Positions 1 through 64,000 of a stretch of 64,000 nucleotides of DNA are shown piece after piece. The notes beneath the pieces were generated by a model, which saw only the letters and a list, made by a program, of their open reading frames with translations, was not told the DNA's origin and did no database searches. Numbering within the stretch: position 1 is the first letter of the stretch; each line of letters opens with the position of its first letter. The stretch lies in NCBI RefSeq assembly GCF_038432375.1, contig NZ_JBCAUS010000002.1, positions 870,282 to 934,281 of the forward strand, read 5' to 3'. The DNA is from Methanococcoides sp. LMO-2 (GTDB lineage: Archaea; Halobacteriota; Methanosarcinia; Methanosarcinales; Methanosarcinaceae). Position numbers and translations under genes: made by a program.

Positions 1-63
1 GATATATTAACAGTATCCAATAGATCGATCAAGAACAACAATTTGATCAAATATTTTTAACTT

Positions 64-153
64 CTCCATGTCAACAGAGGTTTTGAAGTTACTAACATGG
101 AAAAATATATATAAGCTCCATGTCAATTGAGGTTTAAGGGCTAATTTCATGGA
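64..153. repeat. Pair of 38-bp imperfect direct repeats flanking the promoter of the mtmB-like operon
   Basis: Two 38-bp copies lie at 64-101 and 116-153. Each begins CTCCATGTCAA and ends CATGGA, so each also has inverted outer arms (TCCATG...CATGGA); the middles share GAGGTTT. They sit on both sides of the TATA box at 106-113, and the second copy covers the expected transcription start. This arrangement suggests operator sites for a regulator of the operon. An origin-recognition role is possible because an Orc1/Cdc6-like gene is in the operon, but no clear ORB consensus is seen. Confidence 0.7.
101..115 (+). promoter_or_regulatory. TATA box of the mtmB-like operon
   Basis: An A-rich stretch followed by TATATATA (106-113) lies about 113-120 bases before the ATG at 226. 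With usual archaeal spacing, transcription would start near 135-140, giving a leader of roughly 85-90 nt that ends in an AGGAG ribosome-binding site. Confidence 0.6.
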
Positions 154-225
154 GTTTTCACAAAATAGAAAGTAAGACAAAATGAAATAAAAAAGACAAA
201 AACGGGACAAAAAGGAGTCAATATT

Positions 226-1596
226 ATGAACAACATATACAAGTACCTCAGATCTGCCACCACAGGCGAAGAGAAACCAGAAGAAAAACATGACATGAAT
301 GTGTTCATGAAGTCACAGGAACTGGCTGAAGAATTCGATATCAAATATGATGGGGAAAGTATTGTACCAACAGATACGAGCCTTGCAGACTCCGTATTTG
401 AAGCTGCCATTCAGTTATTGACATCTGTGGGGATTTACTGCACAGATACAAAGAAAACGATACAGATCGAAGAAGAGGATATTACCAGATATCTAAACAC
501 TTCCGAAACGCTTGAGATCGGAAGAAAGAATGAAAAGGTCACAGTTCCCTTCAGGTACATTATGGATTCCGAACCTCCAGTCATAATCGGAGGACCCATG
601 GGAGGTACTGTTTCCGAAGAGAATTTCCTTGAAGTACACGTGAGTTCCGCCATGGAGCCTATTGTACAGGGCATATATGCAGGTGCACTTGAAAAGATGG
701 GAGGCAAAGGAATACGCGGGAAAACTCCATTTGAGATGCTTGCCGCACTGAAGGAAGCCAGGGAAGAAAGGCTTGCAACAAAACTTGCAGGTCGTGAAGG
801 CCTCACATTGATGGGACCCGGAACACCAACCATCTCTCCCGCATATATGCTGGTTTCTTCTGAAGAACTGTACTCCAGTGCAGATGTCCAGGAGGTCTAC
901 CAGTTGGATGAACTTAAGACCGACTATGAGACATTTTACAAATCCATATTCCACCTTGAGCACGGAAACCATTTCCTGAGCGGCCAGTGTCCGGTATTTG
1001 GAGGAACAGGTATCGGTTCACCTGAAGGACTTGCCATTGTAGATGTTGCAGAGACCATCCAATCAAAGGTGCTCACCGGTGCCAGTTTGCATGTTTCCGG
1101 TGCGGTGCATGTGAATACGAACTCATCCTCAACAAAAGAGATCATGTGGGGATCTAACCTGTCTTCTCTTGCCATTTCACGCAACATGCACCACTACACA
1201 GCAAGATATTACTGGAACCTTGCAGGCTGCTGTACAGACATGATGTTCTATGAGACCGCTGCACAGGCCATCGGAGATACTGTTTGTGGAAGAGACATGC
1301 TGATTGGACCGGTAGGTGCCCGCGGAGCAGGCGCAGATCACTCAACAGGACTCGAGTCCAGGTTCATGGGAGAAGTTGCACATATGGCAACCGGACTTTC
1401 ACTTCTGGAAGCAGATGAGGCTGCACGGAACATCTACAGGAAATATGAAAACCTGCTAGCGTATGCTCCGGAAGGCAAACCTTTCGGCGAATGTTATAAC
1501 GTAAGATCGGAATATGAAATGAAACCCTCAGAAGAATATCTGGCCATCTACAGGGATGTATTTGCGGAAGTTAGCAAGTACTGTGGCATCGAGTGA
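226..1596 (+). CDS. MtmB-family methyltransferase homologue lacking pyrrolysine
   Basis: The 456-residue protein matches monomethylamine:corrinoid methyltransferase MtmB (about 458 residues) along its whole length. Shared blocks include IYCTDT near 70-75, the AGR-G segment at 188-192, PVFGG near 257, AGCCTDM near 335, and the GR...TGLE-R-MGEVA block near 355-385. In MtmB the catalytic pyrrolysine (Pyl202) is followed by GPET; here the aligned position is Met196 (ATG at 811-813) followed by GPGT, and there is no in-frame UAG. The established MtmB mechanism, amine activation by Pyl, therefore cannot operate. By analogy with non-Pyl members of the MttB superfamily such as glycine betaine methyltransferase MtgB, it may demethylate another methylated compound; the substrate is unknown. 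No corrinoid protein gene is adjacent. First gene of an operon with the next two genes. Confidence 0.85.
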   Translation: MNNIYKYLRSATTGEEKPEEKHDMNVFMKSQELAEEFDIKYDGESIVPTDTSLADSVFEAAIQLLTSVGIYCTDTKKTIQIEEEDITRYLNTSETLEIGRKNEKVTVPFRYIMDSEPPVIIGGPMGGTVSEENFLEVHVSSAMEPIVQGIYAGALEKMGGKGIRGKTPFEMLAALKEAREERLATKLAGREGLTLMGPGTPTISPAYMLVSSEELYSSADVQEVYQLDELKTDYETFYKSIFHLEHGNHFLSGQCPVFGGTGIGSPEGLAIVDVAETIQSKVLTGASLHVSGAVHVNTNSSSTKEIMWGSNLSSLAISRNMHHYTARYYWNLAGCCTDMMFYETAAQAIGDTVCGRDMLIGPVGARGAGADHSTGLESRFMGEVAHMATGLSLLEADEAARNIYRKYENLLAYAPEGKPFGECYNVRSEYEMKPSEEYLAIYRDVFAEVSKYCGIE

Positions 1597-1612
1597 GATT
1601 TGAGAGATTAAC

Positions 1613-2812
1613 ATGAATGATATATTTGGAACCGATGGAATCCAGATATTCAGGAATAGGGCAGCGCTTTCTCCAAGGTACCTTCCGGACAGGCTTATTG
1701 GAAGAGAAAAGCAAGTAACAGAACTTGCATCACTGATGAGGCCTGTCCTCCACCACGGAGAGCCTGCAAATGTACTGATATCCGGAATTAAAGGAACAGG
1801 CAAGACAACTGTTGTGAAATTTCTCCTGAAACAGCTGAGCACTAACATTGAGACGAAGGATCTTAGCGCTGTTCCGATCTTCATCAATTGCCGGAAGATC
1901 AGCACGACCAGCAAAATCATACTTGAGATACTGAACAAGGTATCACCCGAAACGGAAGTTCCAAGAACAGGACTCTCAATGGGAAAATATTATAGGGCAT
2001 TATGGAAAGCTCTGAACGAAAAGAGGACCACAATCATTGTAGTACTTGATGAAATCGAATCTCTGAAAGACAAAAATGTACTCTATGAACTCAGCTATGC
2101 CGGCGAGAATATGAGCATCGAAGAAGACATATTCATAGGTATTATTGGAATTAGTGATGACATATTCTTTTACGCTAAGGCCGAGAATACTGTTCTTTCG
2201 GCACTCCAGTACAGAAACATAATATTTCCACCATATAGCGAGGAAGATGTTGAGCAGATACTGAATGACCGCTGTAAAATTGCGTTTGTGGAAGATGCTG
2301 TTGACAAGGGGATCGTTTCACTATGTACGAAGCTATCCGGGGTCGAACATGATTGCGGGAAAGCCCTGACCTTGCTGGAAAGAGCAGGTACCATCGCAGA
2401 TATTTCGAATGAGGAAAGAGTAACTGAGAAACACGTCTTGCTGGCAAATGAAGAAATGGGAGAAAAGGACCTGTTAACCTCACTGGAAAACCTGCCCATC
2501 AATTCAAAACTTGTTCTTCTCAGCATCATCCGACTTACAGAGGAACTAAACGATAAAGTAACAACAGGCCAGATAGAAATGCTCTACAGGAAGTACTGCG
2601 AGCAGATGGGGACAAACCCTCTGGGACGTACCAGCGTATCAGGGATCGTCTCAGAATTCGATATGATGGGTATTATTTCAGCACCTGTGCGTAGCAGGGG
2701 TAGGCATGGAAAGACACGTTTGGTATCAATCAGGAAGAAACCAAAGAAAATAGAAGACATACTCTACATGGACTACAGGCTTAAAGAACTGTGTGATGCC
2801 AGCATAATTTAA
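1613..2812 (+). CDS. Orc1/Cdc6-family AAA+ ATPase
   Basis: This 399-residue protein has the archaeal Orc1/Cdc6 layout: an N-terminal stretch ending in LIGREKQV (about 26-33), a Walker A motif GIKGTGKTT (about 58-66), a Walker B motif VVLDEIES (about 143-150), a lid region, and a C-terminal winged-helix domain (about 290-385) with basic residues. True initiators bind origin DNA and load MCM. It starts 16 bases after the mtmB-like stop codon and is followed closely by the hydantoinase-like gene, so it is cotranscribed with metabolic genes. It is probably either a paralogue serving as a DNA-binding regulator of this operon or a replication protein recruited by chance; the sequence alone does not decide. 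Its Walker A wording departs slightly from the usual initiator form. Confidence 0.8.
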   Translation: MNDIFGTDGIQIFRNRAALSPRYLPDRLIGREKQVTELASLMRPVLHHGEPANVLISGIKGTGKTTVVKFLLKQLSTNIETKDLSAVPIFINCRKISTTSKIILEILNKVSPETEVPRTGLSMGKYYRALWKALNEKRTTIIVVLDEIESLKDKNVLYELSYAGENMSIEEDIFIGIIGISDDIFFYAKAENTVLSALQYRNIIFPPYSEEDVEQILNDRCKIAFVEDAVDKGIVSLCTKLSGVEHDCGKALTLLERAGTIADISNEERVTEKHVLLANEEMGEKDLLTSLENLPINSKLVLLSIIRLTEELNDKVTTGQIEMLYRKYCEQMGTNPLGRTSVSGIVSEFDMMGIISAPVRSRGRHGKTRLVSIRKKPKKIEDILYMDYRLKELCDASII

Positions 2813-2837
2813 CTGAACCTAAACAACGGAGATGAAT

Positions 2838-4766
2838 ATGAAATTAAATCTTGGAATTGATGCAGGTGGCACCTATACAGATGCAGTTGTTGTAAAGAGC
2901 CCGGAGGATACAATAATTGCGTCCTATAAGGCACTCACAACCTATCCCGATCCACTGGAGGGTATACGGGAAGCACTTGACGGCATTGATCAGGAAATAC
3001 TTTCACAGGTAGAGGTGGTATCAGTTTCCACCACCCTTTCAACCAACACGATCCTGGAAGGCACCGGGTTCCCCGTGGGACTCATCCTTGTGGGGGATTA
3101 TTTTACCAGTACTGACCTTCCCACAGAACATTTCGTACAGGTTAAAGGAGGTCATGACCATAAGGGATCTGAAGCAGAACCATTGGATGAAAATGCAGTA
3201 AAGGAGTTTGCACACAGGGCAAAGGAAAATGTCTCAGCTTTTGCAGTCTCATCTTATTTTAGCATCCGCAACCCTGAACATGAACTGAGGGTCAAGGAGA
3301 TCATCAGGAAGATCACAGGCATGCCTGTGGTGTGTGCACATGAGCTTTCACAGGATCTCGGAGCATTCGAAAGAGCTGTAACAGCATTCTTTAACGCACA
3401 ATTGCTTCCCATAACAGAGAAGTTCATGTCCAGTGTGGAATCTGAGATAAGAGGTCGCGGCATGGAATCAAAGATATTCATGCTCAAATGTGACGGATCT
3501 GTGATCGGAATCAAGGGTGCACTGGAAAGACCGATCGAATCCATATTCTCAGGACCTGCAGGAAGTCTGGTAGGTGCTTCATTCCTCTCAAAGAAAGATA
3601 GCTGCGCAGTCATAGACGTAGGTGGAACAAGTACTGATGTGTCCGTGATAAGAAACAGCATACCCGAAATGAGTGACTCCGGAGCTGTAGTAGGTGGATG
3701 GAAGACAAGGGTCAAGGCCATAAGGATGGAAACCTCGGCACTTGGAGGAGACAGTGATATCTGGATCGCTTCAGGAAAGCTCAACTTCGGACCACGAAGG
3801 GTCATTCCTTTATGCAGGGCAGCAGCACAGTTCCCTAAATTCCTTGAGCAGATAGCAACCAACCCGATGCCTTCCAAAGCATTACTGGGGAGAAACTTTC
3901 AGCCTACCAAGTTCTACATAAGGACAGAGTATGATCCCCTTGAGCTAACTGATCTGGAAACAGAGATCCTCAATGCAATTCCTGCTGAGCCAACATCCCT
4001 CAAGGAGATACGATCACGTATCAATAAATACCCGGCATCAAAACATCTGGATACACTCATGCAGAAAAGGCTGATACAACCTATCAGTTTCACACCCACG
4101 GATGCCCTGCATGTGCTTGGAGAGTATACGGAATACGATGCAGAGGCTTCACGCATCGGTGCAGAGCACCTCGCCCCACTTTATAAGATGAAAGGAGATG
4201 AGTTTGCATCCCATGTGAAGAGAGAGTTTGCCAAGAACATGGCAGCAGATCTTGTTTCATTTTTCCTTGAAAAGATATCGAGAGAGGAAATACGCAATAT
4301 ATTCGATGCAGAATCACCAATCCAGTTCAAGGTACATGTACCAGTGGTGCTGATCGGTGGCCCCGTGGTAGCATATCTTAAAGAGATGAAGGAACTGATA
4401 GATGCAGAGATAATCCTGCCGGAATTTGCAAATGTGGGTAATGCTGCAGGGGCATTGGCTGCAAAAGGAATCAGGAGAGTCGAAATATTAATACGACCGG
4501 CATCCATGGCTGCGCCGGAATGGGAGTTCTATGTATATTCCGAAAAAGGAAGAGAGAACTTCTACGAATATGAAGATGCAGTGGAACATGCAATCAGTAT
4601 TGGTAAGGATACTATCTATGAATACATGAAAGAAGCAGATCTTGATCCGGATTCAGTCAAGATAGACATCAAAAAGGATGAAGTGCTTCTTGAAGGGCAT
4701 GATACGATAGTGGAAACCAGGATCGTTGTAATGGGCGTTGCTGAGCACATTGAAGAAGAGCAATAA
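2838..4766 (+). CDS. Hydantoinase/oxoprolinase (HyuA)-family ATPase
   Basis: The protein has about 642 residues and the ASKHA-type nucleotide-binding signatures of HyuA: GIDAGGTYTD at 6-15, a second glycine-rich phosphate motif DVGGTSTD in the middle, and a C-terminal adenosine motif starting VLIGGP. HyuA enzymes hydrolyse cyclic amides such as N-methylhydantoin or 5-oxoproline using ATP. The ATG at 2838 is preferred over 2832 because GGAG at 2828-2831 is then properly spaced. Linkage to a non-Pyl MtmB homologue suggests two possible jobs (inference): release of a methylated amine from a cyclic precursor, or ATP-driven reactivation of a corrinoid protein, since known activators such as RamA also have an ASKHA ATPase fold. 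No ferredoxin domain typical of RamA is present, which favours the first or an independent role. Confidence 0.8.
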   Translation: MKLNLGIDAGGTYTDAVVVKSPEDTIIASYKALTTYPDPLEGIREALDGIDQEILSQVEVVSVSTTLSTNTILEGTGFPVGLILVGDYFTSTDLPTEHFVQVKGGHDHKGSEAEPLDENAVKEFAHRAKENVSAFAVSSYFSIRNPEHELRVKEIIRKITGMPVVCAHELSQDLGAFERAVTAFFNAQLLPITEKFMSSVESEIRGRGMESKIFMLKCDGSVIGIKGALERPIESIFSGPAGSLVGASFLSKKDSCAVIDVGGTSTDVSVIRNSIPEMSDSGAVVGGWKTRVKAIRMETSALGGDSDIWIASGKLNFGPRRVIPLCRAAAQFPKFLEQIATNPMPSKALLGRNFQPTKFYIRTEYDPLELTDLETEILNAIPAEPTSLKEIRSRINKYPASKHLDTLMQKRLIQPISFTPTDALHVLGEYTEYDAEASRIGAEHLAPLYKMKGDEFASHVKREFAKNMAADLVSFFLEKISREEIRNIFDAESPIQFKVHVPVVLIGGPVVAYLKEMKELIDAEIILPEFANVGNAAGALAAKGIRRVEILIRPASMAAPEWEFYVYSEKGRENFYEYEDAVEHAISIGKDTIYEYMKEADLDPDSVKIDIKKDEVLLEGHDTIVETRIVVMGVAEHIEEEQ

Positions 4767-4794
4767 AAGACACCTACTCCACGGGATTGCATTC

Positions 4795-4828
4795 AGAGAG
4801 ATGCTTTTGCATTCTCTCTTCTTTTTTC
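4795..4828 (+). terminator. Hairpin terminator after the hydantoinase-like gene
   Basis: Arms AGAGAGATGC and GCATTCTCTCT enclose TTTT, followed by a T-rich run ending in TTTTTT. It ends the three-gene plus-strand operon. The remaining bases up to the tRNA at 4935 hold nothing recognisable. Confidence 0.75.
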
Positions 4829-4934
4829 GGATTTTTCAGTTAATGGTACATAGCAAATGCTATCGATCATGAACCGCTAAGCAAAAGTGCCAGAGTGAAA
4901 ACATAAGTTTGTTAGAATAATAGAATAAGAAAGA

Positions 4935-5022
4935 TGGTGCGGGAGGTGTGATTCGAACACACGAACTCCTACGAGACTAGGCCCTCAACCTAGCGCCTTT
5001 GGCCTGGCTGGGCAACCCCCGC
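4935..5022 (-). tRNA. tRNA-Leu (GAG), copy 3 in transcription order
   Basis: The minus strand folds as a class II tRNA: acceptor GCGGGGG/CTCCCGC, anticodon stem CTAGG/CCTAG with loop TTGAGGG giving anticodon GAG, a long variable arm, T arm GTGTG-TTCGAAT-CACAC, discriminator A and an encoded CCA. It reads CUC/CUU leucine codons. It is identical to the other two copies and is last in the array behind rpoD. Confidence 0.95.
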
Positions 5023-5277
5023 AAAGTGGATGTTGTTGATTTATCGAGTTACCGTCCTGAAAGATCTCAGGACCGTGTTGTTTCGGAATTGACCGAAATT
5101 AGTTTGGTGCGGGAGGTGTGATTCGAACACACGAACTCCTACGAGACTAGGCCCTCAACCTAGCGCCTTTGGCCTGGCTGGGCAACCCCCGCAAAGTGGA
5201 TGTTGTTGATTTATCGAGTTACCGTCCTGAAAGATCTCAGGACCGTGTTGTTTCGGAATTGACCGAAAGTGGTTTGG
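4938..5277. repeat. 170-bp tandem duplication unit (tRNA-Leu plus spacer)
   Basis: Two consecutive 170-bp units, each tRNA plus an 82-base spacer, differ only at the last few spacer bases (TTAGTTT versus GTGGTTT); a third tRNA follows without the same spacer. Each spacer carries two potential hairpins, GTCCTGA/TCAGGAC and TTCGG/CCGAA. The pattern indicates recent tandem triplication or ongoing homogenisation. Confidence 0.9.
5105..5192 (-). tRNA. tRNA-Leu (GAG), copy 2
   Basis: Same sequence and cloverleaf as the copy at 4935-5022, exactly 170 bp away, with encoded CCA. Spacers on either side are nearly identical. Confidence 0.95.
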
Positions 5278-5362
5278 TGCGGGAGGTGTGATTCGAACAC
5301 ACGAACTCCTACGAGACTAGGCCCTCAACCTAGCGCCTTTGGCCTGGCTGGGCAACCCCCGC
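5275..5362 (-). tRNA. tRNA-Leu (GAG), copy 1, next to rpoD
   Basis: Same sequence as the other two copies, with encoded CCA. It begins 53 bases past the rpoD stop codon on the same strand and could be processed from the ribosomal-protein transcript. Confidence 0.95.
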
Positions 5363-5396
5363 ACGCGGGATCTTCTGAAATTAAATAAAGTAAAAA

Positions 5397-5412
5397 GGAA
5401 ATTGGTATTTCC
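5397..5412 (-). terminator. Short hairpin after rpoD
   Basis: GGAAAT/ATTTCC with a four-base loop lies 3 bases beyond the rpoD stop codon, followed on the minus strand by CTTTTTACTTTA. It may attenuate transcription into the tRNA array or mark a processing point. Confidence 0.4.
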
Positions 5413-5415
5413 GAT

Positions 5416-6219
5416 TTACAGTGTGCTCAGGATGTTTTGCATCTCAGAGGCTTTTCCTTTAATCGTATTCACTGCATTTAAGATTAACTGTTGAGCAGTG
5501 TATGAACCATCGGATTCCATAGTGAAAATGAAAGATTTTTCATCTGCACCAACGGTAATGGCATCTATATCGCATGAATCCTGGCATAATCTGCACAATG
5601 AACACCTGAGAAGGTCCTCTTTGGCGACCTCAGCAGATTCCTCACCGAGCTGAATTATGTTCCTTGGACATGCATTGACGCATATGCCGCACCTGTCGCA
5701 TCCTTCAATGGTAATAACAGGCATGTTCTTGTAGCCACAGGCAACGCCTGCCTGCCACTTTGCATGCTCATTACCATAGCCCATGTGTGCAATTGCTTCA
5801 AGAACGACCTTCTGGCCGGTCCTTAGATCAATTATAGGGATGGTCTTGTCTGCTGGCTGTACATTTGGATCAGATGAGACGATGTCACCGGAATGAACGA
5901 TGACCTGCTCCTCTTCACCTGCTTCAGCGCTGAGAGTCAAGGAAACAGTACATGCAGGACAGCCAGCACCTTCACAGGTACACTTATCCTGCGGCACGAA
6001 GTCCTCAAGACTGGATGTGAGGGGGATCAGACCCAACCTCAATGCCAGCTGTTCGTCATACAGAACAGAAGTATTATTATAGATATTCACGTCATCGATC
6101 GCTAGCGTAGGTACATCTGCGAGCATAGCCCTGCGGACACCATTTGCAAAAGCTGCGGTTGTGCCGGATAAAATGAACTTTGCTGATCTATCGGATAACT
6201 CAAGTATATCTATTTCCAT
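5416..6219 (-). CDS. rpoD: DNA-directed RNA polymerase subunit D (Rpo3) with two Fe-S clusters
   Basis: Archaeal homologue of bacterial alpha and eukaryotic Rpb3, needed for RNA polymerase assembly. The 267-residue protein has the alpha-like dimerisation domain split by an inserted ferredoxin-like domain. Two complete four-cysteine motifs are visible, C174-C177-C180-C184 and C206-C209-C212-C216, consistent with two [4Fe-4S] clusters as known for Methanosarcina D subunits. An additional cysteine group lies at C80, C82, C87 and C90. It follows rps11 by 23 bases and closes the protein-coding part of the alpha-type operon; rpl18e, rpl13, rps9 and rpoN, which follow rpoD in many archaea, are not here. 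Confidence 0.95.
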   Translation of the reverse strand: MEIDILELSDRSAKFILSGTTAAFANGVRRAMLADVPTLAIDDVNIYNNTSVLYDEQLALRLGLIPLTSSLEDFVPQDKCTCEGAGCPACTVSLTLSAEAGEEEQVIVHSGDIVSSDPNVQPADKTIPIIDLRTGQKVVLEAIAHMGYGNEHAKWQAGVACGYKNMPVITIEGCDRCGICVNACPRNIIQLGEESAEVAKEDLLRCSLCRLCQDSCDIDAITVGADEKSFIFTMESDGSYTAQQLILNAVNTIKGKASEMQNILSTL

Positions 6220-6242
6220 TGGAAAACCTCTGTTCTTTGTGA

Positions 6243-6623
6243 TTATACACGCCTTCCGCCTTTTGGACGAGTTCCATCGTGTGGTACTGGTGTAACGTCT
6301 TCGATCCTACCGATCCTGACGCCTGCCCTTGCGAATGCCCTGATCGCAGCCTGTGCGCCTGGACCCGGACTCCTCTGCTTGTTTCCTCCAGGTGCTCTGA
6401 CCTTGATGTGAACACCCTCGATACCCTTGTCTTTGAGGGTATCTGCAAGCTGGCTTGCCATCTGCATAGCAGTATATGGGGAACTTTCATCCCTTGCTGC
6501 CTTTACAACCATTCCACCAGAGGATTTTGCGATGGTCTCTGCACCAGTGAGATCTGTCACGGTGATGATCGTGTTGTTAAATGAACATTTGATGTGTGCA
6601 ACACCCCAGATTCCGTTTGCCAT
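6243..6623 (-). CDS. rps11: 30S ribosomal protein S11 (uS11)
   Basis: The 126-residue protein has the normal archaeal length. It starts [14 protein letters not shown] after a short lead and ends in the basic segment [10 protein letters not shown], both hallmarks of uS11, which lines the platform of the small subunit near the E site. It lies 13 bases after rps4 and 23 before rpoD, in the standard S13-S4-S11-RpoD order. An AGGAG-type ribosome-binding site precedes the ATG. Confidence 0.97.
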
Positions 6624-6636
6624 ATTTTACTCCTCC

Positions 6637-7191
6637 TTATTCCTCTACGATTGATGATGCGATCTGTGCAGGTCTTTCCGGGTGAGCTTCCCTGGAAATT
6701 GGAGACTTACCGTAGTAGTCGATTGCCATTTCCTGCTCCTTTGTGACCATCATACCAGGAACTGTTACCCTCTTTCCATCGATAGCGATGTGACCGTGGG
6801 TAATGAACTGCCTTGCCTGACGTGCAGTGCGGGCAAATCCAAGCCTGTGGACCTGTGTCTGAAGCCTGCGCTCAAGGATTGCTTCGGTCTGGAGACCAAG
6901 AATATCATCAATGTTAGAGTCTGATTTCAGAATTGAGAACCTGATCAGTTTTGCAAGGATCTGGTCTGCTTCTGTCTTTGCATGACCTGTAAGTTCGGAC
7001 TCTGCGGATTCAGCAAGGAGACGCCTTGCGTCTGCCCTGAACCTTCTCAGTACACTGTGAGATTTCCAGAGTTCCTTCTTGTTACGGAGACCATACTTTT
7101 TAACGAGCTCAACCTCAGTAGCCATCCTGGCAGCTTGCCAGGGGTGCTTTGGTGTATCATAAGATTTTGTACTTTTACCAGGATATACCAT
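6637..7191 (-). CDS. rps4: 30S ribosomal protein S4 (uS4)
   Basis: The 184-residue protein contains the S4 RNA-binding fold in its second half, [19 protein letters not shown], where the helix contacts 16S rRNA during early assembly. The C-terminus is acidic and disordered-looking. It lies between rps13 (12 bases upstream) and rps11 (13 bases downstream), so translation is probably coupled. Confidence 0.97.
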
Positions 7192-7203
7192 ATTGCATCA
7201 CCT

Positions 7204-7650
7204 TCATTTCTTCTTCCTTACACCAATGGTGCTACCACGTCTTCCTGTGGACTTGGTTCTCTGTCCTCTGACCTTGAGACCTCTCTCATGTCTGAGACCA
7301 CGGTATGCACGTGATTTCTTGAGGTCGTTAAGATCCTCTTTCAGGGTCATGATAATATCCTGACCAAGAAGGTGTTTGCTGTCACCAGATATTGGGTCGC
7401 GCTGCCTGTTGAGCATCCATATAGGAAGGTTCTGCTCGAACTGTGCAATTGCAGAATCAAGTTTTGCGATGTCCTCATCAGGGAGGTAACCGATCACTGC
7501 GTCCGGATCAACGCCGGTACTGTCTACTATAACACGAGAGGTTCTTAATCCGATACCACGGATACCGGTCAATGCGTACTTTACCCGCTGGCTTCCCTGC
7601 AGGTCAGTATTCATTATACGAACCAGATGTCTAATTTCTTCGTCTGCCAT
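7204..7650 (-). CDS. rps13: 30S ribosomal protein S13 (uS13)
   Basis: This 148-residue protein has the helix-two-turns-helix N-terminal domain (about 10-60, including [12 protein letters not shown]) and the basic C-terminal tail ending [11 protein letters not shown] that reaches tRNAs at the A and P sites. It is the first gene of the S13-S4-S11-RpoD operon. The start follows a strong AAGGAGG site. A leader hairpin at 7690-7709 precedes it. Confidence 0.97.
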
Positions 7651-7957
7651 ATAATATCCTCCTTAAGGGTGAATCAACACCCCGTAGCCTCGGAACCCAT
7701 TGGTTCCGACACAGCCTTGTGGCTTTCTAAATTTTTATAAATTCAAAAGCGACTTCGCTGAATATGCGATTTCTGGTATATAACCTTATTTATTGCAATT
7801 CTTTGGCATGTTAGCCAAAAAATTCCTTATTACGCCATCCCAGAGAATATACCATCAAACAACGATCTCGTATATATTCATGTCGAACCCCGCTTAAGGG
7901 ATTTAAATGCAGGCAATTGTCATAGAAAAGATCAAAGTGGAAAACCATATCAAAATG
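7651..7957 (-). promoter_or_regulatory. Promoter and structured leader of the rps13 operon
   Basis: This 307-base gap holds the operon control region. On the minus strand a TATA-like element ATTTATAAA is centred near 7738, and a second, TTATATACC, near 7782. Between promoter and gene is a perfect 8-bp hairpin, TCGGAACC/GGTTCCGA with loop CATT (7690-7709), and a smaller inverted repeat near 7714-7725. No gene is seen. Confidence 0.55.
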
Positions 7958-8860
7958 TCAGGTCTCAAATTTAAGATACTTGCCAAACGAAATATGATCC
8001 GTTACTGCTAGAAGGGCACCTGCAATAATGAACACACAACCAAGGATTGTCTCAGCAAAGATAGCACTATGAAGGATGGTATAATCAAAAAAGATACCAC
8101 TTACAGGCTCCAGCATTGCCAGTATACTGGCAGCCTGTGTCCTCACCCTTGAAAGTCCGTTGAAATACAGAACCCCGCTTATACTCGTGTTCACCAGACC
8201 AAAAAGAAGGAGCATCAGGAAATTCTCCCTGAGAACCGGAATGGAAACCGTTGGAGCAAAAGGCACGAGCACAACAACACAAAATACCGTTGCCCAGAAG
8301 AATTGTGAAAAGCCCGAATATTCATCCCTCACATAACGTGCAGTCATAATGATGAAACTAAAAGAGATTCCTGACAGGATACCTGCTGCCATACCAATAA
8401 AATGAATATCATCCATACCTGAACGAACAAGTGTTGCAGGATCAACAATGAGAAGAATACCGATCATGGAAAGTAACAGCCCAACAAGACCTGATCGTGT
8501 CACCCTCTCCCCCAGCACGACCGGAGACAGTATGGTCACATACATGGGTGCTGTATATAGCAGAAGTATCGCTATCGAAAGACCTGAATAAATGATACAT
8601 GTGAAATAGAAAGATATGGTCATCAGTTTGAAAATACCAAGAAGCAACAGGTGACGCCTCTTACCACCCAATCGGAGAATTCCCAGATTACCCCGGAGAT
8701 ACAAATAGACCAGCATAAAGAATATGCCTATCAGAAGTTTATAGAATATAATAGGCAGAGTGCCCATATCATGTATAAATGCAAGGAATACACCCACCAT
8801 CCCATAGATGATACATCCGGCAGTGATCTCCATGTAGCCCTTTACAGGTGATGAACCCAT
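7958..8860 (-). CDS. EamA/DMT-family membrane transporter
   Basis: The protein has about 300 residues and roughly ten hydrophobic helices arranged as two EamA halves, the first starting at EITAGCIIYG and the second near HFIGMAAGILSGISFSF. Members export small metabolites or drugs; the substrate cannot be told. The ATG at 8860 is chosen because a TATA element (CTATATAG, 8883-8890) lies about 25 bases upstream, which would give a leaderless message; upstream in-frame ATGs to 8914 would place the TATA inside the gene. It stands alone between the rps13 operon and a divergent gene. Confidence 0.85.
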   Translation of the reverse strand: MGSSPVKGYMEITAGCIIYGMVGVFLAFIHDMGTLPIIFYKLLIGIFFMLVYLYLRGNLGILRLGGKRRHLLLLGIFKLMTISFYFTCIIYSGLSIAILLLYTAPMYVTILSPVVLGERVTRSGLVGLLLSMIGILLIVDPATLVRSGMDDIHFIGMAAGILSGISFSFIIMTARYVRDEYSGFSQFFWATVFCVVVLVPFAPTVSIPVLRENFLMLLLFGLVNTSISGVLYFNGLSRVRTQAASILAMLEPVSGIFFDYTILHSAIFAETILGCVFIIAGALLAVTDHISFGKYLKFET

Positions 8861-8959
8861 GAGAAGCACATATAGAATTAACACTATATAGAACATCACC
8901 ACCATCATCGGCATAAATAAATACCTGATGTTTCAATTTCATGGATAGGAGTTAATAAA

Positions 8960-9313
8960 ATGGATATCGTATCATTATTCCCGGGATTTGGAATATCACA
9001 TTTATTCGCATCAATACTTTTCTACATATACTTTGCCTATTCACTGCAGGTTATCGCTGGAAAGACACAGACAGAAGGTTGGTGGATGGCCTGGATACCT
9101 ATACTGAACCTTGTCCTGATGGTAAGGATATGCAGATTTTCACTTTTCGCAGTAGTACCATTTTTCATACCTTTCGTGAACATACTATATCTCGCATACA
9201 TCTGGGGACAGATCGCATTTGCCGTCAACAAGTCTAAATGGTTGGGACTGGTCATATTAGTACCAGTCCTCAATCTGGGATTACCCGGATATCTCGCCTT
9301 TTTTGAGTATTGA
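8960..9313 (+). CDS. Small membrane protein, DUF5684-like
   Basis: The 117-residue protein has four hydrophobic segments. It contains the pattern GWWMAWIPILN (about 36-46) followed by repeated PxxN-type turns (PFVNILY, PVLNLGLPGY), which is characteristic of the DUF5684 membrane family. The function is unknown. It is divergent from the EamA transporter and its stop codon lies just before the HAD hydrolase start, so the two are probably cotranscribed. Confidence 0.75.
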   Translation: MDIVSLFPGFGISHLFASILFYIYFAYSLQVIAGKTQTEGWWMAWIPILNLVLMVRICRFSLFAVVPFFIPFVNILYLAYIWGQIAFAVNKSKWLGLVILVPVLNLGLPGYLAFFEY

Positions 9314-9332
9314 AGTGGAGGCAGTCAGATCC

Positions 9333-10022
9333 ATGGAAAGGAGCATAAAAGCAGTACTCTTTGACATGGACAACACCCTTTTTGATTTTCTGGAAGCAAA
9401 GCTTACCGCGTGCAAAAGGATGGTAGAACATCTGGGAGGAGGGGATCCTGAGGACATGCTGGGATATTTCCTGCGTGGAACACCCGGATTTGAAGACCTC
9501 GAGAACATCAGGGACTACCTTCTGGACAACGAACTTTACTCCGAAGAGGATTACGAGATCTGCTGCAGGATCTACGAGACCATCAAACTGGAAGCCCTTG
9601 TGCTTTACCCGGGAGTGAAGCAGACACTTGAAATCCTCAAAGAAGAACACATTACCCTGGCACTTGTCACCGATGCTCACTCCAACAATGCTATGAAAAG
9701 ACTCGAGAGGATGCAAATAAAGGAATATTTTGATATTATAGTTACCAATGACATGACAGGTGCCAAAAAGCCTGACCACAAAGTATTCTATTTTACACTT
9801 GATCTTCTGGACATTAGCCCGCAACAGGCACTTTTTGTAGGAGACAGCCCCGGAAGGGATATAGAACCGGCAAGAAAAATAGGAATGATAACCGCTTACG
9901 CAGCTTATGGGGACAGGAGGCACTACTCCGATAACGTTGAAGCAGATATCGTCTTATCAGGGATTACAGAAGTCCTTGACATTGTACTCGAAAATAAAAA
10001 AATAGGGGAGAATGTAAAATAA
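9333..10022 (+). CDS. HAD-superfamily phosphatase
   Basis: The 229-residue protein has HAD motif I DMDNTLFDF near the start (nucleophile and acid/base Asp), motif II in LVTDAHS, motif III lysine in TGAKKPDHKVF, and motif IV in FVGDSPGRDIEPA. A helical cap lies between motifs I and II, as in phosphoglycolate phosphatase-like enzymes. The precise substrate is not evident. The ATG at 9333, behind GGAGG at 9317-9321, is preferred over an upstream TTG at 9303 that overlaps the preceding gene. The stop codon lies inside a hairpin. Confidence 0.9.
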   Translation: MERSIKAVLFDMDNTLFDFLEAKLTACKRMVEHLGGGDPEDMLGYFLRGTPGFEDLENIRDYLLDNELYSEEDYEICCRIYETIKLEALVLYPGVKQTLEILKEEHITLALVTDAHSNNAMKRLERMQIKEYFDIIVTNDMTGAKKPDHKVFYFTLDLLDISPQQALFVGDSPGRDIEPARKIGMITAYAAYGDRRHYSDNVEADIVLSGITEVLDIVLENKKIGENVK

Positions 10023-10040
10023 TTCTACTCTAATTCTCCC
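10006..10040. terminator. Hairpin enclosing the HAD gene stop codon
   Basis: Arms GGGAGAAT (10006-10013) and ATTCTCCC (10033-10040) are perfectly complementary; the stop codon (10020-10022) is in the loop. It sits between two convergent genes and probably ends the plus-strand transcript. Confidence 0.6.
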
Positions 10041-10102
10041 GGAGCAATAATCTTATTCCTTTTTTAACGATTTTCTGAAATTAAGAAGCACACAATGATC
10101 CA

Positions 10103-12925
10103 TCACATTCCTTTTAGTTTACCAGTATCTGCCTCATAGGCAGCCACTGCGTTCGGAGCACCCTGCAGTAATTTCCTGATCCTGTTGTAGACACTGGGAA
10201 CCTTCTCCGAATCGAGAGTGTCAAGCATGTCAGCAAGTATTGAGACCAGAGGAATATGGTATTCTTCCTCCATCAGGTCGATATTTGCGAAGACATTGAG
10301 AAGATTTGTGGTACTGTACTCATTGACAGAAGAAAGTTTGAGCAATATCGAATGCAGAAGTTCACGCCCTTCCCCGGTCTGTAAGGAGATCTTCCTGTTC
10401 CTGCCAAAACCACCATACAGAGCACGTTGATCGTTAGCCTGCTCAATGCGGAAGGAATCCGAAGCTTCAATTTCCTTTACAATAGAGACAGCATCAGAAC
10501 TGCTATTTCCTGCAACTATTGAAAGGAAGGCCTCCCAGGCAACAAGGTTCTTCCTGGAATCTTCCATGAAATCCCAAAGCAATTCCATCTTATCCTCGGC
10601 AGAACTGTTGATGTAACAGTCAAAAGCCACCAGTCTGTCACTTGCACAGGATGCCTCAAAGAACTGCTTCTTGCACAACTGATGTACGAACGGAGTATCA
10701 AGGTTAGTAATGATACGCAATACAGCGTTCTTCACCTGACGTGCCTTGATAACGCGTGCATGCTCCTCGAGAGTATCGTCCTGAGGTATTGCTACCTTCA
10801 GGTATTTGTGATATAAATTAAGCATGGAAACCGTATTATTTCTCGCAATACCTTCAAGAATACGTTTTTTCACATCATAGAGAAGCTGGTAACTGTGTGC
10901 AAGCCGTTCATCCTCCACCGACTCAAAGATAGCAAGGAACTGACCGCCAACATCTTCCATCAACAGATCATCGTTGATCAGGTCATTGAACAACTCAATG
11001 AACATTTCGGACACCTGCGCCTGTGGATTAGCTATCAGACGCATCTTTTCCCTGTCAACAAGAGTGTAATAGGCAATGAAACGGTTGATCACATCGCTGT
11101 CCTTTCTAACCTGCAGCAGAAGCTCCTCATCGGAAACCTCACGAACCACCTTTCCATAGAACGAATAGTCGCGGTTCACAGATACAAAGGCCGGTGCCTC
11201 AACATTCTCTACAAGGATGCTGGCATCCACCGAATCGATCCATTCATTGATCTGCACAATATCATTTCCATCCTCATCCACAAGAGCTGCAACAAAGGGG
11301 AATTCCCAGTGTTTTCCACCTTCAGGAACATCTTGATGGATATCCAGCGTAAAAGAACTGTCCTTCGGATCGTATGAAGTATCAACATGGACCATTGGGA
11401 ATTTAGTCTGTGACAGCCAGGTCTCGGACATTTCGGAAAAGTCCATTCCGGAAACCTCTTCCATGGTCTTCAACCAGTCAGAGCCTGTGGCATTGGAGTG
11501 GCTGAACTTCGTATGATAAACATCAAGAGCACGGGCAAAGACTTCCTTGCCCATCAGCGTTTCCAGCATCCTCACAAATTCGGGGGCCTTGACATAGGTC
11601 ACTGCTGTGATCAGGTCATTAGGATCATTGAAACCTTCAGGAACTATGGACATGGAAGCGGCACCACTGTCGAGTGCAAAGGTACCAACTCCGGGTGCCA
11701 GAAGGTCCAGGACATTAGACAAACGGCTGTAATTCTCCCCGAAGATGAAAGCATGGAACTGATGCTCTATGTGAACGGTCACCGCCTCATTGAGCCATAT
11801 CTCGAACGGACTCCACCCTGTGACCTCGGAACCATTAATGTTATGATAGTATTCATGGACCTTGACCCGCACCATGTATTCGAATGAAGGGTCTGTGGTC
11901 TCCGGATAAGGCATGATACGGTTGGTCGTTATTGTAGTGTTACCTACATTCTCCATACCACCAAAATCGGAGTTCTGCATCCCGATCTCGCGATAGACGG
12001 TTCCAGTGTACTTGTAACCCATAATAAGTGAGCTGTCAAGTTTTTTCAGCTCATCACGCATGAACTTCAGGTCATCAGTGTTGCCTTCTGATTTAAGTGC
12101 ATCACGTACCCTGACAAGATCATATATCTCCTTCCTTTTGTCAATGTCATTATACTGCTCAGGGCCTGTGAAAAGATATGTCCACATCACAGAGTCATAG
12201 ATCACATCCAGTGCCTTTTCTGCAGGATATACCTCGGACTCCGGTGGCACCAACAGCTCCAGATTGAAGGTGTGGCCGTCAGGATATTCGAACTCCCTTG
12301 TGAAGGTACGATAGGTGCCAACCCCGAGGAAGAAAAGGTAAGTTGCCATTGGTGTGACGGAATTATCATAGACGATCTTTGCCCTGCCATTACCTACAGA
12401 GTGTTTTTCCTCCACCACATCCCCATTTGTGATGAGATTGGTATATCGCTCATCTGCAATGATGGTGGTCGTATAAGTGCATTTGGCAGTCATGTCATCG
12501 ATACATGGAACGATACGCTGGAATCCCCACTGCTGACACTGTGTTATCTGCTGAGGAGGTGCGCCTGCAGGTGTTTCATCATAATAGAGACCTTCAAGGA
12601 TATTACGTGTCGGTTTGCACACCGTTTCCGTATGGATCACAAGTTCAGTATCAGAAGGCACCTGACAACCAAATTCTATGGATAGGATGTGCTCATCCTT
12701 CCTGTAATCATAGGATACATCATAATCCTCACAACTGATCATCTTAATTTCAAGATCACGGCAGTTCAGGTCAAGAGACCACATAGGCTCTTCAAGAGTC
12801 CTGACCTTAAGGTCAGAGGTCACGTAAGTGTGATCATCATATACATCGAACAAAAGGTCCATGTGGATGACCCTGACAGTCAGTTCTCCAAAATCCTCCG
12901 GGTAATACTTGTAGATACGTTCCAT
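10103..12925 (-). CDS. M1-family zinc aminopeptidase (aminopeptidase N-like)
   Basis: This 940-residue protein removes N-terminal residues from peptides in the cytoplasm. It has the gluzincin site H357-E358-Y-Y-H361 with the third zinc ligand E380 in WLNEAVTV, and the exopeptidase motif GGMEN at 322-326. The N-terminal saddle domain (about 1-200) includes the conserved substrate-binding block around QCQQWGFQRIVPC. A helical C-terminal domain follows from about residue 600. An extra segment of about 50 residues (255-315) precedes the GGMEN motif. There is no signal peptide. The gene stands alone and converges on the HAD gene. Confidence 0.93.
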   Translation of the reverse strand: MERIYKYYPEDFGELTVRVIHMDLLFDVYDDHTYVTSDLKVRTLEEPMWSLDLNCRDLEIKMISCEDYDVSYDYRKDEHILSIEFGCQVPSDTELVIHTETVCKPTRNILEGLYYDETPAGAPPQQITQCQQWGFQRIVPCIDDMTAKCTYTTTIIADERYTNLITNGDVVEEKHSVGNGRAKIVYDNSVTPMATYLFFLGVGTYRTFTREFEYPDGHTFNLELLVPPESEVYPAEKALDVIYDSVMWTYLFTGPEQYNDIDKRKEIYDLVRVRDALKSEGNTDDLKFMRDELKKLDSSLIMGYKYTGTVYREIGMQNSDFGGMENVGNTTITTNRIMPYPETTDPSFEYMVRVKVHEYYHNINGSEVTGWSPFEIWLNEAVTVHIEHQFHAFIFGENYSRLSNVLDLLAPGVGTFALDSGAASMSIVPEGFNDPNDLITAVTYVKAPEFVRMLETLMGKEVFARALDVYHTKFSHSNATGSDWLKTMEEVSGMDFSEMSETWLSQTKFPMVHVDTSYDPKDSSFTLDIHQDVPEGGKHWEFPFVAALVDEDGNDIVQINEWIDSVDASILVENVEAPAFVSVNRDYSFYGKVVREVSDEELLLQVRKDSDVINRFIAYYTLVDREKMRLIANPQAQVSEMFIELFNDLINDDLLMEDVGGQFLAIFESVEDERLAHSYQLLYDVKKRILEGIARNNTVSMLNLYHKYLKVAIPQDDTLEEHARVIKARQVKNAVLRIITNLDTPFVHQLCKKQFFEASCASDRLVAFDCYINSSAEDKMELLWDFMEDSRKNLVAWEAFLSIVAGNSSSDAVSIVKEIEASDSFRIEQANDQRALYGGFGRNRKISLQTGEGRELLHSILLKLSSVNEYSTTNLLNVFANIDLMEEEYHIPLVSILADMLDTLDSEKVPSVYNRIRKLLQGAPNAVAAYEADTGKLKGM

Positions 12926-13096
12926 TCTTTCACACCTAGTTTTCTAAAGTACTGTTAGCTTAAACAATTTTCTAAAAGAAACCATAGAACAAAGAACCAG
13001 ACTTCGCTATTGATTTATAAGATAGTACAAGAACATAAGGTTAACAGAAATGTTTCTCTGAATGACATTTTACAATTAAATCTTAAAGGTGATCAA

Positions 13097-13621
13097 ATGA
13101 CAGACCAGAAGAAAATACTCATGGTAGTGGCACAGGAAAATTTCAGGGACGAGGAATTTTTTGAACCAAAGGAAGTGTTCGAGAAAAGTGGTGCAAAGGT
13201 CACCGTCGCTAGCAATAAAACTAAGAAAGCAAAAGGAATGCTCGGAGGAAAGGTCAATCCTGACATCAGTATCTCCGATGTGAACATCGATGAGTATGAT
13301 GCTATATCCATTACCGGTGGTGGAGGTGCCAAGCAGTATCTTTGGGACAACAAGGAACTGCAGGATATTGTAAGAAAAGCTAACGAACAGGGCAAGGTCG
13401 TAGCTGCGATATGCATATCACCGGTCGTACTCGCAAATGCAGGCGTCCTTGAAGGAAAGAAAAGTACCGTGTTCAAGAACGATGAAACCGTCAGGATACT
13501 TAAGGAGAAGGGAGCCAAACACAAAGACAAAGGTGTGATCTCAGATGGAAATATCGTCACCGGAAGAGACCCGAAAAGCGCAACAGAATATGGCAAAGCT
13601 GTTCTAAAAACTTTAAACTAA
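13097..13621 (+). CDS. DJ-1/PfpI-family protein
   Basis: The 174-residue protein has the DJ-1/PfpI Rossmann-like fold: KILMVVAQENFRDEEF at the N-terminus with the acidic residue that polarises the catalytic cysteine, the ITGGGG turn, and the nucleophile elbow AAICISP carrying the cysteine. Family members act as glyoxalase III/deglycase or proteases; archaeal PfpI has AICHGP, so here the His after Cys is replaced by Ile. The ATG at 13097 follows AAAGGTGATC, a good ribosome-binding site; the open frame upstream to 13010 is not needed. Confidence 0.9.
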   Translation: MTDQKKILMVVAQENFRDEEFFEPKEVFEKSGAKVTVASNKTKKAKGMLGGKVNPDISISDVNIDEYDAISITGGGGAKQYLWDNKELQDIVRKANEQGKVVAAICISPVVLANAGVLEGKKSTVFKNDETVRILKEKGAKHKDKGVISDGNIVTGRDPKSATEYGKAVLKTLN

Positions 13622-13640
13622 TTTTAAAAAAAGATAGGTC

Positions 13641-13664
13641 AGAGGGACAAAGATCAGTCCCTCT
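13641..13664. terminator. Hairpin enclosing the cytochrome gene stop codon
   Basis: AGAGGGAC/GTCCCTCT with an eight-base loop; the minus-strand stop codon of the cytochrome (13654-13656) is in the loop. Followed by T-rich sequence on the plus strand (CTTTACT) and by TTTTTTTAAAAT on the minus strand, so it may act in both directions between convergent genes. Confidence 0.65.
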
Positions 13665-14829
13665 TTACTAAAATTGCAAGCGCTGCAAAGATCACTACTA
13701 CGACCGGAGCGCCGATCGCAGGGATCTTGTCAGCAGGTTCATCGGAATCTGAATCGCCTTCGATCACTAAATTGAAGAATTCTTCTGCCATGTCAAGATC
13801 GGACTCTGCACGTACCATATTATGGATACCAAGGCTGCCATCATTCCCAACTTCTGTAAGATAGAAAAGTCCGTTGTTATAGTTGGCAAGCTGTGTTTCA
13901 TAGGCATCTGTTCCATTGAAGCTTTCAAGAGCAACGTTTGCCCCTTCCTTCAACGTGTTAAGGTCAGATATCCTTTGGGATATAGGTTCCTGCTTTTCTT
14001 CGATCAATGATGCTAATTCGTCCTGATGGCACATATAACAGCCATTGGAAGAATCCGGATCTGAAAGGGCCACTACATCAAAATCGAAATTATGACCTGT
14101 TGTCATTCCGCCATCTGATGGTACCATTGACATGTGGCAATCAACACAGCCCAATTCAGGGTGAGTCCCATCCTCATATATTGATGTGCTGACCATTTCC
14201 CACTGCGCATGCCTTACAACATCAACAGTTCCGTCTGCTACAACACCTTCTGTGTTATGACAATTAGAACAGAGAAGCGTACTATCCTCAACCCTCAAAG
14301 AACCCTCATGAGGATCATGACAGGCAACACAAGCTATCGACCATTCGGTCACTTCAATGTCATGGGCAGCTTCCTCGTTCAGCATATACGTTTCCGGTTC
14401 CTCAAGATTCAATATCGCACCATCTGTGCTCTTACATACAACACAGGAAACATCCGAATGCAGCACATAGGGCTCTGCGATCTCAGTTGGTTCGGAGTGG
14501 CTTGCCATTACTTCCATATCGAAATCAGCTCCTCCAAACTCGTTCCACTCAGCAAAGATGGCAGCGTGACAATCGGCACACACCTCAGAAGACAGATCTG
14601 CAGATGGGACTGAAGCAGAAGGTTCCGCAATATGACCTTCAAAATCAACATCTGCAGGAGTATGGCATATTCCACAATCGGCAATTCCATGAGCCGAAGA
14701 ACTCCACTGATCATATGATTCCTGATGACAGTCCGCACAATCCTCAAAATCTGCCGCTATACACACAGTTGCAAATAAAATTAAAACCGTTGAAACTAAC
14801 AATATTGTTTTTGTTATGTCCCCCAACAT
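13654..14829 (-). CDS. Membrane-anchored octahaem cytochrome c, NrfA/ONR-like
   Basis: The protein (about 391 residues from the ATG at 14829; 14871 gives 405) has a signal peptide ending near CIAAD and eight haem motifs. Three CXXCH come first (31-35, 52-56, 84-88), then CVVCK (129-133), then four CXXCH (167-171, 187-191, 228-232, 264-268). A CXXCK fourth haem after three N-terminal haems is the order in octahaem nitrite reductase, and the last five match pentahaem NrfA, including the CVDCHM block with a nearby TTGHN and a C-terminal helical domain with GIHN. His207 aligns with the NrfA active-site histidine, but the Tyr after the third NrfA haem is missing. It ends in an acidic linker, PAIGAP, a membrane helix and KRD, like archaeal cell-surface anchors. 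Nitrite reduction or extracellular electron transfer are both possible. Confidence 0.85.
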   Translation of the reverse strand: MLGDITKTILLVSTVLILFATVCIAADFEDCADCHQESYDQWSSSAHGIADCGICHTPADVDFEGHIAEPSASVPSADLSSEVCADCHAAIFAEWNEFGGADFDMEVMASHSEPTEIAEPYVLHSDVSCVVCKSTDGAILNLEEPETYMLNEEAAHDIEVTEWSIACVACHDPHEGSLRVEDSTLLCSNCHNTEGVVADGTVDVVRHAQWEMVSTSIYEDGTHPELGCVDCHMSMVPSDGGMTTGHNFDFDVVALSDPDSSNGCYMCHQDELASLIEEKQEPISQRISDLNTLKEGANVALESFNGTDAYETQLANYNNGLFYLTEVGNDGSLGIHNMVRAESDLDMAEEFFNLVIEGDSDSDEPADKIPAIGAPVVVVIFAALAILVKRD

Positions 14830-14897
14830 ACCTATCACATAAGATAATGTGGGTTTTCGGGATAAATACATTTCCGAACAAATTTAGAAGTAAAAGG

Positions 14898-14910
14898 GAA
14901 TCATATATTG
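14898..14910 (-). promoter_or_regulatory. TATA box of the cytochrome gene
   Basis: The minus strand reads CAATCAATATATGATT, with TATATG near 14902-14907. A start near 14878 would fit either the 14871 or the 14829 start codon. Confidence 0.4.
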
Positions 14911-15089
14911 ATTGAGATTTACTCTCGTCTGAAGTATACCCCTAAATCAATTAAACCCATACATTTATATTTTATTTTACATTATCTAAAAATATATCAT
15001 ATTTTGGCTGTGGGTATATGGAAGATACAATCGAAAATCAAAACTACAAAAGCAAATCCTTACAATAGCTTTATCGTGTTATCCCCTTT

Positions 15090-15692
15090 GTGATGTTGTT
15101 CTTATCCTGGGAAATTTTAGCAAGAACAATTCTTGCAACATATGAGGTTCCACCCTTTTCCACTATAGTCCAGGTTTTGTCATTAACATTGGTCTATCAG
15201 CTTATGATCACACTTGTTTTTTCGTTTTTGGAGTTATTGATAATATTGGCAATTGGTTTACCATTGGGTAAACTCATGTACACATCCCAAAGGCTAAAAA
15301 CCGCCATTAATCCAGCATTATGGTTCCTCGTTTTCGCAATTGGAGCAGCAATTATGGTAAATGTGCCAATTCTGATCGTTCTTTTTGGCCTTTCGCGACT
15401 TCTAATCTTCCTGCAATCGATAATAGTCCCTATTTTAGTAGTTATATTAATCTCTGGTAATGGTCACCGACTGGATGCAATTAAAATTGGATATCTACTA
15501 TGCTTATTTTTCCAGATCATGGGAGAAATGTTATTTGGAGCAACGAATGCTGGAATTGGACACATGCTTTCATGGTCTTATTACCTGCATGATTTCCCAA
15601 GATTATATTCAGCACTAATGCTGATTGGACTTGGTGGTATGTTTGTTGAAATATTCATTGGATATATCGGAAACAAATTGAAGATACAATAA
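15090..15692 (+). CDS. Orphan, shortened ABC-type permease (nitrate/taurine family)
   Basis: The 200-residue protein has five or six hydrophobic segments and resembles SsuC/TauC/NrtB-type permeases: an N-terminal helix ending SWEILAR, a VPPFSTIVQVL segment like the usual PSP-EV-QAL, GLPLGKLM at the end of the next helix, and a C-terminal LMLIGLGGMFVEIFIGY. The usual EAA loop is not recognisable, and the protein is about 50 residues shorter than functional members. No ATPase or binding protein gene is near. The GTG at 15090 or ATG at 15093 is the only reasonable start. Likely a decaying or repurposed permease. Confidence 0.55.
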   Translation: MMLFLSWEILARTILATYEVPPFSTIVQVLSLTLVYQLMITLVFSFLELLIILAIGLPLGKLMYTSQRLKTAINPALWFLVFAIGAAIMVNVPILIVLFGLSRLLIFLQSIIVPILVVILISGNGHRLDAIKIGYLLCLFFQIMGEMLFGATNAGIGHMLSWSYYLHDFPRLYSALMLIGLGGMFVEIFIGYIGNKLKIQ

Positions 15693-15858
15693 ACATTGGC
15701 GCAATTCAGAATACCTTAAACCAAGGACGTTACATGATCATGAGAGAAATTGTAAGATGTAATTCAATTATGGCACCCTGAATGCAATGCATTCTGAAGA
15801 GTTACCTGTATATGCAGGTATAAAACATGAAATAATAGACACTGAAATAAGAGAAAAA

Positions 15859-15941
15859 CGCCGAGGGGGAGATTCGAACTCCCGAGGGGACAGGCCCCAC
15901 AAGCTTTCCAGGCTTGCGCCCTACCACTAGACTACCTCGGC
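15859..15941 (-). tRNA. tRNA-Ser (GGA)
   Basis: The minus strand folds as a class II tRNA: acceptor GCCGAGG/CCTCGGC, anticodon stem CAAGC/GCTTG with loop CTGGAAA giving anticodon GGA, long variable arm GGGG...CCCC, T arm GGGAG-TTCGAAT-CTCCC and discriminator G, the serine identity base. CCA is not encoded. It follows cbf5 on the same strand by about 30 bases and may be cotranscribed. Confidence 0.95.
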
Positions 15942-15970
15942 AAAAAAGCCGTATTTGTGCTGACCGGCGT

Positions 15971-16963
15971 TTATTTTGCCTTCCAGCAGCTTGGATAAAT
16001 AGCGGCATCCATTATTACTCTTTCGGTAATACAGGCGATACCGTGATCATTGTCCCAAAGTTCATCGGAATCCATGGACGCCCTGCATAGTGCCACAGCT
16101 TCCCCTTTTAGTGTGAAAAGAGCTACCTTGTCGTCTTTTTTGATACCTTTGGTAAAAGATAAAACTCCTGAAACTGCAAGCTGTGCACCCCTGCATACCG
16201 CATCAACTGCAGTATCACGGATGACAATGCGGGGCAGATGGGACAGACCCACCTCCATAGGAAGTATCAGTTTCCTGAGCTCGGCCTCATCGTTGTCTTC
16301 CTTCCAGAAAACACAGGCATCCTTAAGATCATACAGAGTTACCAGAGTATCCTCCCTGAACGGACCTGTACCCGTCCTGCGAAGCTGCTTCATATTGGCA
16401 CCACAACCCAGGATAAGACCAATGTCATGGCAAAGCTTACGCAGATATGTTCCTGCCTCACAGCCGACCCTCATGAGCACTTCCCTGCCGTCGATCTCCA
16501 GGACATCAAGATAATAGATGTTCCTGATCCTTAACTGCCTTTTAACTGCAGAGATAACCGGAGGGGTCTGGTAAATAGGACCTTTGAAGTCTTTGCATAC
16601 ACGCCTGATCTTAATCTCAGGAACATCACTATGAAGATGCATGAGGCAGATGTACTCCTTGCCTGAAAGGCGCAGGGCTGAGACTGCTTTAGTAGCCTTA
16701 CCAAGCATCACCGGAAGTACACCTGTTACACCCGGATCAAGTGAACCGGAATGACCGGCTTTGCTCACACCAAGCATATCCCTTATCCATGCTGTCACTT
16801 CATGACTGGTAGGACCTGCGGGCTTGTCAATGTTAACGACACCCATATTAATATACTCAAGAATAGGACGTTCTTCCGGCCTGCAGCCGTATGCGGCATT
16901 AGTAGTGGCATGTGCCTTAACTACCATCATGTCCACATCTTTGGAATTACCTGATGAAACCAT
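15971..16963 (-). CDS. cbf5: tRNA/rRNA pseudouridine synthase Cbf5 (TruB family)
   Basis: The 330-residue protein is the catalytic subunit of archaeal H/ACA ribonucleoproteins and can also make pseudouridine 55 in tRNA. The catalytic aspartate is in GSLDPGVTGVLPV (about residue 76). GVVNIDKPAGPTSHEV precedes it, and a C-terminal PUA domain (about 250-325) binds RNA. The N-terminal 40 residues lead into the archaeal RPILEYINMG segment. It is the last protein gene of the secY-adk-cmk unit, with tRNA-Ser just behind it. Confidence 0.95.
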   Translation of the reverse strand: MVSSGNSKDVDMMVVKAHATTNAAYGCRPEERPILEYINMGVVNIDKPAGPTSHEVTAWIRDMLGVSKAGHSGSLDPGVTGVLPVMLGKATKAVSALRLSGKEYICLMHLHSDVPEIKIRRVCKDFKGPIYQTPPVISAVKRQLRIRNIYYLDVLEIDGREVLMRVGCEAGTYLRKLCHDIGLILGCGANMKQLRRTGTGPFREDTLVTLYDLKDACVFWKEDNDEAELRKLILPMEVGLSHLPRIVIRDTAVDAVCRGAQLAVSGVLSFTKGIKKDDKVALFTLKGEAVALCRASMDSDELWDNDHGIACITERVIMDAAIYPSCWKAK

Positions 16964-16982
16964 AGCAGTACCTGTAAATTAT

Positions 16983-17513
16983 TTATTCAAACCCACCACA
17001 GGCATCAATTGCCTGCTTAAGGATAGCTGTGATAGCGAACTGATCCCAGCGAGTGGAGTCAATTACAAGATCATAGATAGAAAGATCATTGATATCAATT
17101 GAATGGATCTCTTTGTAGCGCAATGCTTCTGAAGCCTCGCGTTCCAGAGTTTCCTGCATGCGTACATCAAAGGATGAACCTTCCCTTACGACAATCCTCC
17201 TCACACGCACTTCCATAGGTGCCTTGATCCATACCTTCAAGGCATTTCCAGCCATGTGACCTGCAAGACGCCCTTCGAGAATAAGACCATCGGAATTATT
17301 AGCGATCTCAGATTGCCTCTTATCGATCTCAATGTCGATAGAAGGATCAGATTCTGCCAGGCTTCCAAACTCTGAAAGGGTCATTCCGCGTTCTTTTGCA
17401 AGACCCCTGAAAACATCTCCTGCTGAGATCATCTCAACGGAATAATGTTCTGCCAGAAGCTTACACACGGTTGTGGTTCCACTTCCAGGCAGTCCACTAA
17501 TAGTTAAAAGCAT
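16983..17513 (-). CDS. cmk: Cytidylate kinase (archaeal type)
   Basis: The 176-residue enzyme phosphorylates CMP and dCMP with ATP. The P-loop is GLPGSGTTT at 7-15, followed by a serine/threonine-rich nucleotide-binding region and LILEGRLAGHMA (about 76-87), typical of the short archaeal Cmk. It lies 2 bases after the DUF106 gene and 19 before cbf5, which is its common archaeal neighbourhood. Confidence 0.94.
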   Translation of the reverse strand: MLLTISGLPGSGTTTVCKLLAEHYSVEMISAGDVFRGLAKERGMTLSEFGSLAESDPSIDIEIDKRQSEIANNSDGLILEGRLAGHMAGNALKVWIKAPMEVRVRRIVVREGSSFDVRMQETLEREASEALRYKEIHSIDINDLSIYDLVIDSTRWDQFAITAILKQAIDACGGFE

Positions 17514-17515
17514 GC

Positions 17516-18136
17516 TTAGACGCCACCAATATCCAGTGCTTTACGCACTACCTGGCTGATAGCCAGTGATGTGATGAAATACCAGAATATCCAGTACTGG
17601 ATCGGTCCCAACACAGTGGAAACAAGTTCCTGCTGTCCCCAGAATGGGAATACAAGTGAAGCTCCCGGATGCAGGCTGATGTAATGGTATGCCCACATGA
17701 AAAGTGGAAGGGAGATTATACTGATATATGCCATCGGTTTGAACTGCTGCTTTGACATTTCCATCTGGTCAGACATCATGTCAGCACGCTGTTCTTCCAA
17801 TTTTTTTACCAGATAGGTGTTCTGTGCAAGCTGTGCCTCACGGAACTCCTTCTGGAAGGACTTCATACGTTCCTGTGTGTTACGCATGAGCTTCCAGTCA
17901 ATAGTATATTTCTGAATAAGTGATGCATACAAAGCAGTGATCGCTGCCATGATGAACAACATTATGTGGAAGTTGCCATCACCGACCATGGCACTTATTG
18001 GGTCCATCAGGACACCAACGATAGCTCCGATACCTTCCCTGCCTTCCTCACCGAGAACAAGGATACCTATCATCAGAGAAATACCGACTGCCAGTACAAA
18101 TCTTTCTGCTGTTTTCTTGAAATTTGAATCTGCCAT
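17516..18136 (-). CDS. DUF106/EMC3-type membrane insertase (YidC/Oxa1 superfamily)
   Basis: The 206-residue membrane protein belongs to DUF106 (archaeal Ylp1), related to YidC, Oxa1 and EMC3/TMCO1. Visible parts are an N-terminal helix, a helix near 55-70, a cytoplasmic charged coiled coil (about 85-130, NTQERMKSFQKEFREAQ) and three C-terminal hydrophobic segments. It probably inserts membrane proteins together with SecYE. Its position right after secY and adk is the standard one in archaea and supports the role. Confidence 0.92.
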   Translation of the reverse strand: MADSNFKKTAERFVLAVGISLMIGILVLGEEGREGIGAIVGVLMDPISAMVGDGNFHIMLFIMAAITALYASLIQKYTIDWKLMRNTQERMKSFQKEFREAQLAQNTYLVKKLEEQRADMMSDQMEMSKQQFKPMAYISIISLPLFMWAYHYISLHPGASLVFPFWGQQELVSTVLGPIQYWIFWYFITSLAISQVVRKALDIGGV

Positions 18137-18157
18137 GCATCATCACCTTCGGATAAT

Positions 18158-18805
18158 TTACTTGTACTGGTCAAGGACTTCACAAATATCTGAAAAGACA
18201 CGATCGATCTCGCCTGCACCATCGATGTTCACAAGAATGTTCTTCTCATTGTAATAATCAATAAGTGGCTGTGTCTTCTCCTTGTAGGACTCAAGTCTCT
18301 GCCTGATGACATCCTCTTTATCGTCATCACGCTGGTAGAGCTCTGCACCGCATGAGTCACATACACCTTCTTTCTCAGGAGGGTTGAACTTTATGTGGTA
18401 GCTCTCACCGCAGTTGCACATGAACCTGCCGCAAAGGCGGATCACAAGCTCCTCATCAGCAACATCGATATTAAGAACTGCTTCAAGAGGCATATTGATC
18501 TCATAGAGGATCCCTGAAAGTGCATCTGCCTGTGGAGTTGTCCTTGGGTATCCGTCAAGAAGATATCCTGCCTTGCAGTCATCCTCTGTAAGACGGTTCT
18601 TAATAATTCCGATAAGTACTTCGTCAGGAACAAGTTCGCCCCTGTCCATATAGCCCTTAGCTTCGCGTCCTAGTTCTGTACCATCACGTACGTTTGCCCT
18701 CAAAATATCACCGGTAGATATGTGAGGGATCTGATAATGTTTAGCCAGTTCTTTGGCCTGGGTGCCTTTTCCTGCACCCGGCGGACCAAATAAAACAACA
18801 TTCAT
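18158..18805 (-). CDS. adk: Adenylate kinase with zinc lid
   Basis: The 215-residue enzyme interconverts AMP, ADP and ATP. The P-loop is GPPGAGKGT at 7-15, the NMP-binding arm follows, and DGYPRT near 84-89 is the family signature. The lid carries four cysteines in two CxC/CxxC pairs (CNC and CDSC), a zinc-binding lid as in many bacterial-type enzymes. It follows secY by 22 bases with a GGAGAT ribosome-binding site. Confidence 0.96.
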   Translation of the reverse strand: MNVVLFGPPGAGKGTQAKELAKHYQIPHISTGDILRANVRDGTELGREAKGYMDRGELVPDEVLIGIIKNRLTEDDCKAGYLLDGYPRTTPQADALSGILYEINMPLEAVLNIDVADEELVIRLCGRFMCNCGESYHIKFNPPEKEGVCDSCGAELYQRDDDKEDVIRQRLESYKEKTQPLIDYYNEKNILVNIDGAGEIDRVFSDICEVLDQYK

Positions 18806-18827
18806 TGATATATCTCCATTTTTCGTA

Positions 18828-20306
18828 TTAATCCTGTCCGAAGAAGGATCTGACCATTGGATGCATTTCCATCATCTGTTCAGATGCAATATCCTCATAC
18901 AGACGGTATACAATACTTACTGTAAGCAGCAATCCTGTTCCACCTGCACCACCAATGGTACCCAGCAAACTTGCCAGAAGTGTAAGTCCGCCAATGAAAG
19001 CACCACCAATAATGGTTACTTTGGGAATGTACCTCACCATGACCTTTTCGATACTTCCGACATTACGCCTGAAACCAGGGATCTGCATTCCTGAATTGAA
19101 AACCTTCTGAGCAGTTGGTTTTGCACCCATGCCAGTGGTCTCGATCCAGAACAGAGCGAATATTATACCACCAACGATCAGGAAGAGAGCATCAACAAGC
19201 ACATGCAATCCTATCTGCCAGCCTGCAGGTACAGGTGCTCCATATCCTGTGAATGACTCCCTTACAAGTGAAGGGATCCAGTCATACGGACTGTTTATCG
19301 GTGAAAGATAGTACATCAGACCATTGATAGGAGTGGAACCATTGTATTCACCCAGGAAGGTTATGCCACGTCCTGAAAGCAACAGACCGATCATCTGTAT
19401 GTTCGCCTGCAATGCCCTGACAAGGATCATTGGAAGAACGGATGCATAGATAAGTTTTACAGGGAATCTTCCCCTTGCGCCCTTTACAGCACTGTGGGCC
19501 AGTGGGATCTCAATGCGGGTACTTTCCACATATACGACCAACAGGAAGATAGCAACTGTACTTACAAGTGCCAGAATTCCACCTCTGATAAGGAGGAACA
19601 TCATACCATCGCCTGTGAAAATATAATCCAGTCCTACATTCTGAGCTATATAGATCCACTTTGGAAGTATTCCAATAGGAAGACCTGCTGTATCAAGTTC
19701 CCAGTTGAACAATCCGGTCACGATCTGCTGTGAAACACCAGCAACGATGAACAATCCAACACCTGAACCAATTCCCCATTTTGACACGATCTCATCCATA
19801 AAGAGGATCAGCACACCGCCAATACATATCTGGAGGAAGATGATAAGTGTGACAACTCCAAGACCAACACCGAGAGCTGACGCTACTCCGGCATCCGGCT
19901 GTATGTAACCTCCTACGATCTGTGGAAGGGCTTCAAGCACGATCATTACAAAGACCATGAACTTCTGTGCGCCCTGGAAGAAAGCCTGATCTGCAGGATC
20001 AGACATGTTAAGCTTGATAACATCAGCGCCTACAAGAAGCTGAAGGACAATCGATGCAGTAACAATAGGACCAATACCAAGAAGCATTAGTGATCCTGAT
20101 GCTCCGGCAAAGAACGCTCTATATTGTTCGAACAGGTCGATGGAATCACTTGAAAGACCAAATAGAGGTACATTTGCAAGAGCAAAGTAAAGTACCAATA
20201 TTCCAAGAGTCCATAATAACTTGTTCTTAAAATGCACATGCCCCTCCGGACTTGCAACGGCGGGCAATCTGTTAAAAAACGGTTCCAAACTCTCCCTGAG
20301 ACTCAT
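18828..20306 (-). CDS. secY: Preprotein translocase subunit SecY
   Basis: The 492-residue protein has ten membrane helices of the SecY/Sec61alpha channel, including the plug region after helix 1 and conserved PLFGL near residue 47. It forms the protein-conducting channel with SecE and SecBeta. It starts the second half of the cluster with its own likely promoter, since a 108-base gap with a strong hairpin separates it from rpl15. Confidence 0.97.
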   Translation of the reverse strand: MSLRESLEPFFNRLPAVASPEGHVHFKNKLLWTLGILVLYFALANVPLFGLSSDSIDLFEQYRAFFAGASGSLMLLGIGPIVTASIVLQLLVGADVIKLNMSDPADQAFFQGAQKFMVFVMIVLEALPQIVGGYIQPDAGVASALGVGLGVVTLIIFLQICIGGVLILFMDEIVSKWGIGSGVGLFIVAGVSQQIVTGLFNWELDTAGLPIGILPKWIYIAQNVGLDYIFTGDGMMFLLIRGGILALVSTVAIFLLVVYVESTRIEIPLAHSAVKGARGRFPVKLIYASVLPMILVRALQANIQMIGLLLSGRGITFLGEYNGSTPINGLMYYLSPINSPYDWIPSLVRESFTGYGAPVPAGWQIGLHVLVDALFLIVGGIIFALFWIETTGMGAKPTAQKVFNSGMQIPGFRRNVGSIEKVMVRYIPKVTIIGGAFIGGLTLLASLLGTIGGAGGTGLLLTVSIVYRLYEDIASEQMMEMHPMVRSFFGQD

Positions 20307-20394
20307 TAACTACACCTTTATTCGGATTGAAAGTCAAACAGACTTTCATATAATACAAATTAATCAGCAGTAATAAAAACGCAACAAATATAAA
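20307..20394 (-). promoter_or_regulatory. Probable promoter of secY-adk-DUF106-cmk-cbf5
   Basis: The minus strand contains TTTGTATTATATGAAAG, with a TATA-like core near 20347-20355, about 40-45 bases before the secY start. Together with the hairpin over the rpl15 stop this suggests a new transcription unit. Confidence 0.4.
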
Positions 20395-20419
20395 AGTAAT
20401 GTCTGTAACAGACATTACT
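20395..20419 (-). terminator. Perfect 11-bp hairpin over the rpl15 stop codon
   Basis: Arms AGTAATGTCTG and CAGACATTACT, three-base loop. The rpl15 stop codon (20415-20417) is inside the stem. The minus strand continues TTTTATATTTGTTGCGTTTTTATT, a T-rich stretch. It probably ends or attenuates the ribosomal-protein transcript before secY. Confidence 0.6.
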
Positions 20420-20855
20420 CTTCAATTTCTACGCAGGATCCACCTGCATTTTCGATCTTGTCCCGTGCAACTCCGGAGAAGGTGCATGCTGTAACAACCA
20501 TATTCTTTGTTACTTTTCCGGTACCAAGAACTTTTTCAATTTCAAGATCTGCAAGGTTGATGACATATGCACCATCTTCAAGCTGTGCAAAGCCATCTTC
20601 TACAAGCTGATCTGCAAGTTCGTCAAGTTCACCGACGTTCACGACTGAAACATCGCGAATCATCTTCAATGGACGAGAGAATCCACGGTTGCTTCCGCGT
20701 GTGTATCCGCCCTGAAGAGCCCTTGTGAAGTGGTGTTTGTTCTCACCGGACCTACCACGTCCACCACGGTTACCTGCACCACGGCGATTCTTGGTAGTAC
20801 CGCCACCACAGGTACGTGAACCCCTGAACTTCTTTGTGTTGGTTTTGTTGCTCAT
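20415..20855 (-). CDS. rpl15: 50S ribosomal protein L15 (uL15)
   Basis: The 146-residue protein has the very glycine- and arginine-rich N-terminal tail (residues 8-50) that threads into 23S rRNA, followed by a small globular domain with a VIN-LADL segment. Seven bases separate it from rpl30. It is the last ribosomal gene before secY. Confidence 0.96.
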
Positions 20856-20862
20856 AGTAACA

Positions 20863-21330
20863 TCACCTCATCTTGTTCAAAAGTGTCTTTATGTCTTCAC
20901 CATGGTTTCCAAGGACACCGCCCTGCTGAGCAGTCCTCTTAATACCAGCGTGACCCTTCCTTGGTGGGTGAAGCCTGAATACCGGCTTCAGACCTGGAAC
21001 ATCAGAGATCTTTGCATTGTCGTTGACAAGAGCTTCTGCAAATGCTTCAATGGATTCGAACTCGGAGTTCTCCTTAACATATGCATCTGTCAGGCGTGCA
21101 TTGCCCTCGAGTCTTCCGCGCTTACCAAGTACCTGTGCCAGAGTGTCAGCATCAACGGTACCGTATGCAATGTAATCTTTTGCTTTCAGGATCATACCCT
21201 TGTTGTTAGGGTTGTCAGCAAGGAATACACAGTGGTTGACCTTGTGAAGGCGAAGCATACCGAGGGTATCCTCGATCTCACCACGAACGTGCACCTGGCC
21301 TCTCATTCTAACTACTGCGAACATCTTCAT
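20863..21330 (-). CDS. rpl30: 50S ribosomal protein L30 (uL30), archaeal long form
   Basis: The 155-residue protein begins [14 protein letters not shown] after a short lead, typical of the archaeal/eukaryotic (L7-type) form, with a C-terminal [14 protein letters not shown] block that bacteria lack. Its start overlaps the end of rps5 by 4 bases (ATGA), so translation is coupled. Confidence 0.96.
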
Positions 21331-21962
21331 GCCTCCTGCTCTTCAAATACAATTGGCCTTCTGACAGTACCTGTGTTCATCAGGGCATTGTATGTTGCCT
21401 TTGCGAAGTTGAGAGTTGTCCTTGTCTGACCTTCTGTACGGGTCCATACGTCCTTGACACCTGCTTTTTCAAGCACTTTCTTTGCAGTGCCTCCAGCAGC
21501 AAGTCCAAGTCCACGTGGAGCAGGCTTGAGTACTACAGTTACACTACCTGCCTTTCCATTGACCTCGGAAGGAACGGTGTGTGGAAGTCCACAACCGCAT
21601 TCCCATGAACCGCATCCACGATTGATACGTGTGATGTTGATCTTTGCGTTGTCAATAGCTTTCCTGATAGCAGGTCCTACCTGTACATCCTTTGCCTGAC
21701 CAAGTCCAACAAAACCATCGCCGTTTCCAACGATAACGGTTGCCCTGAACTTGACACGCCTACCGGAGTCGGTCATCCTCTGGACCATGTTGATATCGAG
21801 AACTTCGTCCTCCAGATCAGGTAATAATATATCAACTATTTTTGATTCCCTTATAGGGAGACCGGAATCCATGGCTTCATCCATGGAAGTAACCTGTCCT
21901 TCTGAAACAAGCGTACCAAGCCTTGTCTTGGGTACCCATTCCTCATTATATTCATATGCCAT
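21327..21962 (-). CDS. rps5: 30S ribosomal protein S5 (uS5)
   Basis: The 211-residue protein has the N-terminal double-stranded-RNA-like domain with [20 protein letters not shown] (about 67-86) and the C-terminal S5 domain with [12 protein letters not shown]-like turn ([12 protein letters not shown]). It helps decoding accuracy at the mRNA entry site. It overlaps rpl30 and follows rpl18 by 11 bases. Confidence 0.96.
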
Positions 21963-21973
21963 ATAACCACACC

Positions 21974-22495
21974 TTAACTGAACTCTGCAAGGATCTTTTC
22001 CTTTACTGCTTCGAACATCTCAGGCAGATTGGATCCTTCCATATATTCTGCGACGTGTTCTCCTCTTATACGCTCATCAGATGGGAATACTGAAGGATTG
22101 TGAGGCACATCGAGTCCTGCATCGACAACACCTTTGAGTGCTGCATATACACGACATCCTGGTGATGATGCCTGAAGTCCCATATCCAGTACACCGCTCT
22201 CATAGCCTTCTTCAAGTGCCTTGTATCCGAACAGGAGACCTGTCAGATATGCTGCGGTTGTATTACCGGTTGCTCCCTCGTATCCGTATTTCCCGAGCTC
22301 TGTAGAGATAGCTGACGATAATGTCATATCTCCCTTTGCATCTGGTACCACAAGTTGCAACTGCATGTGCCTTGTGCTCTTGCGCACAACTACTCGATTC
22401 TCTTTTGACAGAAGCAACCTGAGTCTCTGGTGATAATCTGTACGCCCTTCCCTTCGTCGCCTGAAAGCGACTTTATAACGGGGTCCTGTAGCCAT
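21974..22495 (-). CDS. rpl18: 50S ribosomal protein L18 (uL18)
   Basis: The 173-residue archaeal form binds 5S rRNA. Visible blocks are [22 protein letters not shown] near the start and [15 protein letters not shown] following it, then a [19 protein letters not shown] segment. A 59-base gap separates it from rpl19e upstream. Confidence 0.96.
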
Positions 22496-22554
22496 ATTAG
22501 ATCCTCCACATCAGCTTAACATGTAAATTTGTCTTCATTATCTATTCCTCAGGC

Positions 22555-23010
22555 TCATTCCGTCTTCTTAATATCAAGATGCGCTTCCATATGAGCCAGG
22601 CTTCTATACTCGCCACCCTTTGCTTTACGGTAGACCTTGCAGTATGTGGACTTGTCAAGTGTACCATCAGCACGAAGCTCCTTAAGCCTCCTTCTGATTG
22701 CACGGATCTTCTTCATCCACTGCTCTTTCCTAGGGTTACGTGCACCCTTTCTACCTTTACGGGAACCATGACCCTTGCGGTGGCCGTATTTGCGCTTTGC
22801 ATCCCTTTCTCTTGCACGTCCGCGGCTAACACCTTTCACAGCTTCTGCTTTTATGCTTCCGCTTGCGATAAGGCCACGGATGTCTTCCCTTGTGATAGCA
22901 ACTGCGATATCAGCAGATGCTTCAGGATCCATCCAGACCCTGTGAACTCCACATCCCAGGACCTTTGCTGCAAGTTTTTTCTGGTTAGAGAGATCTGTCA
23001 TCTTACTCAC
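22555..23010 (-). CDS. rpl19e: 50S ribosomal protein L19e (eL19)
   Basis: The 151-residue protein is archaeal/eukaryotic only. It begins with a [14 protein letters not shown] helix and carries the basic stretch [20 protein letters not shown] (about 72-91) that binds 23S rRNA. It overlaps the end of rpl32e by 8 bases. Confidence 0.96.
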
Positions 23011-23449
23011 TCCTGGTAGGGTTCAATATCTTAATACCCATTTCAGTTGCTTTTGCTTCGATGAGCGCTTTCTTTCTTGCACCAACGGTTCTTGCGATCC
23101 TGATAGCTTCGAGGGAAGCATCAACATTATCAACGTCTGCAACAGTTTTCACAAGGACTTCTGCATACCCGGATGGGTGGAGACCTTTTACTGCTGCAGG
23201 ACTGCCATAGCCTACCTGTGCACGAGCACCTTTTGCAGCAATGTGTCTGCGCTGTTTGCCCTGAAGACCTCTTGGTCTTCTCCAGTTGGAATCAAGACGC
23301 TTGTACTTGTGTGAATCAGTCCTCTTGAAGGCAGGTTTTTTACCTTTCTGAACTTTCCTTACCTTGAAAAGCCTCTTGGACTCTTCATCAAGTGCAAGTT
23401 CGGTGGCTGCTGCTTCTTTCATGTTAGTTTCATTAACTGTATCTTCCAT
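23003..23449 (-). CDS. rpl32e: 50S ribosomal protein L32e (eL32)
   Basis: The 148-residue protein has the eL32 core from [16 protein letters not shown] (about 37-52) through [13 protein letters not shown] and [17 protein letters not shown]. The first 30 residues are acidic and not conserved. It sits between rpl6 (23 bases upstream) and rpl19e (overlapping). Confidence 0.95.
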
Positions 23450-23472
23450 TCAGATCACCTACACTTTCTCTC

Positions 23473-24006
23473 TCATACCCTCTTCTCAACGATGTATATA
23501 CCATCCTGGAATACACGTGGGTCAAAGCGCTTGATCTTTGTCTTCTGCTCGATGTTAGCAGCGGTCTGACCGACATCTTCCTTGTTGATACCGGAAACGA
23601 TCACTTCATCGCCACTTGCTTTTACAGTTGTCTCACCGAGGATCTTGGAGACCCTTGACTTCTTCTCACCAAGGAAGTTACTGATAATGAACTGCTTACC
23701 CTCTACCTTAAGCTGCATAGGGAAGTGAGAGTAGACCACTTTCATGCGGTACTCAAAGCCGTTCACAACACCGTTCATCATGTTGTTGATGTGAGAAGCA
23801 AGTGTTCCGACCATTGCTTTCTGTTTTTTTCTCGATGAAGCAGAGTCAACGGTCACTTCTGAGCCGTCCACTGTGATGTTCACACCTGGATACCACACAA
23901 ATCTTGTGTTGGTACCTTTGGGCCCTGAAGCGGACAGAACGTTATTTTCTAACGTTACTGTCACACCTTCAGGAATCGAGATTATTTTTTTGATTTCTTT
24001 TGCCAT
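23473..24006 (-). CDS. rpl6: 50S ribosomal protein L6 (uL6)
   Basis: The 177-residue protein has two repeated L6 domains; the second includes [15 protein letters not shown], the signature close to the C-terminus. It binds near the sarcin-ricin loop. It follows rps8 by 17 bases. Confidence 0.97.
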
Positions 24007-24023
24007 ATCATCTCACCCTTAAA

Positions 24024-24416
24024 TTAGTACACAAATGATAATAACTGTCCACCAGTGTTATTCTCACGAGCCTCGTACTGGGAAACTACTCCCTGGGAGG
24101 TTGTGAGGATCAGAACACCAAAGTTCTTTGCTGGAAGGAACTGTTTCTCCCATCTCTCGAAATCGGTTACTCCAACTGAATAACGTGGCTTGATAGCTCC
24201 ACACTTGTTAATACGTCCAATAAGTTCTACTGTATATATTCCAGCCTTACCATCTTCCACAAACTCGAACTCACCGATGTATCCACGGTCCTTCATGACC
24301 TTGAGTACATTTCCGATGAGCTTTGATGCCGGCCTGATGGTGCAGGAATCTTTACCAACAGCTTCAGCGTTCTTGATAGTTGATAACGCGTCAGCAAGAG
24401 GATCCAATAATACCAT
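24024..24416 (-). CDS. rps8: 30S ribosomal protein S8 (uS8)
   Basis: The 130-residue archaeal uS8 starts with [14 protein letters not shown] and contains the C-terminal S8 signature [20 protein letters not shown]. It binds the central domain of 16S rRNA. In bacteria S8 represses spc translation; whether that occurs here is not shown. It lies 11 bases after rps14. Confidence 0.97.
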
Positions 24417-24427
24417 ATCTGTTCACC

Positions 24428-24580
24428 TCATGTATATTTTTCAAATCCCATGTCATGGGCAATTTCCCTGAAACAATGCCTGCAAAGGTAGATACCATAC
24501 TTGCGTACCAGACCCTGCTTTCTGCCGCATCTTTTACACTCGTTTGCGCCTCTTCCAAAGTTCTTCTCTGTCTGAGTCAT
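24428..24580 (-). CDS. rps14: 30S ribosomal protein S14 (uS14), zinc form
   Basis: This short gene of 50 codons is read on the minus strand between rpl5 and rps8. The product starts [11 protein letters not shown] and has zinc ligands C15, C18, C33 and C36 in CKRCG and CRHC, with the basic linker [12 protein letters not shown] between them. Its ATG overlaps the rpl5 stop codon (TAATG). The position in the spc order confirms it. Confidence 0.96.
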
Positions 24581-25098
24581 TATTCTACCTCCACACCATA
24601 GTTTTCTTTAAAGAAAGATATCGTATCCTCTTTTGAGATCTTGTGGGAAGTTGGTATCTTTCGCTTTATGATCCTTCTCTTGTTGATCCTGTAACCAGGA
24701 CGGTTTACGACCACATTGATATCCATTCCAAAGATTCCGATGTTTGGGTCGTACTTCATGTCAGGATAATCGGTGTGCTCTTCGACACCAAAGGAAACAT
24801 TACCATAGGTATCGAACTGGGAGGCACGAAGCTTTTTCTCGACAATCTCCAGGGATGTAGTAAGGAAATCTTCTGCAGCATCTCCACGAAGAGTTACTTT
24901 GCATCCGATAGGCTCGTTCTTCTTGATGCTGAATGCAGGCAAGGTTCTCTTTGCATAGCTTCTGATAACGGTCTGACCGGTTATAGCCTCAAGGATACCT
25001 TCTGCATCTACAAGATGCTGACCACTTTCTCCAACACCCATGTGGACGATTACTTTATCGACCTTAGGATTTCTCATTGAGTTACTCAATTTACTCAC
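24580..25098 (-). CDS. rpl5: 50S ribosomal protein L5 (uL5)
   Basis: uL5 binds 5S rRNA and contacts the P-site tRNA. The recognisable sequence begins [19 protein letters not shown]. The GTG at 25098 (172 residues) is chosen because it overlaps the rps4e stop codon and adds the few residues usual in archaea; the ATG at 25077 (165 residues) is the alternative. The frame stays open farther upstream inside rps4e but that part does not look like uL5. Confidence 0.93.
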
Positions 25099-25801
25099 CA
25101 CCCAGGCTGATCTCTGGTTCCTTCTCGCCCACCACGAAAACATAGTTCTCGATGGTCTCGAATTCGGTTTCTCCGGAGATGGTCACTGTGTTGTACTTAG
25201 AGCTTTTTACCTTGTTGATCTCTTTGATAGTACCAATCTCACCGGAGTGGCTTCCACCAACGATCATTGCAAGGTTGCCTACCTCGTACTTGATGTGTTT
25301 TACAACATCTTTTTCAGGAAGGGACAGGATAATGGAATCCTTTGTATTGTAATCATTGGAACCATTAAAGTTTGTACCGTCGTTCAGGTTCAACTGAATG
25401 TTTCCGCCTTTGATAACAGTCTTGTTCTCAATACGGCACAATTTGTTTGCACCCATGCCCTCGAGCTTGTTGAGAACAAGCCTTCCCTTACCATCAAGCA
25501 ATACAAGATATTCTGTATTGTTCAGTGGGATGCTGATTACATCCATCAGGCCTATAGGGAACCTGAGGTCCTTTCTTGCGATTCCGTCAACAAGTACATT
25601 TCCTTCAGAAAGTACTCTTTTTGCTTCTGCACGGTTGTCCACGACACCAAGCATATCCCTAAGCACAACAGCAAGAGGAAGACTCTGTAATCTGTTATGA
25701 GGACCTGGTCTTGTAGATGTGATCCATTTGTTGGATTTCTTTGAGATCTGCCAGCTGTTCGGGACAGATATCCTCTTTTGATGTTTGCCCACTTGAATCA
25801 C
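25091..25801 (-). CDS. rps4e: 30S ribosomal protein S4e (eS4)
   Basis: The 236-residue archaeal/eukaryotic protein has the N-terminal eS4 segment with [10 protein letters not shown], an S4-like RNA-binding domain (about 45-105), the central eS4 domain and a C-terminal KOW-like turn [15 protein letters not shown]. Its start overlaps the rpl24 stop by 4 bases. Confidence 0.96.
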
Positions 25802-26151
25802 CTGCCTCTAGATAATATTGATTCTCTACGTTTATCGTTCATTTCCAGTGATGTGATCATCACATTTGAAGGATAGATCGGCCTTGGAACCTCGGTTCCA
25901 TCCACTTTGCTAACAGAAACACCTTCTACGACGATGGTTCCGCTCTTCAGGGACAGGGCTTCGACCTTTCCTTTAGTACCTGCATGGTCACCACGCATTA
26001 CCACAACAGTATCGCCGATAATAACGCTTGCACTGCGACCATACTTGCCGCGAAGCTCCTTTGAAAGAGGTGCAGCCATATATTTCTGCCTGATGTGGAG
26101 AGGTGCGTTGTAACGTGCTTTCCTCTGTTTTCTTGGCTGTTTTGATACCAT
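25798..26151 (-). CDS. rpl24: 50S ribosomal protein L24 (uL24)
   Basis: The 117-residue protein has the archaeal N-terminal extension ([16 protein letters not shown]) and the KOW motif [18 protein letters not shown] (about 49-66). It is one of the early assembly proteins. It overlaps rps4e by 4 bases and follows rpl14 by 11. Confidence 0.97.
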
Positions 26152-26162
26152 AATTTAACACC

Positions 26163-26561
26163 TCACACGATCATGGATGCTGTTGTGCCGATCTTTGGGA
26201 ATCTTTCTGCAGCTTCTCTTGCAACAGGACCTTTAATGTCGGTTCCCTTTGGGATACCCTTATCATCTACGATCACTACCGCATTGTCTTCGAAACCTAC
26301 CCTTAGACCGTCAGGACGACGGAATTCCTTCTTCTGACGTACAACTACTGCGTAAAGGATCTGCTTGCGCATCTCAGGAGTACCTTTCTTTACAGATACA
26401 ACGCACATGTCACCAATACCTGCCCTTGGCATCCTGTTCTTTACACCCCTGTACTTCTTGACTGAAATGATCTCCACGGTACGTGCACCAGTGTTATCAA
26501 CACAATCGATCTTGGCGCCAGCGTTCAGTGCACGTGGGATCGTTGAACGAATACCCCTCAC
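26163..26561 (-). CDS. rpl14: 50S ribosomal protein L14 (uL14)
   Basis: The 132-residue protein has the small beta-barrel of uL14 with [16 protein letters not shown] near residue 11-26 and the basic loop [17 protein letters not shown]. It forms an intersubunit bridge. It overlaps rps17 by 4 bases. Confidence 0.97.
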
Positions 26562-26887
26562 GCCTGCACCTCCGACTTGACTACTACGTATGATTTTGTT
26601 TTACTGAGAGGGCGGCATTCCGCGATCGTCACGATATCTCCCACCTTTGCATTGATGCATGGTGGATTGTGAGCGTGGATCTTTGATTGCCTTTTCTCAT
26701 ATCTCTGATATTTGTTTATAAGCTTTTCACGCCTCTGTTGAATGACCACTGTCCTGTCCATCTTGTCGCTTACAACAGTACCGACGAGGATCTGTCCCCT
26801 TACAGGGAGACTGCCGTGGAATGGACAATTTACGTCATTACATTCCTTGGACGGCTCAGGTACATCCAATCCAATGTCTTTTACCAT
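26558..26887 (-). CDS. rps17: 30S ribosomal protein S17 (uS17)
   Basis: The 109-residue protein has the archaeal N-terminal extension with C16-x4-C21-P-F-H-G and the OB-fold core, [17 protein letters not shown] followed by the basic [16 protein letters not shown] segment. It lies 5 bases after the Rpp29 gene. Confidence 0.97.
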
Positions 26888-26892
26888 GATTA

Positions 26893-27198
26893 TTACCTCA
26901 TGCGTATTTTTCTAATATTCTTAACTCTATTCTCGGGTTGTGAGAGCAGTAACTTCCCGTTTATTTTAACACGTTGATCTTGATCAGCAGAATGGGATGG
27001 AAGATGGAAGACAAACGTGGTCCCTTGTTTTGGGACCATTTTTTCGTCCATGTCTTCCGTCTCGATCACAAGCATATTGCGTGACTCGTCTACCACTCTG
27101 CCTTTTATGTTATTTAATGTGGGATTCGTTGACCCGATGATTTCCGTTACAAGCCCGATCAGCTCGTGGAAAATCAGATTAGAAGCTGATGCTTCCAA
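26893..27198 (-). CDS. rnp1: RNase P protein component 1 (Rpp29/Pop4)
   Basis: The 101-residue protein has the Sm-like barrel of archaeal Rpp29, with [27 protein letters not shown] (about 14-40 in part) and a C-terminal basic helix ending RKIRMR. It helps RNase P cut 5' leaders from pre-tRNA. It sits one base from rpl29 and 5 bases from rps17, its standard archaeal place. The RNase P RNA gene is only about 7.6 kb away at 34.8 kb. Confidence 0.94.
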
Positions 27199-27199
27199 A

Positions 27200-27403
27200 T
27201 CAGATCTCCTTCAATTCGTTCTGAATTGTCTTGATCTTTGCAACGGTCCTTCTAAGCTCTCCGATCCTTCCGGGGTTATCAGGAGCTCCACCTGCAGATG
27301 CAAGTGCACGCTCACGGATAAGTTCGCTTCGGATCTTCTCAAGCTCATCTACACGTTCGTGTGGGGTCATGTCCCTAATCTCTTTTGTACGAAGGATTGC
27401 CAT
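27200..27403 (-). CDS. rpl29: 50S ribosomal protein L29 (uL29)
   Basis: The 67-residue two-helix protein begins [12 protein letters not shown] and has the L29 signature [14 protein letters not shown] near the C-terminus. It lies at the polypeptide exit tunnel. Two bases separate it from rps3. Confidence 0.96.
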
Positions 27404-27405
27404 GA

Positions 27406-28320
27406 TTAGCCCTCCCTGTGGACACGGGCCGTTGGGTGCCAGTAATCGTGTCCCTCATGTTTGTGCTGCCATACACCGTTGACCTCACGGCGCTCTTCTC
27501 CTTCAACGATCTCAACTACAGGTTCTGATTCTGCTGCTGCTTCAGTCATAGGTTCTTCTGCTACAACCTCTGCCTCTGCAGTTTCTTCAGCTACTTCTGT
27601 AACTTCAGGAGCTGCTTCAACAACTTCTTCAGGCTCTGCAACTGCGCCTTCAGCCTCTACAAGCTCTTCGATGCCTGCCTTTGCCTCTTCAGCAGGAGCA
27701 ACGACACCTGATGCTGCAAGTTCCTCAGCGGTCTTCATCCTGTATGCGTCCGGAAGGACTGCATTAGGGTGAATGATACGTACTCTGCATCCAAGGGTAC
27801 CAAGTTTCTTTACAGCAACAGCAAAACCGTCATCGACGATGTCTTCAGCAGGTTTACCTGCGTGCTTGATGTAACCGTTGACCATCTTCTCTACCCTTGA
27901 CCTTGCACCGGTCAGTTTTCCGGAAATGACGATCTCACATCCAAGTGCACCAGCGTTCATAATAGCACGCATGGTGTTGTGACCGGCCTTTCTGAAATAC
28001 CATCCTCTCTCAATGGAAGAAGCAAGTCTTGATGCCATCATCTGTGCATTCAGTTCAGGTTTCTTGACTTCCTGTGCATCGATCTGTGGGTTGTCCAGGT
28101 CATAGATCCTGTCTACGTCACGGGTCAGTTTCCTGATCACTTTTCCAGCCTTTCCGATTACCATACCTGGTTTCTCAGCATAGATAGTGATCTGGGTTCC
28201 CATTGGGGTACGGTTAATGTCCATACCGCCGTAGCCAGCCCTGCTTAATTGTTTTGCAAAATATTCATCCATGGATGCCTTTACAAATCCATCCTGGACG
28301 AACTTTTTCTCTACAGCCAT
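27406..28320 (-). CDS. rps3: 30S ribosomal protein S3 (uS3) with long acidic tail
   Basis: The core (about 1-205) has the KH domain with [15 protein letters not shown] (about 52-66) and the C-terminal S3 domain with [15 protein letters not shown]. The protein totals 304 residues because of a glutamate/alanine/valine-rich tail at about 210-280, low in complexity, ending in a short tryptophan- and histidine-containing block ([16 protein letters not shown]). The function of the tail is unknown. It overlaps the rpl22 stop by 1 base. Confidence 0.95.
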
Positions 28321-28775
28321 TAGCGCACCTCGCTTATGATCAGTTCAATATTGACAGTTTCCGTATTCTTCGGACTTGCCCTTCCGCGAGCCCTTGGTCT
28401 CATACCGTGTATCACACGTCCACGCTTCATTGCTGCGTGTGCAATGTACATGTGATCAGGGTTCAGACCTTTGTATTCTGCATTGCTTTCTGCGTTCTTG
28501 AGAAGTTTAAGCATCTCTGTGGCGACCTTTACAGGATAGCGACCTGCTGCCATTGGACCCTTCTTGTGACCAAGGCTGTCATTGTGCCTTCCAAAAGGAA
28601 CTGCCTGCTTCAAGACGACGACATCTTCAAGATAGCGCTTTGCTGCCTTTGTCTTCATGCCTTTTACAGCTTTGCAGAGCTCACGTGACCTCTTAGGTGA
28701 GATGTGAAGCTCGGAACCCATTGCTTTTGAACTTGTCTCTGGGTCAAGTTCTGTTGTATAGTTGATTCTTGCCAT
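28320..28775 (-). CDS. rpl22: 50S ribosomal protein L22 (uL22)
   Basis: The 151-residue archaeal/eukaryotic (L17-type) form has the long beta-hairpin extending into the exit tunnel, [15 protein letters not shown] in the middle and [16 protein letters not shown] near the C-terminus. It lies 10 bases after rps19. Confidence 0.96.
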
Positions 28776-28785
28776 TCACATCACC

Positions 28786-29199
28786 TTACTTCAATGGTAC
28801 GAACTTACTCGAACGTGTTGCACCAACACCAGCGCTTCCGTGTGAAACCCTATTACGTGTTGGGGAGTATTCGCCGAACCTGTGCCCGATCATTTCAGGC
28901 ATGATCTCTGTTGCTACGAACGTCTTACCATTATAGACCTCAATGGTCTTGCCGACCATCTCAGGGTAGATGATCATGTTCCTGTAGTGAGTTCGTACGC
29001 TTTCTTTACCGTCCCTGAACTGCTGCAGAATATCCTTTTGGTGATCGGAAAGACCACGGCGTATGGACCTGCGTTCCTTTGCAGGCAGGAGTTCTACAAA
29101 TTCTTCAAAACTCAATTGCTGGAGCTGTTCTACCGTAAGACCACGGTATGTGAACTCTCCTTTTCGTTTTGGTAATCTTGATGTTGATTTCTTTGCCAT
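28786..29199 (-). CDS. rps19: 30S ribosomal protein S19 (uS19)
   Basis: The 137-residue protein has the archaeal N-terminal segment [15 protein letters not shown] and the uS19 core with [18 protein letters not shown] and [17 protein letters not shown], which contacts S13 in the head. It follows rpl2 by 17 bases. Confidence 0.97.
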
Positions 29200-29216
29200 G
29201 TATACTACCTCTTTGT

Positions 29217-29930
29217 TTAACGTTTTCCGGTCCTGCGTGCTGCGATCTGACCAACCTTACGTCCTGGTGGCGCATTCCTGCTCACGGTAGTTGGCCTTCC
29301 TGGATGCTTCCTGTTACCTCCACCGAATGGGTGGTCAATAACGTTCATGGCAATTCCTGATACGCGTGGATACTTGGCTGCCCTTGCTTTCATCTTGTGG
29401 TATTTCTTACCTGCCTTGAGGAATGGCCTGTCAACCCTTCCGCCACCGGCAACGATACCGACTGTTGCCCTGCATTTTGGATTGAACCATTTCAAGACAC
29501 CTGATGGCATCCTTACAACGACCTTGCTTGCTTCACGTGAAACAAGTGTTGCATAAACACCTGATGAACGTGCAAACTGACCGCCGTCGTTTGGCTTTGA
29601 CTCAATGTTGCATATTGGAATACCTTCAGGGATCTCTGCAAGAGGAAGGATGTTACCTGGCTTGACGTCTGCGGATACACCACAGGCAATCTTTTCACCG
29701 ACTGCGATTCCTTCTGGAGCAAGAATCAACTGCTCTTCACCATTCTCAAAGGCTACCTTGACAATAGGTGCTGACCTTGCAGGGTCGTGTGTGATATCAA
29801 TAACAGTACCATTGAGAACGCTTTCTTCATCTACACGTGGGTGTTTGAGTGCAGCTTTGTACTTGTGTGATGGAGCCCTGTATGTTGGACTTCCTCGACC
29901 TCTGTTTTGTGATATAAGTCTTTTAGCCAT
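29217..29930 (-). CDS. rpl2: 50S ribosomal protein L2 (uL2)
   Basis: The 237-residue protein needed for peptidyl transferase has the conserved [18 protein letters not shown] segment and the histidine-containing loop [18 protein letters not shown] near residue 195-212. Its length is normal for archaea. It follows rpl23 by 11 bases. Confidence 0.98.
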
Positions 29931-29941
29931 GTAACTTCACC

Positions 29942-30190
29942 TCACATCAATCCTATACGTGTTGCGATCTCATGTGCAGCATCTGGTTCCTCGAATGTTA
30001 CCAATGCTTTCTTTAAGCCTTTCATGGTGGTCATTGTGCGTACTGACTTTACTGCGAAGCCATACATCTTGACCACATCGCTTTCCACCTGCTTCTTGTT
30101 AGCACGTGTGTCAACGACGAACTGAAGCTTATTGTCATCCATAAGCATCATTGCTTTTTCAGTAATGAACGGATACTTAATAGCACTCAT
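29942..30190 (-). CDS. rpl23: 50S ribosomal protein L23 (uL23)
   Basis: The 82-residue protein sits at the exit tunnel and docks SRP. It begins [15 protein letters not shown] and contains [15 protein letters not shown]. The ATG at 30190 overlaps the rpl4 stop (ATGA), so the open frame extending upstream to 30232 is not used. Confidence 0.96.
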
Positions 30191-30948
30191 ATGAACATAC
30201 CCTCCATGTTGGTTATTGCGGACTCGGTCCAAATGGTGAGTCTGCCTGCATGGGTACCTGGTGCCAGAAGTTCTGCATTCAGGGAATCTACTGTAGCAAC
30301 ATCGACACCTGGAAGGTTGTTAGCTGCCTTAACAATAGGACTTTCCTCACCAGTTACGATCAGGATGCTCTTCCTTGTCTTGTACTTGCGTCCCCTGCGC
30401 TTGCCTTTACCGGCCCTTATGTGTTTACCTTCCTTTGCGCGGATAACATCATCATAGACACCAGCTGCCTGAAGGAAGCTTATGACGTCCTTTGTCTTCA
30501 GAAGACCTTCAATGGTGTTCTCTGCAACAAGAGGAACTTCTGCGTCGAACTTGTGACCGCGTGCCTTTACAAGGTCAGCATTGATAGTTGCTGCAATAGC
30601 GGATCTGATAGCAAGACGCTTCTCTTTCTTGTTGATCTTCTCTGTACGGTCGGTCTCCGGCTTTGGAGGATGTGCACGCCTTCCGCCCACTGCCTGTGGG
30701 ATCCTTGCGACACGGCTTCCATTGGAGATCCTTGGAACCTGTGCAACACCTCTGCCTGATCCCCAGGAGTGTGCTGATGTTTCCATACCTGCATATACCT
30801 TAGGACCGTATGGCTGAAGCCTGTTGGCCTGTGCAGAAAGAACTGCCTTTTTGATAAGATCCGGCCTGAAGATCTCTGCGAATACTTCCGGCAATGTAAT
30901 CTCGCCTTTAGCATTTCCTGATAAATCGATAATATTTGCTGTGGTCAT
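30187..30948 (-). CDS. rpl4: 50S ribosomal protein L4 (uL4, archaeal L1e)
   Basis: The 253-residue protein has the extended loop that lines the tunnel (about 45-100, with [16 protein letters not shown]-type sequence and RRAHPP) and a C-terminal Rossmann-like domain with [20 protein letters not shown]. It lies 5 bases after rpl3. Confidence 0.96.
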
Positions 30949-30953
30949 TCACT

Positions 30954-31967
30954 TCACCCCTGCTTGGACTGTGTACTAATGTGAACGATCTGAGGTTCTC
31001 CTATGCTGGATACCTTTGACCTGGTTGGTTCCCTGAGCCTGATAAGTCTCTTTGATGGACCTGGGACACTGCCCTTGATCAGGATATAGTTACCACGGAC
31101 CAGACCATAGTTGGTGAATCCGCCTGCAGGATTGATCTCATCGGCATCTGAGGAGATCTTTAAGATCCTCTTGTTGTACTCAGTTCTCTGGTGGTATCCC
31201 ATCTGACCCATCTGTGGAACTCTCCAGCTAACGTGTGCAGGAGTCCATGGACCGAGAGTACCGACCTGTCTAAGACTTCCCTGACGGGAGTGCTTGTTCT
31301 TCATGAGGTTAATTCCCCATCTCTTTACCGGACCCTGTGTACCGTGACCGGTTGTGATAGCTGCAACATCGATGATACCGCCGTTACCGAACACATCTGA
31401 GACATCTACCATGGTTCCCAGAACGTTCTTTGCGTACTCGAATTTTGCTTTTGCATCTGCTCCACTTACACCGGTTTCCATGATATCAGGAACCTTCTTT
31501 GGAACACCAGTAAGACTTGAAGGTAATGTGTATGTGATAAGTCTGATATCTGTGACAGTACCATCCTCTACAAGTCCTTCGATCTTAGCAAGTGCTGCAT
31601 TGACGTCGTGGTTCTTTGGAGCTTTGATCCTGCGGTCAAGATCGCTGTCAAGAACGTTTGTCCATGCTTCACCAATTGCTTTTTCCCCATAGGTGTCCTC
31701 ACCGTATGCACGAATTGCTGCAACACGGATAGCTGGGGTCTCGATAACAGTTACAGGAACGGATATCTCACTGCCCTCTGTAAGACTGTTCTTTGTGTCG
31801 TCGATCATGATGACGTGGGTCATACCTACCTTGTAACCTGCAAAGCCCTGAAGCTTAGGTTCAGCGTTTGACTCTGGCCATGATCTAAACCTTGGAATGT
31901 GACTTTGTGCTCGCTTGCGTGGACTGAATGCAAGTGAACCCCGCCTTGGTCTGTGTCCTTTTGCCAT
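30954..31967 (-). CDS. rpl3: 50S ribosomal protein L3 (uL3)
   Basis: The 337-residue protein starts [20 protein letters not shown] at 31967, after a GGAG ribosome-binding site; the open frame upstream to 32069 does not resemble uL3. The core has the two barrels and the internal loop [13 protein letters not shown] near the peptidyl transferase centre. It is the first gene of the long S10/spc-type cluster. Confidence 0.96.
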
Positions 31968-32073
31968 TTGTATTCTCCTACTTTTACGATTCTGTTTGAA
32001 ACAAAGTTTCGTTTTTTCATGATGTAGGCCAAGACTGTGAAAAAAGTGTAATTCCCAAAATGCATGCAATGTC

Positions 32074-32086
32074 CACTATATAGCTC
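32074..32086 (-). promoter_or_regulatory. Probable TATA box of the rpl3 cluster
   Basis: The minus strand reads TTTTTGGAGCTATATAGTGG, with TATATAG near 32076-32083. A start about 25 bases on would give an 80-85 nt leader before rpl3. No closer TATA element is seen. Confidence 0.5.
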
Positions 32087-32089
32087 CAA

Positions 32090-32679
32090 AAAGAACTACG
32101 TAGATCGTTTCTACATACATCACGCGGAAAGCAAGATAACTAACATACTTCTCATAACAGGCAGGATACATCCGGCTGTCTGTTCGTACTCAATCATCTC
32201 TAAAAGATTTAGCCATTCAGTGTTCCCTTGTACACATTTGCACACAAGAGCGGGCATTCCGTGAAGAGGCCCATGAACACTTCCTGTTAAATCCGACTTT
32301 TCACACTTGCTTATTCCTACGTTATGATCTTTAGTCGTGTAAATTGGCAAGGCCAAATTACATACTTAATCCTAACTTAGGGTGTCTAAATGTCAGATTC
32401 TATATATAAATGTTTTGCATGGTCATTAGGTAAAAAACAAACACGAAAATGCATACGACCAAGAACATTCATGCAATTGAAGGGTTTAATAGCCATATAT
32501 GAGGATTAACACATCACACATATACTACCGCACAACTACTGCACAGATATTTTGGAACCTAATTAAATGTACCGGAAAACATTGATCAAATCGACAAATC
32601 CCACGAAGATAAAGAGAACATTGACAGGTACATTGGATGGATTTAAATCTGTTGAACCTTTCTTTCATACTGATCACAA
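32090..32679. other. 590-bp intergenic region without a confident gene
   Basis: The region separates the divergent rpl3 cluster and the methyltransferase gene. It holds a clear TATA-like stretch TCTATATATAAATG (32399-32412) and a second, GATTTAAATC (32638-32647), about 35-40 bases before the methyltransferase start. Short open frames on both strands (up to 78 codons) lack ribosome-binding sites and resemble no family. A 32120-32356 minus frame is the longest. An unrecognised RNA, driven by the 32399 element, is possible. Confidence 0.4.
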
Positions 32680-33702
32680 GTGTCACGAAAAAAGAAATTT
32701 GATAACAGGATTAAAGCCGACAATGACGGTCTGCGTTTTGCAACACCTGAAGTAGTAGCAAGCTACAGGGCAAAACGCCTGAAATGCCAAACCATCGCAG
32801 ACATCAGTTGTGGAATAGGTGGCCAGACCATATTCTTTGCAAAAGAATGTGAAAAGGTCTATGCAATAGAGATCGATCAGGAAAAAATCGATTTTGCAAG
32901 AAAGAACTGCGAACGTTACGGTCTGGAGAATGTGGAGTTCATCTGCGGAGATGCACTATCAGAAGAGGTTCTCGAACAGGTGCCTAAAATAGACATACTC
33001 TTCTCCGACCCTGCAAGACCACCATTAGAAGACAAACGTCTTATCACAAGCCTTAAGCCGGGAATTCCAGAGGTGCTTTCGGCCTACGAGGAAAAAACGA
33101 ACAATTTTGCATTCGAAGCCCCGCCACAGATGACACCGGACAGGATACCGTTTGATTGTGAAAAAGAATACCTATCCTTAAATGGTCAGTTGAACAGATT
33201 GAACCTTTATTTTGGAGATATAAAGACATGTGATCGCTCAGCAGTATCACTACCTTCAGAAGCAAGGATCGACTCAAATAGCCCAGCTTCAGAAATAATA
33301 ACTACCGAACATATCGGAGAGTTTGCATGTGAGCCAGAGCCATCCGTCATTAAAGCCGAACTGTTGCCAGAGCTTGCAGGATCCATAATGGAAAATACAG
33401 GATCAGAGGTTAAATTATTCAATATCGACCAAAAGAGGATTCTCCTTACATCCGAATCACCCCTAAACCACCCTATTGCAAAGACAAGTTACGAAATTAT
33501 CCAGATATCAAAGCTGGACACCGCACTAATAAATAAACAGCTTAGAAAGGAAGATATCGGTACAGTAATATTAAGGGCCGGAACTGATCCCGCAAGATAC
33601 TGGGAAATGCGAAACGAGATCGAGAAAGGCCTGACCGGTTCAGGTACAGCTCACCTTTTTGCCAGAGATGGAACTGCCATCATATGCAAAATAATAGGCT
33701 GA
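32680..33702 (+). CDS. SAM-dependent methyltransferase with THUMP-like C-terminal domain
   Basis: The 340-residue protein has class I methyltransferase motifs: IADISCGIGGQTIFFA (motif I), YAIEIDQEKI (motif II), FICGDAL (motif III) and LFSDPARPP (motif IV). The second half (about 140-340) matches the THUMP-like domain found behind such methyltransferases. Target RNA is not known. The GTG at 32680 is the likely start since the methionine-free lead joins directly to the fold; no strong ribosome-binding site is seen, and the closest TATA suggests a very short leader. Confidence 0.82.
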   Translation: MSRKKKFDNRIKADNDGLRFATPEVVASYRAKRLKCQTIADISCGIGGQTIFFAKECEKVYAIEIDQEKIDFARKNCERYGLENVEFICGDALSEEVLEQVPKIDILFSDPARPPLEDKRLITSLKPGIPEVLSAYEEKTNNFAFEAPPQMTPDRIPFDCEKEYLSLNGQLNRLNLYFGDIKTCDRSAVSLPSEARIDSNSPASEIITTEHIGEFACEPEPSVIKAELLPELAGSIMENTGSEVKLFNIDQKRILLTSESPLNHPIAKTSYEIIQISKLDTALINKQLRKEDIGTVILRAGTDPARYWEMRNEIEKGLTGSGTAHLFARDGTAIICKIIG

Positions 33703-33736
33703 AACTACAAGATCTAAAATACAAAAGAACATGAGT

Positions 33737-33770
33737 CGTATCAGGCTTCCCCAAAAAGGGACTTGATACG
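33737..33770 (-). terminator. Nested hairpin over the response-regulator stop codon
   Basis: Outer arms CGTATCA (33737-33743) and TGATACG (33764-33770) enclose an inner TTCCCC/GGGA hairpin. The stop codon (33741-33743) lies in the outer arm. It separates convergent genes. Confidence 0.5.
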
Positions 33771-34106
33771 TCTTGCAAGATCCGCTGCACCGAATGGTTT
33801 AATGATATAATCGTCCGCCTTCAGAACATTAAGTCCAAGCATCTGATCAAACTTCTGACCTTTGGCAGAAAGGATCGAAACAGGCATATCCGGAAAATCT
33901 TTTTTTATTTTATGATAGGTTTCCCACCCATCCATATCCGGCATCATAATATCCAGCAACACAGCATCAGGTTTTTCAGCATCGAGCCTTTCAAGACATT
34001 CGATACCGCTACCTACCCCCACTACCTCAAAACCCTCTGCTTCGAGAATGGACCTGACAAGATAAATGGTGTCAGCTTCATCATCAACAACCATTATTTT
34101 TTTCAA
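33741..34106 (-). CDS. Single-domain response regulator (CheY-like)
   Basis: The 121-residue protein is a receiver domain alone: acidic pocket DDE near residues 8-10, phosphoacceptor aspartate in LLDIMMPDMDG (about residue 52), threonine/serine position in ILSAKG and the conserved lysine in IIKPFG. It would be phosphorylated by a histidine kinase not in this window. It is separated by 200 bases from the small gene upstream. Confidence 0.93.
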   Translation of the reverse strand: MKKIMVVDDEADTIYLVRSILEAEGFEVVGVGSGIECLERLDAEKPDAVLLDIMMPDMDGWETYHKIKKDFPDMPVSILSAKGQKFDQMLGLNVLKADDYIIKPFGAADLARRIKSLFGEA

Positions 34107-34305
34107 TGTAACAGAACTCCTTAAATCATAGCCATCAGCTGAATCTACATAATGCGTTCATATGAACATTATATTGAACACTACATAAATATTGCCTGCC
34201 CGCATACTTATGACATAATATTAAAATAGTAAACGTCCAAACGATGGTAAAACTTGTAATGTCAGTATAACCTAAAAGAAAAGATATGTGCAACATCCAG
34301 AATAC

Positions 34306-34560
34306 TTAATGCCTCTTAAGATCTGAACCCTGCCTTTTCAAGGAGCCTCTTACCGGATAGTTGTCCAGATCACTGGAAATATTGACATCAGAAGACGATG
34401 CTGAAACCATTCTTGCAGGTGCAATTTGATCAGAAATGCCCGTATCCATAGTACCAACCATACCATCTACTTTTGAAGACAATTCAACTAATTCCGAGTG
34501 AAGTTGCTTTGTTTTCTCAATCATCTCTTTGTACTGATCGAACACCGTTTTATCTGGCAT
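34306..34560 (-). CDS. Small hypothetical protein
   Basis: The 84-residue protein is not recognised. Residues 1-35 are predicted to form an amphipathic helix or coiled coil (DQYKEMIEKTKQLHSELVEL), followed by a serine-rich polar tail ending in KRQGSDLKRH. It could be an adaptor. It lies upstream of the response regulator on the same strand, so a shared signalling role is possible but not shown. Confidence 0.5.
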   Translation of the reverse strand: MPDKTVFDQYKEMIEKTKQLHSELVELSSKVDGMVGTMDTGISDQIAPARMVSASSSDVNISSDLDNYPVRGSLKRQGSDLKRH

Positions 34561-34787
34561 ATCCGCACCACCTGAATGACATCTGCGATCTCTTGATTAC
34601 AATAATCAATATATAAGTACTGCTATTTGTAGGCTTTGTTTTAAAAGATAGATCAAATCATCAATAAATACAATCAAAAAATAAGACATGATGAATGCGC
34701 CATATGAACTGCAGACAATAGAACCAACGTCATCCAGACACCACCGATTTTGCCGCTAACTATATATTCAACATCGACAACCATAGA

Positions 34788-35143
34788 ACCGAGAGAGGAA
34801 GGACGACCGCCGGGCCTTCGGCCTGAGGAAAGTCTCCCCATCATCCAGATACACGAACGCCTGTGAAGGGTGTCTGGCGAGAGCCAGGGCGCTGGCACAG
34901 AAACGATACCACACCATGTTAATGCAATGATACCGCAAGATTGAGGTCGCATGGGAAGTGGATGGAACGGCGAATCCTCGTGGATGCAAGTTGGAAGTAG
35001 GGATAAAACGGGTTTCTGGACCGTCCCGAAGTTATTAACGCTTAGCCGAATGTCGTCAGTGCAAGAGTCCGTAAGGACCTTCCCTATTCACCCTGTGAAC
35101 AGGGGAATTGCACCAACAGAAGGGAGCTTACTCTCCTCACTCA
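34788..35143 (+). ncRNA. rnpB: RNase P RNA
   Basis: The plus strand carries the conserved RNase P core: GAGGAAAGTCTCCCC (34819 region, 5' strand of P4) and ACAGAAGGGAGCTTACTCTC (35117-35136, 3' strand of P4 and P1), with AAAGTCTCCC pairing to GGGAGCTT. Between are GCTGGCACAGAAACGAT, GGTCGCATGGGA-type and AAACGGGTTTCTGG elements typical of archaeal type A. GAGAG at 34791 can pair with CTCTC at 35131 (P1). A TATA element, TATATATTCA at 34761-34770, lies about 25 bases before the 5' end. Ends are good to about 10 bases. Confidence 0.88.
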
Positions 35144-35164
35144 CCAATCTTATTCTAAAAGAAA

Positions 35165-35782
35165 TTATGCAAACATTTCCAGAGTCTCAGTGACAGCTTT
35201 GTAGTCCACCCCAGTATTGTAGCAGCCATCATTGAGCATAGGTATACCATATGTGACAATACCGGTGCCTGCAAGAGAACGCATACCTTTGTTGATCTCA
35301 TAATCACATGCGATGACGAGAACACCATCTGCATAACGATCGTTCAGGATATTCTTAACAAATGAAGAGCCGGTCACAATATAGAACTCATACCCATATT
35401 CTTTTGCGTCTTTCTTCAATTTATCCATGACACACTTTCCACAGGACTTGCACTGTATACCATATTTAGTTGCATATGCAGGACAATCAAGAGCACGCAT
35501 GCAATGTGGAACGAACATATGCCTCTTTGTCGTCTTTTTAAAATCAGAGCGGTGTGCAGAGTTCTTCAGGGAAACCATCCACCTGTCAAGCTTGCGAGGA
35601 TCCGAGAACTTGCAGAAGAAATACTTAAGAGGAAGAAAGAAAAAATCCAGAACTTTTGCAAAGAAGCCGGATAAGCACACTTTCCGGGTAAGGCTTACGC
35701 GACTGGCATAGAGAGACAATGATGAAACAACAACGGAAAGTATCAAAAATAACAATACCAATTTGCCTATGAGATTATACAT
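35165..35782 (-). CDS. DUF116 family protein, second copy
   Basis: The protein has about 205 residues: one N-terminal membrane segment (about 3-25), a basic linker, and the DUF116 domain with CMRALDCPA, a CKSCGKC motif, FYIVTGSSFVKNIL and a C-terminal NDGCYNTGVD. The function is unknown; the conserved cysteines suggest a metal or Fe-S site. The ATG at 35782 overlaps the preceding paralogue's stop, and the longer frame to 35818 is not needed. Confidence 0.85.
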   Translation of the reverse strand: MYNLIGKLVLLFLILSVVVSSLSLYASRVSLTRKVCLSGFFAKVLDFFFLPLKYFFCKFSDPRKLDRWMVSLKNSAHRSDFKKTTKRHMFVPHCMRALDCPAYATKYGIQCKSCGKCVMDKLKKDAKEYGYEFYIVTGSSFVKNILNDRYADGVLVIACDYEINKGMRSLAGTGIVTYGIPMLNDGCYNTGVDYKAVTETLEMFA

Positions 35783-36410
35783 TGCAGATCTCCATTTTAC
35801 TGACCACTTCCATAACATCCACTTTTGTATTGAAGCAGCCGTCTCTCAAAAGACAGACGCCCTGAACAGGAATAAAGGATATTTCCTCCATGGACTCTGA
35901 AAGCTCATTATAACAGGCTACACCGATACATGAAGCAGGCCTGTGTGCTTTCATGATCTTCTTCACAAAACTCCCACCAGGTATCACATAAACTGTGAAC
36001 CCATGTTCATCCGCCGCCTCACAGATGGCCCCGATATCACATAGACCACACATCTTACATTCATATCCAATGATAGGATCACATCTGGCCCTGCAGCTGG
36101 CATGGCGCATGCACTGAGGCAAGAACACAGCCCTTGGACCTGTTGTATTGATAAAATCATCAAGCATTACAGCATTTCTTATCTCAATAAGGATCTCATC
36201 CACAAGCGTATCGCGGATAGAGAAGACACTACAGATCCATTTTGCTGGCGAATAGAACAAATAAAGGATGAAGAGAACAAAACCCGGGAACACTACCTTC
36301 TTTTTCTTAAAGCTATAAAACCCGATCAGTAATGCTACAATAATTCCCAGCAAAACAAAAAGAAGCAGATATACAAATATCCTGCCCAAAAGTTCATAGG
36401 GAATTTCCAT
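35775..36410 (-). CDS. DUF116 family protein, first copy
   Basis: The 211-residue protein has two N-terminal membrane segments (about 8-30 and 38-58) and the DUF116 domain: CMRHASCRARC, CKMCGLCDIG, VIPGGSFVKKIM, GVACYNEL and RDGCFNTKVD. It is clearly paralogous to the next gene, with which it overlaps. No function is known. Confidence 0.86.
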   Translation of the reverse strand: MEIPYELLGRIFVYLLLFVLLGIIVALLIGFYSFKKKKVVFPGFVLFILYLFYSPAKWICSVFSIRDTLVDEILIEIRNAVMLDDFINTTGPRAVFLPQCMRHASCRARCDPIIGYECKMCGLCDIGAICEAADEHGFTVYVIPGGSFVKKIMKAHRPASCIGVACYNELSESMEEISFIPVQGVCLLRDGCFNTKVDVMEVVSKMEICNV

Positions 36411-36508
36411 GAGCCAAAAAGAAGACCTTGCAATATTTAAAGCTAACTCTAGAAAGGAACTAACGTAAAATAAAAATCAGGATATACAAAAAGAAGAAAT
36501 GAAAAGCA

Positions 36509-36522
36509 GAGGGTTAACCCTC
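36509..36522 (-). terminator. Palindrome GAGGGTTAACCCTC after hdrD
   Basis: A perfect 14-bp palindrome starts 4 bases after the hdrD stop codon on the minus strand, followed by CTGCTTTTCATTTCTTCTTTTTG. Likely terminator. Confidence 0.5.
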
Positions 36523-36525
36523 CAC

Positions 36526-37767
36526 TCAGTCATCCAGATCAATTCCAAGTGCTTCTGCTGTAAGGACGATGACATCCTCAACAACAAGCTCATCTGCACC
36601 AAGGGAGTCTCTTCCGTCAGAAAGGTTCCTTCTACAGAATGGGCATGCACTTGAGAGAATATCAGGGTTCTTTGCAAGAGCATCCTGGACACGTGTCTCA
36701 GCGACCTTGAGAGCAAGGTCTGGAATACCTGCCTTTACACCACCGCCAGCTCCACAGCAGCGCTGGTTCTCTTTGATACGGTCCATCTCTTTCAGGTTGA
36801 GACCTGGAATAGAGTTAAGAACACTCCTTGGAGGCTGGAAAACACCAACGTGACGACCAAGGTGGCATGGATCGTGGTATGTTACAGTAAGGTTGTCAAA
36901 TGGTTTTTCCCATTCAATCTTTCCTTCTTTGATAAGTCCCTCAAGGAACTCTGTGATATGAACAACCTTGAACGGAAGCTCTTCACCGAGAAGCCTTGGC
37001 CAGTCGACAAGTGAAGCCCTGAAGCATCCTGCACATGCATAGACAACTGTCTTTGCACCCTTTGCAACGATACCATCAACATTGCTTCTTGCAGCCTTAC
37101 GTGCAATGTCCTCGATCTCATACTGACCGGTCCTGACAAGTGCTGAACAGCAGCAGCATTCATCTTCACCAAGCATTGTGAACTCGATTCCAAGCTTGTT
37201 GAGAACACGTGCGGTAGCTAATGCAAGTTTTGCTTCCCTGAGCTCTGCAGTACATCCTCCGAAGTAGAGGATCTCTGCCTTATCAGCGATCTTGATATCT
37301 TCAGTGATCCAGTTGAGCCTGTCCTTGTTGTCAGCCATGTATGGGTTCATGTACTCACCAATGAGCTTGACGAACATGCTCTGCTTACCGAATGGACCGT
37401 TTCCACGTTTTACAAGGTTTGCACGCATGGATTCCCAGAGTTCGACGGTGTTGATACCGACCTCACAGACAGTTGCACACATTGCACAGGTAGTACATCC
37501 ATAGACATCATCCTTGAACTGCTCGATCTCTTCCTCAGGAATTGCCTTTGGACCGAAAAGCCTGGCACGAAGACCGTAGGACTTGTCCATGAACTTTTTC
37601 CACCTGAGGATCTTATCCCTTGGTGCAAGTCCAGGATCTTTTTCGGAAGCGTCATAGGTTGGACACCAGTTGACACATTCACCACAGCGTACACAGGCAT
37701 CAAGCTCCATGAGCTGGACAGCAGTAAAGTTATTTGTATTAATTGAAGGTTCGCCTTTCATGATCAC
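36526..37767 (-). CDS. hdrD: Heterodisulfide reductase subunit D, membrane-bound type
   Basis: HdrD reduces CoM-S-S-CoB to the free thiols at the end of methanogenesis. The 413-residue protein has two N-terminal [4Fe-4S] motifs ([12 protein letters not shown] near 25 and [11 protein letters not shown] near 91) and two CCG domains: one with ECCCC and CAGC (about 200-250) and one with [12 protein letters not shown] and CPFC (about 300-390), which hold the noncubane active-site clusters. It overlaps hdrE by 4 bases. Confidence 0.97.
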
Positions 37768-38573
37768 TCGCCTCCCTTGTTAGCAAGCAGTGTAAGTGGT
37801 CCTGCGATCATATGCATGTACTTGCTGAATGGGATATATGCGATACAGAAGAACAATGAGATCACAACGTGGAACAGTGCTGCAGGTGGTGCAAGATCAG
37901 ACTGCATTCCGAAGCCCCAGAAATTACCGTTCCTTAGACCATCAGCAACGAAACCTGTAATAACGATTATAGTAAGTCCGACAAGAAGTACGGAATCAAA
38001 AGCGATTGTACTTTCACGAGCCTTCTTAAGGAAAAGTCTCCTGAAAATTGCAACGATGATACCGAACAACAGAATGTAACTGAAAACATCGTTAGGGAAA
38101 CTGAGCATCTCTCTGAAAACCTCAGGCGAGATTATGTGAATTCCTACCATGTGGATGATTTCCACAACGAACATGGCAACTGACATGATACAAAGAGCGA
38201 TCCATCCACCAAAGATGGCGATATGCATGATCCATCTTCCAGGACTGCGCCTTAATGCACGTCTCTGAAGAAGAGCATCAAGAATAAGTGTTACAAAGAT
38301 ATTCTGACCATGTCCATGCCCTTTTGCACTCATTTGATAGGCTAACGCTTTAGGGAATGTGAAAATGCTTCCTTTTGGCTTAAGACTGTAGCCTTCGGAA
38401 CCCATGCCCCATTTTTTGAGATTGATATACATACCAAGCATGAAGATCGCTATTGATATGGTGGCCATAATCATAACCGCTGCAAATGTGATCTTCATAG
38501 ACTCAGTAAGCATCCCGAAACTGTTTGCGATTTCTGCAGTCTCAGAAAGTCCACTGAAATATTCCATACTCAT
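37764..38573 (-). CDS. hdrE: Heterodisulfide reductase subunit E, cytochrome b
   Basis: The 269-residue membrane protein has five hydrophobic segments and histidines in helices ([25 protein letters not shown]) that can bind two b haems. It passes electrons from methanophenazine to HdrD, coupled to proton movement. It precedes hdrD with overlapping stop and start codons. A TATA element, TATTTAAATA at 38673-38682, would give a leader of about 75 nt. Confidence 0.95.
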
Positions 38574-38668
38574 AAATTATTCTCCTGATATTGCTACGAA
38601 TCAGTATTGATTACATCTTTCTAAAAATTATCATGATACCGAATACGGTTTGTGTATTGGTGGAATCT

Positions 38669-38684
38669 ATTGTATTTAAATATT
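38669..38684 (-). promoter_or_regulatory. TATA box of hdrED
   Basis: The minus strand reads GAAAATATTTAAATACAA. Its core TATTTAAATA (38673-38682) sits about 100 bases before the hdrE start, the only good TATA element in the gap. Confidence 0.55.
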
Positions 38685-38825
38685 TTCATTATCGATGATC
38701 CACCGGGAGGGAGAAATTAATTAAAAAACATTCTATAGAGATCCAATTCAAGGAGATCACAGAAAACATGAAAATCAATATAATAGGAGCTTAAACAAGA
38801 AAGTACAGGAAAAAGCATTAAAAAA

Positions 38826-39497
38826 TCATAAAACACCGATTTCTCTTTTGAAATTATCAAGACCCATATCATCAATAAGCCTGCCAAGACGATACCGTTT
38901 AGCATACCCTTTATAGGTGTCAACGATCTTCTCAACGAGATCAAGAACCTCACTTTCAGTCAGGCCTTCAGCGATAACATCCCCAAGCCTTGGCCTTATA
39001 CCTGCATTTCCCCCCACCATCAAAGTAAAACCTCTGGGAGTTCCCATTATGCCGATATCCTTTACTGCTGGTTCGGAACAGGAGTTCATACAACCACTGA
39101 CAGCTATCTTGAACTTTGATGGAAGCTCCATACCATGATATTTATTATCAATAATCAATCCAAGGGAAACAGCATCCTGTTGTGCCCTTTTACAGAAGCT
39201 CGTGCCTGGACAGACCTTTATACTGCGAATGCATTTGCCGATGGCTGCTGCCGGCTTCATACCAAGGTCCAGCCATGCATTGTCAATATCCTCTTCTTTT
39301 AAACCGACAATAGCAATACGTTGTGCGGATGTAAATTTAAGAGTATCAGCATCATACTTCCTGGCAACATCAACTATACACTGGAGTTCATCAGGAGTTA
39401 CAATGCCACCCGGAGTTTGTGGAACAATGGCATAGGTCTGCTTATCGCGCTGAAGTATAGCACATTTATCCAACAGATCCTTTGCCACCGATCCCAC
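38826..39497 (-). CDS. Small sirohaem sulfite/nitrite reductase-like protein
   Basis: The 223-residue protein has a ferredoxin-like nitrite/sulfite reductase domain (about 20-85) and the sirohaem-[4Fe-4S] binding pattern C-x5-C (CPGTSFC, about 96-102) followed by C-x3-C (CMNSC). It matches the low-molecular-weight single-domain enzymes of methanogens (assimilatory-type or Dsr-like proteins) that lack an extra ferredoxin domain. The physiological substrate is unproven: sulfite detoxification is likely. It follows the rubrerythrin gene by 21 bases. Confidence 0.9.
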   Translation of the reverse strand: MGSVAKDLLDKCAILQRDKQTYAIVPQTPGGIVTPDELQCIVDVARKYDADTLKFTSAQRIAIVGLKEEDIDNAWLDLGMKPAAAIGKCIRSIKVCPGTSFCKRAQQDAVSLGLIIDNKYHGMELPSKFKIAVSGCMNSCSEPAVKDIGIMGTPRGFTLMVGGNAGIRPRLGDVIAEGLTESEVLDLVEKIVDTYKGYAKRYRLGRLIDDMGLDNFKREIGVL

Positions 39498-39518
39498 ATC
39501 CGATCAATTATATTGGTT

Positions 39519-39902
39519 TTATTCAGTCTGCTTCAGCTTTTTGAGAAGACCTGCAAGACCTGCCTTGTGCCTTGCTTCATCAAGGGATGCTCTTGCGAAG
39601 AACAATGCTGCGGCTTCATTTCCTTCCTCACGTGCAATACTAGCAGCATCAGCCTTTTCCTGTTCAGCCATTGTCTCGCCCTCGAGCATCATCTCAATGT
39701 TCTCGATGGTAGTGCCTTTGATAACACCAAGGATCTCAGCGACTTCTGTAGCATGCCATGCTTCATCCATTGCGATCTGTCGGAAATAGAGAGCAGCATC
39801 AAAATGCCCTTCACGCTCGGCCAGCTTTGACATTGCAAGGTACCATCCGACTTCAGTTGTCTCACCCTTAAAAGTAGCTTTCAAAATATCTTCTAAACTC
39901 AT
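39519..39902 (-). CDS. Rubrerythrin-like diiron protein without rubredoxin domain
   Basis: The 127-residue protein is a four-helix ferritin-like domain with two repeated diiron half-sites: GETTEVGWYLAMSKLAEREG and ARREGN-like EEGNEAAALFFARASLDEARH, plus MDEAWHATEV. Members reduce peroxide. The rubredoxin C-terminal domain is absent. The ATG at 39902 follows a GGAGGTAAAGAA site; the upstream frame to 39923 is not required. It is followed by the sirohaem reductase, suggesting a shared oxidative or sulfite stress role. Confidence 0.9.
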   Translation of the reverse strand: MSLEDILKATFKGETTEVGWYLAMSKLAEREGHFDAALYFRQIAMDEAWHATEVAEILGVIKGTTIENIEMMLEGETMAEQEKADAASIAREEGNEAAALFFARASLDEARHKAGLAGLLKKLKQTE

Positions 39903-40084
39903 TTCTTTACCTCCTCGATACAAATTGTAATAACTATATTATCAGGATTCTTGATAACGTTTATGGAATACTGACGTATGCTGTGATATAATAGCAGTTC
40001 TGCATATAATCTCCAAATAGCAGGACATATAAAAGACACATGATTGCGCAAGATATACATGCATTAATGATATTGAAGAAGAGG

Positions 40085-40780
40085 ATGACTTTTAATTTGA
40101 GGATCGTTCTGGTGGAACCATTGTACCAGGGTAATGTCGGCTCAGTAGCAAGAGCTATGAAAAACTTTGGGTTCAGTGACCTTGTATTGGTCAACCCTTG
40201 CAAGTTGGAAAATGAAGCGCGTGCACTGGCATCACATGCATGGGATGTACTTGAGAAAGCAAACGTTGTAACCAGCATCGAAGAAGCTATCGAAGGGGCC
40301 GATGTAGTGGTCGCAACTACCGGCATAACTGGACTGAAAATGGATGAACATATACGTATGCCGCCGTACACTCCACACGAACTCAAGGAAAAGTTCAACG
40401 AAACAAGCGGAACTGTTGCCGTCCTCTTTGGCAGGGAAGATAACGGATTCACGAACGAGGAACTAAGGATGAGCGACATGATAGTCAGCATCCCTACCTC
40501 CGAGATCTATCCGATAATGAACCTTTCACATGCTACGACAATAATATTATACGAACTAAGTCAGATAGAAGCTGGAGAGCAGCAACTTGCAGATGGTTTT
40601 GATCTCAGGCTTCTTCACGAGCACATAGGAGAACTTCTGGACGATATCCAGTACCCGGAGCATAAAAAAGAAAAAACACATCTTATGTTCAAAAGGATCT
40701 TCGGAAGGGCACAGCTCATGCCAAGGGAAGTACAGACATTAAGGGGCTTTTTTGGAAGGATACAGCAACTGATCAAGTGA
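40085..40780 (+). CDS. trmJ: tRNA 2'-O-methyltransferase TrmJ (SPOUT family)
   Basis: The protein has about 231 residues with SPOUT/TrmH motifs: IVLVEPLYQGNVGSVARAMKNFG (about 6-28 in part), VLFGREDNGFTNEE in the middle and the knot segment IPTSEIYPIMNLSHA. It methylates the ribose of tRNA position 32. The frame is open from 40040, but a TATA element at 40024-40033 puts transcription start near 40055, so the ATG at 40085 or 40067 is the true start. Confidence 0.88.
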   Translation: MTFNLRIVLVEPLYQGNVGSVARAMKNFGFSDLVLVNPCKLENEARALASHAWDVLEKANVVTSIEEAIEGADVVVATTGITGLKMDEHIRMPPYTPHELKEKFNETSGTVAVLFGREDNGFTNEELRMSDMIVSIPTSEIYPIMNLSHATTIILYELSQIEAGEQQLADGFDLRLLHEHIGELLDDIQYPEHKKEKTHLMFKRIFGRAQLMPREVQTLRGFFGRIQQLIK

Positions 40781-40890
40781 AAGTACCTCCTTACATATCC
40801 AATGATGATTATATCGGCTCGAAATATTGATATGTATTATGATGTTTTTAACTGCGATACATATAATAATCATTCTAAAAAAGGACAAAT

Positions 40891-42990
40891 GTGGATCAGA
40901 TGAGTGAAATTAAATGGGATGAAAAATTCAGGGATTTCCTGAAGAGATACTATTGGGATGATATTCTTCTGCTGGCCAACGAATATCCCGAAATGCGAAG
41001 CATTGTGGTCGATTTCCCGGACCTTGAACAATTCGATTCAGATCTTGCACATGAACTGCTTGAGCACCCTGATGACGTTATCCCCTATGCTGAGCAAGCA
41101 CTTCGTGAGATCGACATCCCTATCGAAAAAGATCTCGATGATGCACACGTCCAGTTTATAAATATCCCAAACCGCATTGGCATAAGGGATCTGCGTAGCA
41201 AGCATTTGTTAAAATTCATATCCATCGAAGGTATGATACGCAAAGCTACAGAGGTCAGGCCAAAAGTTACGAATGCAGCATTCATGTGCATGCGATGTGA
41301 AAACACAAGCTATGAACCACAGGACGGTCCTAAGTTCGTAGAACCAAATGAATGTGAGAATGAATCTTGTGGTAAGAAGGGACCTTTCAAATTACTTATC
41401 GACCAGTCCACCTTCGTGGATGCACAGAAGCTCCAGGTACAGGAATCACCGGAGAACCTAAAGGGAGGTTCACAACCGCAAAGCCTCGACGTTGATGCAG
41501 AGGATGACCTTGCAGGTATTGTGAAGCCAGGTGACCGTCTTGTAATAAATGGAATACTTCGCTCACACCAAAGGACCTTAAGGGAAGGTAAATCCACATT
41601 TTATGACCTTGTCCTTCATGCTAACTCCCTTGAATATGTAGACCAGGAATTCGATGAGCTTGACATAACACCGGAAGATGAAGAAACAATACTTGACATG
41701 AGCAAAGACCCGAACATCTACAACAATATAATCGGATCCATCGCACCATCTATCTACGGCTATGAGGACATAAAGGAAGCACTCAGCCTTCAGCTGTTCT
41801 CAGCAGTTCCTAAAATGCTCCCAGACGGATCCCGTGTCAGGGGTGACATACACATCCTCCTGGTTGGTGACCCCGGTATCGCAAAAAGTCAGTTGCTCCG
41901 TTACATGGTGAAGATCTCACCCAGAGGAGTGTTCGCATCCGGTAAAAGCGCATCATCCAGTGGTCTGACAGCCGCAGCGGTCAAGGATGACCTTGGCGAC
42001 GGACGCTGGACACTGGAAGCCGGTGCACTTGTGATGGCAGATATGGGTCTGGCATCAGTGGATGAAATGGACAAAATGAGCAAGGAAGATAAGAGCGCAC
42101 TGCACGAAGCAATGGAGCAGCAGACCATCAGTGTCGCAAAAGCAGGTATCCTTGCAACCCTTAAATCAAGATGTGCACTCCTTGGTGCTGCCAATCCAAA
42201 ATATGGAAGATTCGATAAGTATGAAGGACTTGCCGAACAGATCAACATGCCACCTGCGCTGATTTCCAGGTTCGACCTTATATTCATACTTCTTGATGTG
42301 CCTGACCGCACGAAGGATAGTAACATCGCAAACCACATCCTGAAATCCCATTACGCAGGAGAACTTTCAGAACAAAGGCAAAAGCTCCCCACATCAACGG
42401 TATCGAAGGAAGATGTGGAATCACACATGGAGGTCATACTTCCTACTATCGACAATGACCTGATGAGAAAATATGTGGCCTATGCACGAAGGAAAGTATT
42501 CCCGATAATGGAAGATGAGGCCCGTGAGCATATTATTAATTATTACCTCGACCTTAGACGGCAGGGAGAAGGAAAGGATGCACCTGTTCCTGTCACTGCA
42601 AGGCAACTGGAAGCCCTTGTAAGGCTTGCCGAAGCAAGTGCTCGCATACGTTTAAGTAATGTAGTTACATTGGATGATGCAAAGCGTACCACAAGAATAT
42701 CCATGGCATGTATGAGACAGGTGGGAGTTGACCCGGACACAGGTGCATTAGATGTAGATGTGATCGCATCCGGAACGAGCAAGAGCCAGAGGGATAAAAT
42801 ACATCTTGTCAAAGACATCATTGCACGTGTCAGTGAAAGGCACGCAGGTTCCAAGGCACCTCTTGAAGAGGTCTATGCAGAAGCTGAGAGTGAAAATATA
42901 GAAAGGGACCGTGTAGAAGAGCTTATCACAAAAATGAAAAGACAGGGAGACCTGCTTTCGCCTGATAACAAGCACATAAAAATAGTATAA
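40891..42990 (+). CDS. mcm: Replicative DNA helicase MCM
   Basis: The 699-residue protein unwinds DNA at the replication fork. It has an N-terminal domain with a zinc site (CMRCEN...CENESCGKKG, about 130-165), an MCM AAA+ domain with Walker A GDPGIAKSQ (about 326-334), Walker B DEMDKM and an arginine finger segment SRFDLIF, and a C-terminal winged helix. There is no intein. GTG at 40891 follows AAGGA; ATG at 40900 is also possible. It is the only MCM in the window. Confidence 0.96.
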   Translation: MDQMSEIKWDEKFRDFLKRYYWDDILLLANEYPEMRSIVVDFPDLEQFDSDLAHELLEHPDDVIPYAEQALREIDIPIEKDLDDAHVQFINIPNRIGIRDLRSKHLLKFISIEGMIRKATEVRPKVTNAAFMCMRCENTSYEPQDGPKFVEPNECENESCGKKGPFKLLIDQSTFVDAQKLQVQESPENLKGGSQPQSLDVDAEDDLAGIVKPGDRLVINGILRSHQRTLREGKSTFYDLVLHANSLEYVDQEFDELDITPEDEETILDMSKDPNIYNNIIGSIAPSIYGYEDIKEALSLQLFSAVPKMLPDGSRVRGDIHILLVGDPGIAKSQLLRYMVKISPRGVFASGKSASSSGLTAAAVKDDLGDGRWTLEAGALVMADMGLASVDEMDKMSKEDKSALHEAMEQQTISVAKAGILATLKSRCALLGAANPKYGRFDKYEGLAEQINMPPALISRFDLIFILLDVPDRTKDSNIANHILKSHYAGELSEQRQKLPTSTVSKEDVESHMEVILPTIDNDLMRKYVAYARRKVFPIMEDEAREHIINYYLDLRRQGEGKDAPVPVTARQLEALVRLAEASARIRLSNVVTLDDAKRTTRISMACMRQVGVDPDTGALDVDVIASGTSKSQRDKIHLVKDIIARVSERHAGSKAPLEEVYAEAESENIERDRVEELITKMKRQGDLLSPDNKHIKIV

Positions 42991-43000
42991 AAGTGAACAT

Positions 43001-43291
43001 ATGTACCTGAAAATACACAAATCCGGAAATCAGATGATCGTTGCGGTCTGTGACAGGGAACTGATAGGTAAAAAACTTAAAAAGGGCGAATTGGTTGTCG
43101 AAATAACCGAATCATTCTACAAAGGTGAAATTGCACCTGAAGAAAAGATAATTGAAGCCATTGCAAATGCTACAACATCAAACATATTTGGCAAGCGTGC
43201 AGTACAATGTGCTGTCGATGCAGGCCTGATAGATCCCGGATGCATAATATATATCGAAGGGATCCCGCATGCCCAGCTATACAGATTATAA
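43001..43291 (+). CDS. DUF424 family protein
   Basis: The 96-residue protein is the archaeal DUF424 family, with IHKSGNQMIVAVCDRELIGK near the start and NIFGKRAVQCAVDAGLI in the second half. The function is unknown. It starts 10 bases after mcm and ends before a 71-base AT-rich gap, so it is probably cotranscribed with mcm. The link suggests a role in information processing but nothing direct supports it. Confidence 0.9.
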   Translation: MYLKIHKSGNQMIVAVCDRELIGKKLKKGELVVEITESFYKGEIAPEEKIIEAIANATTSNIFGKRAVQCAVDAGLIDPGCIIYIEGIPHAQLYRL

Positions 43292-43362
43292 TTTCACATT
43301 AATTTCATATTATAATTATAGATTACACAACATCAAAATTCTGACATAAATTTGGTGGAACT

Positions 43363-44025
43363 ATGAGTGAGAGTACACAAAGTAATGAAATTTCCATTCT
43401 TGACAGGAATGAACTGGTCAGGAATGTGATCACAAAGCATAAACGCCTTCTGGAAGAATACAACCGCGAGTTCAGCGGTCTCGAAGAGAAAGTGAAGGCA
43501 CTGAAAGAACAGGTCGACTCCTCAAAGAAGGATAAGGAAGATGTTTTAAGCCGCATCGAACTGCTAAAAGAAAAGCGCCAGCAGTTGTACCATCAGGCAG
43601 AGAACACCCTCGAAGAGATGTTTGACGAGATCGATGAAAAGTTGCTTGATAACAAATTGATGCATGGCGTAAAAGATGACATCACCAAAGTAAAGCGTGC
43701 TTTTGATATCGATGAAGAAAAGAAGATCGTTGAAGAGCTTCTTAATAAACTGAATGGCATGGGAACCCAGGAAGATATCCAGAAAGCAGTTCAGCAAATC
43801 AGGACAAGGGTAAATGAAGCCATTACCTCAAGTACTGAGCTTGCAGGCATCAGCGGCACTGAAAATAACTTTGAGAGCGCCTTCCAGAAAGCAAGAGAAG
43901 AGCTCAAGGAACTCACACCTCGCCATGGCTGGCTTGAGAACAGAATAAAGAGCCATAATGAAGCCCTTCAGTACTGGGAAAAGCTTCCCTCCAGCGAAGA
44001 GAAGACACAGGAGGCAGACGCATGA
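43363..44025 (+). CDS. Coiled-coil protein, first of a pair
   Basis: The 220-residue protein is nearly all charged coiled coil, with heptads from about 15 to 120, a less charged middle (about 120-170) and a C-terminal helix. It lacks cysteine pairs and any enzymatic motif. Similar archaeal proteins occur beside the next gene's family. Start follows a GGTGGAA site. It overlaps the next gene by 4 bases (ATGA), so the two products are made together and may form a heteromeric coil. Confidence 0.75.
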   Translation: MSESTQSNEISILDRNELVRNVITKHKRLLEEYNREFSGLEEKVKALKEQVDSSKKDKEDVLSRIELLKEKRQQLYHQAENTLEEMFDEIDEKLLDNKLMHGVKDDITKVKRAFDIDEEKKIVEELLNKLNGMGTQEDIQKAVQQIRTRVNEAITSSTELAGISGTENNFESAFQKAREELKELTPRHGWLENRIKSHNEALQYWEKLPSSEEKTQEADA

Positions 44026-44948
44026 GCGAACTAAAGGACCCGGCAACGATGAGCGAGAAAGATCTCAAGAATGTGGTCAATGATTACAGGACAAAGATCT
44101 CACAGAACGAACGTACCCTTAAAGGCGTCTTCAGGGAACTTAAGCTCCACCGAACAAACATCGATGAGCTTAAGGAAAAAAGGGACAAACTTAATGCACA
44201 GGTAAAGGAACTTGCAACAAAAGCACGTGAAGAGAAGAAACTGCGTGATGAGGTCAACGGAAAGATCTCTGAGATCAAAGCTTCAAATGAAAAAGTACGT
44301 GGCGAGAAGGACAAGATCACAGGCAGTATTTCCGAGCTCAAAGCAAAACGTGATGAGTACAACAAGCTTTCCAGAGGAAGTGTGGATTCCCTCACAAAGG
44401 CATATGCAGCAGAACTGGATAAATTCCTTAACGCTGATATCCCATTAAAACATGAGATCGACATCTTCTCAAGACTGACAGACCTACAACAGAGAATCGA
44501 CTCTGCCAGCACTGCAGATGATATTCACAAGAAGATAGTAGAGACTTACAAACAGTCTGAATCAATCTACAAGGCAGATGGCACACCTGGCGGGAACATC
44601 AAGGAACTTGCAGAAGAATCACAGAAACATCATCTTGCAATGCTTGAGAGCTATAAGAAGGTAGATGAGCTTCGAAAAGAAGCTGATATGTACCATTCCC
44701 AGATCAAGGAAACATACGACGTAGTGTCCCCAATAAGGGAAAAGATCGACCCTTTAAAGGCAAAGATCTCACAGCTCAGGGATGAACTCAGTGTCTATCT
44801 TGACAAGCTCAACGATATCCAGCTTGTAAAGGATGAGAAGAAGATAGATGAACAGCACAGTGTAGCAAAAGAGAAGTTCGAGAAGACTGGAAAGATGAGT
44901 CTTCAGGACCTCAAATTGCTTATGGAAAAGGGAGATCTTAAGTTCTGA
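44022..44948 (+). CDS. Archaeal coiled-coil protein, COG1340-like
   Basis: The 308-residue protein has coiled coils over about 10-130 and 190-290 with a short hydrophobic break at 125-165 (ADIPLKHEIDIF). It matches the conserved archaeal coiled-coil family COG1340. No enzymatic motif. A structural or chromosome-associated role is possible, since the pair follows mcm, but this is only inferred from position. The stop codon is in the loop of a perfect hairpin. Confidence 0.78.
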   Translation: MSELKDPATMSEKDLKNVVNDYRTKISQNERTLKGVFRELKLHRTNIDELKEKRDKLNAQVKELATKAREEKKLRDEVNGKISEIKASNEKVRGEKDKITGSISELKAKRDEYNKLSRGSVDSLTKAYAAELDKFLNADIPLKHEIDIFSRLTDLQQRIDSASTADDIHKKIVETYKQSESIYKADGTPGGNIKELAEESQKHHLAMLESYKKVDELRKEADMYHSQIKETYDVVSPIREKIDPLKAKISQLRDELSVYLDKLNDIQLVKDEKKIDEQHSVAKEKFEKTGKMSLQDLKLLMEKGDLKF

Positions 44949-44957
44949 ACTTAAGAT
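44935..44957 (+). terminator. Perfect 10-bp hairpin over the coiled-coil gene stop codon
   Basis: ATCTTAAGTT/AACTTAAGAT with loop CTG; the TGA stop (44946-44948) spans the loop and closing pair. The plus strand then reads TTTTCTAACTTTTTTT, so it is a good terminator. Confidence 0.7.
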
Positions 44958-45074
44958 TTTCTAACTTTTTTTAAATTGATCTATTAATTTCGTTAATTTA
45001 TATTTAGACCTTATTTCATTTTTCAGACAATTTCACCTAAATCTTGCTATTTATTGCCCTGCCTGAAATCATCC

Positions 45075-45638
45075 TCACTTATTAATAAAAAAGCGACTGC
45101 AGATAAAGATCGATGTCAACGACAATAATGACATCAAAATTCCAAAACCCGGAATATTCTCATCAGGAGTAACATCCGGAATAGATGGGACATCTGATTC
45201 ATTTGAAGAGTTATCGGACTCATCAGGTAGTGGAGCCGGGAGAGCAATATCACGATACTGATAAACTGGCCTGAAGGTCACCAGCTCAGCATCCGAGCCA
45301 TAATAAATAGTATCAACTGTCATATTGAATATCTCATTGGAATCACGAGAATATACAAAGACATCACCTTCCTGAAGGATTACATCCTTTAGAAGAGCAC
45401 CATCGAGTGAAAGTTCTACCCATGCACCCCCATCTTCATTTACATCCTTGACGACAAAAACATACCCCTGACTAAACTCCCAGGAATCGCCGGATTCTAT
45501 AAAGATACCGGTTCCATCTAACAATACCTCAGGCCTTATCTGGGCACCTGAAGTCGGCATTACAAGAAATGAAATTAAAATGAAAAACAGGATCAATGAC
45601 CTGTAATTTCTACCAGTGGTCAAATCAAACACCATCAT
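45075..45638 (-). CDS. Secreted S-layer-type domain protein with PGF-CTERM-like anchor
   Basis: The 187-residue protein has a signal peptide (about 12-33), one half S-layer family domain (DUF1608-like; block with SGDSWEFSQGYVFVVKDVN and GDVFVYSR), a proline/serine/asparagine linker (about 135-160) and C-terminal IPGFG followed by a membrane helix and NK, as in archaeosortase-processed PGF-CTERM proteins. It is probably displayed on the cell surface. It overlaps the birA stop codon by 4 bases. Confidence 0.82.
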   Translation of the reverse strand: MMVFDLTTGRNYRSLILFFILISFLVMPTSGAQIRPEVLLDGTGIFIESGDSWEFSQGYVFVVKDVNEDGGAWVELSLDGALLKDVILQEGDVFVYSRDSNEIFNMTVDTIYYGSDAELVTFRPVYQYRDIALPAPLPDESDNSSNESDVPSIPDVTPDENIPGFGILMSLLSLTSIFICSRFFINK

Positions 45639-46600
45639 TTATAGATACATCGACCTGCAATAACTTCATGTACACCTTCATCATTTTCAACTATCAGAGC
45701 ACCATCGGCATTAATTCCTGTAGCTTTTCCTGAGATGATCTTGTGAGGTGTTATAACGTCAACCTGCCTACCTATAGTATTGGACAAAGACATCCAATCT
45801 TCCAGGATCTTAGTGGAGCCATCCACTTTGAAACGCAGGTATTCTGTTTCAAGGGACCTTAGCAAAGCCTGAACGAACTCCGCCCTGTTTATGCATTCCC
45901 CTTTAATGGAACTCAGGCTCATAGAACCCTCCCTCAATTCTTCCGGAAGCTCTTCAACAGGGATATTGGCATTGATCCCAATTCCGATAACCACAAAACC
46001 AATATGGTCTGCCTCGGCATCCATTTCCGTCAGGATACCACATATCTTCTTTTTACCAATGACAACATCGTTTGGCCATTTTATAGATGCATCAACACCA
46101 AATTGTCTCATGGTATTGGCAACAGCAACCCCTGCCATAAGAGTAAGTCGCGGTGCATGAGCAGGGAGAATAGACGGTTTAAGGATAACAGAAAGCCATA
46201 TACCCCCCTTTGGAGAGATCCACGGATCTCCTTTGCGACCACGTCCGTTTTCCTGCACTTCAGCAACAACAATGGTGCCTTCTTCAGCCTTAAGACCCAT
46301 TTTCTTTGCCATATCATTGGTGGAATCAACTGTCTCAAAATAGTGGATATCTTTCCCAATAATAGAAGTATCAAGTCCAATGCTTATCTCGGCCGGATAG
46401 AGCTTATCAGGAGTGGAAACAAGAACATAACCTGCCCCGGGAGATGATTCAATTACGTAACCATCCTCTTCCAGGGCTTTTATGTATTTCCACACCATTG
46501 TACGGGATATACCCAGTTTCTCACCCAGATCTTCCCCGGAGATGGGTGCATCCCCTGCTTCTTTCAAAGCTCTTATAATATCCATTTTCCTGTCAGCCAA
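45635..46600 (-). CDS. birA: Biotin protein ligase BirA with DNA-binding domain
   Basis: The protein of about 321 residues attaches biotin to the carboxyltransferase subunit PycB. An N-terminal winged helix (GEDLGEKLGISRTMVWKYI, about 20-40) suggests biotin-dependent repression. The ligase domain has the biotinyl-adenylate loop ENGRGRKGDPW, KWPNDV and a C-terminal SH3-like part. The TTG at 46600 is preferred since GGGGGT lies 7-8 bases upstream; ATG at 46585 is the alternative. It follows pycA by 51 bases; TTTTATAAT on the minus strand near 46630 may give it its own promoter. Confidence 0.93.
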   Translation of the reverse strand: MADRKMDIIRALKEAGDAPISGEDLGEKLGISRTMVWKYIKALEEDGYVIESSPGAGYVLVSTPDKLYPAEISIGLDTSIIGKDIHYFETVDSTNDMAKKMGLKAEEGTIVVAEVQENGRGRKGDPWISPKGGIWLSVILKPSILPAHAPRLTLMAGVAVANTMRQFGVDASIKWPNDVVIGKKKICGILTEMDAEADHIGFVVIGIGINANIPVEELPEELREGSMSLSSIKGECINRAEFVQALLRSLETEYLRFKVDGSTKILEDWMSLSNTIGRQVDVITPHKIISGKATGINADGALIVENDEGVHEVIAGRCIYK

Positions 46601-46641
46601 GATAAAGACCCCCACATCATATCTAATTATAAAAGAAAATG

Positions 46642-46667
46642 TCAACAGACCTTATTTAGTCTGTTGA
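46642..46667 (-). terminator. Perfect 9-bp hairpin enclosing the pycA stop codon
   Basis: TCAACAGAC/GTCTGTTGA with an eight-base loop; the TAA that ends the full pycA frame (46652-46654) is in the loop. The minus strand continues CATTTTCTTTTATAATT. This supports 46652, not the amber codon at 46910, as the true gene end. Confidence 0.6.
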
Positions 46668-48145
46668 TTGTTCTGCTGTTTTGCAGTATTCACGTAGGCA
46701 CCGACCGCCACACTTGCGGCTGCAGCCTTTCTGGAATTGGAACAAAGCACCGATGACAGAGTGATATTCTTTTCATGCTCACGTTCAACGACCTTTTTGA
46801 CATCTTCTATGATATCATAGTCATCAATGAAGTGTGTTGTCAGGTCACCACGTACGAATGCCTCGTTGTCCAGGACAGCTTTATGGAATGGTATGTTGGT
46901 AGTAACTCCCTATATGATAAACTCATAAAGAGCCCTCTTCATCCTATTGATGGCCTCATCACGATCACTTCCCCATGTGCTTAATTTTGCGATCATGGAA
47001 TCATAGAAAGGCGGGATAGTGTAGCCCATATAGACACCACTGTCCATACGCACACCTGGCCCCCCCGGAGAACGATAGCCTCTGATCTTACCAGGAGATG
47101 GTGCAAAGTCGTTCAAAGGATCTTCCGCATTGATACGACATTCGATAGCATGCCCCTGGATCTTGATATCTTCCTGCTTGAAAGGCAGTTTTTCGCCGTC
47201 TGCAATTAGGATCTGGTGTTTCGCGAGATCAATACCGGTTACCAGTTCAGTGATACCATGCTCCACCTGAAGTCGTGTGTTGACCTCAAGGAAGTAGTAA
47301 TCACCTTTTGAATACAGGAACTCCACTGTACCTGCATTCTTGTAACCTATTGATTTCGCTGCTTTTACTGCAGCTTCACCCATTTCCTTGCGAAGTTCAG
47401 GTGTCATGATAGGAGAAGGCGCCTCTTCCATGAGCTTCTGGTGTCTGCGCTGTATGGAACATTCCCTATCCGATACATAAACCGTATTACCGTAATTATC
47501 AGCAAGTATCTGGAACTCGATATGACGTGGTTCTTCAGCGTATTTCTCAACGAATACAGTAGAATCACCAAAAGCAGACTTTGCAACTGACTGGATGGAT
47601 TCCAGTGATGAAGCAAAATCATCTCTCGAGTGGACGATCTTCATACCAATACCACCACCACCTGCAGATGCCTTGATCATTACAGGATACCCGATGGAAT
47701 CTGCGATCTCAATGCCCTCATCAGCATCCTCGATCGCTTTATCATAACCGGGAACTACAGGAACTCCAGCCTCTATCATGAGTGCCCTGGCAGCGATCTT
47801 ACTACCCATCTTTTCGATAGAATCACTTGAAGGACCGATAAAGGTTATGCCATTCTCCTCACATTTCTTTGCAAACGTGGCGTTCTCAGAAAGAAAACCA
47901 TACCCCGGATGAATAGCTTCTGTGCCTGACTCCTTAGCAACTTCCAGGATCTTATCAATATTCAGATAGCTCTGGCTTGAAGGAGCGGGGCCGATCAGAT
48001 ATGCCTCATCAGCATACTTTGCGAAAAGGGCATTTTTATCAGCTTCTGAATAAACAGCCACGGTAGAGACGCCAAGCTCCCTGCAGGCACGCATGATGCG
48101 TATGGCGATCTCACCTCTGTTAGCTATGAGTACTTTTTTGAACAT
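46652..48145 (-). CDS. pycA: Pyruvate carboxylase subunit A with in-frame UAG at codon 412
   Basis: PycA is the ATP-dependent biotin carboxylase that carboxylates PycB biotin. The frame spans 498 codons with one internal TAG (46912-46910 on the minus strand). Before it are the biotin carboxylase N domain, ATP-grasp domain ([11 protein letters not shown] near 165-175, [17 protein letters not shown] near 200) and most of the C domain (ALYEFII just before the TAG). After it the same frame continues [21 protein letters not shown] and ends near residue 497, normal for PycA. Truncation would remove about 86 residues, including the last part of the biotin carboxylase C domain. Readthrough with pyrrolysine, known to be encoded by UAG in this family of methanogens, is the likely reading. 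A recent nonsense mutation or sequencing error is the alternative. Confidence 0.85.
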
Positions 48146-48160
48146 AATTATACCCCGGCA

Positions 48161-49876
48161 TCAGTTGATAGCCATGAGAACTTCATCTGTAGTGACAGCA
48201 TCACCTTCAGAAACATAGATCTCTTTTACTACACCACTGAACGGAGCATGGATAGCATTCTCCATTTTCATGGCTTCGATCACACAGATCTTGTCCCCTT
48301 CCTCAACAGTATCACCAACATTGACATTGATGGAAAGCATCATACCCTGCATGTGGCTTGTGACTGCACCTTCACACTCGATCTCAGGCTTTGAGCTCTC
48401 GACCACCTGCACTGAGCCTCCGGTAGGTTCTACCTTGACATCAAATACCTCACCATCGATCTCAACACGGTAATCTGTTGGAATTTCCACATGGGCCTGC
48501 AGAGCAGCCTGGGCAACGGTCACAGGTAGAAGGTCCTCTTCCTCTGCCTCACCGAGCAGGAACTTTGGTGCAATGGCAGGATACAGTATATAGGTCAGGA
48601 CATCTTCTTCTTTCTTTACAAGACCCTGCTCCTCTGCTTCCTTCTTAAGAGTCTCATACTCAGGTTCAAGAAGGTCTGCCGGGCGGCAGGTAATAGGCTC
48701 TTCGTCACCTATGATCTTTGCGATCATCTCCTGACTGATAGGTGCAGGTGACCTACCATAAAGACCACGTGCATAATCCTTCACCTCTTTAGGAATGACC
48801 TTGTAACGCTCACCCATAAGAACGTTCAGCACTGCCTGGGTTCCTACGATCTGGCTGGTAGGAGTGACAAGAGGAGGATATCCAAGCTCCTCACGTACCC
48901 TTGGCATCTCTTCAAGTACAGCATCATACTTGTCAAGAGCATTCTGCTCCTTGAGCTGTGAGACAAGGTTGGAGAGCATACCACCAGGAATCTGATAAAG
49001 CAGGACATTAGTATCGATCTGTTCGGATATAGGATCAAGTATGCCCCTATATTCTTCCTTGAGATCCTTGAAGTACCTGGAGGGTTTGGTAAAAAGTTCC
49101 AGGTCCAGACCAGTATCATATTTGGTTCTTGCAAGTGCTGCAACAACTGATTCTGTTGGTGGCTGGGAAGTACCGCCTGCAAGTGGGGATAAAGCAGTGT
49201 CAAGAATATCTACACCTGCATCACAGGCTGCCATGTAGCTCATTGAAGCCATGCCTGATGTGCAGTGGCAGTGAAGTGCAACAGGAAGACCCACTTCTTT
49301 CTTGAGTGAGCTGATAAGTTCGTATGCCTCGTGAGGGGCAAGCAGACCTGCCATGTCCTTGATACAGATGGAATCACAATCAAGATCTGCAAGTTCTTTT
49401 GCAAAATCAACATACTTCTCCACGGTGTGCACCGGGCTGATGGTGTAGCTGATCGTACCCTGTACATGGGCTCCGACGTTCTTTGCAGTGGTTATTGCCT
49501 TCTCCATGTTCCTGATGTCATTGACAGCATCGAATATCCTGAAGATATCAATACCGTTCTCGTGGGCCTTGGTTACGAACTTTTCCACAACATCATCTGA
49601 ATAGTGACGGTATCCCACAAGGTTCTGACCACGAAGTAACATCTGAGCGGGAGTATTTTTCATATGTTTTTTAAGCTCCCTCAGGCGTTCCCACGGATCC
49701 TCGTTCAAGTACCTGATACATGTATCAAATGTAGCACCTCCCCACATTTCAAGGGAGTAATAACCGACCTCATCCAGTTCTTCAATGATCGGTAACATGT
49801 TACGGGTTCGCATACGTGTCGCAAGAAGAGACTGGTGTGCGTCTCGAAGGATTGTTTCCGTGATTTTTACTGACAT
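48161..49876 (-). CDS. pycB: Pyruvate carboxylase subunit B (carboxyltransferase plus biotin carrier)
   Basis: The 571-residue protein transfers the carboxyl group from biotin to pyruvate, giving oxaloacetate. It has an HMGL-like barrel (about 5-270, with ILRDAHQSLLATRM and metal-binding HCHCTSG), a PYC/OADA domain (about 290-460) and a C-terminal biotinyl domain with the biotinylated lysine in IEAMKMENAIHAP. First gene of pycB-pycA-birA, 15 bases before pycA. A TATA element at 49987-49994 gives a leader of about 85 nt. Confidence 0.96.
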   Translation of the reverse strand: MSVKITETILRDAHQSLLATRMRTRNMLPIIEELDEVGYYSLEMWGGATFDTCIRYLNEDPWERLRELKKHMKNTPAQMLLRGQNLVGYRHYSDDVVEKFVTKAHENGIDIFRIFDAVNDIRNMEKAITTAKNVGAHVQGTISYTISPVHTVEKYVDFAKELADLDCDSICIKDMAGLLAPHEAYELISSLKKEVGLPVALHCHCTSGMASMSYMAACDAGVDILDTALSPLAGGTSQPPTESVVAALARTKYDTGLDLELFTKPSRYFKDLKEEYRGILDPISEQIDTNVLLYQIPGGMLSNLVSQLKEQNALDKYDAVLEEMPRVREELGYPPLVTPTSQIVGTQAVLNVLMGERYKVIPKEVKDYARGLYGRSPAPISQEMIAKIIGDEEPITCRPADLLEPEYETLKKEAEEQGLVKKEEDVLTYILYPAIAPKFLLGEAEEEDLLPVTVAQAALQAHVEIPTDYRVEIDGEVFDVKVEPTGGSVQVVESSKPEIECEGAVTSHMQGMMLSINVNVGDTVEEGDKICVIEAMKMENAIHAPFSGVVKEIYVSEGDAVTTDEVLMAIN

Positions 49877-50206
49877 AGTTTTACCTCATAATTAGATCTA
49901 TTTAGACCCGATCCGGGGTTTGTATTCACAATAAGCCTAAATTGTACATAATTAAACATCTCCTTTTATGTACTTTCTGGTAAGCGTTTATAAAGGACAG
50001 GGGAAAATAGGTATTTCTTTCTTTAAATAAAATATAAGTAGCAGGGAATAAGGTCATTATTAGCCAGCACGTATAAACTAAAAAGAAAATAGCAATAAAT
50101 CAATTTGAGAATAAATTTAAAAAAATAGAATGGCAGAGGTTATACTGCCCGGTAAATCAGAAGTCGAAGAAATGAAGATGAACAAAATAAAAAAGAAAAG
50201 AAAATA
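49877..50206 (-). promoter_or_regulatory. Upstream region of pycB
   Basis: This 330-base gap holds TTTATAAA at 49987-49994, read on the minus strand as a TATA box, about 110 bases before pycB. GATCCGG/CCGGATC-type half sites are absent except CCCGATCCGGGG near 49909-49920. A BirA operator could be here but none is clearly recognised. The remainder (50000-50206) is AT-rich without a gene. Confidence 0.5.
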
Positions 50207-50671
50207 TCAGATAAAACCCAATAGCTGAGATAATTTTATCATAATATTGCCAACAGAAAGAGTCAACTTGTCGACAAATCCCACTGCTTCAATATCAATG
50301 GCACCAGTATCATAAGCATCGAGGAAGACGCTTAACGGATCCTCTGAATCAAGAAGTTGACCTATGGTACCCTCATCAGTATATATCATAAGAGAAGGAG
50401 TGAAATCCGACCCATCCTGATCCGTAACACTGAATTCGGTCACGAACATATCCTCGGTAACTATCTTCAAAGCAAGTGTGCTTCCATCCTCCATATCAAT
50501 TACCGCAAGAATGTTCTCATTTCCAAGAAGAGTATTAAGTTGAGCCGGTGCACTGTCCGCATTCATATTGTATTCGTCAACTACAAGATCAAGTTCACTG
50601 AAAAGATCAGCAGATGCAGGTACAGAGAATAAAGTCGCTATAACTAATAACGTAAGAATTATCCTGTTCAA
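50207..50671 (-). CDS. Secreted hypothetical protein
   Basis: The protein has about 154 residues with a signal peptide (LNRIILTLLVIATLFSVPASA; TTG start at 50671 behind GGAGG with 7-base spacing). The mature part is acidic and alpha/beta in look, with NILAVIDMEDGSTLALKIV and a C-terminal hydrophobic helix-like end. No family is recognised. It stands alone, divergent from polC and upstream of pycB. Confidence 0.6.
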   Translation of the reverse strand: MNRIILTLLVIATLFSVPASADLFSELDLVVDEYNMNADSAPAQLNTLLGNENILAVIDMEDGSTLALKIVTEDMFVTEFSVTDQDGSDFTPSLMIYTDEGTIGQLLDSEDPLSVFLDAYDTGAIDIEAVGFVDKLTLSVGNIMIKLSQLLGFI

Positions 50672-50806
50672 TATAGATCCTCCTTCAAATAACACAACTC
50701 ATATAATATTCAAATTATAAAAACCAGCGGGAACATTTTCCAAAGAACATCAACACTTATTTAATTCCAAAAGCCATATCCAATCAATCAGGGAGATCAA
50801 CCCAAC

Positions 50807-53800
50807 ATGGCAGAAATTGTAGCAAGCGAGGAGATGCAGGAGTACTTCAACACACTTGAAGGAACGTTGAAAAGGGAGATAGAGATAGTCAACACTGCAC
50901 GTTCGAATGGAAAGGACCCAAAACCACATGTTGAGATCCCACTTGCAAAGGACCTTGCGGACAGGGTAGAGAACCTGATTGGTGTCAAAGGTGTAGCAGA
51001 GCTCATCCGCAAACTGGAAGAAACGAGATCCAGGGAAGAAGCTGCGCTGGCACTTGGAAGAGAGGTTGCCCAGGGAAAAGTCGGAGAGTTCGATTCAAAA
51101 TCAGAAGCTATTGAAGCTGCCATCCGGGTGTCTGTTGCCATGCTGACAGAAGGCGTGGTCGCTGCCCCGATCGAGGGAATCGACCGTGCAGGTGTCGGAA
51201 AGAACGATGACGGTTCAGAATATGTCAGCATTTTCTATGCAGGCCCTATACGCAGTGCAGGAGGTACTGCACAGGCATTATCTGTCCTTGTTGGCGATTA
51301 TGTGCGAAGAGGCGTAGGCATTGACAGGTATAAGCCTCGAAAAGAAGAGGTTGAACGCTACATCGAAGAGATCATGCTATACAAGAGGGTTGCAAGTCTC
51401 CAATACACCCCTTCCGAAGAAGAGATCCGGCTGATCGTTGAGAATTGCCCGATCTGCATCGATGGAGAGCCAACCGAAGCAGAAGAGGTTGAAGGACACC
51501 GCAACCTTGAGAGAATTGAAACTAACAGAGTACGTGGTGGAATGGCGCTTGTACTTGCCGAAGGTCTTGCATTGAAGGCCCCGAAGATACAGAAGCATGT
51601 AAGAAAGCTCAAGATCGATGGGTGGGAATGGCTCGACCAGCTGATATCAGGTGCAAAGGGACCAGACGACAGTAGCGGGGAAGATAAGAAGGAAGAAAAA
51701 CCGAAGATCAAGCCGAAAGACAAATACATGCGCGACCTGATCGCCGGAAGGCCTGTGTTCTCCCACCCATCCCGACCCGGAGGTTTCCGTTTACGCTACG
51801 GCAGATCACGCAACACATCATTTGCAGCCGCAGGGATAAGTCCGGCCGGAATGATCGTAATGGACGATTTCATCGCACCAGGAACACAGCTTAAAGTTGA
51901 AAGACCCGGAAAAGCTGCAGGAATGGCACCAGTGGATTCAATTGAAGGTCCTACTATAAAGTTGAGATCGGGAGATGTTGTCAGGGTCGACCTTATAGAG
52001 GACGCATACAAATTCAGGCCGGAAATAGAAGAGATCATTGATATCGGAGAGATACTGATCAATTACGGGGATTTCCTTGAGAACAACCATCCCCTTGCCC
52101 CATCACCTTACTGTTTCGAGTGGTGGATACAGGAGTACAGGAAAGCCGGAGGAGATACATCGATTGCTGAAGGTGTACTTAAGGTGCCTGACCAGGACAC
52201 CGCACTGGAGATCAGCAAAAAGTACGGCGTACCACTCCATCCGAAGTTCACATACCTCTGGCATGACATCGAAAACGAACAGTTCGAGAAACTTGCTGAC
52301 TTCGTGTCAGAACAGGGAAGACTGGAGAATGACAGAACGATCCTGAAGTTACCTTACGAGAATGCACTATCAAGCGGAGTGAAAAGAATACTTGAACTGC
52401 TCCTTGTCCTCCATAGGATCATTGACGGGATGATAGTGATCGAGGAACCACTGCCACTAATATACACTCTTGGACTTGATGACGAACTCAGGAAAAAATG
52501 GGATACTCTTGAAAACGAAGAGGTACTTGACAATATCAACCAGATCACGGAATTTGAAGTCCGTCCAAGGGCACCAACGCGTATCGGTGCAAGGATGGGA
52601 AGACCGGAAAAATCCGATAAACGGAAGATGTCACCGGCGCCCCATGTGCTGTTCCCGATCGCAGAGGCGGGAGGCAATACACGAAAGCTCGACAACGCGG
52701 CAGGTTTCAAGATATCTGCCAATGCAAAGGTCGGCGAGATACCTGTAGAGATCGGGAACAGGATATGCCCTGCATGTGGAGTGGAAACTTTCGAATACAG
52801 ATGTGACTGTGGCGAATATACACTGCCCAAGCTATTCTGCCCGAGATGCGGCATCTCCGTGAACAAAGAGGAGTGCCCAAAGTGCGGTACAAAGACGACC
52901 TGTACCAGCATGAGAAAGATAGATTTCAAAAAAATATACCAGAAAGCGTTCGAGAAGATAGGTGAAAGGGATAACCTCGACTCCTTCAAGGGTGTAAAGA
53001 AGATGATGTCAAAGGACATGACACCCGAGCCACTAGAAAAAGGCATTCTCCGAGCCAAACACGACCTGTTCACGTTCAAGGACGGGACAGTCCGTTATGA
53101 CATGTCCGATATACCACTTACCCACATCAGACCTTCGGAGCTAGGCGTAACCTGTGAGAAGTTCAGGGAACTGGGCTATGAAGAAGACATTTACGGAAAA
53201 ACACTTAAAGACCCTGACCAGGTACTCTGCCTGAAGGTACAGGATCTTGTGGTGTCATACGATTGTGCTGATTATCTCCTTAGGACAACACAGTACATCG
53301 ATGACCTTCTGGTCAAGTACTACAAGGTCGATCCATATTATAATGCAAAGACCAGAGATGATATAGTAGGCATCCTCCTGATGGGACTGGCACCGCACAC
53401 ATCAGCAGGAGTTCTTGGAAGGCTCATAGGATTCACAACGGCTGCCGTAGGATATGCCCATCCGTTCTTCCATGCCGCAAAAAGACGTAATTGTGACGGG
53501 GATGAGGACTGTGTCATGCTGCTTATGGACGGGCTGCTCAACTTCTCACATGAATATCTTCCGGACAAGAGAGGAGGAAAGATGGACGCACCACTTGTGC
53601 TTACCACAAGGCTCGATCCCAGCGAGGTAGACAAGGAAGCACATAATATAGACGTATGCGAGTCGTATCCTCTTGAATTCTACGAAGCTACTCTAGAGAT
53701 AACTAACCCAAAGGAATTCGAAGATACCTTTGATCTTATCAGTAGCAGGCTTGGTACCCCATTGCAGTACGAGAAGTTCATGTTCACCCATGACACTTCC

Positions 53801-54244
53801 GACATTGCTGCCGGCCCATTAAAAAGTGCTTACAAGACCCTTGGGAGTATGGTCGAGAAGATGGACGCACAGCTTGAGCTGGGCAAGAAGATACGTGCAG
53901 TCGATGCATCAGATGTTGCAGAGAGGGTACTGATATCACACTTCCTGCCGGACATGTTCGGAAACCTGAGGGCATTCTCAAGACAGGGAACAAGATGTGT
54001 CAAGTGCGGTGCTAAATATCGCAGGCCACCGCTCACAGGCAGTTGCCCGAAATGCGGCGGCAGGGTAATACTTACGGTCCATGAAGGAGCCGTCAAAAAG
54101 TATCTTGAAGTCTCAATGAAAGTGGCGGAAGAATACAACGTTTCCAGTTATACAAAACAACGCATTGAGTTGATAGGTTACGACATGAAGTCACTTTTTG
54201 AGAATGACAGGTCTAAACAAATGGGACTTTCGGACTTTATGTGA
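50807..54244 (+). CDS. polC: DNA polymerase D large subunit DP2
   Basis: The 1145-residue catalytic subunit of the archaeal replicative polymerase PolD. The conserved N-x-DGD active-site block is [13 protein letters not shown] (about residue 900). Zinc fingers are CPACG...CDCG...CPRCG...CPKCG (about 648-700) and CVKCG...CPKCG (about 1065-1087). The C-terminus ends near a PCNA-binding-like sequence KQMGLSDFM. There is no intein, unlike some relatives. The small subunit DP1 is elsewhere. GGAGATC precedes the ATG. Confidence 0.97.
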
Positions 54245-54250
54245 AAAAGA

Positions 54251-54290
54251 GAAGCAATGGATGCATTATCGATGCATTATTGCTTTATTA
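54251..54290 (+). terminator. Hairpin after polC
   Basis: AGCAATGGATGCAT and GATGCATTATTGCT form a hairpin with one bulge, followed by TTATTATATTATT. It separates polC from the convergent mmp10. Confidence 0.5.
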
Positions 54291-54364
54291 TATTATTGAT
54301 CCATTGACACTATATATTAGTGCAGAGACATTACCGCAAAATTGCAGATTCCTCTTTTCAAACA

Positions 54365-55600
54365 TCACTTCTTAAGAGGCATACCTATGGCATTGATATG
54401 CTGAATCAGCTCTGTGAAATTCTCCATTTCAAGTTCAAGAACAGCTTCTTCACTCATACCTATTGACATCTCACCATCAACTGTAAGTGTATCCGGACCA
54501 CGTCTTACAAGACGTTCCACACCATCGCTGGAAAGCACTCCTTTTACTTCGGGATCGTGGACAAAGGCACGACCTGGAATAAGGACTGTCTCTTTCACAT
54601 TGGACAGGTCCAGGTCACGGAAATCCTCTATGGTGATAAGGCATCCGATGTCCTTGTCCAGTCCGATGACGTTGACACTGCCCCCAAGCTTGTCAAATAT
54701 CTCGGAGAGCCGGGATTCTGCAACCCTGCTTGTGATAACAGTAGCTTCCTTTGTCACCTCGGGTAACTTTGTGAGCAGGTCATCATGTAATCTTATAGCG
54801 AAGGGTGATCCGATAAGAGGATCTTCCAGAGGAGTGCCCGTGATCCTGAAACTGTGAGCTGCAGCTGCATCGCGTACTATCCGGGTAAACTCTTCGACAG
54901 TTTGGGACTTGATGCCTTCCATGATCGGAGCATTCTCGAGGATAAGGCCTTCTTCCCTTGAATTTGCAAAGCGCATCAGTATCGCACCTGCAGCTCCCAT
55001 ATCCTCAAGGTCTGAAAGGGTCTTCTCAAGAACATCACCGTCATTGACACCCGGGATCACAACGATCGCACCGTAGACCTCACAATGAGCACAGAAATCC
55101 CGGAGAACAGCAAGAGATGCTTCCGGTTCCGGATCGTTCATATATTCCCCACGGACCTGCGGATCTGTTGCAAATACTGTGAATGAAACTTCAGTAACAC
55201 CGTTCTCGATGAAGAAGAGAGCATCATCTTCGGAAGTAAAACCTTTCCCACTGGTATATCCAAGATGTATTGGTTTTCCGAACTGGGACAGGAAAGAGAC
55301 CAGCTCCTTAAGTTCAGGATAGCAACTTATGTCGCCGCCGCCACTTATGGTGAACTTGTCAACATCCCCTGAACCAAAATGGAGGGACTGTGATACTTCA
55401 CCCATTACATACTGGGCAGGTTTGAAGCCGGAGTATAGCTCTTTGACGCCTCTGGTACAATAGTCACATCCCTTTGAAAAAGGGAAACAATGCTTGCAAC
55501 CAAAAGCGGGTACATCCTTTACTTTCTTAAAATAGCAATACTTGCAGAACCCACGGCAATCCACACCAGGGTTACCTCCGACATCAGCGACTATTTCCAT
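54365..55600 (-). CDS. mmp10: McrA arginine C-methyltransferase Mmp10 (methanogenesis marker 10)
   Basis: The 411-residue B12-dependent radical SAM enzyme methylates a conserved arginine of McrA. It starts [17 protein letters not shown] at 55600, and the radical SAM cluster is C15-x3-C19-x2-C22 (CRGFCKYC), followed by more cysteines (CKHC, CDYC), typical of this family. The SAM/B12 domain is about 50-300, with an iron-binding C-terminal domain after it. The target, Arg285, is present in McrA here. It is divergent from the mcr operon by about 420 bases. The frame open to 55717 is not needed. Confidence 0.93.
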
Positions 55601-56017
55601 ATAGATCGTGGTTACGACTATGTACGTACTACTAAACCTTTGTGGTGTAAAGAACGGGGGAGGCAAACATTGAGTATTATTCTTTCCAAAATTAATTAAT
55701 AAAGATATAATTGACAAAATGATTCATACTAATTTGTATATGCGTATGCAGATAGTATGATTATTTGCACCCGTATTTCAGAATAAAAGCAATAAGAGCA
55801 CATTAATGTAATGAATAATGATGATGGAAATTGTTGAGCTTGCATGAAATGCAAAAGCTTTAAACCTAAAAACGACGTTCCAAATTTGAATCAATTAGAA
55901 GAATGACCATTGGGGATATTATTAAACACAACCCGGCAACAGTAGGAAACTCCTGTGCCATCGCTCAAATTTGTGGTTCCCATAGGGATTTCTGGAATAA
56001 AATTAGGAGGAAATATC
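55601..56017. promoter_or_regulatory. Divergent control region between mmp10 and mcrB
   Basis: On the plus strand GCAAAAGCTTTAAACC (55851-55866) is a BRE plus TATA-like element; start near 55890 gives a leader of about 128 nt ending in TAGGAGG. On the minus strand AATTATATC near 55692-55700 is a likely TATA box for mmp10. The leader frame before the mcrB GTG is open for 21 codons but is not mcrB. No other gene is seen. Confidence 0.55.
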
Positions 56018-57322
56018 GTGTCTGACAAAGTAGACATATATGACGACAGAGGTACACTGTTGGAAAGTGACGTTGACATAATGGCACTCGCACCAACAAC
56101 AAATGCAGCAATCGGAAAGATCATCAAAGACACAAAGAGGACTGTAGCTGTCAACCTTGCAGGTATCGAGAAAGGTCTCGCAACCGGCAAGTATGGTGGC
56201 AAAGGACGTCAGATCCTTGGCCGTGGTCTTGAGTATGATATCGTAGGGAACGCAGACGCAATCGCAGAATCTGTTGCAAATCTTGTAAAGACAAGCGACG
56301 ATGATGACACAAACGTAAAAGTGATCGGTGGCGGAAAACAGCTTCTTGTGCAGGTTCCAAGCGCAAGGACAGACGCTGGTGCTGACTTCGTTTCAGGAAG
56401 TACAGTAAGTGCAGCAGCTGTTGTACAGACCATCATTGACACATACAACACCGACATGTTCGATGCACCACTCGTAAAGGGCGCTGTCTGGGGTAGCTAC
56501 CCACAGACCATGGACATGAGCGGCGGAAACGTTGCATCAATTCTTAGCATACCACAGCAGAATGAAGGTCTTGGATTCTCCCTTAGGAACATCATGACCA
56601 ACCACGTCGCTGCTATCACAGGCAGAAAGGCAATGAACGCTGCTGCACTCTCCTCAATCTATGAGCAGGCAGGTATGTTCGAGATGGGTAACGCAGTCGG
56701 TTCATTCGCAAGACACCAGTTACTCGGATTCGCATATCAGGGTCTTAACGCTAACAACATCGTCTACGAAATGGTCAAAGAAAACGGCAAGACCGGCACA
56801 GTCGGATCAGTCATCGAGACCGTTGTCGAGAAAGCACTCGAAGCAGGTATCATCGAGGTCGACCACAAGGCACCATCCGGATACAACTTCTACAAGGCAA
56901 ATGACGTTTCCATGTGGAACGCATGCGCAGCAGCTGGTCAGCTCGCAGCTACACTCGTAAACTGTGCAGCAGGCAGAGCAGCTCAGAATGTATCATCAAC
57001 CATCCTGTACTTCAACGATATGCTTGAGAAAGAAACAGGTCTTCCAGGCTGTGACATGGGTAGAGCACAGGGTACTGGTGTAGGATTCTCCTTCTTCAGT
57101 CACTCAATCTATGGTGGCGGTGGACCAGGTATCTTCAATGGTAACCACGTTGTAACAAGACACTCCAGAGGATTCGCAATTCCTTGTGTATCCGCTGCAT
57201 GTTCACTTGATGCAGGTACTCAGATGATCACCATCGAGAAGACATCAGGACTTGTTGGAAATGTGTTCGGTTCAATCGAAGAATTCAGAGAGCCAATCAA
57301 AGCAGTTGCAGGGGCACTCTAA
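56018..57322 (+). CDS. mcrB: Methyl-coenzyme M reductase beta subunit
   Basis: The 434-residue beta subunit begins SDKVDIYDDRG after a GTG at 56018, with TAGGAGG 7 bases before it. Its length is that of the family. With alpha and gamma it forms the alpha2beta2gamma2 enzyme holding two F430 sites; residues near GGGGPGIFNGNH-type loop (about 365-377) line the channel for CoB and CoM. First gene of mcrBDCGA. Confidence 0.97.
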   Translation: MSDKVDIYDDRGTLLESDVDIMALAPTTNAAIGKIIKDTKRTVAVNLAGIEKGLATGKYGGKGRQILGRGLEYDIVGNADAIAESVANLVKTSDDDDTNVKVIGGGKQLLVQVPSARTDAGADFVSGSTVSAAAVVQTIIDTYNTDMFDAPLVKGAVWGSYPQTMDMSGGNVASILSIPQQNEGLGFSLRNIMTNHVAAITGRKAMNAAALSSIYEQAGMFEMGNAVGSFARHQLLGFAYQGLNANNIVYEMVKENGKTGTVGSVIETVVEKALEAGIIEVDHKAPSGYNFYKANDVSMWNACAAAGQLAATLVNCAAGRAAQNVSSTILYFNDMLEKETGLPGCDMGRAQGTGVGFSFFSHSIYGGGGPGIFNGNHVVTRHSRGFAIPCVSAACSLDAGTQMITIEKTSGLVGNVFGSIEEFREPIKAVAGAL

Positions 57323-57358
57323 ACCAAGAGCTCTAACAGATCTTGAAGGTAATCAATA

Positions 57359-57847
57359 ATGGTCGATTCTGCATCAAACACAGAAAACCTCATACAGATC
57401 GAGATATTTCCACGAAGGTTACTCAGCCCGGAAACCGCACAGGAACTACTCGTCGAACTGAGCAAAATAGAAGGCATCACAAGGGCATTCGTACAGGGCC
57501 CAAGACTTCCAGTGACCGTACCGTACGGTCCTGCGACAGGACAGGTTGTCAACCATAAGTTCAGTGACACGATCCGTATCGGTGAAACGGACATTAGCCT
57601 GGCTGTAATTGTTGGCCGCATAAGGCTGGAAGTCCTTAACTCAGAGATAAGAGACAACATCAGGGAAGTTTGTGAGCGACTACTTCCGATGGGACTCGAG
57701 TTCAGAGAAGGACTATTCTTACCAACCAGGCAGACCGTCTCCGACTATGCAAAACGTGGTCCTGGAGCAGATCCTACAGTCCTCGGACTGACAGATCCGA
57801 AAGGCAAAGTGGGTAATCGTATTTGTACCTTAAATCCAGCGGAATGA
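57359..57847 (+). CDS. mcrD: Methyl-coenzyme M reductase operon protein D
   Basis: The 162-residue accessory protein starts MVDSASNTENLIQIEIFPRR and has the LLPMGLEF and RQTVSDYAKRG segments typical of McrD. It binds MCR and is thought to help deliver or assemble F430. It follows mcrB by 36 bases. Confidence 0.95.
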   Translation: MVDSASNTENLIQIEIFPRRLLSPETAQELLVELSKIEGITRAFVQGPRLPVTVPYGPATGQVVNHKFSDTIRIGETDISLAVIVGRIRLEVLNSEIRDNIREVCERLLPMGLEFREGLFLPTRQTVSDYAKRGPGADPTVLGLTDPKGKVGNRICTLNPAE

Positions 57848-57853
57848 TGTTAA

Positions 57854-58456
57854 ATGTTTGACCGGGAAACACAAGTTGTAGACTGCAGACATGGAATGGG
57901 CCTCGGCCGCGGCGGAGGGCTTGCACAACGCGGAACTCTTTCAGAGACCGGACGCCCTGATGTCATAACAGTCGCAATGAGTCCCGGCAGACGTCACATC
58001 ACAAAACCGATATGTGAACTCACATACGGCATGCGCAGGGAGGATATACAGGTCAGTGTTTTGGTATTGAACTCAGGATCAGGAATACCTGATACACCAA
58101 TGAGGTCCGGCGCATTCGGGATAACACCTGAAGAAATTGCGCAGATATCAAGGCACAAACTGGCAGTTATCCATACAGGGAACATACGAGACCATGTGGT
58201 CAAAAAAGTAAGGGAAATTCTAAAGGATGCAGAGGTCCCGGCAATAATCGTCTGTCAGACTAAAATTGACTTTGAAGATTTTGCCAAGGGAGGAATTAAG
58301 ACCAAAATTGTGAAGCCTAAAAATAACGAGACCCTAACAAAAGGAAAAGTTATGGATATTGTGTCAGGAGTCACAAGAGGAGAATCATGTTCAAGGGACA
58401 AGTTGAACGAACTCGTGAAATCCGTGAAGAACACAATGAGATCTATTGATAACTAA
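57854..58456 (+). CDS. mcrC: Methyl-coenzyme M reductase operon protein C
   Basis: The 200-residue protein starts MFDRETQVVDCRHGMGLGRGGGLAQRG in part and contains RPDVITVAMSPGRRHITKPIC. McrC is a component of the system that activates MCR by reducing F430. It lies 6 bases after mcrD and 12 before mcrG. Confidence 0.95.
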   Translation: MFDRETQVVDCRHGMGLGRGGGLAQRGTLSETGRPDVITVAMSPGRRHITKPICELTYGMRREDIQVSVLVLNSGSGIPDTPMRSGAFGITPEEIAQISRHKLAVIHTGNIRDHVVKKVREILKDAEVPAIIVCQTKIDFEDFAKGGIKTKIVKPKNNETLTKGKVMDIVSGVTRGESCSRDKLNELVKSVKNTMRSIDN

Positions 58457-58468
58457 GGAGTGTATAAT

Positions 58469-59215
58469 ATGGCATACGAAGCACAATATTATCCAGGTGC
58501 AACATCCGTTGCAGAAAACAGAAGAAAGCACATGTCCGGAGACGTCGAAAAGCTCAGGGAAGTCTCTGACGACGATCTTACATTAGTACTCGGACACCGT
58601 GCACCAGGTAGTGACTACCCAAGCACACACCCACCACTCGCTGAGATGGGTGAACCAGAATGCTCAATCAGAGAAATGGTCGAACCAACACCAGGCGCAA
58701 AAGCTGGTGACAGGGTAAGGTACGTTCAGTTCGTAGACTCAATGTACAACGCACCATCAACACCATACTTCAGGTCCTACGCAGCAGCAATCAACTACAG
58801 AGGTGTCGACCCAGGTACACTTTCCGGTCGTCAGGTCGTTGAGGCTCGTGAGAGAGACATGGAAGAGATCGCAAAGTTCCAGCTCGAGACAGAAATGACC
58901 TGCCCAGCACTTGCAAGCCTTCGTGGCGCAACTGTTCACGGTCACTCACTCCGTCTCCCAGAAGATGGAATTATGTTCGACATGCTTGACAGATGCCGCC
59001 TTGAGAATGGCGTAGTAATCATGCACAAGGACCAGGTAGGAAGAGCAATCGACAAGAAGGTCGACTTCGGAAAGCCAATGTCCGAGGAAGAGGCTGCCAA
59101 GAGAACCACAATCTACCGTGTAGACAATGTTGCATTCAGAGATGACGCAGAGGTCATCGAATGGGTCCACACAGTGTTTGAGAAGAGAACCGCATATGGA
59201 TTCAAGCCAGAGTAA
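58469..59215 (+). CDS. mcrG: Methyl-coenzyme M reductase gamma subunit
   Basis: The 248-residue gamma subunit starts [20 protein letters not shown] at 58469 behind AAGGAG; the GTG at 58460 is not needed. The length and the HSLRLPEDG segment are as in the family. It is followed by mcrA after 14 bases. Confidence 0.97.
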
Positions 59216-59229
59216 GCGAGGTGAGAAAA

Positions 59230-60948
59230 ATGGCAGATGATAGAAAGAGACTGTTCCAGAAAGAATTAGAAGTTAAATTCACAAAAGAACACGGCGACAA
59301 CAAGATGGAAGGCGGAGAGATCACTGACAAGAAAGTGACATACTACCGTCTTGGTGTTGACCAGAACCCAAGAAAAGTCGAGATGAAGAAAGCTGGCCAG
59401 GAAATGGCTAAAGCTAGAGGACTCGTTGGTTACAACCCAATGATGCACTGTGGTGGTATCCCACTCGGTCAGAGAGCAATCACACCATCCTTCGTTTCCG
59501 GTACTGACATTATGGTCGAGACCGATGACCTCCACTACGTCAACAACGCTGCAATGCAGCAGATGTGGGATGACATCAGAAGAACCACAATTGTCGGTAT
59601 GGACATGGCTCACGAGACACTCGAGAAGCGTCTCGGTATCGAAGTCACACCAGAAACAATCAACCACTACCTTGAAGTGCTCAACCACGCACTCCCTGGT
59701 GGAGCAGTTGTTCAGGAGCACATGGTCGAAACACACCCAGCTCTTGTAGATGACTGTTACGTGAAGATCTTCACTGGTGACGACGAACTTGCAGATGAGA
59801 TCGACAGTCAGTTCCTCATCGACATCAACAAGCAGTTCCCAGAGGACCAGGCAGAAGCACTCAAAGCAGCTATCGGAAAGACAACCTGGCAGGCAGCACA
59901 CATCCCAACCGTTGTAAGCAGAACAACAGATGGTGCACAGACCTCAAGGTGGATGGCAATGCAGGTCGGTATGTCCTTCATCGCAGCATACAACATGTGT
60001 GCTGGTGAAGCAGCAGTAGCGGACCTTTCATACGCAGCAAAGCACGCTGGTGTTATCTCAATGGGTGACATGCTTCCAGCAAGACGTGCACGTGGTCCAA
60101 ACGAGCCTGGTGGAATTTCCTTCGGTCACATGGCAGATATCATCCAGACAAGCCGTGTTGACGCAGAAGACCCAGCACACGTAGCTCTCGAGGTAGTCGG
60201 TGGAGGATGTATGCTCTACGATCAGATCTGGCTCGGTTCCTACATGTCTGGTGGTGTCGGATTCACACAGTATGCAACCGCTGCATACACCAACAACATC
60301 CTTGACGACAACCTGTACTACAACGTTGACTACATCAACGACAAGTACGACGGTGCAGCAAACAAGGGTACCGACAACAAGGTCAAGGCAACAATGGATG
60401 TTGTCAAGGACATCGCAACAGAGTCCACAATCTATGGTCTCGAGAACTACGAGAAGTACCCAACAGCACTCGAAGACCACTTCGGTGGATCCCAGAGAGC
60501 AACAATGCTCTCCGCAGCAGCAGGTAGTGCAACAGCACTCGCAACCGGAAACGGAAACGCTGGTCTTTCCGCATGGTACCTTTCAATGTACCTGCACAAG
60601 GAAGCACACGGACGTCTTGGTTTCTTCGGATACGACCTGCAGGACCAGTGTGGTGCTACAAACGTATTCTCCTTCCAGTCCGACGAAGGTCTGCCTGTTG
60701 AGCTCCGTGGTCCAAACTACCCTAACTACGCAATGAACGTAGGTCACCAGGGTGGTTACACCGCAATCGCTTCAGCAGCACACGCTGGACGTGGAGATGC
60801 ATGGGCAGTCAACCCACTGATCAAGGTCTGCTTCGCAGATGACCTTCTCCCATTCGACTTTACCGCACCAAGGAAAGAGTTTGGAAGAGGCGCAATCAGA
60901 GAGTTCGAGCCAGCTGGTGAGAGATCACTCATCATCCCAGCAAAATAA
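59230..60948 (+). CDS. mcrA: Methyl-coenzyme M reductase alpha subunit
   Basis: The 572-residue catalytic subunit makes methane from methyl-CoM and CoB. It has the classical [11 protein letters not shown] block (341-351) and [17 protein letters not shown] (464-480). By alignment, Arg285 in MLPARRARG is the Mmp10 target, Gly467 the thioglycine and Cys474 the S-methylcysteine position. The ATG at 59230 follows GAGGTGAG. Codon use is strongly biased, as expected for a highly expressed gene. Confidence 0.98.
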
Positions 60949-60958
60949 ACACAAATTT

Positions 60959-60990
60959 AAAAAGGCAGGCTTTGCCTGCTTTTTTCTATC
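60959..60990 (+). terminator. Strong terminator after mcrA
   Basis: AAAAAGGCAGGC-TTT-GCCTGCTTTTTT: a GC-rich hairpin with a run of T, starting 11 bases after the mcrA stop. The following 200 bases to proA are AT-rich with no gene. Confidence 0.85.
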
Positions 60991-61227
60991 TTTTTTTGAT
61001 TTGGACAACAGGTCCGCATTTTATCATATTCACTAACCTTTGATGATCAGCGTGAGCTTTGTTTGGTGAAAGCTATTTTATTATTTGAGAAGCTGTTTCA
61101 CAAAAATAAAAGCCAATAAATCGATAGTTATATGAGTAAAGTAATCATCATCCAAAGCATTAAAATCACACAGGGACAATAAAACCCCGGATATTACCAT
61201 ATTATCTTTTCACAAGGTGATCACTTC

Positions 61228-62577
61228 ATGGCTACAGAGATAGAAAAGAAAGTAATGGAAGCAAAGATAGCCTCCATTACACTTGCAAGTGTGGACACTC
61301 GGACAAAGGACAGGGCTCTTGAAGCCATGGCCAACGCACTTGACGAAAACCGCGACAGGATATTAGAAGCAAACAAGGCTGACCTCGAAGAAGCCGAAAA
61401 GATGATGGCTGAAGGCAAGCTCTCACAGGCGCTCGTAGACCGCCTTAAGGTCAGCAATTCAAAGATCGACGGAATGATCAGCGGTATTCGCGATGTTATT
61501 AAACTGGAAGACCCTTCCGGAAAAACACTCCGGACACTCGAACTTGACACCGGTCTGGACCTCTATCAGGTAAGCTGCCCCATCGGCCTTATAGGAGTGA
61601 TCTTCGAATCCCGTCCTGACGTTGTCCCGCAGATCATGTCACTTTGCTTAAAGAGCGGGAACGCTACCATATTCAAAGGCGGCAGTGAAGCACTCAACTC
61701 CAACCGTACAATATTTGACATACTTGTCACAGCCATGGAAAACACAGAAGGAATACCAGGCGGAGCATTCCAGCTCATGGAAACAAGGGAAGAGGTAATG
61801 GACCTCCTTGCACAGGATGAATACATCGATCTCCTGATCCCACGTGGCTCCAATGATTTCGTGAAGTTCATACAGAACAATACCAGGATCTCGGTCCTCG
61901 GACATGCAGATGGCATATGCCATGCCTATGTGGACAATAAAGCGAACCTGCACAAAGCATACGATGTGTGCTTCGACTCAAAGGTGCAGTACCCTGCAGT
62001 GTGCAATGCCATGGAAACATTGCTGATAAACAGGGAGATAGCAGGGGATTTCATGCCTGAAATGATCAAAAGGTACGAGGATGCAGGAGTTGAACTCCGT
62101 TTTGACGAGGGCTCATATACACTTGCAGAAAATCTTGGCTTTAAGAACCTCAAAAAAGCAACCGAGGAAGACTGGAAGACCGAATATAATGAACTTATAC
62201 TTTCAGTAAAGCTGGTCGATTCCATTGAAGAAGCGATCAACCACATTAACAGCTATGGATCCCACCACACAGATGCGATAATCACAGAAGATGAAGCAAA
62301 AAGAAAGCAGTTCATCGACCTTGTGGACTCTTCAAGTGTAATGGTCAATGCATCCACAAGATTTGCAGACGGGTTCCGCTACGGAAAAGGTGCAGAGGTA
62401 GGAATCAGCACTAACAAGATACATGCACGCGGCCCGGTTGGAATGGAAGGACTGGTCATTTACAAGTACGTCCTGTTAGGTAACGGGGACAAGGTAGCAG
62501 ATTATGCCGGAGATGAACCAAAGCCATTTACCCACAGGTTGCTTGACAAAGAACTATCTGACGTTCTGGACAACTGA
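61228..62577 (+). CDS. proA: Gamma-glutamyl phosphate reductase
   Basis: The 449-residue enzyme reduces glutamyl-5-phosphate to the semialdehyde in proline synthesis. It has the aldehyde dehydrogenase-like fold with the catalytic cysteine in YPAVCNAMETLLI (about residue 258) and GVIFESRPDV and AEVGISTNKIHARGPVG. The start follows AAGGTGATC. proB lies 13 bases on. Confidence 0.96.
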   Translation: MATEIEKKVMEAKIASITLASVDTRTKDRALEAMANALDENRDRILEANKADLEEAEKMMAEGKLSQALVDRLKVSNSKIDGMISGIRDVIKLEDPSGKTLRTLELDTGLDLYQVSCPIGLIGVIFESRPDVVPQIMSLCLKSGNATIFKGGSEALNSNRTIFDILVTAMENTEGIPGGAFQLMETREEVMDLLAQDEYIDLLIPRGSNDFVKFIQNNTRISVLGHADGICHAYVDNKANLHKAYDVCFDSKVQYPAVCNAMETLLINREIAGDFMPEMIKRYEDAGVELRFDEGSYTLAENLGFKNLKKATEEDWKTEYNELILSVKLVDSIEEAINHINSYGSHHTDAIITEDEAKRKQFIDLVDSSSVMVNASTRFADGFRYGKGAEVGISTNKIHARGPVGMEGLVIYKYVLLGNGDKVADYAGDEPKPFTHRLLDKELSDVLDN

Positions 62578-62590
62578 TAACAATTAAAAG

Positions 62591-63727
62591 GTGCCCACTT
62601 TGATCAACAGAAAAGAGATACTTGGTGATGCTGAGAAAATAGTAATCAAGCTAGGTACGACCTCGATCAGCAGGGAAGATGGAAGCCTTAATACGGAATT
62701 TATGGAAAAGGTCGCAGCACAGGTCGCAGAGCTGCACAATGCCGGAAAGAAGGTAATACTGGTAAGTTCCGGTTCTATCGGGATCGGGATCGAGATACTG
62801 AACCTCAACTGCCGTCCAAAGGAGATTCCTGTACGGCAGGCAGCTGCTGCTGTGGGGCAGGGTTTCCTGATGCAGCACTGGATGGAAGCTTTCCGCAAAT
62901 ATGACCTCAACGTAGCGCAGATACTTCTGACATACGACTCATTCACTAACAGATTAACATACCTCAACCTGAGGAACAGTATCTCCACACTATTGAGCTA
63001 CGGAGTTATTCCGATCATCAACGAAAACGACCCGATATGTGTTCATGAGATCGAGGCTACCCTTGGTGACAATGACAAGCTCTCCGCAATGGTCGCAAGT
63101 AAAACAGAAGCAGACGTACTGATGTTACTAACCGACATAAACGGGCTCTACAATAAGAACCCAAAACGTCATGATGACGCAGTACTGTTAAACACCGTTG
63201 AAGAGATCACACCTACCATTGAAAGCTATGGCGGAAGCCCCACCAGCATGAAAGGGGTTGGAGGCATGCGCACAAAGATAGCAGCTGCAAAGATCTGCAA
63301 TATGGCAGGCTGCTACATGGTCATTGCGAACAGCAATGTTGACAATGTGATCAGCAGGGTGCTCTCCGGAGAGAACATCGGAACACTCTTTCTCGCAAAC
63401 CAGTTCGTTCACAAGAACCGTATACGCTGGATCATACTCGGGAAAGCCTCCGGCATCATTAAAGTCGATTCCGGAGCTAAAAAGGCCATATCCAATAGTA
63501 TGAGCCTTCTCCCATCAGGAGTTCTTGAAGTAGAAGGAGCCTTTGACAGAGGCGATATCGTTAAGCTGGAGTGTAACGGAGAAGTGTTTGGAAAAGGCAT
63601 TACAGATTACACATCTGAAGAACTCAAGTCTATCAAAGGAAAACACACGGATATGATAGCTGAGATACTTGGATATAAGAACTATGACCACGTGATCAAG
63701 AAAGAGAACATCGGTCTTCTCAAATAA
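62591..63727 (+). CDS. proB: Glutamate 5-kinase with PUA domain
   Basis: The 378-residue enzyme phosphorylates glutamate as the first step of proline synthesis. The kinase domain has VIKLGTTSI, VSSGSIGIG, IINENDPI and GVGGMRTKI, and a PUA domain follows (about 280-370, KASGIIKVDSGAK). GTG at 62591 gives the stated frame; TTG at 62600 behind AAAGGTG is equally plausible. The proA-proB pair looks like a single transcription unit. Confidence 0.95.
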   Translation: MPTLINRKEILGDAEKIVIKLGTTSISREDGSLNTEFMEKVAAQVAELHNAGKKVILVSSGSIGIGIEILNLNCRPKEIPVRQAAAAVGQGFLMQHWMEAFRKYDLNVAQILLTYDSFTNRLTYLNLRNSISTLLSYGVIPIINENDPICVHEIEATLGDNDKLSAMVASKTEADVLMLLTDINGLYNKNPKRHDDAVLLNTVEEITPTIESYGGSPTSMKGVGGMRTKIAAAKICNMAGCYMVIANSNVDNVISRVLSGENIGTLFLANQFVHKNRIRWIILGKASGIIKVDSGAKKAISNSMSLLPSGVLEVEGAFDRGDIVKLECNGEVFGKGITDYTSEELKSIKGKHTDMIAEILGYKNYDHVIKKENIGLLK

Positions 63728-63862
63728 CAGATAGCGTATGATAAGTGTATAATAACATTTTTAAAACATGGTTCCGTCAATACACAGGAACAAAAACAAT
63801 CATATTATACACTTTTATTTGCTGTAATACTACCCCACCGATGGAAGGATACAGGTGTATTA

Positions 63863-64000
63863 ATGAAATCAAAAGCTCAGGAAAACAATGGAAGATCAAA
63901 ACCAAAGGTCCTTGTTGTAGAAGCAAGTGACCAGGATGTTGAAAGCCTGAGTCTTGTTCTTTCAGAGGACTACGATGTTATCAGGGCCACCAGAGGTCAT
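63863..64000 (+). CDS. Receiver-domain protein, cut by the window end
   Basis: The first 46 codons encode a polar lead (about 1-13) and KPKVLVVEASDQDVESLSLVLSEDYDVIRATRG-like sequence (14-46), the start of a response-regulator receiver domain. The usual paired acidic residues are EASD here. The phosphoacceptor Asp and any output domain lie beyond the window. The preceding gap holds no gene. Confidence 0.65.
   Translation, partial: MKSKAQENNGRSKPKVLVVEASDQDVESLSLVLSEDYDVIRATRGH

Follow-up and report, generated by a model that had tools for sequence, protein, structure and literature searches.

A surface-type octahaem cytochrome of Methanococcoides related to OcwA, with a haem motif order that probably arose by haem loss

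Introduction

OcwA and OmhA, surface multihaem cytochromes of Gram-positive bacteria, have been tied experimentally to extracellular electron transfer (PMC6703420, PMC7829351). In OcwA of Thermincola potens (PDB 6i5b), haems 2 and 5 are open and a histidine pair lies over each of them (HH281/282 and HH380/381). Two haem losses, that of haem 2 and that of haem 5, were proposed by its authors for the origin of the octahaem enzymes (PMC6703420). Methanogenic archaea enter this picture through a tree of OmhA relatives, one cluster of which includes their 9- to 16-haem proteins (PMC7829351).

Described here is an octahaem cytochrome encoded in a stretch of 64,000 nucleotides, the window, from the marine methanogen Methanococcoides sp. 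LMO-2 (NCBI RefSeq assembly GCF_038432375.1, contig NZ_JBCAUS010000002.1, positions 870,282 to 934,281 of the forward strand). The original prediction for this gene, made from its letters, was a protein like octahaem nitrite reductase (ONR) that may have turned into an electron conduit at the cell surface. Positions are those of the window, and residue numbers of the cytochrome count from the ATG at 14871.

Results

Gene and haem motifs

The cytochrome gene occupies 13654..14871 on the minus strand as an intact ORF of 405 amino acids. Starts at 14871 and at the alternative position 14829, which is an internal Met (residue 15), are both possible. The interval first proposed, 13654-14829, is the same ORF begun at that internal Met; the ORF itself reaches 14871. 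Within the 405 residues the predicted order of three CXXCH, one CXXCK and four CXXCH is confirmed. The motifs, all on the minus strand, are C45ADCH (residues 45-49; 14725..14739), C66GICH (14662..14676), C98ADCH (14566..14580), C143VVCK with Lys147 as the proximal ligand (14431..14445), C181VACH (14317..14331), C201SNCH (14257..14271), C242VDCH (14134..14148) and C278YMCH (14026..14040). In the numbering of the nine-haem relatives described below, motifs 2, 3 and 4 are haems 3, 4 and 5, the last being the equivalent of the NrfA catalytic haem. The haem 2 site of those relatives, missing here, falls between residues 61 and 66 (14674..14691, minus strand) according to alignments and tree.

Of 20,000 random rearrangements of its residues, not one exceeded three haem motifs, compared with the eight present. 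Homologues within Methanococcoides are 57-86% identical, and the dN/dS of 0.13-0.15 within the genus denotes strong purifying selection. Conservation in the Methanococcoides genomes where it was found, together with this ratio, shows that the gene is real and functional.

Fold and nearest solved proteins

Pfam matches the cytochrome to Cytochrom_C552 (PF02335, 3e-10), plus several generic multihaem domains, and none of the NCBIfam equivalog cut-offs is reached. Against all PDB sequences a profile of the archaeal family ranks OcwA at the top (1.3e-26), followed by the S-layer undecahaem cytochrome of Carboxydothermus ferrireducens (6qvm, 1.1e-18) and, at lower ranks, by NrfA (3.3e-13), MccA (1.3e-11) and ONR (1.8e-5).

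The AlphaFold2 model (mean pLDDT 82, pTM 0.80) was run without haems; haem geometry and the vacancy over haem 4, the CXXCK haem of the window cytochrome, are deduced from sequence. The model includes the C-terminal three-helix bundle typical of the NrfA/OcwA fold (13759..14037, minus strand; pLDDT 90-99 over most of it). Its best Foldseek matches are ONR structures (E about 2e-8, TM-score 0.59 by query), then OcwA, 6qvm and NrfA, with the TM-score slightly higher to ONR than to OcwA. For the model of a nine-haem homologue (L049; pLDDT 76, its TAG read as Lys) the best match is OcwA, at 2e-8. Structure prediction, through the Foldseek ranking of ONR and the three-helix bundle, thus bears out the NrfA/ONR family fold at the superfamily level. 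As for the proposed ONR identity, motif order, family fold and the Lys-type haem stand, and descent and the residue signature are not supported. The profile values of OcwA and ONR (1.3e-26 vs 1.8e-5), the nine-haem relatives and the missing NrfA residues leave ONR identity in those two respects without support. The protein is probably an archaeal relative of OcwA and OmhA inside the NrfA superfamily.

Active-site residues and haem ligands

In an alignment to E. coli NrfA, Lys126 and His264 are matched by Lys147 and His221 (14209..14211, minus strand), and His221 also aligns with the second His of OcwA HH380/381. This is the catalytic-type histidine that had been noted as His207; it is kept, yet the same column (that of NrfA His264) reads His in 21, Tyr in 8 and Gly in 5 archaeal rows, so that Tyr or Gly stands in 13 of the 34. 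Arg106 of NrfA is replaced by Leu and Tyr216 by Glu, in keeping with the earlier remark that the NrfA tyrosine is absent. The calcium site is likewise unmatched (Glu215 to Thr, Tyr216 to Glu, Lys261 to Val, Gln263 to Arg). E. coli NrfA does share the spacing of 38 residues from CXXCK to the next haem that was put forward as a further resemblance (122 to 160 in NrfA). This spacing is nevertheless rejected as an NrfA mark, since it is 39 in close relatives.

The CXXCK column aligns with NrfA K126, and with CXXCH in the bacterial relatives and OcwA. Histidines outside the motifs that are invariant in the archaeal alignment number seven (H61, H80, H125, H188, H237, H260 and H350) and are candidate distal ligands, one per CXXCH haem, the pairing of histidine with haem being putative. 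Seven histidines for seven CXXCH haems leave none to spare, so the distal side of the CXXCK haem is probably open or weakly ligated, and this single Lys-ligated haem is probably five-coordinate. The HH motif that follows haem 4 in nine-haem relatives is deleted from the window cytochrome in the alignment. Retention of CXXCK by every Methanosarcinaceae protein in the main clade suggests that its haem has some role under selection.

Haem loss and family history

Homologues occur in 34 of the 186 genomes of the order. The genera bearing them, as read, are mainly Methanococcoides, Methanolobus, Methanohalophilus, a Methanohalobium-like genus and one further Methanosarcinaceae genus; a few archaea beyond these main genera also have homologues. 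Most of those outside Methanococcoides carry nine haems, the extra haem lying between motifs 1 and 2 of the window cytochrome. In bacterial relatives, from Chloroflexi, Verrucomicrobia and Ignavibacteria, the same arrangement of nine CXXCH haems is usual, and most have one His-rich motif after haem 4 (e.g. CGSCHNGPHHAMYEEW) and another before haem 8 (e.g. HHPQFEI). The two motifs line up with OcwA HH281/282 and HH380/381.

The trees contain no ONR sequence; in them the branch of E. coli NrfA (NC_000913) is very long and OcwA is a partial sequence assembled from printed alignments. The eight-haem proteins of Methanococcoides form one clade (support 100/100). Two eight-haem copies from Methanolobus, L021 and L027, are nested in a nine-haem clade (100/99 and 96/91) and retain the residues that flank the internal haem-2 deletion. 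Haem 2 undergoes four changes on the tree, comprising three losses in Methanosarcinaceae and one CXXCM variant, and the well-supported branches alone give at least two losses. Nine-haem ancestors probably gave rise to the eight-haem 'ONR order' by losing haem 2, on no fewer than two and probably on three occasions.

Other members vary the scaffold further. The CXXCM variant (L160, in genome G194 of another family of the phylum) reads CGHCM at haem 2, with both Cys kept and the proximal His changed to Met, and retains CXXCK at haem 5. One Methanococcoides protein (L014, genome G098) has regained a CXXCH between haems 1 and 3, which, read by eye, seems to be a second haem-1 unit produced by tandem duplication. 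In a clade of Methanolobus paralogues (L037, L118, L119, L120 and L122) the CXXCK haem is deleted at a dN/dS of 0.13, and since these paralogues are still conserved the family does not need that haem. CXXCK is confined to the archaeal clade, CXXCH standing in its place in the bacterial relatives, in OcwA and in the deep archaeal L121 and L156; the likeness to NrfA at this motif may therefore be convergent. Both of the losses proposed by the authors of OcwA occur here, haem 2 in the Methanococcoides and Methanolobus copies and haem 5 in the Methanolobus paralogues.

In-frame TAG codons in relatives

Homologues of seven species from two genera each have a single in-frame TAG. It falls between haems 2 and 3, on the same codon in all of them, and a Tyr codon always comes next. 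Three of the species belong to genus g5 (L033, L034, L035) and four to Methanolobus (L036/L123, L116/L048, L037/L124/L052 and L117, the last of which is broken further down). The TAG of L049, for example, is codon 58 of 5983-7281. Methanolobus copies still keep the TAG at a dS of about 1.4-2.3, which is saturated or nearly so. The dN/dS downstream of the TAG is 0.15-0.31, with dS in the g5 trio only 0.2-0.4, and PylD was found in every genome with a TAG homologue. From the retention of the TAG, the purifying selection downstream and the presence of PylD, pyrrolysine is predicted in a multihaem cytochrome, and some homologues appear to carry it. Six of the seven TAG species have Glu or Gly where the haem-2 HH motif would have its second His, and the non-TAG nine-haem proteins inspected keep HH at haem 2 (both read by eye). 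Pyrrolysine may thus serve the haem-2 pocket. The remaining members of the CXXCK-less Methanolobus clade have ATG at the TAG codon. The window cytochrome has no TAG, and the segment that bears it is absent.

In a 2021 review (PMC8211752) the pyrrolysine proteins named are limited to methylamine methyltransferases, some transposases and Thg1. Pyrrolysine in a multihaem cytochrome is listed in none of the reviews and prediction papers searched, a set that covers the subscription literature incompletely.

A broken copy in Methanohalophilus (L032 / L047) has a TAG at a Trp codon, different from the conserved TAG codon, plus a TGA. In the window, 226-1596 on the plus strand encodes an MtmB-family protein (PF05369, E 3e-159) in an uninterrupted frame, so that the amber codon found in Pyl-type monomethylamine methyltransferases is absent; the gene adjoins an Orc/Cdc6-like gene and a hydantoinase/oxoprolinase-like gene.

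Surface location, maturation and gene neighbourhood

Residues 1-40 (14752..14871, minus strand) read as a signal peptide or hydrophobic segment, with an aligned hydrophobic segment in homologues. At the other end the alignment puts the C-terminal anchor DKIPAIGAPVVVVIFAALAILVKRD (13657..13731, minus strand) at the same position as the PGF-CTERM of homologues, and its hydrophobic helix and basic tail agree with the membrane anchor foreseen for the protein. The PGF-CTERM model gives no match on the window cytochrome itself; homologue L050 scores above the curated cut-off and two other homologues score below threshold. Archaeosortase A (ArtA), CcmE and CcmC/CcmF-type proteins are encoded in the same genome. 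Judged by signal peptide, anchor, the PGF-CTERM of homologues and the genomic ArtA, the cytochrome looks to be anchored on the cell surface. At least one further multihaem protein is encoded in this genome (C2:310708-311292, L163); it carries nine CXXCH motifs and ends in a PGF-like anchor. A search of the genome with PF11783 (OTR/MmcA) gave no match and is uninformative, the controls being equally without a match.

In NrfA, CXXCK is reported to require a dedicated lyase (PMC9012536). All 14 of the Methanosarcinaceae genomes tested that carry the family, plus G194, encode two PF01578 proteins each, which would be CcmC and one CcmF; two genomes of the Methanolobus genus with no family match likewise encode two. 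No NrfE-type second haem lyase for CXXCK was found with PF01578 in the 15 family-bearing genomes. With only two such proteins in each, the task of serving CXXCK would fall to a single general CcmF.

The gene is monocistronic and is flanked by TruB, a short membrane protein, PfpI and a large peptidase. The order TruB, cytochrome, PfpI, peptidase is syntenic only within Methanococcoides, and the neighbours differ in other genera. At the loci in the genera examined there were no NrfH/NapC-like, multihaem-partner or nitrite-related neighbour genes. Elsewhere in the window, on the minus strand, are three tandem copies of tRNA-Leu (GAG) with 170-base spacing (4935-5362), and HdrD/TfrB-like and QmoC-like membrane electron-transfer genes (36526-39497), beside which lies a putative small sirohaem-type reductase.

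Discussion

Function of the cytochrome

The function that we favour, with rather better than even confidence, is that of a surface multihaem protein of the OcwA/OmhA type that retains one open haem and acts as an electron conduit or a terminal reductase. Kinship with OcwA and OmhA by sequence, the missing NrfA residues and the anchor all support the conduit role that had been guessed at. Electrons would be drawn from the membrane methanophenazine pool, directly or via another cytochrome, and would move from haem to haem until they reach an extracellular acceptor (Fe(III), humics or a partner cell), or would travel in the reverse direction. As the Lys-ligated haem is probably five-coordinate, it may slowly reduce nitrite or hydroxylamine, as OcwA does; without the active-site Arg, the Tyr and the calcium site of NrfA this is probably not the main job of the protein. 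Three points count against the conduit: this orphan gene adjoins no evident gene for a membrane electron donor, CXXCK is retained across the Methanosarcinaceae of the main clade, and the PGF-CTERM model does not match the window cytochrome itself.

Such turnover would be the main job if the protein were a genuine ammonia-forming nitrite or hydroxylamine reductase of the ONR/NrfA kind, serving detoxification at the surface with the CXXCK haem 4 as active site and His221 as proton donor. A CXXCK haem without a conserved distal His, the alignment of His221 with NrfA His264, the ONR structures at the head of the Foldseek ranking and the Cytochrom_C552 match all accord with an enzyme of this kind, and OcwA itself turns over nitrite at about 1 per min (PMC6703420). 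We nevertheless think it unlikely, given the absence of NrfA Arg106, Tyr216 and the calcium ligands, the Tyr or Gly in more than a third of the archaeal rows at the His221 position, the conserved Methanolobus paralogue that lacks the CXXCK haem and the want of nitrite-related genes nearby. The opposite case, a purely conductive wire with no substrate site, would have haem 4 six-coordinate in vivo, liganded by His221 or another side chain. Several relatives replace His221 with Tyr, another possible ligand, and the loss of haem 2 in some lineages and of haem 5 in others gives the impression that the family can do without open haems. However, the His aligned with His221 is not a ligand in NrfA, and the main clade strictly keeps CXXCK although an ordinary CXXCH would serve a wire; a pure wire is, in our judgement, improbable.

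The remaining alternatives concern origin and substrate. A bacterial ONR acquired by methanogens, of which the cytochrome would be a direct descendant and whose nine-haem relatives would have gained a haem, could explain the same motif order and CXXCK as well as the TM-score slightly above that to OcwA. Descent from ONR is disfavoured by the sequence ranking, which is far nearer OcwA than ONR, by the nine-haem state of the outgroups (OcwA, bacterial and other archaeal relatives) and by the nested haem losses in a tree without ONR, where the eight-haem Methanolobus copies with their deletion flanks kept sit inside a nine-haem clade; we hold it to be very unlikely. The NrfA superfamily also includes MccA (sulfite) and OTR (tetrathionate), and the profile matches MccA, so that some other small oxyanion or sulfur compound such as sulfite, tetrathionate or arsenate might be the substrate at haem 4. 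MccA and OTR, though, work at haem 2, which is lost here (PMC6703420, PMC11024163), and an enzyme of this sort is likewise very unlikely.

Returning to the OcwA/OmhA-type conduit or reductase, a broader proposal can be made for its family. The ONR pattern would have been reached independently, by loss of haem 2 and with CXXCK at haem 5, a Methanolobus paralogue would have lost its CXXCK haem instead, and pyrrolysine would stand beside haem 2 in seven species; taken as a whole, we consider this evenly balanced between true and false. If true, it would place a genetically encoded pyrrolysine in a haem protein. In a single archaeal family the nine-haem scaffold has shed haem 2 in some members and haem 5 in others, which bears on the origin of the octahaem enzymes of the nitrogen and sulfur cycles. 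An anchored and conserved protein of the OcwA type makes extracellular electron transfer directly testable in the methylotrophic Methanococcoides, Methanolobus and Methanohalophilus.

Comparison with known systems

NrfA resembles the window cytochrome over the last five haems, CXXCK first, in the equivalent of His264 and in the PF02335 match. The window cytochrome differs in its three extra N-terminal haems, and in lacking the EY after haem 3, the K-x-Q calcium site, Arg106 and the NrfH partner. ONR (TvNiR 2ot4/3f29; 8rv0) shares the order of three CXXCH, CXXCK and four CXXCH, and is the best Foldseek match. Identity to ONR is only about 15%, however, the active-site Arg, Tyr and calcium ligands are not kept, and the motif order of the window cytochrome probably derives from a nine-haem ancestor minus haem 2. 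MmcA and OTR of Methanosarcinales are, like it, multihaem cytochromes of methanogens, and MmcA is a known electron conduit (PMC11024163). MmcA is placed next to OTR, is encoded in the rnf operon and has no CXXCK described, and the Lys ligand of OTR is on haem 2 (PMC11024163), whereas the window family is a separate branch.

OmhA of Carboxydothermus ferrireducens (PDB 6qvm) belongs to the same superfamily by sequence and fold, but has 11 haems in about 680 amino acids, with CXXCK not reported (PMC7829351). OcwA is the best sequence match among solved structures. It shares with the window cytochrome the NrfA-superfamily fold with its C-terminal three-helix bundle (the bundle is described in PMC6703420), NrfA-like last five haems after a c554-like block, a His over the haem-5 pocket and a place at the cell surface, which for the window cytochrome is predicted from sequence. 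The two differ in that OcwA has nine haems, with haems 2 and 5 open and CXXCH at haem 5, whereas the window cytochrome is without haem 2 and its HH motif and has CXXCK at haem 5 and an archaeal C-terminal anchor.
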